39,361 nt of DNA from Candidatus Poribacteria bacterium (lineage in GTDB: Bacteria > Poribacteria > WGA-4E > WGA-3G), in the NCBI GenBank assembly GCA_022822085.1, contig JAJECK010000069.1, forward strand, positions 1 to 39,361, read 5' to 3'. The notes under the pieces are model-generated. The model did not search any database and had not been told where the DNA came from. It worked only from the letters and a program-made list of their open reading frames with translations. This document shows positions 1 through 39,361 of the stretch, piece by piece. Both the position numbers and the translations under genes were made by a program. Position 1 is the first letter of the stretch, and every line of letters begins with the position of its first letter.

Positions 1-50
1 TGTTTCGGAAGACTCTTGAAATTAAGTTGTTTTTTAGGTGTGTTAGCCAT
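1..50 (-). CDS. 5' end of an unidentified gene, cut by the window edge
   Basis: On the minus strand an ATG at 50 opens MANTPKKQLNFKSLPK and runs off the window. AAAGG lies about 7 nt upstream, a fair ribosome site. An in-frame ATG at 65 would add five residues (MKGSL) but has a worse ribosome site. Only 16 codons are visible, so no family can be named. The gene is divergent from kdsB, across a spacer full of repeats. The call rests on the start context and the lysine-rich bacterial-looking start only. Confidence 0.4.
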   Translation of the reverse strand, partial: MANTPKKQLNFKSLPK

Positions 51-140
51 AAGAGAACCTTTCATAAAAAATAGTACCTAAATTATTAATGTTCATATCT
101 TTATTCTAACATATTTATAGGTTTTACTCAATATGACTTC

Positions 141-410
141 ACAGGATAACAATTTCTAAAAAAATCAAGACCCCGACTATCTGCCGCTGGCGAGGCGGGG
201 AATGCCTAATGAAGATTAATTTATTAATTCGGTAATTTTTTATCCTTCCGAAGCAGGTTTCCCTCCGCCGCTGGCGAGGTTTCCTAACCTCGCCAAATTA
301 CCGATTTATTTTCTTAATCTTCATATGGCATTCAAACCGTTGATTTCTTCCTAACCTCGCCTATTATTGAACCCCGTTATAACAGGATAACAATTTCTAA
401 AAAAATCAAG
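141..410. repeat. 29-bp exact direct repeats bracketing a palindromic element
   Basis: The same 29 bases (beginning ACAGGATAACAATTTC) occur at 141-169 and 382-410. Between them lies the inverted-repeat element at 201-332. The copies are identical although nothing coding surrounds them, so the duplication is recent or maintained. They could be an imperfectly placed target duplication, or the product of a tandem duplication of the spacer. Confidence 0.7.
201..332 (+). repeat. MITE-like inverted-repeat element, family A, complete copy
   Basis: The ends are inverted copies: AATGCC-ATGAAGATTAA-TCGGTAATTT at 201-240 matches the complement of about 290-332 with small changes. In the centre, GGCGAGGTT-TCCT-AACCTCGCC forms a perfect 9-bp stem with a 4-nt loop. 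There is no reading frame inside. Related copies lie at 442-565 (opposite orientation) and 4577-4668, and a lone central hairpin at 729-750. The size, terminal inverted repeats and lack of coding capacity fit a non-autonomous element. Confidence 0.7.
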
Positions 411-441
411 CAGAATAGAAATGCTGTGCCATTGGGTAAAG

Positions 442-565
442 GCGAGGTTAGGAAACCTCGCCAGCGGCATTGGGAAGAGAACGGGGGTAGGAAACCCCGC
501 CAGCAGGGATATAACTGCCTCGTCCGAAAGGGAAATTACCGAATTAAATTATTTAATCTTCATAA
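442..565 (-). repeat. MITE-like element, family A, reverse-oriented half copy
   Basis: The central hairpin (442-463) is followed by a GC-rich stretch with further cgagg-type palindromes. It then ends in the complement of the family A arm (ATTACCGAATTAAA...TTTAATCTTCAT, about 535-562). Only one arm is recognisable. A 67-codon open frame across it (421-624) is just the repeat read in one frame and is not annotated as a gene. Confidence 0.6.
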
Positions 566-874
566 AGTTTGTGCTACTATGTGGAAACTTTAGTTATGAT
601 ATAAAACTATACTCACCCCCGTAAATGTTTTTTCTTGATTATTATGATAGAATAAGATAAATTATTTATAGTAAAATTCGAAAATATGTTCACATTTCAA
701 TGAACAACAATCCCCACACATTCGTGCTGGCGAGGTTTCCTAACCTCGCCAATGTAAAGGTAATTGTGGTTTTTACTATAAATGCCATGCAAAAGACAGT
801 ATGGTATTTAGCTAACGAAATATAATTCAGATTGGAGATATCGTGTCCCAAACTATTCCGCGTAAAGAGAGAAG
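566..874. other. Gene-free spacer upstream of kdsB with a lone family A hairpin
   Basis: The spacer is AT-rich and non-coding. At 729-750 the family A core hairpin (GGCGAGGTT-TCCT-AACCTCGCC) occurs without its arms. No convincing consensus promoter for the kdsB operon was identified. A purine-rich AGAGAGAAG directly precedes the kdsB start region. Confidence 0.5.
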
Positions 875-1636
875 TTGGCTTTGAAAAGTATAGGAATTAT
901 CCCTGCTCGGTATGCCTCAAGTCGCTTTGAAGGTAAGGTGTTAGCAGATATTCTGGGTAAGCCGATGGTGCAGCATGTATATGAACGTGCCAGCAGGGCA
1001 GAGATGCTCAGCCAGGTTATCGTTGCCACAGATGATAAACGGATATACGATGTTGTTAGCGGTTTTGGTGGGAACGTTCAGATGACAGGTGAGTGTGCTA
1101 CTGGTACTGACCGCGTGGCAGTTGTTGCTGAACAGATAAATTGTGATGTTGTGGTTGACATACAAGGAGATGAACCATTAATTGAACCGAAACAGATAGA
1201 TATGATGCTTCAACCTTTTGTGGATAGGCCGTCTATCCAAGTTTGTACGTTGAAAGAACGTATTCACACTGTTGAAGATTATCTTGACAGGAACGTTGTT
1301 AAAGTTGTTACGAATAATCAAGGGGATGCGTTGTACTTTTCAAGAGGTCCTATACCCAGCACACCGATAAACAAAGAACTTACTTTTGATGAAAACCCGC
1401 TGGTATATAGGCATATCGGATTATATGCATTCCGGAAAGAACAACTTCTCACCTTTACATCTTGGGATCGTACCCCGTATGAGATTGCTGAGGGTTTGGA
1501 GCAGTTGCGATTTTTGGAACACGGCATCCCCATCCATGTCGTTGAAACCGACACCACCCTCATTGGCGTAGATGTCCCTGCAGACTTGGAACGGGTAAAA
1601 CAGATAATAAAAAACAGAGGCATTGAAAAAGAATGA
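875..1636 (+). CDS. kdsB: 3-deoxy-manno-octulosonate cytidylyltransferase (CMP-Kdo synthetase)
   Basis: KdsB joins CTP and Kdo to make CMP-Kdo, the activated sugar for the LPS inner core, in the cytoplasm. The 253-residue protein has the nucleotidyltransferase start IPARYASSRFEGKVL (9-23), GTDR (77-80), the metal/nucleotide loop DIQGDEP (95-101) and YRHIGLYAF near 177. Length is normal for the family. The start is TTG at 875; a second TTG at 881 is better spaced (8 nt) from AGAGAG and may be the real one. The stop overlaps the pyrG start by four bases (ATGA), indicating translational coupling. Its partner supplies its CTP. Presence of Kdo synthesis implies a Gram-negative outer membrane. Confidence 0.95.
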   Translation: MALKSIGIIPARYASSRFEGKVLADILGKPMVQHVYERASRAEMLSQVIVATDDKRIYDVVSGFGGNVQMTGECATGTDRVAVVAEQINCDVVVDIQGDEPLIEPKQIDMMLQPFVDRPSIQVCTLKERIHTVEDYLDRNVVKVVTNNQGDALYFSRGPIPSTPINKELTFDENPLVYRHIGLYAFRKEQLLTFTSWDRTPYEIAEGLEQLRFLEHGIPIHVVETDTTLIGVDVPADLERVKQIIKNRGIEKE

Positions 1637-3258
1637 CAAAATATATCTTTGTAACAGGCGGCGTCATATCAGGCATCGGTAAAGGAATTACAACTGCATC
1701 GTTAGGTAGATTACTCATTAACCGTGGTTTTAATGTCAACGTTGTAAAAATTGATCCGTATATAAATGTTGATGCGGGTGTGATGAATCCTTTTCAACAC
1801 GGAGAAGTATTTGTGACGCATGACGGTGCTGAAACAGACTTAGACTTAGGCAATTATGAACGGTTTCTCGGTGTTGACCTGAATAAACATTCGAACTTTA
1901 CAACAGGTTCTGTCTATAAGGAAGTAATAGAAAAAGAACGGCGTGGCGACTATCTCGGTCAAACGGTGCAGCTGATTCCTCATATTACTGATGAAATCAA
2001 ACGTCGTATCTATCAGATTGGGAAAGACAGTGATATTGATGTTGTTATCACGGAAATAGGTGGAACGATTGGCGATTTTGAAATGCCTCCGTTTGTTGAA
2101 GCTATAAGAGAAATAGCAGTGGAGGTAGGTCGCGAAAACACTTTGTTCCTCCATGTTTCACTCATCTATACCCTACCGAACGGGGAGAGTAAGAGTAAAC
2201 CGACACAACATAGCATTCGGAAACTTCAAGAATTTGGCATTCAACCCGATCTGTTGTTATGCCGTACGAGTCAACATCTTGATGATAGCATTCGTAGGAA
2301 GATCGCACTTCTTTGTGGTATTAGTGAAGACTTCATTATAGAAGGTTTAGATACGAAATGCGTAGATGAAATTCCACTGAATTTTGAGGAACAGGGAATG
2401 GGGCATCTTGTTGCCAAGAAACTTGGACTTGAGAGGCGCGCGACGCTGGATGCCGAATGGATTGCCATGGTTGATAAACTAAAGAATCCTAAGCATTCCA
2501 CGAATATTGCGATCGTTGGAAAATATACTACTGGTAGCGATGCCTATATTAGTGTTCAAGAAGCAATCAAACATGGTGGTATTGCAAATGAAGCCGAAGT
2601 TCTTATTGAATGGATAGAAGCCGAATCGTTGACAGAAGATACTGATCTTGACAGATTGTTTGAAAATATAGACGGTATTTTGGTGCCCGGTGGATTTGGG
2701 GATCGTGGCATTGAAGGTATGATTACTGCGGTTAAATACGCTCGTGAGAAGCGGACACCTTATTTGGGTTTATGTCTGGGAATGCAGTGCCTTGTCATAG
2801 AGTATGCGCGGCACGTGGCGCACATGAAAGGCGCAAACAGTACAGAATTTGATGAGAAAACCCCTTATCCTGTCATAGATTTGATGTTGGAACAACGTGC
2901 AATTGAAGACAAAGGTGCGACAATGCGGCTTGGGCATTACCCGTGTGTTCTCAAGGAAAACACGAAAAGTTATGAAGCGTTTCAACAACCGATTATATTA
3001 GAACGACATCGGCATAGATATGAGTTAAATAATGACTTCCGTTCAAGATTAGAAGATGCGGGATTATGTTTTAGTGGTGTCTCCCCCGATGAAAGTCTGG
3101 TGGAAATTGCTGAGGTGCCTGATCATCCGTGGATGGTCGGTTCGCAATTCCATCCTGAGTTTCAATCAAAACCGCTTGCCCCACATCCACTATTCCGCGA
3201 CTTTATTGAAGCGGTTTTGGGGTATCAACATGTAAGAACTGAATCAGGAGAAGCTTAA
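1633..3258 (+). CDS. pyrG: CTP synthase
   Basis: PyrG aminates UTP to CTP using glutamine and ATP. The 541-residue protein has the two expected parts. The N-terminal synthetase has P-loop GGVISGIGKG (9-18), the DPYINVDAGVMNPFQHGEVFV region, and LPNGE...PTQHS around 181-194. The C-terminal class I glutamine amidotransferase has nucleophile Cys381 in GLCLGMQ, and His507 and Glu509 in HPEF. Every catalytic residue I can check is present and length is typical. It overlaps kdsB by 4 nt and its stop overlaps the next start by 1 nt (TAATG), so the three genes are read as one coupled operon. Placing CTP synthesis beside KdsB makes metabolic sense. Confidence 0.97.
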   Translation: MTKYIFVTGGVISGIGKGITTASLGRLLINRGFNVNVVKIDPYINVDAGVMNPFQHGEVFVTHDGAETDLDLGNYERFLGVDLNKHSNFTTGSVYKEVIEKERRGDYLGQTVQLIPHITDEIKRRIYQIGKDSDIDVVITEIGGTIGDFEMPPFVEAIREIAVEVGRENTLFLHVSLIYTLPNGESKSKPTQHSIRKLQEFGIQPDLLLCRTSQHLDDSIRRKIALLCGISEDFIIEGLDTKCVDEIPLNFEEQGMGHLVAKKLGLERRATLDAEWIAMVDKLKNPKHSTNIAIVGKYTTGSDAYISVQEAIKHGGIANEAEVLIEWIEAESLTEDTDLDRLFENIDGILVPGGFGDRGIEGMITAVKYAREKRTPYLGLCLGMQCLVIEYARHVAHMKGANSTEFDEKTPYPVIDLMLEQRAIEDKGATMRLGHYPCVLKENTKSYEAFQQPIILERHRHRYELNNDFRSRLEDAGLCFSGVSPDESLVEIAEVPDHPWMVGSQFHPEFQSKPLAPHPLFRDFIEAVLGYQHVRTESGEA

Positions 3259-4514
3259 TGCATAACACTGCTACAGTCCGCTCAGGGGCTTGGTATGGGG
3301 ATAGAGAGATTAAACTGCGTTTTCCATCGGATTGGGAAGTGGAGATGTTGGACCAGAAGGATGCGCCTGCATTAACTGCCGCGCAGATTGAACAGGCATT
3401 TGCCGAACCCATCGGCACCCCACGTATATCAGAGCTTGCTAAAGGTAAAAAGAGTGCTGTCATTATCGTAGATGATCTGAGCCGGCCAACGCCAGCATAT
3501 CAAATTATCCCCTTTATACTACGTGAACTTTCTGCTGCTGGCGTTCCTAAATCTGAGATCCGATTTGTTGTGGGTGTTGGTGGACACCGCCCAATTTCCG
3601 AAGAAGAGATGAAAAAGAAAGTTGGGGCAGACATCGCAGCAGAATATGAAGTAACCAATCATAACTTCTTGAGTGATGATTTACGTGCGTTGGGGAAATT
3701 GGAAAATGGAACACCTGTGTATATCAATCGGACAGTCGCGGATTCGGACTTCAAAATGACTATTGGTGGCATCTATCCGCATAGTTCCGTTGGTTTTACT
3801 GGCGGTGCGAAACTGATTGTCCCTGGTACTGCAGGTTTCGCTACGATGTATTATTTTCATTCCTTTCCACAAGGACGCGGGCCGGCAGTGATAGAAGGCG
3901 ATAGTGATGAACCTGATCGACGTGATACTATTGAGATGGCAGCGGGGTTACTTGGACTTGATGCTATTGCTAATGTTGTGCTCAATAGTAGACGTGAAAT
4001 CTGCGGGTTGTTTGTCGGGGACTTTGTTAAGGCGCATCGTAAAGGCGCACATTTTGCTTTGGAGACCTACACAACACCCATATCAGAGACAACTCGGACA
4101 GAAAGCGATCTTGTTGTGATTAATTGCTATCCGCTTGATGCTGATGCTATCCAACTTGATAAGGCACTCGCAGCGTTTTCCTATTTTGAAAACGCTTATA
4201 CAATTGCGCTTTATCCGGCAACTGACGGTTCCTGTTTCCACGGACTCTTTGATCGACTTGATTACAAACGTTATATGCAGCAGAAAATTGAACGTTTGCC
4301 TACGGCCCCAACTCCTGAACCGAAAATTGGGAAACCGACCCAACTGCATGTTTGGTCTGAGCATTTTGATAGAGATGATTTCTACAAAGAGTACCCTTCA
4401 TCTCTCCTTTACCGTGACTTAGACCAGCTGATTGCCCTGATGACAGAGAAGTTACCATCACGTGCCAAGGTTGCAATTTTACCTGTTGCCGGAACACAAA
4501 TATTGACTCCGTAA
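3258..4514 (+). CDS. LarA-like nickel-pincer racemase/epimerase family protein (DUF2088), copy 1
   Basis: The 418-residue protein matches the lactate racemase LarA fold. The residues that hold the nickel-pincer nucleotide and act in catalysis in LarA have counterparts: D72/D73 and R76 in VDDLSRP, H110 in GGHRP, H175 and K185 ten residues apart in the PHSSVGF-GGAKL segment, Q299 and K302 (Q-x-x-K), and W366. The substrate is unknown; the family includes racemases and epimerases of several 2-hydroxyacids. The cofactor genes larB, larC and larE are not in this window. AGGAG lies 7 nt before the ATG, inside the end of pyrG. A paralog of almost equal length with the same residue pattern sits at 6032-7291. 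Confidence 0.88.
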   Translation: MHNTATVRSGAWYGDREIKLRFPSDWEVEMLDQKDAPALTAAQIEQAFAEPIGTPRISELAKGKKSAVIIVDDLSRPTPAYQIIPFILRELSAAGVPKSEIRFVVGVGGHRPISEEEMKKKVGADIAAEYEVTNHNFLSDDLRALGKLENGTPVYINRTVADSDFKMTIGGIYPHSSVGFTGGAKLIVPGTAGFATMYYFHSFPQGRGPAVIEGDSDEPDRRDTIEMAAGLLGLDAIANVVLNSRREICGLFVGDFVKAHRKGAHFALETYTTPISETTRTESDLVVINCYPLDADAIQLDKALAAFSYFENAYTIALYPATDGSCFHGLFDRLDYKRYMQQKIERLPTAPTPEPKIGKPTQLHVWSEHFDRDDFYKEYPSSLLYRDLDQLIALMTEKLPSRAKVAILPVAGTQILTP

Positions 4515-4576
4515 TAATATAAGTTTGAGTCTTGTACCATCACATTAAAGGTGGTTTTGTTCTTATCGGCACAAAC

Positions 4577-4668
4577 TAAATGAAGATTAGTTTATTCATT
4601 CGGTCCTTTTCTATCCGTACGAGGCAAGTTTCGCTCCTCCGCTGGCGAGGTTTCCTAACCTCGCCACA
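4577..4668 (+). repeat. MITE-like element, family A, copy upstream of the Rpn gene
   Basis: TAAATGAAGATTAGTTTATT-CATTCGGT at 4577-4604 corresponds to the left arm of the element at 201. The hairpin GGCGAGGTT-TCCT-AACCTCGCC follows at 4644-4665. The right arm is missing or too diverged to recognise. It lies between the first larA-like gene and an Rpn-family nuclease gene. The rest of the 4515-4817 spacer shows nothing coding. Confidence 0.65.
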
Positions 4669-4817
4669 TTGAGGTATCTTATCCGTGTCCACCGCCCATC
4701 CTTTATAGATGCCTACACATTCCGCGCTTCTGTATGCTGAGTCGCAATTCACAATGCTTGACATTTTCCAACAGTTCATGTTATCCTATGCTACTGAAAC
4801 AGACAGCAGAGGAGCAC

Positions 4818-5942
4818 ATGCAAACAGAAACAACAACAAACGGACTAACTGAAGAAGAAATCACAAAACTTTTTAGAACAGATATAGGACATTTTGAAGA
4901 TAAAAGTGCCAGATTTTTATTCAAACGAACAGAACATTTACGCGGTTTAGTTATGTTCCTTGCGAAAAACATCGCGGAACATCTTGACTTCTCACAGGCA
5001 AAGATAGGTAATCGGAGCTATATTAACGAAGCGTTACGCGATCTGATGTCGGATATAGTGTTTACCGTGCCGTTCCGAGGGGACACTCAAACAGATGATC
5101 TGACCATCTACATCCTCATAGAACATCAATCCACCGTGGATCGGATGATGGGGTTTCGGTTCCTCTCCTATATGTGTCAAATATGGAACACGCATCTTGA
5201 GGCATTGGAGAACGCAAAAGTGCCGGCAAGTCAGCAATGCTTATGTCCGATACTCCCGATCGTCTTTTATACGGGTTCGCGACGATGGAATATTCCGGTA
5301 TCCCTCAACGCTGTGATGAACGTGCCTGATATGATGTCTCCTTTTGTCCCGACATTTGATACACTCTTTCTCGGCGTCAAGGATACCGAGACTGATGAGT
5401 TCGGACAACAAAACCACCCTTTCGGATGGTTGATGACGGTGGCACAGAAAGTAGAATCGGATGAAAAGTCTATTGAGGAAACATTAGCACAAGTACTTGC
5501 GAAACTGGATACGTTATCACCCGAAGAGGCAGCACTACATACTCACGCTATGGTATATCTCTCACATCTGATAATAGGGAAAAGACCAAATACCGAGAAA
5601 GACCATTTGATACAACTCATCATGACACATAATAAAGATACGGAGGTTGAAAGTATTATTATGACTGGTGCAGAAGCACTTATACAACAAGGAAAGATAC
5701 AAGGACTTGAACAAGGTCTTGAACAAGGTCTTGAACAAGGTCTTGAACAAGGGAAAATAGAAGAGAAGCAGGAAGCCGTTCTTAGACTGATGCGGCTTCG
5801 TTTTACGGAGGTTTCAGATGCGGTTGTCAATGAGATAAATGGTATTGAAGACCTTACGCTTCTTGACACACTTTTCGAAGAAGTTTTCAATGCTGAAACC
5901 TTTGACGATATTGTTTTGCCGAACAAGAATAACGACGCATAA
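4818..5942 (+). CDS. Rpn-family recombination-promoting nuclease (Transposase_31/YhgA-like)
   Basis: This is a 374-residue PD-(D/E)XK-type protein. Known family members nick DNA and raise recA-independent recombination; the name transposase is historical. From this start, D79 (MSDIVF) and E102-x-Q104 in LLIEHQS-like IEHQS form the nuclease signature. A glutamate/glutamine-rich hinge (GLEQ repeated four times, about residues 295-312) leads to a C-terminal DUF4351-like helical region ending near FNAETFDDI. The open frame extends to 4734, but ATG 4818 has AGAGGAG directly upstream (spacing 3 nt) and gives the family N-terminus. The gene separates two larA-like paralogs and stands alone on its strand segment, which suggests insertion. 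Confidence 0.85.
   Translation: MQTETTTNGLTEEEITKLFRTDIGHFEDKSARFLFKRTEHLRGLVMFLAKNIAEHLDFSQAKIGNRSYINEALRDLMSDIVFTVPFRGDTQTDDLTIYILIEHQSTVDRMMGFRFLSYMCQIWNTHLEALENAKVPASQQCLCPILPIVFYTGSRRWNIPVSLNAVMNVPDMMSPFVPTFDTLFLGVKDTETDEFGQQNHPFGWLMTVAQKVESDEKSIEETLAQVLAKLDTLSPEEAALHTHAMVYLSHLIIGKRPNTEKDHLIQLIMTHNKDTEVESIIMTGAEALIQQGKIQGLEQGLEQGLEQGLEQGKIEEKQEAVLRLMRLRFTEVSDAVVNEINGIEDLTLLDTLFEEVFNAETFDDIVLPNKNNDA
5700..5752 (+). repeat. In-frame 12-bp minisatellite (LEQG repeat) in the Rpn gene
   Basis: The unit CTTGAACAAGGT recurs four times in tandem, the last ending in GGG, each unit encoding Leu-Glu-Gln-Gly. Adjacent units are essentially identical, so the copy number can change by slippage in steps of four residues without breaking the frame. 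It links the nuclease domain to the C-terminal helical domain. Confidence 0.9.
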
Positions 5943-6031
5943 AAGCAAGAATTCGTTATCTATGTTGCGTGTCCTTGACTGAACCGTCGGTTTAGAAACC
6001 CCTCCTACAATGTAAGGAATGGAGCGCACAC

Positions 6032-7291
6032 ATGATCAACACCGTAACAGTCCACTCACATGCATGGTATGGTGATATGGAACTTACTTTGGATTTCCCT
6101 TCCGGATGGGAAGTGGAGATTTTGGGTCCAAAGGATGCTCCAGCACTGTCTGATATACAAATTGAGCAAGCATTTGCCGAACCCATCGGCACACAACGAA
6201 TATCAGAACTCGCGAAAGGTAGGAGGAGTGCTGCGATTGTTGTAGATGACCTGAGCCGTCCCACACCTGCAGCAGATGTAATCCCTTTTCTCCTACGTGA
6301 ACTTTCCTCAGCAGGTGTTCCGAAATCTGAAATCCGATTTGTTGTGGGTGGTGGCTCACACCGCCCCCTTACAGATGAAGAAGTTGCTAAGAAAGTCGGT
6401 GCCGACATTGCTGCCGAATATGAGGTGACAAGTCATGACTTTATGAGTGGGGACTTACGTGGATATGGCAGCCTGCAAAATGGGATGCCTATCTATATCA
6501 ACAGTGTTGTGGCAGATGCAGAATTCAAAGTCTGTTTAGGTGGTATCTATCCGCACGGTTCTGTTGGATTCGGAGGTGGCGCGAAGTTGATTGTTCCCGG
6601 TATCGCGGGGTTTGCAACGATGTTCTATTTCCACACCTTTTCACCGAGCCGTGGACACGCTGTGATTGAAAGGACAGGGAGTTCTCCTGACCATCGTGAT
6701 TTTGCTGAAGAGGTGGCTGCGGTTATCGGTCTTGATGTGATTGCGAATGCCGTTCTCAACTCACGCCGTGAGATCTGTGGGTTGTTTGTTGGAGACTATG
6801 TACAAGCACATCGCACTGCGGCACATTTTGCGTTAGAAACTTACGGAACAGAAATACCGATGCAGTCCCGAAAAGAGACGGATCTTGTCGTGCTGAATTG
6901 CTATCCGCTGGATAGTGATCCTATCCAAACGGGAAAAGCGTTGTGGGCTGCGGGTTACTTTGAGAAGGCGTATAAGCTGCTGCTGAATCCTGCAAGTGAT
7001 GGTATATGTTATCATGGGTTGTTTGAACAGATTGATTATACCCGATATATGAAACAGCGAGCGGAGAAAGTACCACCTGAACTCCCCGCACCGCAACTTG
7101 GGAACCGTGATCAACTGCACGTCTGGTCTGAACACTTTTTGGTTGACGATTTCTATAAAAAACATTCCAACGGAATTCTCTTTCGTAACCTTGAACAATT
7201 AATCCAGTTGTTTGCTGAAGAATTACCTGATAATGCGAAAGTTTCTGTTTTCCCTTCAGCGGGGATACAGGTGTTAGCGCATCAAGATTGA
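6032..7291 (+). CDS. LarA-like nickel-pincer racemase/epimerase family protein (DUF2088), copy 2
   Basis: The 419-residue paralog of the protein at 3258 is collinear with it over its whole length. All the proposed cofactor and catalytic positions are kept at the same numbers: D72/D73, R76, H110 (GSHRP), H175, K185, Q299 and K302. The tryptophan of the HVWSEHF motif is also kept, at 365 here against 366 in copy 1. GGAG at 6021-6024 precedes the ATG by 7 nt. The two copies probably arose by tandem duplication and were later split by the Rpn gene. They differ enough around HSSVGFT/HGSVGFG and the C-terminus to have different substrates. The downstream TRAP permeases could import a 2-hydroxyacid, which would fit, but that is inference. 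Confidence 0.88.
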   Translation: MINTVTVHSHAWYGDMELTLDFPSGWEVEILGPKDAPALSDIQIEQAFAEPIGTQRISELAKGRRSAAIVVDDLSRPTPAADVIPFLLRELSSAGVPKSEIRFVVGGGSHRPLTDEEVAKKVGADIAAEYEVTSHDFMSGDLRGYGSLQNGMPIYINSVVADAEFKVCLGGIYPHGSVGFGGGAKLIVPGIAGFATMFYFHTFSPSRGHAVIERTGSSPDHRDFAEEVAAVIGLDVIANAVLNSRREICGLFVGDYVQAHRTAAHFALETYGTEIPMQSRKETDLVVLNCYPLDSDPIQTGKALWAAGYFEKAYKLLLNPASDGICYHGLFEQIDYTRYMKQRAEKVPPELPAPQLGNRDQLHVWSEHFLVDDFYKKHSNGILFRNLEQLIQLFAEELPDNAKVSVFPSAGIQVLAHQD

Positions 7292-7301
7292 GAACGCGAT
7301 T

Positions 7302-7464
7302 TAATACCATTTCTAAATGATGATGTAGCATTATTTCGTAGGTCGGGTAGAGCGAAGCGAAACCCGACACGTAGGGTTAGACAGAGTTTCAATGTCGGGT
7401 TTCGCTTTGCTCTACCCGACCTACAGTTTATTTATGACAATTTGTCATTTCGAAATGGTATAAC
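7302..7464 (+). repeat. MITE-like element, family B, copy 1
   Basis: This roughly 160-bp non-coding element is bounded by TAATACCATTTC at the left and the complement GAAATGGTATA at the right, with TA at both edges. Inside, a long inverted repeat starting GTAGGTCGGGTAGAGC is mirrored by GCTCTACCCGACCTAC, and GTCGGGTTTCGC is mirrored as well. The same edges and core occur at 18900-19048 and, as a left half, at 9893-9940. TA edges fit a Tc1/mariner/IS630-type origin. The copy lies between the second larA-like gene and dctQ. Confidence 0.75.
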
Positions 7465-7500
7465 ATCGAATGGGTTGTCTATATAAAATGAGAATATCTG

Positions 7501-8577
7501 ATGTCTAAACGCGATGATTACATTGCCTTTATCAGCGAGTTTAAAACGATCTCACCAACGATTACCGATGAGCAACGTAAAGGGCTTCTTCGTCGTGCTG
7601 TTCAACAGCACGGAATTTCCGTTGATGACGCAGATGAAATACTGAACGCATCAGGAATTACTATCGGTGAGAAAATTGATTACTTTGATATTTTAGGGTT
7701 TGCTATAGAAGATTTACACAACCAAAGCGAAAGTGATATAGGACCTCAAGTTGATGATGCACATAGTAGGCTCTATACGGCATCATTAAATGCTGGGGCA
7801 CGGGTTCGTCCTGATGGTTCAACAGAAGAACAGTGGCGTGCACTCCTGAATCAGGCACGTGATATTCTCAAAGATGCACAGAAACGTCAAGCACACATTT
7901 TAATGCTTCAAACTGATGTGTTGACACTGCCTGAGACTCTCTCCGACTTAGAATTATCCCCCTCCGAACAAGCTGTATCAAGTAAAGCCATCGTAGTTGA
8001 TCAACCGCAAGAGATTGATTTGGACAGCAGAGGTAGTGAATCTACAAGCGATGCGACATTTTCATCCACGACTATTTTCCAACGAATTAATTCCTTTCTC
8101 GGAAAAATTGAAAACGGTTTATTGTGTCTGATAATTGCAATGATGATTGGACTTGCAGTCCTTGAAATTGTGTTGCGTTACGGATTTAAAACGAGTTTTT
8201 TATGGAAGCACCTTCTGCTTCAGAACTTGACTCTCTGGATGTGTTTTCTTGGTGCCGCCCTTGCTTCCTCTGAAAGGCGGCACATTAGCATTGATGCCCT
8301 GAACAGGATTTTACCCACCAACATTTCCCGATATACCGGCTATATTATTGATGTGCTGAGTCTGATTGTTGTAGGCATTTTGGCATATTTCGGTTTTGAC
8401 TTTCTGATAGAAGAACAAAAAAGCCCTGCCACTATAGGCATTATTCCTATGTGGTGGGTAAAGACGATAATACCGTTCGGGTTTGTCCTCATCGGAATTC
8501 ACCTGATACTTCAAATATGCATCAAGTTAACGGGTAAAGACCAGTTGATGGAAGATGCTGAAGGAGAACCTGAGTAA
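7501..8577 (+). CDS. TRAP transporter small permease (DctQ type) with a J-domain-like N-terminal extension
   Basis: The 358-residue protein has about 190 soluble residues before a normal DctQ domain. The C-terminal half holds four hydrophobic segments (about 203-224, 238-255, 278-300, 318-338) and the family-like EIVLRYGF, NLTLWMCFLGAALASSERRHISID. Residues 58-133 read FDILGF...DDAHSRLY...LLNQARDILKDAQKR, the outline of a DnaJ J-domain with the HPD tripeptide lost. TRAP systems import organic acids with a periplasmic binding protein, DctM and DctQ; no dctP is visible nearby. The stop overlaps the dctM start by one base (TAATG). The ribosome site is weak (GAG about 10 nt upstream). Confidence 0.85.
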   Translation: MSKRDDYIAFISEFKTISPTITDEQRKGLLRRAVQQHGISVDDADEILNASGITIGEKIDYFDILGFAIEDLHNQSESDIGPQVDDAHSRLYTASLNAGARVRPDGSTEEQWRALLNQARDILKDAQKRQAHILMLQTDVLTLPETLSDLELSPSEQAVSSKAIVVDQPQEIDLDSRGSESTSDATFSSTTIFQRINSFLGKIENGLLCLIIAMMIGLAVLEIVLRYGFKTSFLWKHLLLQNLTLWMCFLGAALASSERRHISIDALNRILPTNISRYTGYIIDVLSLIVVGILAYFGFDFLIEEQKSPATIGIIPMWWVKTIIPFGFVLIGIHLILQICIKLTGKDQLMEDAEGEPE

Positions 8578-9863
8578 TGGGATATATTGTCGGCATCGGA
8601 TTAGTCGGTTTTGCCCTTTTAGGTGGCGCGCTTTTTGTTCTACTTGGCGGTGCTACGATTATCGGTTATGCGATGGCAGGTGAACCGATTTCAACTATTC
8701 TGATTGATATTAACAGACTGACTAAGAATTCAACAATACTGATCATCCCGCTATTTACATTCGCGGGGTATATTATTGCAGAGGGGAAAGCACCACAAAG
8801 GTTAGTTGCGTTTGCCCGTGCCAGTGTTGGTTGGTTGCCGGGTGGAATTGCGGTTGTCGTTCTCATCACTTGCGCTTTTTTTACTACATTTACTGGTGCC
8901 TCCGGTGTAACCATTATTGCTCTCGGTGGATTGGTCTACCCCATTTTACGAGAAACTTATAACGAGAAGTTTTCACTGGGTTTGATTACTGCTTCGGGGA
9001 GTATAGGTCTCCTCTTTCCACCAAGTATTCCCCTAATTCTCTATGCCATTATCGCACAAGTCCCGATTGACAGTATGTTTTTTGCAGGAATCATACCGGG
9101 GATAATAATACTTGTTATCCTAAGTTTCTACTGTAGCGGATGGAGTGTTGTTAAGCGGACAGAGACGACCCGATTTGACTTTTCTGTATTCCTCCGATCC
9201 TTATGGGATGCCAAATGGGAACTGTTATTGCCATTTCTCGTGCTTGGAGGTATCCTCACAGGTGTCGTTACACTTGATGAAGTTGCGGCATTGACAGTCA
9301 TATATGTCTGTGTCGTGGAGATGTTTATCCACCGGTCCATTTCTATTAAAGTCTTACCACGCATTGTGAAAGAAAGCATGGTGCTTGTTGGGGCAATTCT
9401 TATTATTCTGGGTATTGCTCTGGCACTGACCAACTATCTGATTACGCTTGACGTGCCAACAACTGTTCTTGATTGGATAGAGTCATGGACAGATAGCCAA
9501 GTGGTAACACTCATCGGTCTGAATATTTTCCTCCTGATCGTAGGGTGTTTGATGGATATTTTTTCTGCGATTATTATTGTCGTTCCTTTACTGCTGCCTA
9601 TCGCAGACCAATTTGGTATTGACAAGGTTCATCTCGGTATTATTGTTCTAACTAACCTTGAGATCGGTTATCTCACGCCGCCTGTTGGGATGAATCTGTT
9701 TATTTCAAGTATGAAGTTTGAAAGGTCGGTGGTGTTGCTCTATCGGTCTGTTATCCTGTTTATTGCTTTGTTGTTGATTGCACTCATACTTGTGACTTAT
9801 ATTCCGGATTTGAGTCTCTGGCTTCCGCGCGTGCTTGGTAAAATGTCTGAGCCGTTGTTGTGA
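8577..9863 (+). CDS. TRAP transporter large permease (DctM type)
   Basis: The 428-residue, strongly hydrophobic protein is of normal family length, with about a dozen membrane segments. Family-typical stretches are visible: the PLFTFAGYIIAEG region, FFTTFTGASGVTIIALGG, LGLITASGSIGLLFPPSIPLILY, and LEIGYLTPPVGMNLFISS near the end. It forms the ion-coupled channel of a TRAP carrier together with DctQ. AAGGAG sits 9 nt before the ATG, in the end of dctQ. The periplasmic binding protein that sets the substrate is not in the window, so substrate cannot be stated; the larA-like genes just upstream hint at a hydroxyacid. Confidence 0.93.
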   Translation: MGYIVGIGLVGFALLGGALFVLLGGATIIGYAMAGEPISTILIDINRLTKNSTILIIPLFTFAGYIIAEGKAPQRLVAFARASVGWLPGGIAVVVLITCAFFTTFTGASGVTIIALGGLVYPILRETYNEKFSLGLITASGSIGLLFPPSIPLILYAIIAQVPIDSMFFAGIIPGIIILVILSFYCSGWSVVKRTETTRFDFSVFLRSLWDAKWELLLPFLVLGGILTGVVTLDEVAALTVIYVCVVEMFIHRSISIKVLPRIVKESMVLVGAILIILGIALALTNYLITLDVPTTVLDWIESWTDSQVVTLIGLNIFLLIVGCLMDIFSAIIIVVPLLLPIADQFGIDKVHLGIIVLTNLEIGYLTPPVGMNLFISSMKFERSVVLLYRSVILFIALLLIALILVTYIPDLSLWLPRVLGKMSEPLL

Positions 9864-9892
9864 ACTGCATCTGCCACCCTATCCAACTGTCT

Positions 9893-9940
9893 TATACCAT
9901 TTCTACGTGATTATGCAGCACTGTTTTTTAGGTCGGGTTT
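9893..9940 (+). repeat. MITE-like element, family B, left half only
   Basis: TATACCATTTCTACGTGATT...TTTTTTAGGTCGGGTT matches the left edge and the first part of the core of the copies at 7302 and 18900. The match stops abruptly after AGGTCGGGTT, and no right edge follows. The sequence then runs into the tail of an unrelated coding frame. Confidence 0.6.
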
Positions 9941-10106
9941 TGCAAACTCACCCACTATTGACCAGGGGTATTTAGTTTTCGGTTTTCCTATTGAATTTAT
10001 CACAGATGCTGGAGAAGAAGGCAGCGCGGTATCACCAACGACCGTGTCAGATGATTCTGCATCCGTCCCAAATAACGCTGTACCCGCTCCTGGCAATGGC
10101 GATTGA
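9933..10106 (+). pseudogene. 3' remnant of a protein gene, fused to the half MITE
   Basis: One frame stays open to TGA at 10104-10106. It reads DQGYLVFGFPIEFITDAG..., then an acidic, low-complexity tail ending PAPGNGD. The GYLVFGFPIE pattern looks like the last strand of large secreted or cell-surface proteins, but I cannot name a family. There is no start codon or ribosome site; the 5' part appears lost at the MITE junction. A second short frame (10097-10203, VFAIGYEQELEDKL...) is also without a start. From 10107 to 10230 nothing convincing is seen. Confidence 0.4.
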
Positions 10107-10230
10107 TGACGTGGTCTTTGCGATTGGATATGAACAGGAATTAGAGGACAAACTGAACGATCGGAAGTTTCAAGCTTCTCTACATGATAGAAAATTGGGA
10201 TGACTTACTATTATGGTGTTGGGATGGTTT

Positions 10231-10695
10231 CTATTGGGACCTGGGTAATTTAATAAAATCCCCAACAATATTTTGAAGTTCGATTATGGTTTTCATTATT
10301 TCATCCGTAGTTGTTATATTTTTATTAAATATAATATTTATAGCATCAATTTTTTGAGTGTTTGTATCTACGTTAGATGATAACGCATCTATTTTTTCCG
10401 TATTTGTCTTTGCAGTTGAGCGTAGTTTGTCAATCTCAAGAAAAAATCTTTCAAATCCGTTTTCAAATTTCGTATTTAGATTGTTCATTTCATTTCTAAG
10501 GTGCGTATAGTCGTTTTTTGTTGCTTCTGAAGCGTTAGCAATCTTGGTATTCAGATTGGTAATCTCGTTTATGAGACGCGTATATTCATTTGCTTCCGCA
10601 TCTGATTGTCTTTTGCGGTTATACCAGCAAGAAAAGAAAAGAATTACACCGGCGGCTATAATTGAACCGCCTGCACCGATTAGCATGTTCCACAT
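10231..10695 (-). CDS. Single-pass membrane coiled-coil protein, function unknown
   Basis: This 154-residue product starts MWNMLIGAGGSIIAAGVILFF, one membrane segment (about 4-24) followed by a basic CWYNRKR stop-transfer. The rest is a long heptad-rich helix with repeated NEITNLNTKI / NEMNNLNTKF / NTEKIDALSS / NTQKIDAINI motifs, so it should form an elongated cytoplasmic coiled coil. It resembles small DUF-type t-SNARE-like or tail-fibre-like coils, but I do not recognise a family. The ribosome site is weak. The next ATG (codon 4) is an alternative start. It stands alone between a decayed region and the hsd locus, on the opposite strand. Confidence 0.6.
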   Translation of the reverse strand: MWNMLIGAGGSIIAAGVILFFSCWYNRKRQSDAEANEYTRLINEITNLNTKIANASEATKNDYTHLRNEMNNLNTKFENGFERFFLEIDKLRSTAKTNTEKIDALSSNVDTNTQKIDAINIIFNKNITTTDEIMKTIIELQNIVGDFIKLPRSQ

Positions 10696-10793
10696 TTGTT
10701 TAACGCCTTTTATTTAGTGTATCTCCTTTTATTTAGTGTATGAAAAGTATAAGGATTAATTGTCAAAATGTCAAGTGAAAATGAGGTAGGTAA

Positions 10794-10959
10794 ATGGCTG
10801 TAGATATAGGCATTCGCATAATAGCGGACAACATGATGGGTCGTGACTTTGATGCACTGGTCGGTGACCTGAAACGGCAGCGGTGAAGAATCCCATGAAG
10901 CGTTAGATCGTGCCCAAGACTTCATTGCCCTGACTATTGACCGACACACAAGTTTTTGA
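10794..10959 (+). pseudogene. Small frameshifted ORF upstream of hsdM
   Basis: After GAGGTAGG, ATG 10794 opens MAVDIGIRIIADNMMGRDFDALVGDLKRQR and stops at 10884-10886. The other forward frame continues without break from GSGEESHEALDRAQDFIALTIDRHTSF to TGA at 10957-10959. The pair reads as one short gene broken by a one-base change near 10872-10882. I do not recognise the product. Its 3' end overlaps the hsdM promoter. Confidence 0.35.
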
Positions 10960-10965
10960 TATACT
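10937..10965 (+). promoter_or_regulatory. Sigma-70-type promoter for hsdM
   Basis: TTGACC at 10937-10942 and TATACT at 10960-10965 are separated by exactly 17 nt. Each hexamer is one mismatch from consensus. Transcription would start near 10972. The hsdM ATG at 10996 follows GGAAGGAAG (10982-10990). Confidence 0.7.
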
Positions 10966-10995
10966 ATTGCGATAACCACACGGAAGGAAGCACGC

Positions 10996-13459
10996 ATGGC
11001 AATAAAGAAATCACAACTGTACTCTTCACTTTGGCAAAGCTGCGACGAACTCCGCGGCGGAATGGACGCATCACAATATAAAGATTACATCCTCACCCTG
11101 CTGTTCATGAAATATGTCTCCGACAAGGCAGAAAGAAACCCCTACCAGGTTATTCAAGTGCCGGAAAGCGGTAGTTTCGCCGATATGGTAAAACTGAAAG
11201 GCACTGCAGAGATTGGCGATAAGATCAACAAGATCATCGCAAAATTCGCAGAGGCAAACGAACTGGATAATTTTCACGCGATGGCAGACTTCAACGATTC
11301 CAGCAAACTTGGCAGAGGTAAGGAGATGGTAGACCGCCTCTCTAAACTGGTCGGTATTTTTGACAATTTGGATCTCGGTGCAAACAGAGCGGAGGGAGAT
11401 GACCTGCTCGGTGATGCTTATGAGTATCTGATGCGAAATTTTGCCACAGAGTCGGGTAAAAGCAAAGGACAGTTCTACACACCCGCCGAAGTTTCACGTA
11501 TTATGGCGAAAGTTATCGGCATCGGTTCGGAAACCAGAAAGAGCTGGACAATCTACGATCCGACTTGCGGTTCCGGTTCTCTCCTTATCAAGGCAACGGA
11601 TGAGGCACCGCGCGGACTAACACCGTATGGACAGGAAAAGGATAATGCAACTTATGCACTTGCCCTGATGAACATGATTATCCACGATATTACAAACGCG
11701 GAGCTTTGGCACGATAACACGCTTTCTGCTCCATACTCGTGGGGAACAGATGACACGTTAAAAACCTTCGACTTTGCTGTTGCAAATCCACCCTTTTCTG
11801 ACAAAGCGTGGCGAACGGGATTTGATCCTGAACATGACCTATACAATCGTTTTGAATACGGAATTCCACCAGCGAAAAATGGTGATTATGCATTCCTGTT
11901 GCACTTCATCGCATCGCTCAAAAGCACAGGAAAAGGCGCGAGCATCCTACCGCACGGCGTGCTATTCCGTGGTAACAAAGAAGCAGATATCCGCAGAAAC
12001 CTCATCAAACACGGATATATCAAAGGGATCATCGGCTTACCCGCTAATCTGTTCTACGGGACTGGTATCCCCGCCTGTATCATCGTGATTGACAAGGAGA
12101 ATTCTGATGTCCGTACCGACATCTTTATGATAGAATGCAAGTAAGGGTTTCCTCAAAGATGGCAACAAGAACCGTCTCCGCGCACAGGACATCCACAAAA
12201 TTGTCTCTGTTTTCAACAATCAGACCGAAATAGATGGCTATTCACGTCTGGTACCAATAGATGAGATCGAAAGTGCAGCCAACGACTATAACCTCAATAT
12301 CCCACGCTATATTGACAACAGTGAACCCGAAGACTTGCATGACCTTAACGCACACCTCAACGGCGGCATCCCCGACACCGATATTGACGCTTTCAAAGAC
12401 TATTGGCGGGTATTTCCAACGTTACGTAATGCACTGTTCACAGAAAACGGCAGACCCGGTTACAGCGACCCACAGGTGGACACACAGCAGATAAAAACGA
12501 CTATCCTCTCACATAACGAATTCACCGCTTACCAACAACGCGTGACATCTGTCTTTGAGGTGTGGCGCGACACACACAAATCGTTACTTGGTGACATTGA
12601 CGCGAATACCAAACCCAGAGATGTTATTTTGGCACTATCAGAAAACATATTAGCGCGCTTTGCAGACCTGCCACTCCTCGACCCCTACGATGTATACCAA
12701 AAACTGATGGACTATTGGGATGAGGTGATGCAGGACGATGTGTATCTCATCACTACAGATGGATGGGTGAAGGCATTGCAACCGCGCGACATCATTCAAG
12801 ACAAAAACCTCAAGGAAACCCCCGACCTCACTATCAAGAAAGAGAAATATAAGATGGACCTGATTCCACCAGCATTGATCGTTGCACGCTATTTTCCCGA
12901 TGAACAGGTGGAAATTGACACACTCCAAACTGCTCTGGAAACTGCTGAACAGGCACTTGAGGAATACATTGAAGAGCACACCGGTGAGGACGGATTGCTT
13001 GCAGAGGCTACCAACGACAGCGGTAACGTCACCAAAACCAGTGTGAACGCACGGCTCAAAGAACTCACACCTGATTTGATGACACTAAACGATGCAGAAG
13101 ATGATGACGAGGAACGCGATGCCCTTGAACACTGCCTGTCCCTAATTGTTGCGAAATCTAAAGCGGACAAGGCATTGAAGGACGCACAACTTGCACTGGA
13201 TAAACAGGTGCTGGCACGCTACGATACACTCACCGAAACCGAAATCAAGCAGCTCGTGATTGACGATAAATGGCTCGCTACAATCCAAGCAGCAATCACC
13301 GGTGAAGTACAACGATTGACGCAAGACCTCACCGAGCGCGTGAAAGAATTGGAGGAACGTTACGCACAACCGTTGCCGGCTTTTGTAAGCAATGTGCAGG
13401 AGTTTAGCATGAAAGTTGATAAGCATTTGTTGAATATGGGGGTAGATTGGCATGAGTAA
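10996..13459 (+). pseudogene. hsdM: Type I DNA adenine methyltransferase subunit (HsdM), split by a one-base frameshift
   Basis: The first part (10996-12144) begins MAIKKSQLYSSLWQSCDELR and carries the SAM-binding motif DPTCGSGS (188-195) and the catalytic NPPF (264-267) of N6-adenine methylases. It ends IFMIECK-stop. Reading ATAGAATGCAAG as ATAGATGCAAG (one A fewer, 12133-12136) gives the family's IFMIDASKGFLKDGNKNRLR, which continues without a stop to 13459 through IVSVFNNQTEIDGYSRLVP and a long coiled-coil C-terminus. Repaired length is about 820 residues, the long HsdM form. The break is either real decay, a programmed or phase-variable shift, or a sequencing error. It shares 8 nt with hsdS. 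No hsdR lies on either side. Confidence 0.9.
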
Positions 13460-14615
13460 TCAGCAAAGATTCAGCGGTGAATGGGAGACGAAGCGGTTTG
13501 AAGAAGTTTTCAAACGTCTGAATGGTAATTTTCACAAAATTCCGACCTCTGAGTATAGTTTTAATGGACTTCATCCGGTTATTGATCAAGGACAGAAAAC
13601 TATTATTGCATACTCAGATCGAACAGAAAAATTGTTTAAATGCCCTGCAAATGGAGTTATTGTATTTGGAGACCACACTCGGATCGTGAAATATGTAGAT
13701 ATGGATTTCCTTATTGGTGCTGATGGAACACAACTGATCACGACACGAAGTGACGGTATCACAAAATTTTTCTTCTATCAACTTTCAAAAAAAGATATTC
13801 CTAACACAGGCTATAATAGACATTTTAAGTTTTTAATAGATTTAACATTTGAAATTCCAAATATAGAAGAACAACGCGCTATTGCCGAAGTACTGTCAGA
13901 TGTAGACGGGTTAATCAACGCATTGGACGCACTCATCGCTAAGAAGCGTGCTATCAAGCAAGCTACTATGCAGCAACTGCTCACTGGCAAGACACGCCTC
14001 CCCGGTTTCAGTGGGGATTGGGAGACAAAGCGATTAGGGGAAATTGCGTCATTTTTTAAGGGTTCAAGTCTATTTACTAAAACAGATATGTCTCTTGACG
14101 GAAAAAGACGGTGTATCCATTACGGGGAACTATTTACAACTTATGGTGAATGTATTTCTGAAGTTTTGCATGGGACTGATAGAGAGGAGTCATTTTTCTT
14201 ATCTGTGAGTAACGATGTCCTAATGCCAGCATCAGATGTCACTCCTAACGGTCTAGCTACTGCAAGTTGTATAAGCGAGTCTGATATTATTCTTGGCGGT
14301 GATATTTTAGTCATTAGAGTTCCTGCTGAAGTCCTCAATGGTGTGTTTCTCGCTTATGCGATCAAAATCAATCGCAATCAGGTAATGCAACTTGTTACAG
14401 GAACAACCGTTTATCACTTATACGGTCGTGACATGGCGAATTTCTCTTTTGTAATGCCGAGTGTTCAAGAACAGAATGCAATCGTCCGTGTCCTCTCCGA
14501 TATGGATGCCGAGATCGCCGCATTGGAACAACGTAGAGACAAAACCATCGCCATCAAACAGGGCATGATGCAGCAGTTGCTTACGGGAAAGGTACGGTTG
14601 TTGAAATCTGAATAA
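13452..14615 (+). CDS. hsdS: Type I restriction-modification specificity subunit (HsdS)
   Basis: HsdS chooses the two-part DNA target for the HsdM methylase. The 387-residue protein has two target-recognition domains (about 1-135 and 195-340). Each is followed by a near-identical helical spacer: EEQRAIAEVLSDVDGLINAL...KQATMQQLLTGKTRL, and QEQNAIVRVLSDMDAEIAAL...KQGMMQQLLTGKVRL. GDWETKRLGEI after the first spacer repeats the GEWETKRFEEV start, the usual internal symmetry. It is complete and overlaps the hsdM 3' end. With hsdM shifted and hsdR absent, activity is doubtful unless the frameshift is suppressed. Confidence 0.93.
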   Translation: MSNQQRFSGEWETKRFEEVFKRLNGNFHKIPTSEYSFNGLHPVIDQGQKTIIAYSDRTEKLFKCPANGVIVFGDHTRIVKYVDMDFLIGADGTQLITTRSDGITKFFFYQLSKKDIPNTGYNRHFKFLIDLTFEIPNIEEQRAIAEVLSDVDGLINALDALIAKKRAIKQATMQQLLTGKTRLPGFSGDWETKRLGEIASFFKGSSLFTKTDMSLDGKRRCIHYGELFTTYGECISEVLHGTDREESFFLSVSNDVLMPASDVTPNGLATASCISESDIILGGDILVIRVPAEVLNGVFLAYAIKINRNQVMQLVTGTTVYHLYGRDMANFSFVMPSVQEQNAIVRVLSDMDAEIAALEQRRDKTIAIKQGMMQQLLTGKVRLLKSE

Positions 14616-14686
14616 ATTATTATAAACAATTGTTTAGGTTAACCATTGCCTTTTATTTGTGTTTTGGTGGGTTTAAGAGTATAATT

Positions 14687-14806
14687 AAAGAACCGTCAAA
14701 CACTCAAATATGGGGCAGTAGTTTAACGGAAAAACTACCGTGGTTGTCACTCGGAAGATTGGGGTTCGATTCCCCACTGCTCCATAATGGTGTTTGACGG
14801 TTCTTT
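14687..14806. repeat. Perfect 17-bp inverted repeat enclosing the tRNA gene
   Basis: AAAGAACCGTCAAACAC at 14687-14703 and its exact complement GTGTTTGACGGTTCTTT at 14790-14806 flank the tRNA symmetrically (8 nt before it, 5 nt after it). A TATAAT at 14680-14685 with TTGTGT 17 nt upstream would start transcripts almost at the left arm. The right arm ends in TTTTG. The primary transcript could therefore fold into one long stem carrying the tRNA at its tip. Confidence 0.85.
14712..14784 (+). tRNA. tRNA gene, anticodon ambiguous (Asp-GTC or Thr-TGT)
   Basis: The cloverleaf is clear: acceptor GGGGCAG/CTGCTCC (14712-14718/14777-14783, one G-U), D arm GTTT/AAAC with loop AACGGAA, and T arm TGGGG-TTCGATT-CCCCA, then discriminator A at 14784. 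No CCA is encoded. The anticodon arm is odd. CCGTG/CTCGG (14738-14742/14750-14754) with loop GTTGTCA has a T-T mismatch and puts TGT at the anticodon position. The sequence TTGTCAC is instead the loop expected for tRNA-Asp (GTC), but then the stem pairs badly. It may be a tRNA in decay or an unusual isoacceptor. Confidence 0.75.
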
Positions 14807-14953
14807 TGTGTCCTGTATGAAAACAGAAGACAAGACAACATAAAAATTATACAATAACAGATTACACTTTGTCAAATAAAAAAGTCAATAAAAGTCAATA
14901 AAAGGGTGTGTAAAGTTTTTGTTATATGAAACCGAATTAGAAGCAAACCTGTC

Positions 14954-15039
14954 ACCCCTCTGGGGTTTATCACAGCAATATCACCGTTTTCTATACACAT
15001 TCCGCCCCGCTGGGGCTACAAAACAAGCATCGAAGATGC
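14954..15039 (+). repeat. REP-like hairpins, group 1, upstream cluster
   Basis: Three 13-nt hairpins with 5-bp stems and 3-nt loops lie at 14954-14966 (ACCCC-TCT-GGGGT), 15004-15016 (GCCCC-GCT-GGGGC) and 15027-15039 (GCATC-GAA-GATGC). They sit next to TATACAC or GTGTATAG tails. The stems differ in sequence between copies but stay complementary. The rest of 14807-15044 shows nothing else recognisable. Confidence 0.65.
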
Positions 15040-15044
15040 AAAAA

Positions 15045-15142
15045 GTGTATAGTGCTTAGTCAAGTGATAATTGATGCAAATGCTCCGATGTGTGAGTCAT
15101 CAACAAACACGTGTATAGTGCTTAGTCAAGTGATAATTGATG
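15045..15142 (+). repeat. Exact 32-bp direct repeat pair
   Basis: The same 32 bases (starting GTGTATAGTGCTTAGTCAAG) occur at 15045-15076 and 15111-15142, 34 nt apart. Each starts with the GTGTATAG tail seen on neighbouring REP hairpins. No gene overlaps. They are likely a product of REP/transposase activity or slippage. Confidence 0.85.
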
Positions 15143-15271
15143 GGTTCGGAAGGGTCGGGAATCGGAGTTCCCTCGGACTATAAGCAATCCATCGGTCCGA
15201 GCGATCTCCGAATCGCGATGGACAATAATATGTTGACAAAGCAATAGAATACGCTGGACAACTAAAAACAA

Positions 15272-15335
15272 GCACCAGCGGTGCGACAGGTGTATAGAAC
15301 GTGTTGATACCACTAATAGCAAGCCCCAGAGGGGC
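15272..15335 (-). repeat. REP-like hairpins, group 1, just upstream of the transposase
   Basis: GCACC-AGC-GGTGC (15272-15284) and GCCCC-AGA-GGGGC (15323-15335) are each followed by GTGTATA. They are in the opposite orientation to the pair downstream of the transposase (15851 and 15901), so the transposase gene is framed by inverted REPs. From 15143 to 15271 nothing coding is seen. Confidence 0.65.
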
Positions 15336-15365
15336 GAAAGGTGTATAACTTCAAGGAACAACATT

Positions 15366-15840
15366 ATGGCTGATACCTATACACAACTTTACACACACAC
15401 ATCGTCTTTGCTGTTAAAGGCAGACAACGTCTCATTCCAAAACAACACAAAGTAGCATTACACCAATATATTACTCGTATCGTTACCAACAAAAACAAAC
15501 AGTCATCCGGATCAACTCAATGCCAGATCATATACATATCCTTGTCGGTATGAAACCGGACATTGCCCTGTCTGATTTAGTGAGAGACATAAAGGCAAAT
15601 TCGTCAAAATTCATTAACAAAAAGGGATGGGTTGCCGGAAGATTTGAATGGCAAACAGGTTTTGCTGCATTTTCATATTCACATTCTCAGTTAGATGCTG
15701 TCGTTAATTATATTAAAAACCAAGAAAAACATCATGCGCGTCTGACGTTCAGAGAGGAATATATTGCGTTTTTGAAACGTTTTGATGTCCCCTATAATCC
15801 GAAATACGTTTTTGATCCAGATGACGAGTCTGAAACATGA
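15366..15840 (+). pseudogene. IS200/IS605-type (REP-associated) tyrosine transposase, two frameshifts
   Basis: Y1 transposases of this family cut and join single-stranded DNA at hairpins. Three frames make up the protein: MADTYTQLYTH from ATG 15366; IVFAVKGRQRLIPKQHKVALHQYITRIV from 15401; and, from about 15507, VIRINSMPDHIHILVGMKPD to the stop at 15838-15840. The HUH motif is HIH in PDHIHILV and the probable catalytic tyrosine is in VVNYIKNQEKHH. The first shift lies in an ACACACAC run and the second in an AAACAAACAG run. Size (about 155 residues if repaired) is right for TnpA/RAYT. The ends carry REP hairpins rather than classic IS termini. As read it is inactive. Confidence 0.85.
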
Positions 15841-15850
15841 TACACCTGTC

Positions 15851-15913
15851 ACCCCGCTGGGGTTTGGTAATTTTACAAATAACGTATCTATACACCTTTC
15901 GCACCGCTGGTGC
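15851..15913 (+). repeat. REP-like hairpins, group 1, downstream of the transposase
   Basis: ACCCC-GCT-GGGGT (15851-15863) and GCACC-GCT-GGTGC (15901-15913) are each preceded by TACACCTKTC. This is the same pattern as the upstream set, in inverted orientation to 15272/15323. Stem bases change in pairs between copies. Confidence 0.65.
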
Positions 15914-15999
15914 TTTGGTTGTGGTGTCCTACGTTTTCTATACACAGTCTAAAAACTTATAGGTAGCAACATAAGTTAAAATACACAAAAGGAAGAAAG

Positions 16000-17028
16000 A
16001 TGATCATTAGAAACCGGACTTTACATAGTAAAGGTAAAAAAGTAGTCATCCTGCTTGTTCTCTCCGTAATAAGCTCTCTAATTATTGGATGTACTGCACT
16101 TCAAGAAGCACAACGTAAGAGAGAGAAACGGATGACGGAAAGACGCAATGCTAATCAACTTATGATGTCTGCGTCTAAGGCAACTGTTAATGTTGAGCCG
16201 AATCCGATTGATAACAAACCTCACGGAGAAAGTGATCACTATACATTAAAGTTCGCAGAAGATTTGCTGAGTATGGATGATTTTGATGAGGCACCAGAAC
16301 GTGAGGTATTTGCAAAGAGTGCCCTCGTTTATATGGAAAGCCTATACGATGCGATGCATGATATTTTTGGGTTTAAACCTAAACATAAAATTCACGTGAC
16401 ACTTTACAATCTTTTTCGAGGTACTAACAGGGTGGCTATCACTGGGACACAGTATCGCTATGGGAACAATATAAAATATGTTACCGGGATTGAGATGCAT
16501 TTTCCTATGGCTCTGTATGAAAAACACGGTGTCCGAGTGCATGAGTTAACACATGCATTTACCAATATCTATTTCCTACCAACATGGTTTAATGAAGGTG
16601 TCGCTGTTTTGATGCAGACAGAATATGCGAAGGGAGGATCACACCCAAAATTTAGTGACCTTGAACGGAATCTGATGAAGGATCTGAATGGCACAAACGA
16701 ATTAGAAAATTGGGGTGGACATGGAGAAACAGGACCTTTAACACATTGGCGATACAGATATGCTTATACCGTTGTGTCAAAATTACGAGAAAAATATGGG
16801 AACGAACTTTACATCAAGGTTTTTGAATTGATGGAGAGGGATCAACTGCATCAAAAACTGATAGGAGCAATGCCAACAAGTTTTCTCGTCTACTATATCA
16901 GTCAGGCAGCGGGAGAGGATTTAGTCCCATTTTTTGAGAAGTTAAAGTTTAATGTAATCAAATTGGAAAAAACTGATATTCTGGAATATATAAAACGGGT
17001 AAATACTCAAAACCCAAGGGGGAATTAA
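16000..17028 (+). CDS. Lipoprotein zinc metalloprotease, peptidase MA-like (HExxH...NEG)
   Basis: The 342-residue protein starts with a basic N-terminus, a hydrophobic segment and the lipobox LIIGC (Cys31), so it should be exported and lipid-anchored. HELTH at 181-185 followed by FNEG with Glu199 is the zinc site of gluzincin-type peptidases: two His, the catalytic Glu, and the third ligand Glu in NEG. The preceding part (85-180) resembles other MA-like domains that act on cell-surface substrates. Good AAAGGAAG precedes the ATG. The stop overlaps the next start by 1 nt, so it is co-translated with another lipoprotein and followed by a glycosyltransferase. Substrate unknown. Confidence 0.8.
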   Translation: MIIRNRTLHSKGKKVVILLVLSVISSLIIGCTALQEAQRKREKRMTERRNANQLMMSASKATVNVEPNPIDNKPHGESDHYTLKFAEDLLSMDDFDEAPEREVFAKSALVYMESLYDAMHDIFGFKPKHKIHVTLYNLFRGTNRVAITGTQYRYGNNIKYVTGIEMHFPMALYEKHGVRVHELTHAFTNIYFLPTWFNEGVAVLMQTEYAKGGSHPKFSDLERNLMKDLNGTNELENWGGHGETGPLTHWRYRYAYTVVSKLREKYGNELYIKVFELMERDQLHQKLIGAMPTSFLVYYISQAAGEDLVPFFEKLKFNVIKLEKTDILEYIKRVNTQNPRGN

Positions 17029-17642
17029 TGTATACGGACAAACTTGGCAACAAGCGGTTTTTTTTCTTGACTATACTGTTGCTCCCGATTTTACTTTCTG
17101 CTTGTGTAGTCGGGCAGCAGTGGAGTGAGAACTACGCACTCATGGAAGGTGTTAATGCAAACGACCCTGTTATTGTTGATGGCGATCTTAGTACCGTTGG
17201 GCAATCGCAGATGAAAAAAAGTTCAGGAAGTTTAGACCTTGACAGATGGCAAAACTCAGAATCTATCATAATATTACCTGAAAAGAAAAAGATCTATCGG
17301 GTGACAATTCATTCTTCAAATTTGCAAGATTTCCAACTGTTGGCTCTAAATACGCTTGGTGAATGGGATGTGGTCCATGACCAACAGCATAATAAAGAGA
17401 AGGTGATTGACGTCCGGCTCAAAAGATTTGTTACAACTGATGGTATCAAATTGCTTGTGCGGAAAACCACTGATGATAAGGCACGTAGACGCCAAAATTC
17501 CAAGGTTGAGCGTGAAAATGAAGTGACATCCAGCGGAAAAGTCCGTAAAGGGAGTTTTGTCTATAAAGTCACAGGGCCCCAAACTGCCCCAGCAAAGATT
17601 GCTGAGATTAGGTTGTTTGGATATGCTGAGTCATCACAATGA
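17028..17642 (+). CDS. Lipoprotein with a discoidin/F5-8C-like (galactose-binding fold) domain
   Basis: The 204-residue protein has a signal peptide and lipobox LLSAC (Cys26). The rest (about 45-202) has the layout of a galactose-binding-like beta-sandwich: VDGDLSTVGQ near the start, a run of short beta strands, and AEIRLFGYAE at the end, a common last strand of such domains. A basic, charged loop (KARRRQNSKVERENE) interrupts it around 152-166. It overlaps the protease gene by one base and is 8 nt from the glycosyltransferase, suggesting a three-gene envelope operon. It could position the partner protease on a surface glycan, but that is inference. The fold call is moderate. Confidence 0.65.
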   Translation: MYTDKLGNKRFFFLTILLLPILLSACVVGQQWSENYALMEGVNANDPVIVDGDLSTVGQSQMKKSSGSLDLDRWQNSESIIILPEKKKIYRVTIHSSNLQDFQLLALNTLGEWDVVHDQQHNKEKVIDVRLKRFVTTDGIKLLVRKTTDDKARRRQNSKVERENEVTSSGKVRKGSFVYKVTGPQTAPAKIAEIRLFGYAESSQ

Positions 17643-17650
17643 TATTTTGA

Positions 17651-18838
17651 ATGCAGTCAAATCGCACCCAGAAATTCATAGACCGGTATATCGGCATTCC
17701 AATCGTCATATCGTTGTCTCTAATTGAAAAGGTTAGATCTTTTCTGAAAGGGGAAGGTAAGTTACAAAAGAGAGGATTGAATACTCGAAGTGTAACTAAC
17801 CTTCCTACGGATCCTCCCCATAAAATTCTATTCATTCAACTTTCCGCGTTGGGTGATACAATCTTAGCGATACCCACCGTGCGTGCTATACGGCAGTGTT
17901 TTACGCAGGCAGAAATATCGTTCTTAGCATCACCCACGAATCTGGTATATTTACAACATTGTCCCTACATCGATAGACAGATTGAGTTTAGTAATCCTCT
18001 TATCCAGACAATCCGTGAACTTCGCAGTGAAGGTTTTAATTGGGTTATCGATCTGGAGCATTGGTCACGCTTTAGTGCCCTTCTTGCTTATGCAGCAGGA
18101 GCATCGCAGCGCATCGGATTCAATGCTGCCCACCAATTTAGACACTATCTTTTTAATGGCATTCTTCCGCATATCCCCGGAAAACATGAAGTGCTTAATT
18201 TCCTGAGTATTGCACAACTATTAGAATGTAGGACAGAAGATATAAGACTTGAAGCATGGATTGATGAGGCAGAACGCGAATGGTGTCGGAATGTGTTCGC
18301 ACTGGAACAAGTTAACCCATCTGATTTGCTGGTTGTGCTACATCCAGAGGCAGGTCGACGCGGGGAACCACGCCGGCGGTGGGTATTGGAACACTATGTG
18401 GCATTAGCGGACACATTGGCTACATGTTATGATGCACGAATTGTCTTGACAGGTGCGCCAGATGAGGTGGCAGTTTCTGACTGGATTGTTGAGCGGACGA
18501 AGTGTGAGATAGTCAACCTTGCGGGGAAAACACAGGTAGATCAACTTGCAGCAGTATTTGATCGGGCTGATCTGGTGATTAGTGGGAATTGTGGCCCGAT
18601 GCATCTCGCCGCAGCGACTGGAACACCTGTCATCGCTATTCACGGACCGACGAATTCGGCACAATGGGGGCCGTGGTCTGAAAAGTCAACCTGTCTTGAA
18701 GCAACATTGCCTTGCAGTCCGTGCCTGAATTTAGGGTTTGAATATGCATGTCAGGCGTTACCTGGTGGGACATCACCTTGTATGCAGACAATATCAGTTG
18801 CAGATGTGTTGAAGGCATGTGAGGTATATTTGGGGTAG
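17651..18838 (+). CDS. Glycosyltransferase family 9 (heptosyltransferase-like)
   Basis: GT9 enzymes such as WaaC and WaaF add heptose or related sugars from ADP-sugars to the LPS core at the inner membrane face. The 395-residue protein has an N-terminal amphipathic/hydrophobic helix (about 12-33), then the GT-B start HKILFIQLSALGDTILAIPTVRAI (57-80). The nucleotide-sugar half holds LHPEAGRRGEPRRRW (about 230-244), the DLVISGNCGPMHLAAATGTPVIAIHGPT signature (about 308-335), and a cysteine-bearing tail (CSPCLNL...C...PCMQTI). Length is slightly above average because of the N-terminal helix. No clear ribosome site; translation is probably coupled to the preceding lipoprotein gene. With kdsB it supports LPS-type surface glycan assembly. 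Confidence 0.88.
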   Translation: MQSNRTQKFIDRYIGIPIVISLSLIEKVRSFLKGEGKLQKRGLNTRSVTNLPTDPPHKILFIQLSALGDTILAIPTVRAIRQCFTQAEISFLASPTNLVYLQHCPYIDRQIEFSNPLIQTIRELRSEGFNWVIDLEHWSRFSALLAYAAGASQRIGFNAAHQFRHYLFNGILPHIPGKHEVLNFLSIAQLLECRTEDIRLEAWIDEAEREWCRNVFALEQVNPSDLLVVLHPEAGRRGEPRRRWVLEHYVALADTLATCYDARIVLTGAPDEVAVSDWIVERTKCEIVNLAGKTQVDQLAAVFDRADLVISGNCGPMHLAAATGTPVIAIHGPTNSAQWGPWSEKSTCLEATLPCSPCLNLGFEYACQALPGGTSPCMQTISVADVLKACEVYLG

Positions 18839-18899
18839 ATGTTGTTACCCTTATGTGTCAACTTAAAAACGTCGCTGAGGTATTGTGAACACCTCTAAA

Positions 18900-19048
18900 T
18901 AATACCAATTCTAATTATTTTTGGACCATTCTTCCGTAGGTCGGGTAGAGGCACGTAACCCGACAGGATAACCACAATCAATACAGGGCGGGTTTCGTGC
19001 CTCTACCCGACCTACGAAAAAGGGTCCTTATTAAGTAGAAATGGTATA
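18900..19048 (+). repeat. MITE-like element, family B, copy 3
   Basis: TAATACC at the left and GGTATA at the right mirror the edges of the copy at 7302. The core contains a perfect 21-bp inverted repeat beginning CGTAGGTCGGGTAGAGG and mirrored at about 18996-19016. It lies downstream of the glycosyltransferase gene. There is no reading frame inside. Confidence 0.75.
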
Positions 19049-19077
19049 ACATGATTATTAATATTGTCCCGCATTTA

Positions 19078-19525
19078 GTCCCGTAGGGACGGAATGTTTA
19101 TAGAAAACCGTCATAGACCCCTCTTTAGTCCCGTAGGGACGATATGTGCGGTGTAACGGTATTCTATCAACATATCCTCCGGACGGGACTGAAGAGGGGA
19201 CAATCCCAATAACAATGGGCATTGAGAAGTAGTCATGGCAGGACAACCGTTTCTTAAGTTGACACTCATGGGTTTCGTCCCTCAACCCAACGGACAGCGG
19301 TTATTGTATTAAATTATCAAACTCACGTTATGTTACCAAATCAAGACACAACGAACAAGACGGAAACCCTCTTTGCTCCAGCGGAGCAATATGTTTATAG
19401 CCACATTGTCAACCGACATCTCCGATTCAGCGGAGCGGTCCGTGGGTGCCAGCACATGGCACTCCGCTGGAGTGCAAGAATGTGGGTCCACCGTTTTCTA
19501 TAAACATAGCACTCCGCTGGAGTGC
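19078..19525. repeat. REP-like hairpin cluster, group 2
   Basis: Repeated short palindromes carry a common ATRTTTATAG-type tail. They are GTCCCGTAGGGAC at 19078-19090 and 19128-19140, a CCTCCGGACGGGAC arm at 19177-19189, TTGCTCCAGCGGAGCAA at 19373-19389, and GCACTCCGCTGGAGTGC at 19459-19475 and 19509-19525. The 19116-19203 stretch is itself one long imperfect palindrome. Open frames across it are short and look like chance. No transposase is visible here; the nearest is the broken one at 15366. Confidence 0.7.
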
Positions 19526-19630
19526 AGCATATTCTTCAGTTTCACCGAATATGCGAAACTCGTCCAAAAATACACGGACCTTTGAAAACCAGCTTGCGAC
19601 AAACGGAAAATGTCCAAACTTTAGTAGAAC

Positions 19631-19673
19631 TTAGTAAAAAGAAAACGGGCAGATTTAACATCCACCCGTTTTC
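19631..19673 (-). terminator. Rho-independent terminator of groESL
   Basis: Read on the minus strand, GAAAACGGG and CCCGTTTTC (19665-19673 and 19641-19649) form a 9-bp stem with a 15-nt loop, followed by TTTTT. A second, larger hairpin lies between it and the groL stop at about 19685-19736: an outer CTCATAAA/TTTATGAG stem and an inner CCGCAGACT/AGTCTGTGG stem. Confidence 0.8.
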
Positions 19674-19749
19674 CGTAACGAGATTTTTCTCATAAACCCT
19701 ATCCACAGACTGAGTAGTCTGCGGACTATTTATGAGATAGTCTCTGAGT

Positions 19750-21387
<1,638 letters not shown>

Positions 21388-21395
21388 TTATTTAC

Positions 21396-21686
21396 TTAGT
21401 TAACCTTGGCTAAGATATCATCTTCGCGCAAGATGAGAAATTCAATATTATCGTAAGTTACTTCTGTACCGCCATATTTTGCGAACAGGACTTTATCACC
21501 GACTTCAACATCAACAGCCTGTCGTTCGCCACTATCAAGTATACGACCTTTTCCGACTGCAACGACTTCACCTTCTTGTGGCTTTTCTTTAGCGGTGTCG
21601 GGGATGATAATCCCGCCACTGGTTTTCTGTTCATCCTCTTCGGAACGTTTAACGAGGATTCGATCACCAAGGGGTGTAAGTGCCAT
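21396..21686 (-). CDS. groES: 10-kDa co-chaperonin GroES
   Basis: The 96-residue co-chaperonin caps GroEL. It reads [47 protein letters not shown], including the mobile loop (about 17-30) that docks on GroEL, and ends in the usual [16 protein letters not shown] precedes the ATG at good distance (about 11 nt). It is the first gene of the groES-groEL pair. There is no CIRCE element upstream; the visible promoter is of sigma-54 type. Confidence 0.98.
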
Positions 21687-21728
21687 ATCTATTCATTCCT
21701 CCTAAATGAATTGTTAACGTAACTATTA

Positions 21729-21745
21729 GTTTTGTTTGACAAAAC
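21729..21745 (-). promoter_or_regulatory. Palindrome in the groES leader
   Basis: GTTTTGT-TTG-ACAAAAC is a perfect 7-bp inverted repeat with a 3-nt centre. It lies between the predicted start of transcription (about 21762) and the groES ribosome site. It could be an operator or an RNA hairpin in the leader. No regulator is identified. Confidence 0.5.
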
Positions 21746-21772
21746 TTGTTTAGATATTTCTGTACTTATTAT

Positions 21773-21789
21773 AGCAAGATACGTGCCAA
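21773..21789 (-). promoter_or_regulatory. Sigma-54 (RpoN) promoter upstream of groES
   Basis: On the minus strand TTGGCACGTATCTTGCT fits the sigma-54 consensus TGGCACG-N4-TTGCW with no mismatch. GG at -24 and GC at -12 are separated by exactly 10 nt. It lies about 90 nt before the groES ATG. A short palindrome TGCCATTTTGGCA at 21895-21907 is about 135 nt upstream of the expected start point, a typical distance for an enhancer-binding activator. The rest of the 21687-21997 spacer shows no gene. Confidence 0.7.
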
Positions 21790-21997
21790 TTTGCTGAATA
21801 TAGACGTACGCACAATTGGTGGGGTTTTAGGAATGTTATGTATTTTGAAATCGTGACAATTTGTCCATATACTTTAAAGGGTTAAGTGTATCTGTGCCAT
21901 TTTGGCATACTTGAATAATATGTAATCGAGTTTGAGAAAACTCTATTGTCCGACATATTTCTTTCAAATCTGGGTTAGAAACCCATCTAATCGAGAA

Positions 21998-22981
21998 CTA
22001 ATAGGGACATTCGATTGCTTGACCTGTTTTTGAAGATTGGTATGCTGCGTCTATAATTGTATTTGCTCTAAGACCGTCGTTACCGCTTGCAAGTGGGGCA
22101 ATACCTGTTGTGACACAACCTGCGAAATGCTCAAATTGGAGTTGATATAGGTCTTCGAATTGAGATGCAATGATCTGCTTTTCCTCACCGAAGTTAGTAT
22201 GGATTTTCCAACCATCATCGTTCAAGACGGTTACTGTACCTTCTGTTCCGTAAAGTTCAAGAACGATGTCACAATACGCAACTGAGAAGCTGAGATCCGT
22301 GAAGGCTTGTGCTCCGTTTTCAAACCGCATCAAAATACCTCCCGTTTCTTCAACCTTATAGTTGTAAATTGGACTGCCACAGAATGCCGTCACCTCCGTG
22401 ACCTCACCAATGAGATAGCGTAACATATCCACACTATGCGGTCCTAAGTCCATCATACTTCCACCGCCCCCTTGTTCGGGGATTGCCCTCCATTCGTCAT
22501 CATCTAAGAGATATTTTTTGAGGAACGGCATCCTACCGTGGACTATCTGTCCAAGCTGATTTTCTTCAACCCACGTTTTTATCTGTTGAAAGCAGGAGTG
22601 GAAACGGAAAAGAAAGCAGACCTGTAAATGAACGTTATTTTCTTCGCAAGCCGCGATCATCTGTTCACATTCTTGGGGATTGAGTGCCATCGGTTTGTCA
22701 CAAAGAATATGTAACCCGCACTCTGCGGCGGCAATAACTTGTTCACAGTGTAGATTGACAGGTGTTGAGATGTAGATTGCATCAAGTTCGATATCGGTAA
22801 GCAGGTCGTCTACACTGCTGTATGCTTTTGTCGCATTATGTTCATCAGCCAGTTTTTGCGCGCGCGTTGCATCTCGTGAGAAAAGGGCATGTAGTTCTGC
22901 TCCTGTGGCTTTCTGGATCGCGGGCATTGCTCGGCGTTGCGCGACGCTTCCTGCACCGAGGACACCCCATTTTAATGTCAT
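21998..22981 (-). CDS. Gfo/Idh/MocA-family NAD(P)-dependent oxidoreductase
   Basis: The 327-residue protein starts with the Rossmann motif GVLGAGSVAQRRAMPAI (6-22), then TPVNLHCEQVIAAAECGLHILCDKPMAL with the family's DKP (95-97), and the substrate-domain motif DLGPHSVDMLRYLIG (D178, H182). Such enzymes oxidise or reduce sugars, inositols and related polyols; the substrate cannot be told from sequence. Length is typical for the family. AAGGAG of its ribosome site lies inside the tail of an HNH gene remnant that stops directly before its ATG (TAAATG). It is not likely to share a transcript with groES, which has its own promoter. Confidence 0.93.
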   Translation of the reverse strand: MTLKWGVLGAGSVAQRRAMPAIQKATGAELHALFSRDATRAQKLADEHNATKAYSSVDDLLTDIELDAIYISTPVNLHCEQVIAAAECGLHILCDKPMALNPQECEQMIAACEENNVHLQVCFLFRFHSCFQQIKTWVEENQLGQIVHGRMPFLKKYLLDDDEWRAIPEQGGGGSMMDLGPHSVDMLRYLIGEVTEVTAFCGSPIYNYKVEETGGILMRFENGAQAFTDLSFSVAYCDIVLELYGTEGTVTVLNDDGWKIHTNFGEEKQIIASQFEDLYQLQFEHFAGCVTTGIAPLASGNDGLRANTIIDAAYQSSKTGQAIECPY

Positions 22982-23146
22982 TTATATGACTCCTTGTGTT
23001 TTTAATCGCTCAATTAATTTTTCTTGTGTGCCTTTGCCTATTGTTGCGTTACACGTGTGGCAAAGTAGTTGCAGGTTCTTTGGATGATCAGTGCCGCCTT
23101 TAGATTGTGCAGACTTTCACATTGATAATACCATATCATATTCTTC
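22982..23146 (-). pseudogene. C-terminal remnant of an HNH nuclease module
   Basis: On the minus strand the frame reads AQSKGGTDHPKNLQLLCHTCN, then ATIGKGTQEKLIERLKTQGVI and TAA at 22984-22982. GG-x-DHP-x-NLQLLC-x-x-CN is the second half of an HNH domain. KGTQEKLIERLK is the tail seen on HNH modules attached to some DNA methyltransferases. Upstream the frame hits a stop (23117-23119) where the DHI part should be, and there is no start. It is a remnant. Its last codons provide the ribosome site of the oxidoreductase. Confidence 0.65.
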
Positions 23147-23204
23147 TAATGAAATCAAGGAGATTGTGGGTACTTGTCTGAACCAGGATTTTCAGGATTG
23201 TTGT

Positions 23205-23231
23205 CTGAATCTCGGATTATCCGCGATTCAG
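23205..23231. repeat. 27-bp near-perfect palindrome
   Basis: CTGAATC...GGATTATCC...GATTCAG is palindromic with only a few mismatched positions. A related CTGAACC-AGGATTTTCAGGAT stretch lies just before it (23178-23199). It overlaps the upstream side of the TPR gene promoter (TTGACA at 23239), so it could be an operator or a dispersed REP. Confidence 0.55.
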
Positions 23232-23238
23232 ATTCCGA

Positions 23239-23268
23239 TTGACATCTGCTAATATCACATGTTATTAT
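23239..23268 (+). promoter_or_regulatory. Sigma-70-type promoter for the TPR-antitoxin gene
   Basis: TTGACA at 23239-23244 and TATTAT at 23263-23268 are 18 nt apart, which would start a transcript near 23275. The gene begins at 23303 or 23306. A palindrome at 23205-23231 lies immediately upstream, a plausible site for control. Confidence 0.55.
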
Positions 23269-23302
23269 TACCTTCAAACAACTCACATTGTGCGGGTGAA
23301 AA

Positions 23303-24940
23303 GTGATGCTACAACCGAACTCGAACCTTTCTGCTACCAGTGCTGGATACAGTCGTCCAGGTCCGCCTAACATGGTGGCCATTGGAGAGTATATAAAGAC
23401 AGCAACTGCCATCAATGATGAAGCGGATGCGTACAACAGACGGGGCATTGCTTATTGTGAAAACGGAAAGTATAACGAGGGAATTGCACAGTTTAACAAG
23501 GCAATCGTATTAGTTCCTGAATGTGCCGATGTTTATTATAATAGGGGCACAGTTTACTTTCATATAGATGAGTCTGACAAAGCTATCTTAGATTTGAGCG
23601 AAGCAATAAAACTGCAACCCAATGATGCCAAAGCTTATAACAATCGGGGTGCAGCTTACATTATTCTCGGAGAGTCTGACAAAGCTATTTTTGACTTGAG
23701 TGAAGCAATAAATCTTACCCCTGATTATGCACAAGCTCATTACAATCGAGGCATCGCTTACGATAACAAAGGCGAACTTGATAATGCTATAAAAGACTAT
23801 ACAAACGCCATACAACTACAATCCGATTATACTGGAGCCTATTACAATCGAGGCAACGCTTACTACAACAAAGGCAGGTTTTACCGCGCAGTTGATGACT
23901 TTAGCAAAGTCTTAAGGCTTACACCGGACGACCCACTTCCCTACTATGGCCGCGGGCTGGCTTACCGCAACCTGCTCGTTTTTGAGAAAGCCATCCAAGA
24001 CTTTAGCAAGGCAATAAATCTTAAACCTGATTCAGCTGCCGATGCCTACACCGAGCGCGGTGTAACCTACCACAACAAAGGTAATATAGACAAGGCGATT
24101 AAAGACTATAACGCTGCAATAGCATTGGACTCAGGATTGGCAGAGGCATGGACAGAACGTGGTAAAGCTTACCGTGATAAAGGTGAAGTAGACAAGGCGA
24201 TTAAAGATTACAATAAAGCGATTGAGCTCAAACCCGAACTTGCTGAGCCCTATACTTGCCGTGGTCTGATCTACACCGAACAGGGTGAGGTAGACAAGGC
24301 GATTGAAGATCATCGTAAAGCGATCGCGTGCAACCCGGATTTTGCCGAAGCATACCTCAATCGGGGGCAAGCTTACTACGTCAAAAACGAGTTGGACAAG
24401 GCGATTGCGGACTATGACGAAGCGATACAATTGAATACAGAACTTGTGGAGGCGTACACACATCGGGGCAACGCGTATCGTGCCAAAGCTGAGTTAGACT
24501 GCGCGATTGCGGATTATACTGAAGTACTAAAACTCAGACCGAAGGTTGCCGAATACTATTACACACGGGGTGAGGCGTGGCTGCTTGCAAAAAGTTGGGA
24601 AGAAGCGAAAACTGACCTGACAGCTGCACGCCTACAAGGCGTAGATGTCGCCGCTGCGTTTCATAGGACCTACGGGAGCATAGATGCCTTTGAACAAAAA
24701 ATAGGGGATCCTTTGCCAAAAGAGATTGTCCAATTATTGACACCACGAAGCGAGCCGTTTGAAATTGATAAAGAGGCGCGGATAGCATTAGGCATGAAGT
24801 ACTACGGCGAAGATATACTCAGCAGCGGCCTTGCCTCAAAACTTGCAGGTATCCCACGCGTGGAATTCATATTTCTGATGGGAGATTACGGACTCTCACC
24901 GTTTGGTGATGAAGAAGAGTACGCCAATAGCGGATTTTAA
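23303..24940 (+). CDS. TPR-repeat protein with a C-terminal UPF0175 antitoxin domain
   Basis: The 545-residue protein has three parts: a short N-terminus (1-40); twelve consecutive 34-residue tetratricopeptide repeats (about 41-448, consensus A-AYNRRG-AY-NKGE-DKAI-DY-KAI-L-P); and a C-terminal segment. Residues 491-545 read EARIALGMKYYGED...ASKLAGIPRVEFIFLMGDYGLSPFGDEEEY, which matches the UPF0175 family of antitoxins (AAELAG-S-R-EF-L-L-GI). A linker, FEQKIGDPLPKEIVQLLT, joins the two. The gene 3 nt downstream is a DUF3368 PIN-like protein, the known partner of UPF0175. I read it as an antitoxin enlarged by a TPR sensor or scaffold. The start is GTG 23303 or ATG 23306; ATG 23372 is possible. 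Confidence 0.88.
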   Translation: MMLQPNSNLSATSAGYSRPGPPNMVAIGEYIKTATAINDEADAYNRRGIAYCENGKYNEGIAQFNKAIVLVPECADVYYNRGTVYFHIDESDKAILDLSEAIKLQPNDAKAYNNRGAAYIILGESDKAIFDLSEAINLTPDYAQAHYNRGIAYDNKGELDNAIKDYTNAIQLQSDYTGAYYNRGNAYYNKGRFYRAVDDFSKVLRLTPDDPLPYYGRGLAYRNLLVFEKAIQDFSKAINLKPDSAADAYTERGVTYHNKGNIDKAIKDYNAAIALDSGLAEAWTERGKAYRDKGEVDKAIKDYNKAIELKPELAEPYTCRGLIYTEQGEVDKAIEDHRKAIACNPDFAEAYLNRGQAYYVKNELDKAIADYDEAIQLNTELVEAYTHRGNAYRAKAELDCAIADYTEVLKLRPKVAEYYYTRGEAWLLAKSWEEAKTDLTAARLQGVDVAAAFHRTYGSIDAFEQKIGDPLPKEIVQLLTPRSEPFEIDKEARIALGMKYYGEDILSSGLASKLAGIPRVEFIFLMGDYGLSPFGDEEEYANSGF

Positions 24941-24943
24941 AGA

Positions 24944-25435
24944 ATGCCAATACAGCCAGTTATTAGCAATACGAGTCCGCTTATTGGGCTTTTGGGTATC
25001 AATTGCCTTCCGTTATTGCGAGATCTCTACGCAGAAGTGTGGATTCCAAGAGAAGTTGAAAAAGAGTTTTTAGTAGTAGATGAAACATTCTATCGGGAAG
25101 TACTCAACAAAGCCCCGTGGATTAAAGTTATAGATGTGACAAATTCCCGAAGTGCTACAATTTACCAAGGTATTGACGCTGGAGAAGCCGAAGTTTTCGC
25201 GCTTGCGGTTGAACATGATGCGCGGCTTGTTATTCTTGATGAAAATAAGGGAAGACGTAAAGCTATAGAACTTGGATTAAATGTCAAAGGCACATTAGGT
25301 GTTTTGCTGGAGGCAAAGAAAGAGGGTTTGATTGTTGCTATCAAACCACTTTTAATTCAGTTGCGGGCTAACGGCATGCGTATGAGCGATTCGCTCATCA
25401 ATAAAGTCTTACAAGAAGCAGGTGAGATAGATTAG
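24944..25435 (+). CDS. DUF3368 PIN-like protein, probable toxin of a UPF0175 pair
   Basis: The 163-residue protein has the DUF3368 pattern: VISNTSPLIGL at the N-terminus, IPREVEKEF, then DAGEAEVFALAVEHDARLVILDENKGRRKAIELGLNVKGTLGVLLEAKKEGLI. PIN-fold proteins are metal-dependent RNases; the acidic residues are visible in GEAE and LDE. As in many DUF3368 members, the first aspartate of classic PIN domains is Asn (SNTSP), so activity cannot be assumed. It starts three bases after the stop of the TPR-UPF0175 gene and has no clear ribosome site of its own, so it is translationally coupled, as usual for toxin-antitoxin pairs. Confidence 0.85.
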   Translation: MPIQPVISNTSPLIGLLGINCLPLLRDLYAEVWIPREVEKEFLVVDETFYREVLNKAPWIKVIDVTNSRSATIYQGIDAGEAEVFALAVEHDARLVILDENKGRRKAIELGLNVKGTLGVLLEAKKEGLIVAIKPLLIQLRANGMRMSDSLINKVLQEAGEID

Positions 25436-25470
25436 TTGAACTCGCTATCTAAAACTATTCAGCGCACTCC

Positions 25471-26229
25471 TTAAGGAAAAAATAATAGATGTATACCGGT
25501 TGCGAACAGAACGATGAGAACAATTCTGGAGAAATTGCGTTCAGAAAATCGACTATTTAGAAATACACCAACCTGCACACCGATTCCGACGAACGGGAGA
25601 AGTGCTAATGCCTCAATGATGATATCCCACGAAAATAATCCGAGATGGAAATAGGCGGGTATCTTTGCCATATTGATGAAAAAGTACAGCAGTGTTGTTG
25701 TTGCAACGAATGTGCGGTTGCCTAATCTCTGCGGTAGAAGATACATGATGATTACAGGTCCTGCCATGTGTGCCAGCGTTGAGAAGATTCCACCGAGTGT
25801 ACCTAACAGAACACCGTGCCAAGCTTTGAACTCTAAAGCAGGTGTTTCATCAGTTTCATTTGGGTTCAGTCGTTTTGTTATCTTACCCCTCAAAAACTCT
25901 AATACAGCAAATAGACAAGCAATACCTCCGATTATCTTCTTTAAATGTTCATTTGACAGGTCGTTTAAGATGAGACTTGCAAGCACAATACCGATAATGG
26001 CTCCGGGAATAAGTCTCCTGATGCTTTTCCTATCCCACTGTTTCCAATAATGTCCAAGCGATATAACATCTGTTGAAAAGAGCAAAGGCAGCATTAAGGC
26101 AACGACGTTTCTGGCAGGTCGGAATTGCGTGAATAGTGGAACGACTATCATGCCGATGCCACCACCGAATCCTGCTTTACTTACACCCGTTAGCCAAGTT
26201 CCAAAACATAAGATTATGATGTCGTAAAT
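25471..26229 (-). CDS. TauE/SafE-family membrane permease, probable ATT start
   Basis: The family exports or imports small sulfur-containing or organic anions through seven to eight helices. The first ATG (26151) would drop the first membrane segment. Reading upstream in frame gives YDIIILCFGTWLTGVSKAGF then GGGIG, the expected N-terminal glycine-rich helix. No ATG, GTG or TTG starts it. ATT at 26227-26229 lies 8 nt after AGGAG (26238-26242), so I place the start there (252 residues). Further features are the short cytoplasmic WKQWDRKSIRRLIPGAIIGIVLA and the second-half GVLLGTLGGIFSTLAHMAGPVIIMYLLPQR repeat. It faces the UPF0175/PIN genes tail to tail. Substrate unknown. Confidence 0.8.
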   Translation of the reverse strand: MYDIIILCFGTWLTGVSKAGFGGGIGMIVVPLFTQFRPARNVVALMLPLLFSTDVISLGHYWKQWDRKSIRRLIPGAIIGIVLASLILNDLSNEHLKKIIGGIACLFAVLEFLRGKITKRLNPNETDETPALEFKAWHGVLLGTLGGIFSTLAHMAGPVIIMYLLPQRLGNRTFVATTTLLYFFINMAKIPAYFHLGLFSWDIIIEALALLPFVGIGVQVGVFLNSRFSERNFSRIVLIVLFATGIHLLFFP

Positions 26230-26335
26230 ATGGTGTTCTCCTGATGTTGATTGATGTCCAGTGGGTTTATGATAACGGATTGTGTTGGATTTGTCAAGAT
26301 GGATAGGTTTTCTGGTATGTAGAATATCGCAAAAC

Positions 26336-27502
26336 TCAACGTCCGTACTGTTTCATCACCTTTTTTAGTCGATCTAACGGAATTGCCTGCATCGTCCGAT
26401 TGTTACGTCCGGTCATTGTTGTTGCCATTGTCATTGAATTGATAACCGCCTCTTCAGTTGCCTCAATAGCTGCTTCAAAAAGAGAACTCAAACGACTGTT
26501 AACGAGCATCTGAATCTGAAAGGCTCCACTCTCTGTCCGACGTGGAAAGACATTTGCCGTTGAAAATGCTATGGCAAACTCACCACTGCTGTCGGTGCTG
26601 GGGGTGCCTGTGCGTGCAAGACCGTGTGTTGCTCGTATTGCTAACTGCTTCAACTGACGGTGCGATAACGGTGCATCTGTTGCGATAATAATAATAAAGG
26701 ACCCATCCCTACCCGGTGTCGACTGATCCGCTTCCAGTGCTTTGCCGACAGGTACACCGTCAATACGTAATTGGTGTCGTCGACCACCGTTTGCGTTTAC
26801 CAAAACACCGACTTTCCATCCACCTCGGTTTTGTGGTAGCACTCGCGATGCAGTACCGATACCAGCTTTGAAACCGTATGAACGCATACCGGTGCCTCCA
26901 CCGACGCAACCCTCTGCTACTGGGCCTGAGGCGGCTTTTTCAATCGCTTCAATTGCGTGTTCAGGTTTCACGTGTAGACCACTGATATCATTCAATCCGC
27001 CATCATAGCATTCTGCGACAATTGGTAGTACGATATTATCGTCAAGATAACGTTTTATGATATATCGGACAACCCCATCATGAACGGCTCCAACGCTGAG
27101 CGTGTTTGTTAGTAGGATTGGCGATTCAATCCATCCTGCTTGGTTGATTCGGGCAATGCCTGTAGCTTCACCGTTGCCGTGAATAGTATGTGCTGCACCG
27201 AACAGACGCGATTTCCAAATATCATCGTGCGGAAGGATAGCGGTAACACCAGTGCGAATGGAATCCCCGTCGTTCAGGGTGACGTGTCCAACTTTTACGC
27301 CGGGGACATCGGTGATTGCATTATGTTTGCCAGTTGGATATAATCCGATAAGGATGCCAAGCTCGCGTGCCCGTGCACGGGGTGTCTCTGGTTCTTGTGC
27401 CACAATTGAATTTGTCAACTGCATCAACAATACACAGAAAGGGACATAGACAAGGATTTTATAAAAGATGATTTTTGTTTCATTCTGTTTGAATATGGTC
27501 AT
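26336..27502 (-). CDS. P1-family (DmpA/BapF type) autoprocessing aminopeptidase
   Basis: These Ntn-type hydrolases cleave themselves before a serine and then remove N-terminal amino acids (D- or beta-residues in some members). The 388-residue protein has a signal-like segment (about 11-35, ending VAQEPE), so it is probably periplasmic. It then has RARELGILIGLYPTGKHNAITDVPGVKVGH (43-72), GNGEATGIARINQAGWIESPILLTNT, and GCVGGGTGMRSYGFKAGIG. The cleavage site is Gly267-Ser268 in GRDGSFIIIIATDAPL. All core motifs are present at normal length. Its start overlaps the end of the DUF4416 gene by 23 nt, so the two are co-translated. Confidence 0.9.
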   Translation of the reverse strand: MTIFKQNETKIIFYKILVYVPFCVLLMQLTNSIVAQEPETPRARARELGILIGLYPTGKHNAITDVPGVKVGHVTLNDGDSIRTGVTAILPHDDIWKSRLFGAAHTIHGNGEATGIARINQAGWIESPILLTNTLSVGAVHDGVVRYIIKRYLDDNIVLPIVAECYDGGLNDISGLHVKPEHAIEAIEKAASGPVAEGCVGGGTGMRSYGFKAGIGTASRVLPQNRGGWKVGVLVNANGGRRHQLRIDGVPVGKALEADQSTPGRDGSFIIIIATDAPLSHRQLKQLAIRATHGLARTGTPSTDSSGEFAIAFSTANVFPRRTESGAFQIQMLVNSRLSSLFEAAIEATEEAVINSMTMATTMTGRNNRTMQAIPLDRLKKVMKQYGR

Positions 27503-28028
27503 GTTTTAGTTGCTCCCTATAGATAGTGCGAATATGATTAAAAATAGCAATGTAGGAAGGTAAACGGTAGTCCGGATAAGTCCATTCCCACGGTTGGAAA
27601 GTTTTGTGATAGAAACGGAGTGTAATTTCCGCATATATTCCATCGCCAAGATAAATACGATGTGCATGATCTTTGGTTGACGCAAGCACCAACTTTGCCA
27701 TACAGATATAGCCCACATCTAAATTGACACGTCGTTGTGTCGTGCCTTCAGTTAAGTATGTTTGTTCTATCTGATTAGTGATAAGTTTTTTTTCTGCCAA
27801 TGTCCCAGCATCTATAAGGCTTTCAAAACTGATAAATTGTCTATGAATGTCTTTTCCCATCTCATCTTCATAGTAATTTGTGCTTGTGAAGGGTAATAAT
27901 TCGCTGGTATAGTCAATGTTACCGAAGTGATTTGTAAGTTGCTGATAGACGGTTGGTAAGATTGAAGGCTCTGCTGTCAGAACCCCTATGATTGTTTTGA
28001 CAGGCAGCCGTTCTATTAATGTACCCAT
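27480..28028 (-). CDS. DUF4416 family protein
   Basis: The function of this family is not known. The visible pattern is complete: LPVKTIIGVLTAEPS near the start, FGNIDYTSELLPFTSTNYYEDEMGKDIHRQFISFESLID, then RVNLDVGYICMAKLVLASTKDHAHRIYLGDGIYAEITL, and PWEWTYPDYRLPSYIAIFN at the end. I chose ATG 28028 because family members begin just before the PVK motif. A TTG at 28052 would add eight residues; neither start has a good ribosome site. It precedes and overlaps the P1 peptidase gene. 182 residues is normal for the family. Confidence 0.85.
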   Translation of the reverse strand: MGTLIERLPVKTIIGVLTAEPSILPTVYQQLTNHFGNIDYTSELLPFTSTNYYEDEMGKDIHRQFISFESLIDAGTLAEKKLITNQIEQTYLTEGTTQRRVNLDVGYICMAKLVLASTKDHAHRIYLGDGIYAEITLRFYHKTFQPWEWTYPDYRLPSYIAIFNHIRTIYREQLKHDHIQTE

Positions 28029-28147
28029 GATTTGTGTGTATGTAGACAACAAAAAGTGTTGGACGGTAGATATTGTGATTTATACATCATAATTAAAGCA
28101 AATTGTACGCCAATTTATAAAAAAATCACAATAATTCACGTTTATTC

Positions 28148-28176
28148 TTGACATTTTGTTACAAAAAATGTATAAT
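28148..28176 (+). promoter_or_regulatory. Perfect consensus sigma-70 promoter upstream of rpoB
   Basis: TTGACA (28148-28153) and TATAAT (28171-28176) are separated by exactly 17 nt, with no mismatch in either hexamer. Transcription would begin near 28183, leaving about 655 nt of leader before rpoB. It points at rpoBC and away from the DUF4416 gene. Confidence 0.8.
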
Positions 28177-28182
28177 ATTACG

Positions 28183-28838
28183 TTACGCCTTATAGAAGTT
28201 TCGAAAGTAGGCGTATTGTATGTTACTTGTGTAGTGAAGTACTTGTGTAGTGAAGTATATAACTTCTTCAGAAAATAGGCAACTATTTTATATCTAAATG
28301 AAGAATTATCATAATTATTTGGTGTATACCAGAGGTCGTCAGGTACTTCGCCCGTTTTCTGTAGGTATGTGAAGTCAAGGGATTTTTCGCGCCTACAACC
28401 TGATAACACCAACTAAATCAGGTTGTTCGCTTTTACATTTTGCATACTGCTCCATAGGGACGGGAGAGAATGAAGCATCACCAAAACAAATCCAAATATA
28501 TAGTTCCCAAAATACTATTTATGAACATTAGGTCATCTGCGAATTCGTTTCTATTTGGAGGAAACTTGAATTAACGCAAGAATGTTGGTTGCGTTTCATA
28601 GCTTGCCGTTGCTATCTGCAACTCAGCATGAACCTTTTTATATCTAAATGCATGATATTTAGAGGAACTTTGCCGACAGAATGTTATAAGTTAGTATTAT
28701 CATTTAACGACATGTGTATCTTTATTGGTTAGGAATCGCATTGTGTAAAGCACAATTTATTCTCAATCAATTCGTTTGAAACTGAAGTCCAATCGTTAAA
28801 ATCTTCAATCCATCCACTACCTTACAAGGTGAAAATAT
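28183..28838 (+). other. Long rpoBC leader region without a gene
   Basis: No convincing gene is seen. A 110-codon minus frame (28080-28412) lacks family features, has no ribosome site and overlaps the promoter. Visible structure: ACTTGTGTAGTGAAGT twice in tandem (28225-28240, 28241-28256); TTTTATATCTAAATG at about 28287 and again at about 28637; a CAACCTGA/TCAGGTTG hairpin at about 28396-28425; and ATTGTG-TAAAG-CACAAT at 28740-28756. The usual rplKAJL genes are absent, so control of rpoBC must act through this leader. Confidence 0.5.
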
Positions 28839-31800
28839 ATGCCTAAGCTAACTAAATCTAATGGAAGTCCTGCAGCGTTACGAGAGCGCGTCCCCTTTGC
28901 TAAAACCTCCACGGTCCTTGAATTGCCTGATTTAATTGAGACTCAAAAGCTTTCGTATGCAGCCTTCATGCAACGTTTTGTTGCAGAAGATGCGCGCGAA
29001 TCTAAAGGTCTACAAGCATTGTTCAAAGAAGTTTTTCCGATTTTTGACTTTAAAGAAACCACCAGTCTTGAATTTGTAAGTTACACGCTCAGCCCACCGA
29101 CACATGATCTTTCAGACTGTCAAGCGCGTGGTCTAAATTATCAGGTGCGGTTACAAGCACGGCTGATGTGTGTAGAACGTGAAAAAGATGAAGACACAGG
29201 GCAGACTCGTGTTGTAGACATCACTGAATCGGATGTCTATTTGGGTGATATCCCTTTGATGACTGAAAATGGAACATTTATTATTAACGGGTCAGAACGT
29301 GTAATTGTCAATCAGTTGCAGCGGTCTCCCGGTGTGATTTTTCTTGACAAAGCTCATTCCTCAAGTGTCCAGAAAATGCCAACGGGTCAGATTATACCTT
29401 ACCGTGGTGCCTGGATAGAGTTTGAATTTGATTCTAAAGATTGCATCCATGTCCGATTGGACCGGAAGAAAAAACTACTGGTTACTGTGCTTTTACGGGC
29501 ACTCGGTTGGGAAACGGATGCGGAAATTCTGAAACTCTTCGGAAGCACTGAGGTAGTCAAGTTAACACAGAATATTGTCGGACGTGTTATCGCTGAAAAT
29601 GTGGTTGATTCTGATACAGGAGAGATTCTGCTTGAAGCCAATACAAAGTTGTCTGAAATAGAATTTGATAGACTAATGGAAGCTAATGTTTCAGAAGTAG
29701 AAGTGCTGGTGGAATCAGATGAACAAGAGTTACGATTTTTACGAAATACGCTCTCTCGCGATACGGTGAAGACAGGTGCTGGCGATACTCTAAAAGAAAA
29801 GGCACTTATCGAGATTTTCCGCACGTTAAGACCGGGTGATTCTCCAACCCGTGATGCAGCATCAACCTGTTTGGAACGCCTGTTTTTTGATGGTGCACGT
29901 TATGATTTAGGCACCGTCGGTAGATACAAGATAAATTCGAAACTTGGAGACCTGTCGGTTTATGAGGATGACTCCGGTGAGACACCATCTGAAGAGATGC
30001 GGGTGCTAAGACGAGAAGATATTGCATCTACATTGAAATATCTGATGGACATACGCAATGGTCACCGACATGTAGATGATTTAGATCATCTTGGAAACAG
30101 ACGGGTACGTGTTATAGGCGAGCTGCTTGAAAATCAATTTCGTATTGCGTTGTTGCAGATGCGTCGTTCAGCACGTGAAAAACTTAGCACAACGACCGAT
30201 GCGCAGCTAAAGAACCCTAAAAATCTTGTGAATCCGAAACCACTTATCATGTCACTGCGAGAATTTTTCGGGTCTAACCAACTTTCACAATTTATGCAAC
30301 AGATCAATCCGTTGGATGAACTCACACATAAACGTCGTATATCAGCGATTGGTCCGGGTGGTTTGCATCGTGAACGTGCAACTGCAGCTGTGCGCGATGT
30401 ACATCGAACGCACTACGGACGGGTCTGCCCATTAGAGACGCCAGAAGGTCCATCTATCGGTCTTATCGTTTCGTTAGCCACGTTCGCTCGGGTTAATCCG
30501 TATGGATTTTTAGAAACGCCATATCGTGCTATCCGTGACGGAAAAATTACAAAAGAGGTAGAATATTTAACTGCGGATGCTGAGGACAAATATAACATTG
30601 CTCCTGCAGACGCGCTTCCAAAAGGCAGCAGAGCGAAAATCCTACGGAGCCGCAAAGGTGAAGAAGTGATTGAACGCGAAATTTCAGACATTGACTACGT
30701 CGGTATTGCACCACAACAGATTGTCGGTGTATCCGCTGCACTTGTGCCATTTTTAGAACACGAAGACGCGAACCGGGCACTTATGGGGGCAAATCACCAA
30801 CGGCAAGCTGTACCTTTAATTAGACCGGAAGCACCGTGGGTGGGAACTGGTATGGAACATCGTGCAGCACGAGATGCAAATGCAATGGTTGTTGCACACC
30901 GAAGTGGTGTTGTCTCCAGTGTTGATGCTGAAGAGATCCTGATTCGCACAGGTCAAGCACTTCATCTTGAGGAAGGTGAACATGGATTCAGTGAAATGGG
31001 TTACGATGTCTATAAACTGAAAAACTTCAAACGTAGCAACAGCGGTACCTGTATTCATCAACGTCCGCGCGTAAATATCGGTGATGTTGTAGAAGCGGGT
31101 GATGTGATTGCTGATGGTACGGCAACTGAAGGCGGGGAACTCGCACTCGGCAGAAACATACTTTGTGCTTATATGCCGTGGGGTGGACATAACTTTGAAG
31201 ACTCTATTCTCATCAGTGAATCGCTGATAAAAAACGATACTTTTACCTCAATTCATATTGAAGAATTCGAAGTTGCTGCAAGGCAAACGAAAATGGGTGA
31301 CGAGGAGATAACCTGTGATATTCCAAACATGTCGGCTCGTAGTTTAGCACAACTCGATGAAGAAGGTGTTATTCGGGTCGGAAGCGTCGTTGGAACTGGC
31401 AGTATCCTTGTCGGGAAAATCTCTCCAAAAGGGGAAGCAGAATACGGGCCTGAAGAGAAACTCTTGCGGGCAATTTTCGGTGAAAAAGTCAAAGAGGTAA
31501 AAGACGCATCCGCCTATACTCGTCCCGGTGTAGAAGGTGTTGTGATTGATGTAAAGGTGTTTTCTCGTCAAGCTACACCTAACAGTGAGAGAACCGCATT
31601 ACGTCAAGATGCGCTCCGCAAACAAATTCAGCAGACGTGGCAGGAACAGTGTCAACAGATTGCGGAACGTTTGACAGAAGAGATGCGCGAGACTTTAGTC
31701 AACAAAGAACTTGCTTATCCAACAACTATTGAGGCGGAAAGTACCGGTGAAGATGAGGAGAGCACAGAAGCTCCACAACAGTTGGAAGCAGGTGATGTGT

Positions 31801-32864
31801 TGACTCGCGAATATCTGGCAGGTTTGTCCCAAACTCAAGTTGAAGGACTGCAAGTTACAGATGCAGACGCAGTTACTTATATTAAAAGCCTCCAAGAACT
31901 TGCCGCTGGAAGAATTGATGCTTATACCCAGGAAAAAGATGCCGCGTTAGAAAAACTTGATGCGGGTGAAGAACTGAAACCGGGTGTCCTGAAACTCGTC
32001 AAAGTGTATGTAGCAAGCCGTCGTCCTATTTCCATCGGAGATAAAATGGCTGGACGCTACGGTAATAAGGGGGTTGTTGCTAAGATTCTACCCGAAGAAG
32101 ATATGCCATACCTACCAGATGGAACTCCTGTTGATATAGTGTTAAATCCGCTCGGTGTGCCTTCCCGGATGAATGTTGGACAGATCCTTGAGATACACTT
32201 AGGATTAGCATGTAAAGAACTCGGTGAATATGTTTCTTCACCTGTGTTTGATGGTGCTACTGAGACTGAGGTATTCGACATGTTGGCAAAAACGGAGTTA
32301 CCAGAAAGCGTCAAAAAGACAGGAAAAAGTGAACTATACGACGGGCGCACAGGTGATAAGTTTGGGCAGGAAGTCACAGTCGGTTATGTCTATTTCCTCA
32401 AATTAAATCACCTCGTAGCGGATAAGATGCATGCCCGTTCAACCGGTCCTTATTCATTGGTGACGCAGCAACCTCTGGGCGGAAAAGCACAACATGGCGG
32501 TCAACGACTCGGTGAAATGGAGGTGTGGGCATTAGAAGCTTACGGTGCTGCACATACCTTACAAGAGATGTTGACGATCAAATCCGATGATGTTAAAGGT
32601 AGAACCAAAATCTATGAATCTATTGTTAAAGGACAGAGTCCTATGAAACCCGGCACACCTGAATCCTTCAACGTGTTGGTCCGGGAACTACAAAGTCTCG
32701 GTTTAAATGTAGAATTGACCGAAGGGGATCCTGCAGATATCGATGCTGAGCAGAGCGGACTCGGTGATACAGACTTCCCACTCCTACATACATTGGATAC
32801 AATGGAACCCATAGATGATGAACCACCCCTAAAGTTAACCTGGGATACCGACGATACCGAATAG
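28839..32864 (+). CDS. rpoB: DNA-directed RNA polymerase subunit beta
   Basis: This is the second-largest subunit of the core enzyme. The 1341-residue protein is complete: GTFIINGSERVIVNQLQRSPGVIF in the lobe region, the rifampicin-site helix QLSQFMQQINPLDELTHKRRISAIGPGGL, GRVCPLETPEGPSIGLI, LCAYMPWGGHNFEDSILISE, GDKMAGRYGNKGVVAKI, and the C-terminal GGKAQHGGQRLGEMEVWALEAYGAA. AAGGTGA lies 7 nt before the ATG. The rifampicin region differs from E. coli at D516 (Gln here), N518 (Ile) and S522 (Asp). rpoC follows after 125 nt containing a large hairpin. Upstream ribosomal protein genes usual for this operon are missing. Confidence 0.98.
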   Translation: MPKLTKSNGSPAALRERVPFAKTSTVLELPDLIETQKLSYAAFMQRFVAEDARESKGLQALFKEVFPIFDFKETTSLEFVSYTLSPPTHDLSDCQARGLNYQVRLQARLMCVEREKDEDTGQTRVVDITESDVYLGDIPLMTENGTFIINGSERVIVNQLQRSPGVIFLDKAHSSSVQKMPTGQIIPYRGAWIEFEFDSKDCIHVRLDRKKKLLVTVLLRALGWETDAEILKLFGSTEVVKLTQNIVGRVIAENVVDSDTGEILLEANTKLSEIEFDRLMEANVSEVEVLVESDEQELRFLRNTLSRDTVKTGAGDTLKEKALIEIFRTLRPGDSPTRDAASTCLERLFFDGARYDLGTVGRYKINSKLGDLSVYEDDSGETPSEEMRVLRREDIASTLKYLMDIRNGHRHVDDLDHLGNRRVRVIGELLENQFRIALLQMRRSAREKLSTTTDAQLKNPKNLVNPKPLIMSLREFFGSNQLSQFMQQINPLDELTHKRRISAIGPGGLHRERATAAVRDVHRTHYGRVCPLETPEGPSIGLIVSLATFARVNPYGFLETPYRAIRDGKITKEVEYLTADAEDKYNIAPADALPKGSRAKILRSRKGEEVIEREISDIDYVGIAPQQIVGVSAALVPFLEHEDANRALMGANHQRQAVPLIRPEAPWVGTGMEHRAARDANAMVVAHRSGVVSSVDAEEILIRTGQALHLEEGEHGFSEMGYDVYKLKNFKRSNSGTCIHQRPRVNIGDVVEAGDVIADGTATEGGELALGRNILCAYMPWGGHNFEDSILISESLIKNDTFTSIHIEEFEVAARQTKMGDEEITCDIPNMSARSLAQLDEEGVIRVGSVVGTGSILVGKISPKGEAEYGPEEKLLRAIFGEKVKEVKDASAYTRPGVEGVVIDVKVFSRQATPNSERTALRQDALRKQIQQTWQEQCQQIAERLTEEMRETLVNKELAYPTTIEAESTGEDEESTEAPQQLEAGDVLTREYLAGLSQTQVEGLQVTDADAVTYIKSLQELAAGRIDAYTQEKDAALEKLDAGEELKPGVLKLVKVYVASRRPISIGDKMAGRYGNKGVVAKILPEEDMPYLPDGTPVDIVLNPLGVPSRMNVGQILEIHLGLACKELGEYVSSPVFDGATETEVFDMLAKTELPESVKKTGKSELYDGRTGDKFGQEVTVGYVYFLKLNHLVADKMHARSTGPYSLVTQQPLGGKAQHGGQRLGEMEVWALEAYGAAHTLQEMLTIKSDDVKGRTKIYESIVKGQSPMKPGTPESFNVLVRELQSLGLNVELTEGDPADIDAEQSGLGDTDFPLLHTLDTMEPIDDEPPLKLTWDTDDTE

Positions 32865-32880
32865 TTTAAAAATGAAGTAG

Positions 32881-32940
32881 CTATCGGTTTTTGTAGAGGA
32901 GATTTGTTGGACATACGATCCCTTTACAGAAAACCGATAG
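32881..32940 (+). promoter_or_regulatory. Large hairpin between rpoB and rpoC
   Basis: CTATCGGTTTT at 32881-32891 pairs perfectly with AAAACCGATAG at 32930-32940, and GTA/TAC extends the stem after one unpaired base. The loop is about 30 nt and holds a GAGGAG. There is no T-run after it, so it is not a simple terminator. It could be an RNA-processing site or an attenuator that sets the RpoB:RpoC ratio. Confidence 0.6.
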
Positions 32941-32989
32941 TTTAATGCCGAGAACCATTCCCACAATCATTATTAAGGAGAAGAAAGAA

Positions 32990-35900
32990 ATGGCAGACAA
33001 AGAAAATCGTTTTAATCGTATATCTATCAGTATCGCCTCGCCTGAACAGATAAAAGATTGGGCAAAACGGACATCTTGTAAGCGGCGAAATCCGGCAAAT
33101 GATGTCTGGACATGTGCGGAAAAAGGCACTTGTGATTGCGGTGAAATCAAAAAAGCCGAAACAATTAATTATCGCAGTTTTCGTCCAGAACATCAGGGAT
33201 TATTCTGCGAAGCTACATTTGGTCCACAGAAAGATTTTGAGTGCAGTTGCGGCAAATACAAGCGGATTAAGCATAAAGGACTCATTTGCGATCAGTGTGG
33301 GGTAGAGGTAACAAAATCACAAGTCCGTAGAGAACGTCTCGGCTACATCAAACTCGCCACCCCAGTTTCTCATATATGGTTTTTCAAAGGAATACCGTCC
33401 CGACTCGGAACATTTCTTGAACTGGCATCACGGCAAGTTGAAAGGGTTTTATACTTTGAAGCCTTTATTGTCACAGAGGTTACAGATGACAGTTGTGGTT
33501 TAGTTGAGAAAGATATTCTCACAGAAACAGAAGTAATTGCGAAAGAACGTGAACACCCTGATACATTCAAAGCTGGAACAGGTGCAGAGGCAATTCAAGA
33601 GCTCCTACGCAAAATTGACCTGCCAGAAGATGTCAATAAATTTAGAGAGGAACTTGAGGAGACTTCAAGCCATCAGAAAAAAGTTAAACTCTCAAAACAA
33701 CTCAAGATGGTTGCCGGTTTTGAAAAAGCAAGCATGCATCCGGATTGGATGATCCTTGATGTGCTTCCGGTGATTAGTCCCGACCTACGTCCATTAGTAT
33801 CCTTAGAAGGTGGAAGATTTGCAACAAGCGATCTTAACGATTTATATCGTCGCGTTATTAATAGGAATAATCGTCTGCAGAAACTTATTGATCTCCGTTC
33901 ACCCGAAGTCATCCTTCGGAACGAAAAACGGATGCTTCAGGAATCTGTGGATGCGTTTTTGGATAACGGAAGACATGGGCGGCGTGTTACCGGTCCAGGT
34001 AAACGCGCCCTAAAATCTTTGTCGGATATACTTAAAGGTAAAGTTGGACGATTCCGTCAAAACTTGCTTGGAAAACGGGTTGATTATTCCGGCAGAAGTG
34101 TAATTGTCGTCGGGCCTGAATTAGAACTTCATCAGTGCGGTTTACCGAAATTAATGGCAGTTGAACTTTTCAAACCGTTCATTATTGAAAAACTGATGGC
34201 ATCAGGTGAAGCACAAACAATCAAACGTGGGAAGTATTTGACCGAACACGTTACACCTGATTCACCTGTATGGGAAGCATTAGAGGAAGTCATTGCAGAC
34301 CATCCCGTCCTCCTAAATCGTCCACCGACACTCCACCGTCTTGGAATACAAGCATTTATGCCAGTGCTGGTTGAGGGGAAATCCATCCGAATTCCGCCAC
34401 TTGTCTGTAAGGCGTTTAATGCGGATTTTGATGGTGACCAGATGGCAGTTCATGTGCCCTTGTCTATAGAGGCACGCACAGAAGCGAAAATGTTGCTCTT
34501 GAGTAGTGGTAATATCCTAAAACCTTCTCATGGAGAACCGATTGCAGTTCCTGAACTTGATATGATATTAGGGGCAAGTTTTCTTACAAAAGAACTTCCC
34601 GATCACAAAGAACGTGCAGAAAAACTCCATGCCGCCTACGATAATTCTTCCGAAAAAGACGAGGCTTTCGCTGCATTAGAGAGCGAAACTTGGGCAAAAC
34701 GCCGTTTTACTACGCTTGATGGGGTGACACACGCACACGGTTGCGGCACAATCAAACTGCACGATTCTGTTGTGCTTTTTTTCAATGGACATCGTGAACC
34801 TATCCTCACAACAGTCGGACGCGTCATCTTCAATGAAGTCCTGCCTCGGACAAACGGGACTGCTTCACTCTCCTGGAAGGATGAAGTCTCAGGTCTTGAA
34901 TTGCCATTTTACAATGAGGAAGCGCGCGGAAAACGATTATCGGAACTTGTCAAAACCTGTTTCAACGAACTCGGAACTGCAGAAACTGTATATCTACTCG
35001 ATCGGTTACAGAAACTTAGCTTTGAGTATGCAACACGTAGTGGTATTTCTCCCGGTATTAGGGACTATCTAATACCTGAAGAGAAGAAAAAGATCCTCAG
35101 GGATGCACAGAAACAGATTGATAATCTCAAAGAGCAGGAAAACCTTGAGGTGGAAGAATTTGAAAATGAAAAGATTCGGATATGGTCTGCTGCGGTAAAT
35201 GAAGTTGGGGAGACATTATTCGCAGCACTCCCCCAAACGAAAGCACGTTTGGTGGAACAAGGTGAAGAGGTACAAGGTTTTAGTCCGGTTCACTTGATGG
35301 CAGACAGCGGTGCACGCGCACGAAAAAATCCTTTCTCACAAATCAGTGCAATCGTAGGATTGAAGTCAAGACAAGACGGTGAAATCTTATCCACACCGAT
35401 ACAATCTTCATACCGTGAAGGTTTAGATGTGCTCGACTACTTCACATCAACTTATGGGTCGCGTAAAGGACTTGTGGATACAGCTATGAAAACCGCTGCA
35501 TCTGGATACCTCACGCGAAAACTTGTTGATGTTGCACAAGATGTTATGATTACCGAGGAAGACTGCGGCACCCTGAACGGTATCCATAAATTTACCACAG
35601 ACGCGGGCTCCATTAGTTTCAAAATTAGTGGACGCGTTACGGTTGAACCTGTAATCCACCCGACAACTGAGGAAATATTGGTTGAAAGCGATTCATTTAT
35701 TACACCCCAGATTGCTCAAAAAATTGAAGATGCTGAAGTTCCAAGTGTTCGTGTCCGTTCTATATTGACATGTGAAACAGAGAAAGGTGTCTGTGCAAGA
35801 TGTTACGGTGCTGATCTAACTTCTGGTCGACTTGCCAACGTCGGAGAGGCTATCGGTATCATTGCCGCACAATCTATCGGGGAACCCGGCACACAGTTGA

Positions 35901-38596
35901 CAATGCGTACGTTCCATACAGGTGGTGTGGTTGAAGATGTCAGCGAAGGTCTTGCACGTAAGATTCTCGCGAAGACATCGGGAACTGTGCAGTTTCGAGA
36001 TTTTATTCCAGGACGCACTGTCCGTGAAGAGAGTGGACTCTGGATCGCACAGCAGGTCGCTGAACACCTTGATCAACAAAAATATAAAGTCAAGACTGTC
36101 CAACACCCTGAATGTCCCATGCAACCCGATGAACTTCTGACAGAAAGACAGTACCAAGAAAATATGGAACGTTTTCCTGGATTTGAGGTAGAACCTGTAG
36201 TCTTTGAGGTTACTAATATAAACAGACCGGATATTGTTGAGGCAAATTCCGATAAAGACTTTACATTGCAAGAAGGACAGTACCTCACTGAACAGGACTA
36301 CAACATGTGTCTCCATCGGTATTCCTTGTTCCGAATCTCTGAACCGCGTTATCGTGTTCAAAGTGTGAAAAATCCTGATATTTCATTGGAAATAGGGGCA
36401 TTGTTGAGTGAAACAGAGATGGAAGAATGGAAAATTAAAATCCGACCTTTCACAGGTGAATGGGTCTATCAAACTGAAAAAGGAGACATCCTTACCGAAG
36501 GTGAATATCTGCAACAGCAGAAGACTGTTAATGCAGAAATGAAGTATCAGATTCAGTCTATTACAGACGAGAGTTGCTCGTATGAGGTAGGGGATTTACT
36601 TTCAGTTGAGGAAGAAAGTCAACATCATATTGAATTTGATGATGCCATCTATACCGTCAAAGACATTAGTGAAGGTATAGATTTGTCTGAAGGACAAGAA
36701 TACAGTTTTGAAGATTTGAAAAATGCACAGGATGAAAATAAGATTTTTGAAAAGCAGACACCTTCTGCAAAGTTGTTCCGTGTAACACAAGTGAACCATC
36801 CTGAATGTCCGCTTAAGCCTGGAGAACTGATTGAAAACGAGAATTTGGAATCACTTCAGGACAAATTCAGTGGATTTACCGCGGAACGTCTCAAATACAG
36901 AATTACTGCTGTACATCATCCTGAATGTCCGTTAGACCCTGAATCTTTATTAACTGAAAATGAGAAAAAGGCATCCGCAAAGGAATTCCCTGGATTTGAG
37001 GTAGATGTTGCGAAAAATGAAGGGGCATTTGAGGTAGAACGACTATATAAGATCGCTGCATCACATCACCCAGATTTTCCTGTTCCCGTAGATGAACTCA
37101 TCACACAATCTGAGTCGAATCGCTATCGCCGTAACTTCAGAGGATTTGACTTTGAGAAGTTATACATTCGCATACAGGATGGTGATGAATCTGAGGACGT
37201 ATTAACAGATTCCGAATACAAGGCACTTGTGAAACAGCATAAAGAAACGGATACACCGCTGCCTGAATTAAAACTGGTATACCATATCCTTGCTGTTCAC
37301 CATGAGGATTGTCCGTTTACTGCTGGAGAACAGATTGATGAAGCTGAATACAAACGCGGGCAACGGCTTTACAAAGGTTTTGATACTGAACGTGTCTATG
37401 AAGTTACGAAAATCAACGATAAAGATACAAAGGTGAAAGTAGGGCAAATCCTCAGTGATGTAGACTATAAAGAAGAGTTAGCATCCACTTCAAGGAATAC
37501 CTACAGAGTTAGGAAAATCTTACATCCCAATTGCACGCTAACAATCGATCAAGAGTTGAAAGATTGGGAATATAACACCGCACTTGAACAGTATCCCGGT
37601 GTTGCTGTTGATGGATTAATCGAAACATTCCGGATCGAAATCCATACGAAAGATGGTAGTCACAAGTCTCACTTGATTCCAGCAGGTTATTCCGTTTCTG
37701 TGAAGGATGGCGATAGTGTTAAAGCACAACAGCCATTAGCAGAATTACACGAAAAAACCACTAACCTGGACATCGTCGTGGGTATTCCACGGGTGACTGA
37801 ACTCTTTGAAGCACGTCGTCCTAAGCGCGAAGATGCAGCTGAAATTGCTGAGATTGATGGACAACTCCAACTTACTGGACAGAAAGCTGGTGTCCCTCAA
37901 TACCGTATTGTAGATGGTGCTTCAAGAAGTCGACTATATTCTATACCTGACGAGAAACGGCGTGTTGACGACGGTGACAAGGTGGAAGCTGGTCAACCGC
38001 TTACAGACGGTTATCTCAATCCACACGATATCCTTACCATTGGGAGAACGACCCTTAACGGACATTCTCTTGAAGGTGAAGAAGCACTCTGGACATATCT
38101 TGTGGATGAAGTGCAGACTGTGTACGGGGCAAAAACAATTAACGACAAACACGTTGAAGTAATTGTCCGTCAAATGCTTCAGAAGATACGTATTCTCACT
38201 GTAGGTGACACCACCTTCTACGCGAACGATGAAGTTACGAGGCACAAATTCCACGCCGAAAACAGACGGATTGAAGAAGAGGGGGGTACACCTGCGACAG
38301 GTGAACCGGTCTTGCAGAGTATCAGTAAAGCATCGCTCAGTACAGATAGTTTTATCTCTGCAGCCAGTTTCCAACAGACACCAAAAGTTCTTACAGATGC
38401 CGCCGTTGAAGGACAGACTGACATGCTTACAGGTCTGAAGGAGAATGTAATCCTTGGTCGCCTTATCCCTGCTGGCACCGGTTTCTCTGAATGGCAGGAA
38501 CTTGATGTGTCTTCTGAGGCAATTGGCGACGATCCTGAACCAGAATTATTACCAGAAGAACTTCCTGAACAGGAAGCTGAGGTGGTCGAAGATTAG
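32990..38596 (+). CDS. rpoC: DNA-directed RNA polymerase subunit beta prime, with a large repeat insertion
   Basis: The product has 1868 residues, against about 1200-1400 usually. ATG 32990 follows AAGGAG by 9 nt; the frame is open from 32945, but the homologous part starts here. Visible features: normal zinc ribbon C85-x-C87...C100-x-x-C103; catalytic NADFDGDQ (477-484, three Asp binding Mg); bridge/trigger region with [21 protein letters not shown]; second zinc site around [13 protein letters not shown]; and the C-terminal [15 protein letters not shown]. Two unusual parts: four extra cysteines (C30, C42, C48, C50) inserted before the first zinc ribbon, and about 510 residues (about 1032-1543) of imperfect repeats after the trigger loop. 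The frame is intact throughout. Confidence 0.97.
   Translation: [1868 protein letters not shown]
36083..37620 (+). repeat. Coding repeats: about a dozen 35-45-residue modules inserted in RpoC
   Basis: Each module begins Tyr/Phe-x-Val/Ile-x-x-Val/Ile. Many then have (H/N)-P-(E/D)-C-P-(L/M)-x-P, a G/D-E-L-L-(T/S)-E turn, a helix with E-x-(D/E)-Y, and F-x-GF. Clearest copies start [60 protein letters not shown] and [15 protein letters not shown]. Degenerate ones lack the cysteine. The block sits between the trigger loop and the [15 protein letters not shown] segment, the position of known lineage-specific inserts such as SI3. Confidence 0.8.
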
Positions 38597-38627
38597 TACA
38601 TTTTTAAAATATTGACCATTCCCTCTT

Positions 38628-38685
38628 GAGTTCTGTCCGGACGATATAGAAATAAACATATCGTCCGGACGGGACTAAAGAACTC
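38628..38685 (+). repeat. REP-like double hairpin downstream of rpoC
   Basis: An inner perfect 13-bp stem GTCCGGACGATAT/ATATCGTCCGGAC (38635-38647/38658-38670) is enclosed by GAGTTC/GAACTC (38628-38633/38680-38685). CATATCGTCCGGACGGGACT resembles the arm at 19171-19190, so it belongs to the group 2 REPs. No T-run follows, but the stem could still stop or stabilise the rpoBC transcript. Confidence 0.7.
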
Positions 38686-38708
38686 TGATCATCTAATTAT
38701 AAATTCTA

Positions 38709-38737
38709 TTGACATTTTTCTACTTCTACTGTATAAT
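38709..38737 (+). promoter_or_regulatory. Perfect consensus sigma-70 promoter downstream of rpoC
   Basis: TTGACA (38709-38714) and TATAAT (38732-38737) with a 17-nt spacer match consensus exactly, as does the rpoB promoter. Transcription would start near 38744, pointing right. Confidence 0.8.
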
Positions 38738-38743
38738 TAACGT

Positions 38744-39191
38744 GTATGTTGGGAAATTATGAAATTATACTGAGAGGGCTGTGTGTCATTAGTCAGAATT
38801 CCCTGGATACGGATTCATTTCATGAGTTGGTTGGTTTTTTATTGTATTTATAATAGATATTATGTTAGGTAAATTATGCAAGAATCTTTACAGACAATGT
38901 GTTTACCAATGCGTAGCAGAAGGTGAAGTTTAACATGTTTTTTGGGTTCTTGAATGGAAATCAGAGGAGAATAATTGCCCAAAAGGAAGGCAAGGAATTC
39001 GCTAAACCTATAGTGTGTGTTACATGTATTTATAATCACACAATATAGATACGTGTGAATTCTAATTAATAGTTTTCTTCCCACGGCTTGCGGGGTGTAT
39101 TAACCTCGCTTCTGCAGAGTCTGTAATTGTTTCTGATTTATAATATAGACATATAGACAGCGCGCGTGGTGAATACCGCGTGCGCTTTTTT
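38744..39191 (+). ncRNA. Candidate non-coding RNA or attenuated leader, about 450 nt
   Basis: The span runs from the consensus promoter to a strong terminator and holds no substantial reading frame. The only ORF with a good ribosome site is at 38974-39012: GAGGAG, then TTG CCC AAA..., giving 12 residues MPKRKARNSLNL and a stop. Its start looks like that of a basic ribosomal protein, but nothing follows. I do not see the signature of RNase P RNA, tmRNA, SRP RNA or 6S RNA. It may be a leader whose downstream gene was replaced by the IS630-type fragment. Confidence 0.35.
39160..39191 (+). terminator. Rho-independent terminator
   Basis: GCGCGCGTGGT (39160-39170) pairs with ACCGCGTGCGC (39175-39185) over 11 bp including two G-U pairs, with loop GAAT, followed by six T (39186-39191). 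It works in the plus direction only; on the other strand no T-run follows the stem. It directly abuts the transposase fragment. Confidence 0.85.
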
Positions 39192-39214
39192 GTGCACCGA
39201 ATTTCTGCGACAGG

Positions 39215-39361
39215 ACGCTGGAGTGTCTCGGATATCCACGCAGCCACCTTCGGGCCTGTCCAAAGACCGCCATCAGCAGGAGGCTCAGAAAGCACAGTTT
39301 CAAGGGCTGCTTGCTGCGTTTCATCCAAAAAACGCTGTCTTCCATTGTTTTTGCGTTTATC
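39215..39361 (-). pseudogene. IS630-type transposase fragment (winged-helix region), running off the window
   Basis: On the minus strand, open from the window edge, the frame reads DKRKNNGRQRFLDETQQAAL, ETVLSEPPADGGLWTGPKVA and AWISETLQRPVA. The EPPADGGLWTGPKVAAWI pattern is the second helix-turn-helix of IS630/Tc1-like transposases. After RPVA the family sequence (usually ...GW-YL--LG) stops and unrelated residues follow through the terminator to a stop at 39062-39064. The catalytic DDE part is therefore absent on this side. It is a truncated remnant; its 5' end lies beyond the window. Confidence 0.75.

Follow-up and report, generated by a model that had tools for sequence, protein, structure and literature searches.

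A predicted sigma-54 promoter with conserved upstream palindromes at groESL in Poribacteria

Organization of the groESL Locus

The window analyzed here, a stretch of 39,361 nucleotides, lies in contig C20 of a 5.63-Mb poribacterial draft genome (G000). Its minus strand carries groES (Cpn10, 96 amino acids, positions 21396-21686; Pfam PF00166, E 4.5e-36) and, as the second gene of the operon, groEL (541 amino acids, 19750-21375; TIGR02348, 862 bits, above the cut-off). In the genome search this groES was the single GroES match, and the encoded protein shares 86-93% identity with proteins from Candidatus Poribacteria or uncultured Poribacteria (L094-L098), which identifies the organism as a poribacterium. 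A Shine-Dalgarno sequence, AGGAGG, was located by sequence at 21698-21703 on the same strand.

Upstream of groES the minus strand contains AAATTGGCACGTATCTTGCTATAATAAG. A sigma-54 -24/-12 promoter element, TGGCACGTATCTTGC, was placed at 21774-21788 of this strand; it agrees with TGGCAC-N5-TTGC at 10 of 10 positions and has the GG-N10-GC arrangement. An earlier interpretation made without database searches, referred to here as the sequence-only reading, had described TTGGCACGTATCTTGCT with a perfect GG-N10-GC upstream of groES. This was accurate, with TGGCACGTATCTTGC running from 21788 to 21774 on the minus strand. From the geometry of the element, transcription is predicted to start at 21762-21763 on the minus strand, about 12 nt past the GC.

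Between the predicted start site and the Shine-Dalgarno sequence, and not including the latter, the 5' untranslated region holds the inverted repeat AGTTTTGT-CAA-ACAAAACT (21728-21746, minus strand), which folds as a hairpin in the window (z -2.0). A leader palindrome of 17 nt had been noted earlier; the inverted repeat is present, but its length is 19 nt. Most relatives within the genus carry an inverted repeat of different letters at a similar position, e.g. CGGGTTT/AACCCG, and the repeat is perhaps an mRNA-stabilizing hairpin. An RNA thermometer was considered and rejected as unsupported, because the hairpin precedes AGGAGG and does not cover it, and because folding is unremarkable in most relatives.

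Sigma-54 Elements and rpoN in the Genome

Within the 39-kb window, the groES element was the only exact match to TGGCACN5TTGC, and the remaining matches had one or two mismatches. The number of degenerate matches, 42 with up to 2 mismatches, is a reason to consider chance, i.e. a loose GG-N10-GC in an AT-rich intergenic region with a random palindrome nearby. The groES element nevertheless has no mismatch in its 10 positions, and it is kept across families amid diverged flanks. Genome-wide, TGGCACN5TTGCW with at most one mismatch was matched 413 times in the forward and 118 times in the reversed pattern, which indicates a true excess of sigma-54 sites and further argues against chance. We regard a chance origin as practically negligible. 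The sequence-only reading had named absence of rpoN as evidence against it; the gene is present in the genome on contig C82 (PF04552, E 4.1e-57).

Many other perfect sigma-54 elements of this genome have no box of the kind described below and precede genes with signal-peptide-like starts (L002, L007, L008, L011, L018, L027, L029, and L030). Sigma-54 seems to be widely used in this organism.

Conservation of the Element and an Overlapping Extended -10 Sequence

The comparison was performed with genomes that are nearly all draft assemblies. A -24/-12 element at groES was found in 34 of the 37 genomes with a GroES match, comprising 30 groES upstream regions of the same order (that of the window included) and four further genomes. 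The motif is thus kept in relatives, a check proposed by the sequence-only reading. G036 and G037, as well as G038 and G039 (other families of the class), also keep the element, and the three genomes without it (G025, G028, and G030) make up one family, f3 (3/3). In each of the 30 regions of the order, 9-10 of the 10 -24/-12 positions match, compared with 0.10 such elements per 30 regions in Markov-1 shuffles, and the distance from element to start codon ranges from 54 to 137 nt. In the 30-region alignment the nine fixed -24/-12 columns hold 2.00 bits each, a value that the lining-up pattern itself fixes for those columns, and the spacer holds 0.95 bits and the flanks 0.44 and 0.26. Outside the phylum, 3 of 74 groES upstream regions had a match of 9-10 of 10, and CIRCE-like sequences were present in 46.

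An extended -10-like sequence, TGCTATAAT (21768-21776, minus strand), overlaps the -12 part of the element and is not conserved. It had been overlooked in the sequence-only reading, as had the palindrome at 21854-21866 described below. The real groES promoter could be this sigma-70 extended -10, with GG-N10-GC being incidental or with the two overlapping as a basal and an activated start. As a whole, we consider this unlikely. Although the sequence is the only exact TGNTATAAT in the window, and an essential groESL would require basal expression, no consensus -35 was found at 16-18 nt. G025 and G028 of family f3 do show a promoter of the TTGACA...TAGAAT type in place of the element, but in the order a TATAAT adjoining the site is confined to 2 of 30 genomes. 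The -24/-12 columns, by contrast, do not vary among the 30, and the same -24/-12 arrangement precedes dnaK and clpB. TATAAT was therefore rejected on conservation as the main groES promoter and is regarded as a trait of this species that may act as a second promoter overlapping the first. An overlapping dual promoter is unlikely, and an incidental GG-N10-GC very improbable. The sigma-54 element is preferred as the groES promoter.

Palindromes Upstream of the Sigma-54 Element

Two palindromes without strand assignment, both candidate activator boxes, lie upstream of the element. Palindrome 1, TGCCAAAATGGCA (21895-21907), is located 106 nt before the -24 position, and the gap is 105-107 nt in all genus members read. 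Palindrome 2, GGACAAATTGTCA (21854-21866), is located 65 nt before it (64-66 nt in all genus members read) and has one mismatch relative to the box type TGNCAWWWTGNCA. The sequence-only reading had listed a palindrome TGCCATTTTGGCA, which is present at 21895-21907. Its distance of "about 135" nt does not hold as the gap to -24 and fits only when counted from the -12 GC.

Palindromes of the TGNCAWWWTGNCA type were found two to four times in each of the 30 groES upstream regions, with a mean of 2.40 per region (at least 10 of 11 positions matching) compared with 0.03 in shuffles. Their gaps to -24 are nearly constant, with values of about 106 and 66 nt in the genus of the window, about 108, 67, and 42 nt in genus g2, and 93-96, 55-56, and 31 nt in family f4. 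The letters at the N positions of the box often co-vary (TGCCA...TGGCA, TGACA...TGTCA), and such paired changes are expected for a site bound by a dimer. Conserved palindromes at fixed spacing, together with the same pair of box and promoter at dnaK, clpB, lon, hsp20, and grpE, support the earlier idea that the chaperonin answers to an AAA+ activator.

Palindromes that are short and perfect could also be repressor operators, with the repressor standing in for HrcA, and family f3, which is without the groES sigma-54 element, still has other palindromes (TGTAACATATTGTTAC-like). However, boxes in two or three copies 31-108 nt upstream of -24 have the usual layout of enhancer sites, and palindrome and sigma-54 element co-occur at unrelated promoters. 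Transcription by sigma-54 requires an activator in any case. We consider repressor operators quite improbable and favor enhancer sites for an activator.

The perfect palindrome alone was rejected as a predictor of the regulon, with about 20 of 50 genomic sites lying in a short dispersed repeat. Perfect palindromes paired with a strong sigma-54 element are few in the genome of the window (groES and dnaK). The repeat itself, with about 20 copies genome-wide, has a copy at 7350-7450 of the window, which consists of an inverted repeat GTCGGGTTTCG...CGAAACCCGAC beside TGACAATTTGTCA and an extended -10-like TGGTATAAN, and which holds a perfect activator-box palindrome. A piece of it is also present ahead of the clpB promoter, which is without a box.

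Candidate Activators

The sequence-only reading had proposed a search for activator genes, and the genome of the window was found to encode ten intact sigma-54 activators and one weak match. An activator that reads the box must occur in every genome with the box, so candidates were filtered by their orthologs; the comparison covered five genomes almost in full and part of a sixth. Four candidates, named here by contig (C112, C104, C105, and C55), have an ortholog in all genomes with a full comparison of their activators. C104 and C105 have a histidine-kinase-like neighbor, and C112 and C55 are orphans. C55 has a GAFSGA loop and a weak receiver match, and its receiver domain seems to be without the usual phosphate-accepting aspartate.

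The remaining activators were rejected as readers of the box. Orthologs of C45, C58, C81, and C153 are not found in every box-bearing genome. C22 adjoins pilin-like and prepilin-peptidase-like genes and has no ortholog in G028, and C99 is without the GAFTGA loop. A palindrome-plus-promoter pair, which autoregulation would imply, was not found upstream of the gene of any candidate activator. The C45 protein (G000:C45:7997-9088; L010 / L085) is a PspF-like activator of 364 amino acids without a receiver domain. Its gene adjoins a divergent perfect sigma-54 element (G000:C45:7483), which resembles the phage-shock arrangement.

Box and Promoter Pairs at Other Protein Quality Control Genes

The extent of the regulon was determined with pattern searches and by inspection of selected stretches of genomes. 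The search pattern, a sigma-54 element with a box 25-85 nt upstream, gave 91 matches in 38 of 40 Poribacteria genomes, compared with two for the reversed pattern, and one match among 20 genomes of other phyla. Matches precede groESL, dnaK, clpB, lon, and hsp20 (small heat-shock protein), and grpE of G025 has the same arrangement of box and promoter. Targets were identified by domain (HSP70, Clp_N, Lon, HSP20, and GrpE). In the genome of the window, perfect 10/10 elements are present at groESL, dnaK (C81), and clpB (C140); promoters of the same type at lon, hsp20, and grpE were seen in relatives. No box was found in the 169 nt available upstream of clpB (C140). In family f1, 21 of 23 dnaK loci have an element scoring 9-10 of 10, and about 16 also have a box; about a third of the family's dnaK promoters are without a clear palindrome. 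The sequence-only reading had assigned sigma-54 control to groESL, which is supported, but its scope was too narrow, since the pattern describes a regulon rather than a single promoter.

Further genes stand behind promoters of this kind. In most other families, but not in that of the window, a stand-alone gene for a receiver domain (CheY-like, about 150 amino acids) lies directly before dnaK behind the same sigma-54 promoter (L353, L358-L361, L337, L237, L238, L240, L364, and L365). At about 650-1633 of another stretch (G006:C75:36000-39500; L227), a perfect -24/-12 element and two boxes precede a CBASS-type oligonucleotide cyclase (PADLOC, E 7e-120), and an AAA_21/DUF4435 ATPase comes next after the cyclase. 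A promoter resembling this one precedes a locus that encodes a TIR-like protein (L228). The activator of the chaperone genes may also control anti-phage genes.

HrcA, CIRCE, and RpoH

No CIRCE sequence was found in the window, even with 3 mismatches allowed, in agreement with the sequence-only reading. A search for hrcA (PF01628) found no match in 24 of 24 genomes of the window's family and in 3 of 3 of family f3, whereas the gene is present in the remaining 13 poribacterial genomes. Of the five hrcA regions examined, four contain a perfect CIRCE (L355, L357, L362, and L363; not L356). Apart from hrcA, CIRCE was seen at just one place, a second groES copy in G039, and not at the groES with the sigma-54 element. 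Family f4 has two dnaK genes, one adjoining hrcA and one behind a sigma-54 promoter. The dnaK of the window's family is nearer to the sigma-54-type copy (82% compared with 72% in G037, 80% compared with 74% in G034). Coexistence of both systems followed by loss of the HrcA branch is the simplest history.

RpoH was not found above the curated cut-off (best score 143 bits compared with 323) with a model that is proteobacterial, so that other heat-shock sigma factors are possible. Neither hrcA nor the sigma-54 element of groES persists in family f3 (L204, L208, and L209). The groES upstream regions of G025 and G028 carry TGTAACATATTGTTAC-like palindromes and a TTGACA-type promoter, which suggests a third control system at groES in this family.

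Discussion

Poribacterial groESL and other chaperones and proteases are very probably under the control of sigma-54 and a box-bound activator, as judged from sequence comparison. In the proposed mechanism, sigma-54 holoenzyme would transcribe groESL from the element at 21788-21774, where the polymerase would be kept in a closed complex. Bound at the palindromes at 21895-21907 and 21854-21866, a hexameric AAA+ activator would loop to the promoter and open the complex by ATP hydrolysis. The same pair of box and sigma-54 element would drive dnaK, clpB, lon, hsp20, and grpE in relatives, and because the pair is common to these genes, the output would be a coordinated protein-quality-control regulon. 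The sigma-54 system would act beside HrcA/CIRCE in most sampled families and replace it in the family of the window, where hrcA has been lost. Box binding, activation, and a protein-folding-stress signal are what we infer; the signal is a natural guess from the gene set. A more far-reaching proposal is a phylum-wide heat-shock-type regulon governed by one dedicated, folding-sensing sigma-54 activator, perhaps C55, that is checked by the induced chaperones, with HrcA/CIRCE fully displaced in the window's family. We regard this version as doubtful.

Strict dependence of an essential gene on an ATP-using activator under sigma-54 would be surprising. The defined box TGNCAWWWTGNCA, the spacing rule, and the four candidates make the activator of sigma-54 chaperone regulons directly testable. 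Some families of this little-studied phylum have kept hrcA and one has lost it, which also offers a natural series for the displacement of one stress circuit by another.

Chaperone induction is usually ascribed to sigma-32 or HrcA. HrcA/CIRCE has the same target genes and occurs in other poribacterial families, with CIRCE at hrcA. It differs in that a repressor acts on a vegetative promoter, and the window's family is without hrcA and the window without CIRCE. In Bradyrhizobium japonicum, groESL3 is an accessory copy tied to nitrogen fixation and is controlled by NifA. Its promoter is RpoN-dependent (PMC4842269). As in the window, groESL stands behind a -24/-12 promoter, but groESL3 is accessory in rhizobia, whereas the groESL of the window is the sole copy found in its genome, and its palindromes do not match the NifA box, TGT-N10-ACA.

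The closest counterpart described is the sigma-54 (SM4) regulon of Flavobacterium psychrophilum (Bacteroidota), where mapped starts include groESL, lon, dnaK, grpE-dnaJ, htpG, and clpB (PMC9723704). There, too, -24/-12 elements precede nearly the same gene set, and with this counterpart mapped at its transcription start sites, a sigma-54 chaperone regulon is already a known kind. The organism belongs to another phylum, and the passages of that report considered here name no activator or enhancer box, whereas the Poribacteria have a palindrome at fixed spacing. For Bacteroidota and Planctomycetota, a 2025 survey (PMC12316311) predicts a sigma-54 chaperone cluster, with a computed enrichment of GroEL, GroES, DnaK, GrpE, DnaJ, IbpA, and ATP-dependent proteases under sigma-54. 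Poribacteria are not named in the main text of that survey, and in the passages considered the cluster comes without an activator box or a comparison with HrcA. Sigma-54 chaperone wiring appears to have been described in few other groups of bacteria, and a literature search of partial coverage found no report of it in Poribacteria. To these systems the present analysis adds a further phylum, a box conserved in sequence and spacing, and a direct comparison with the loss of HrcA.
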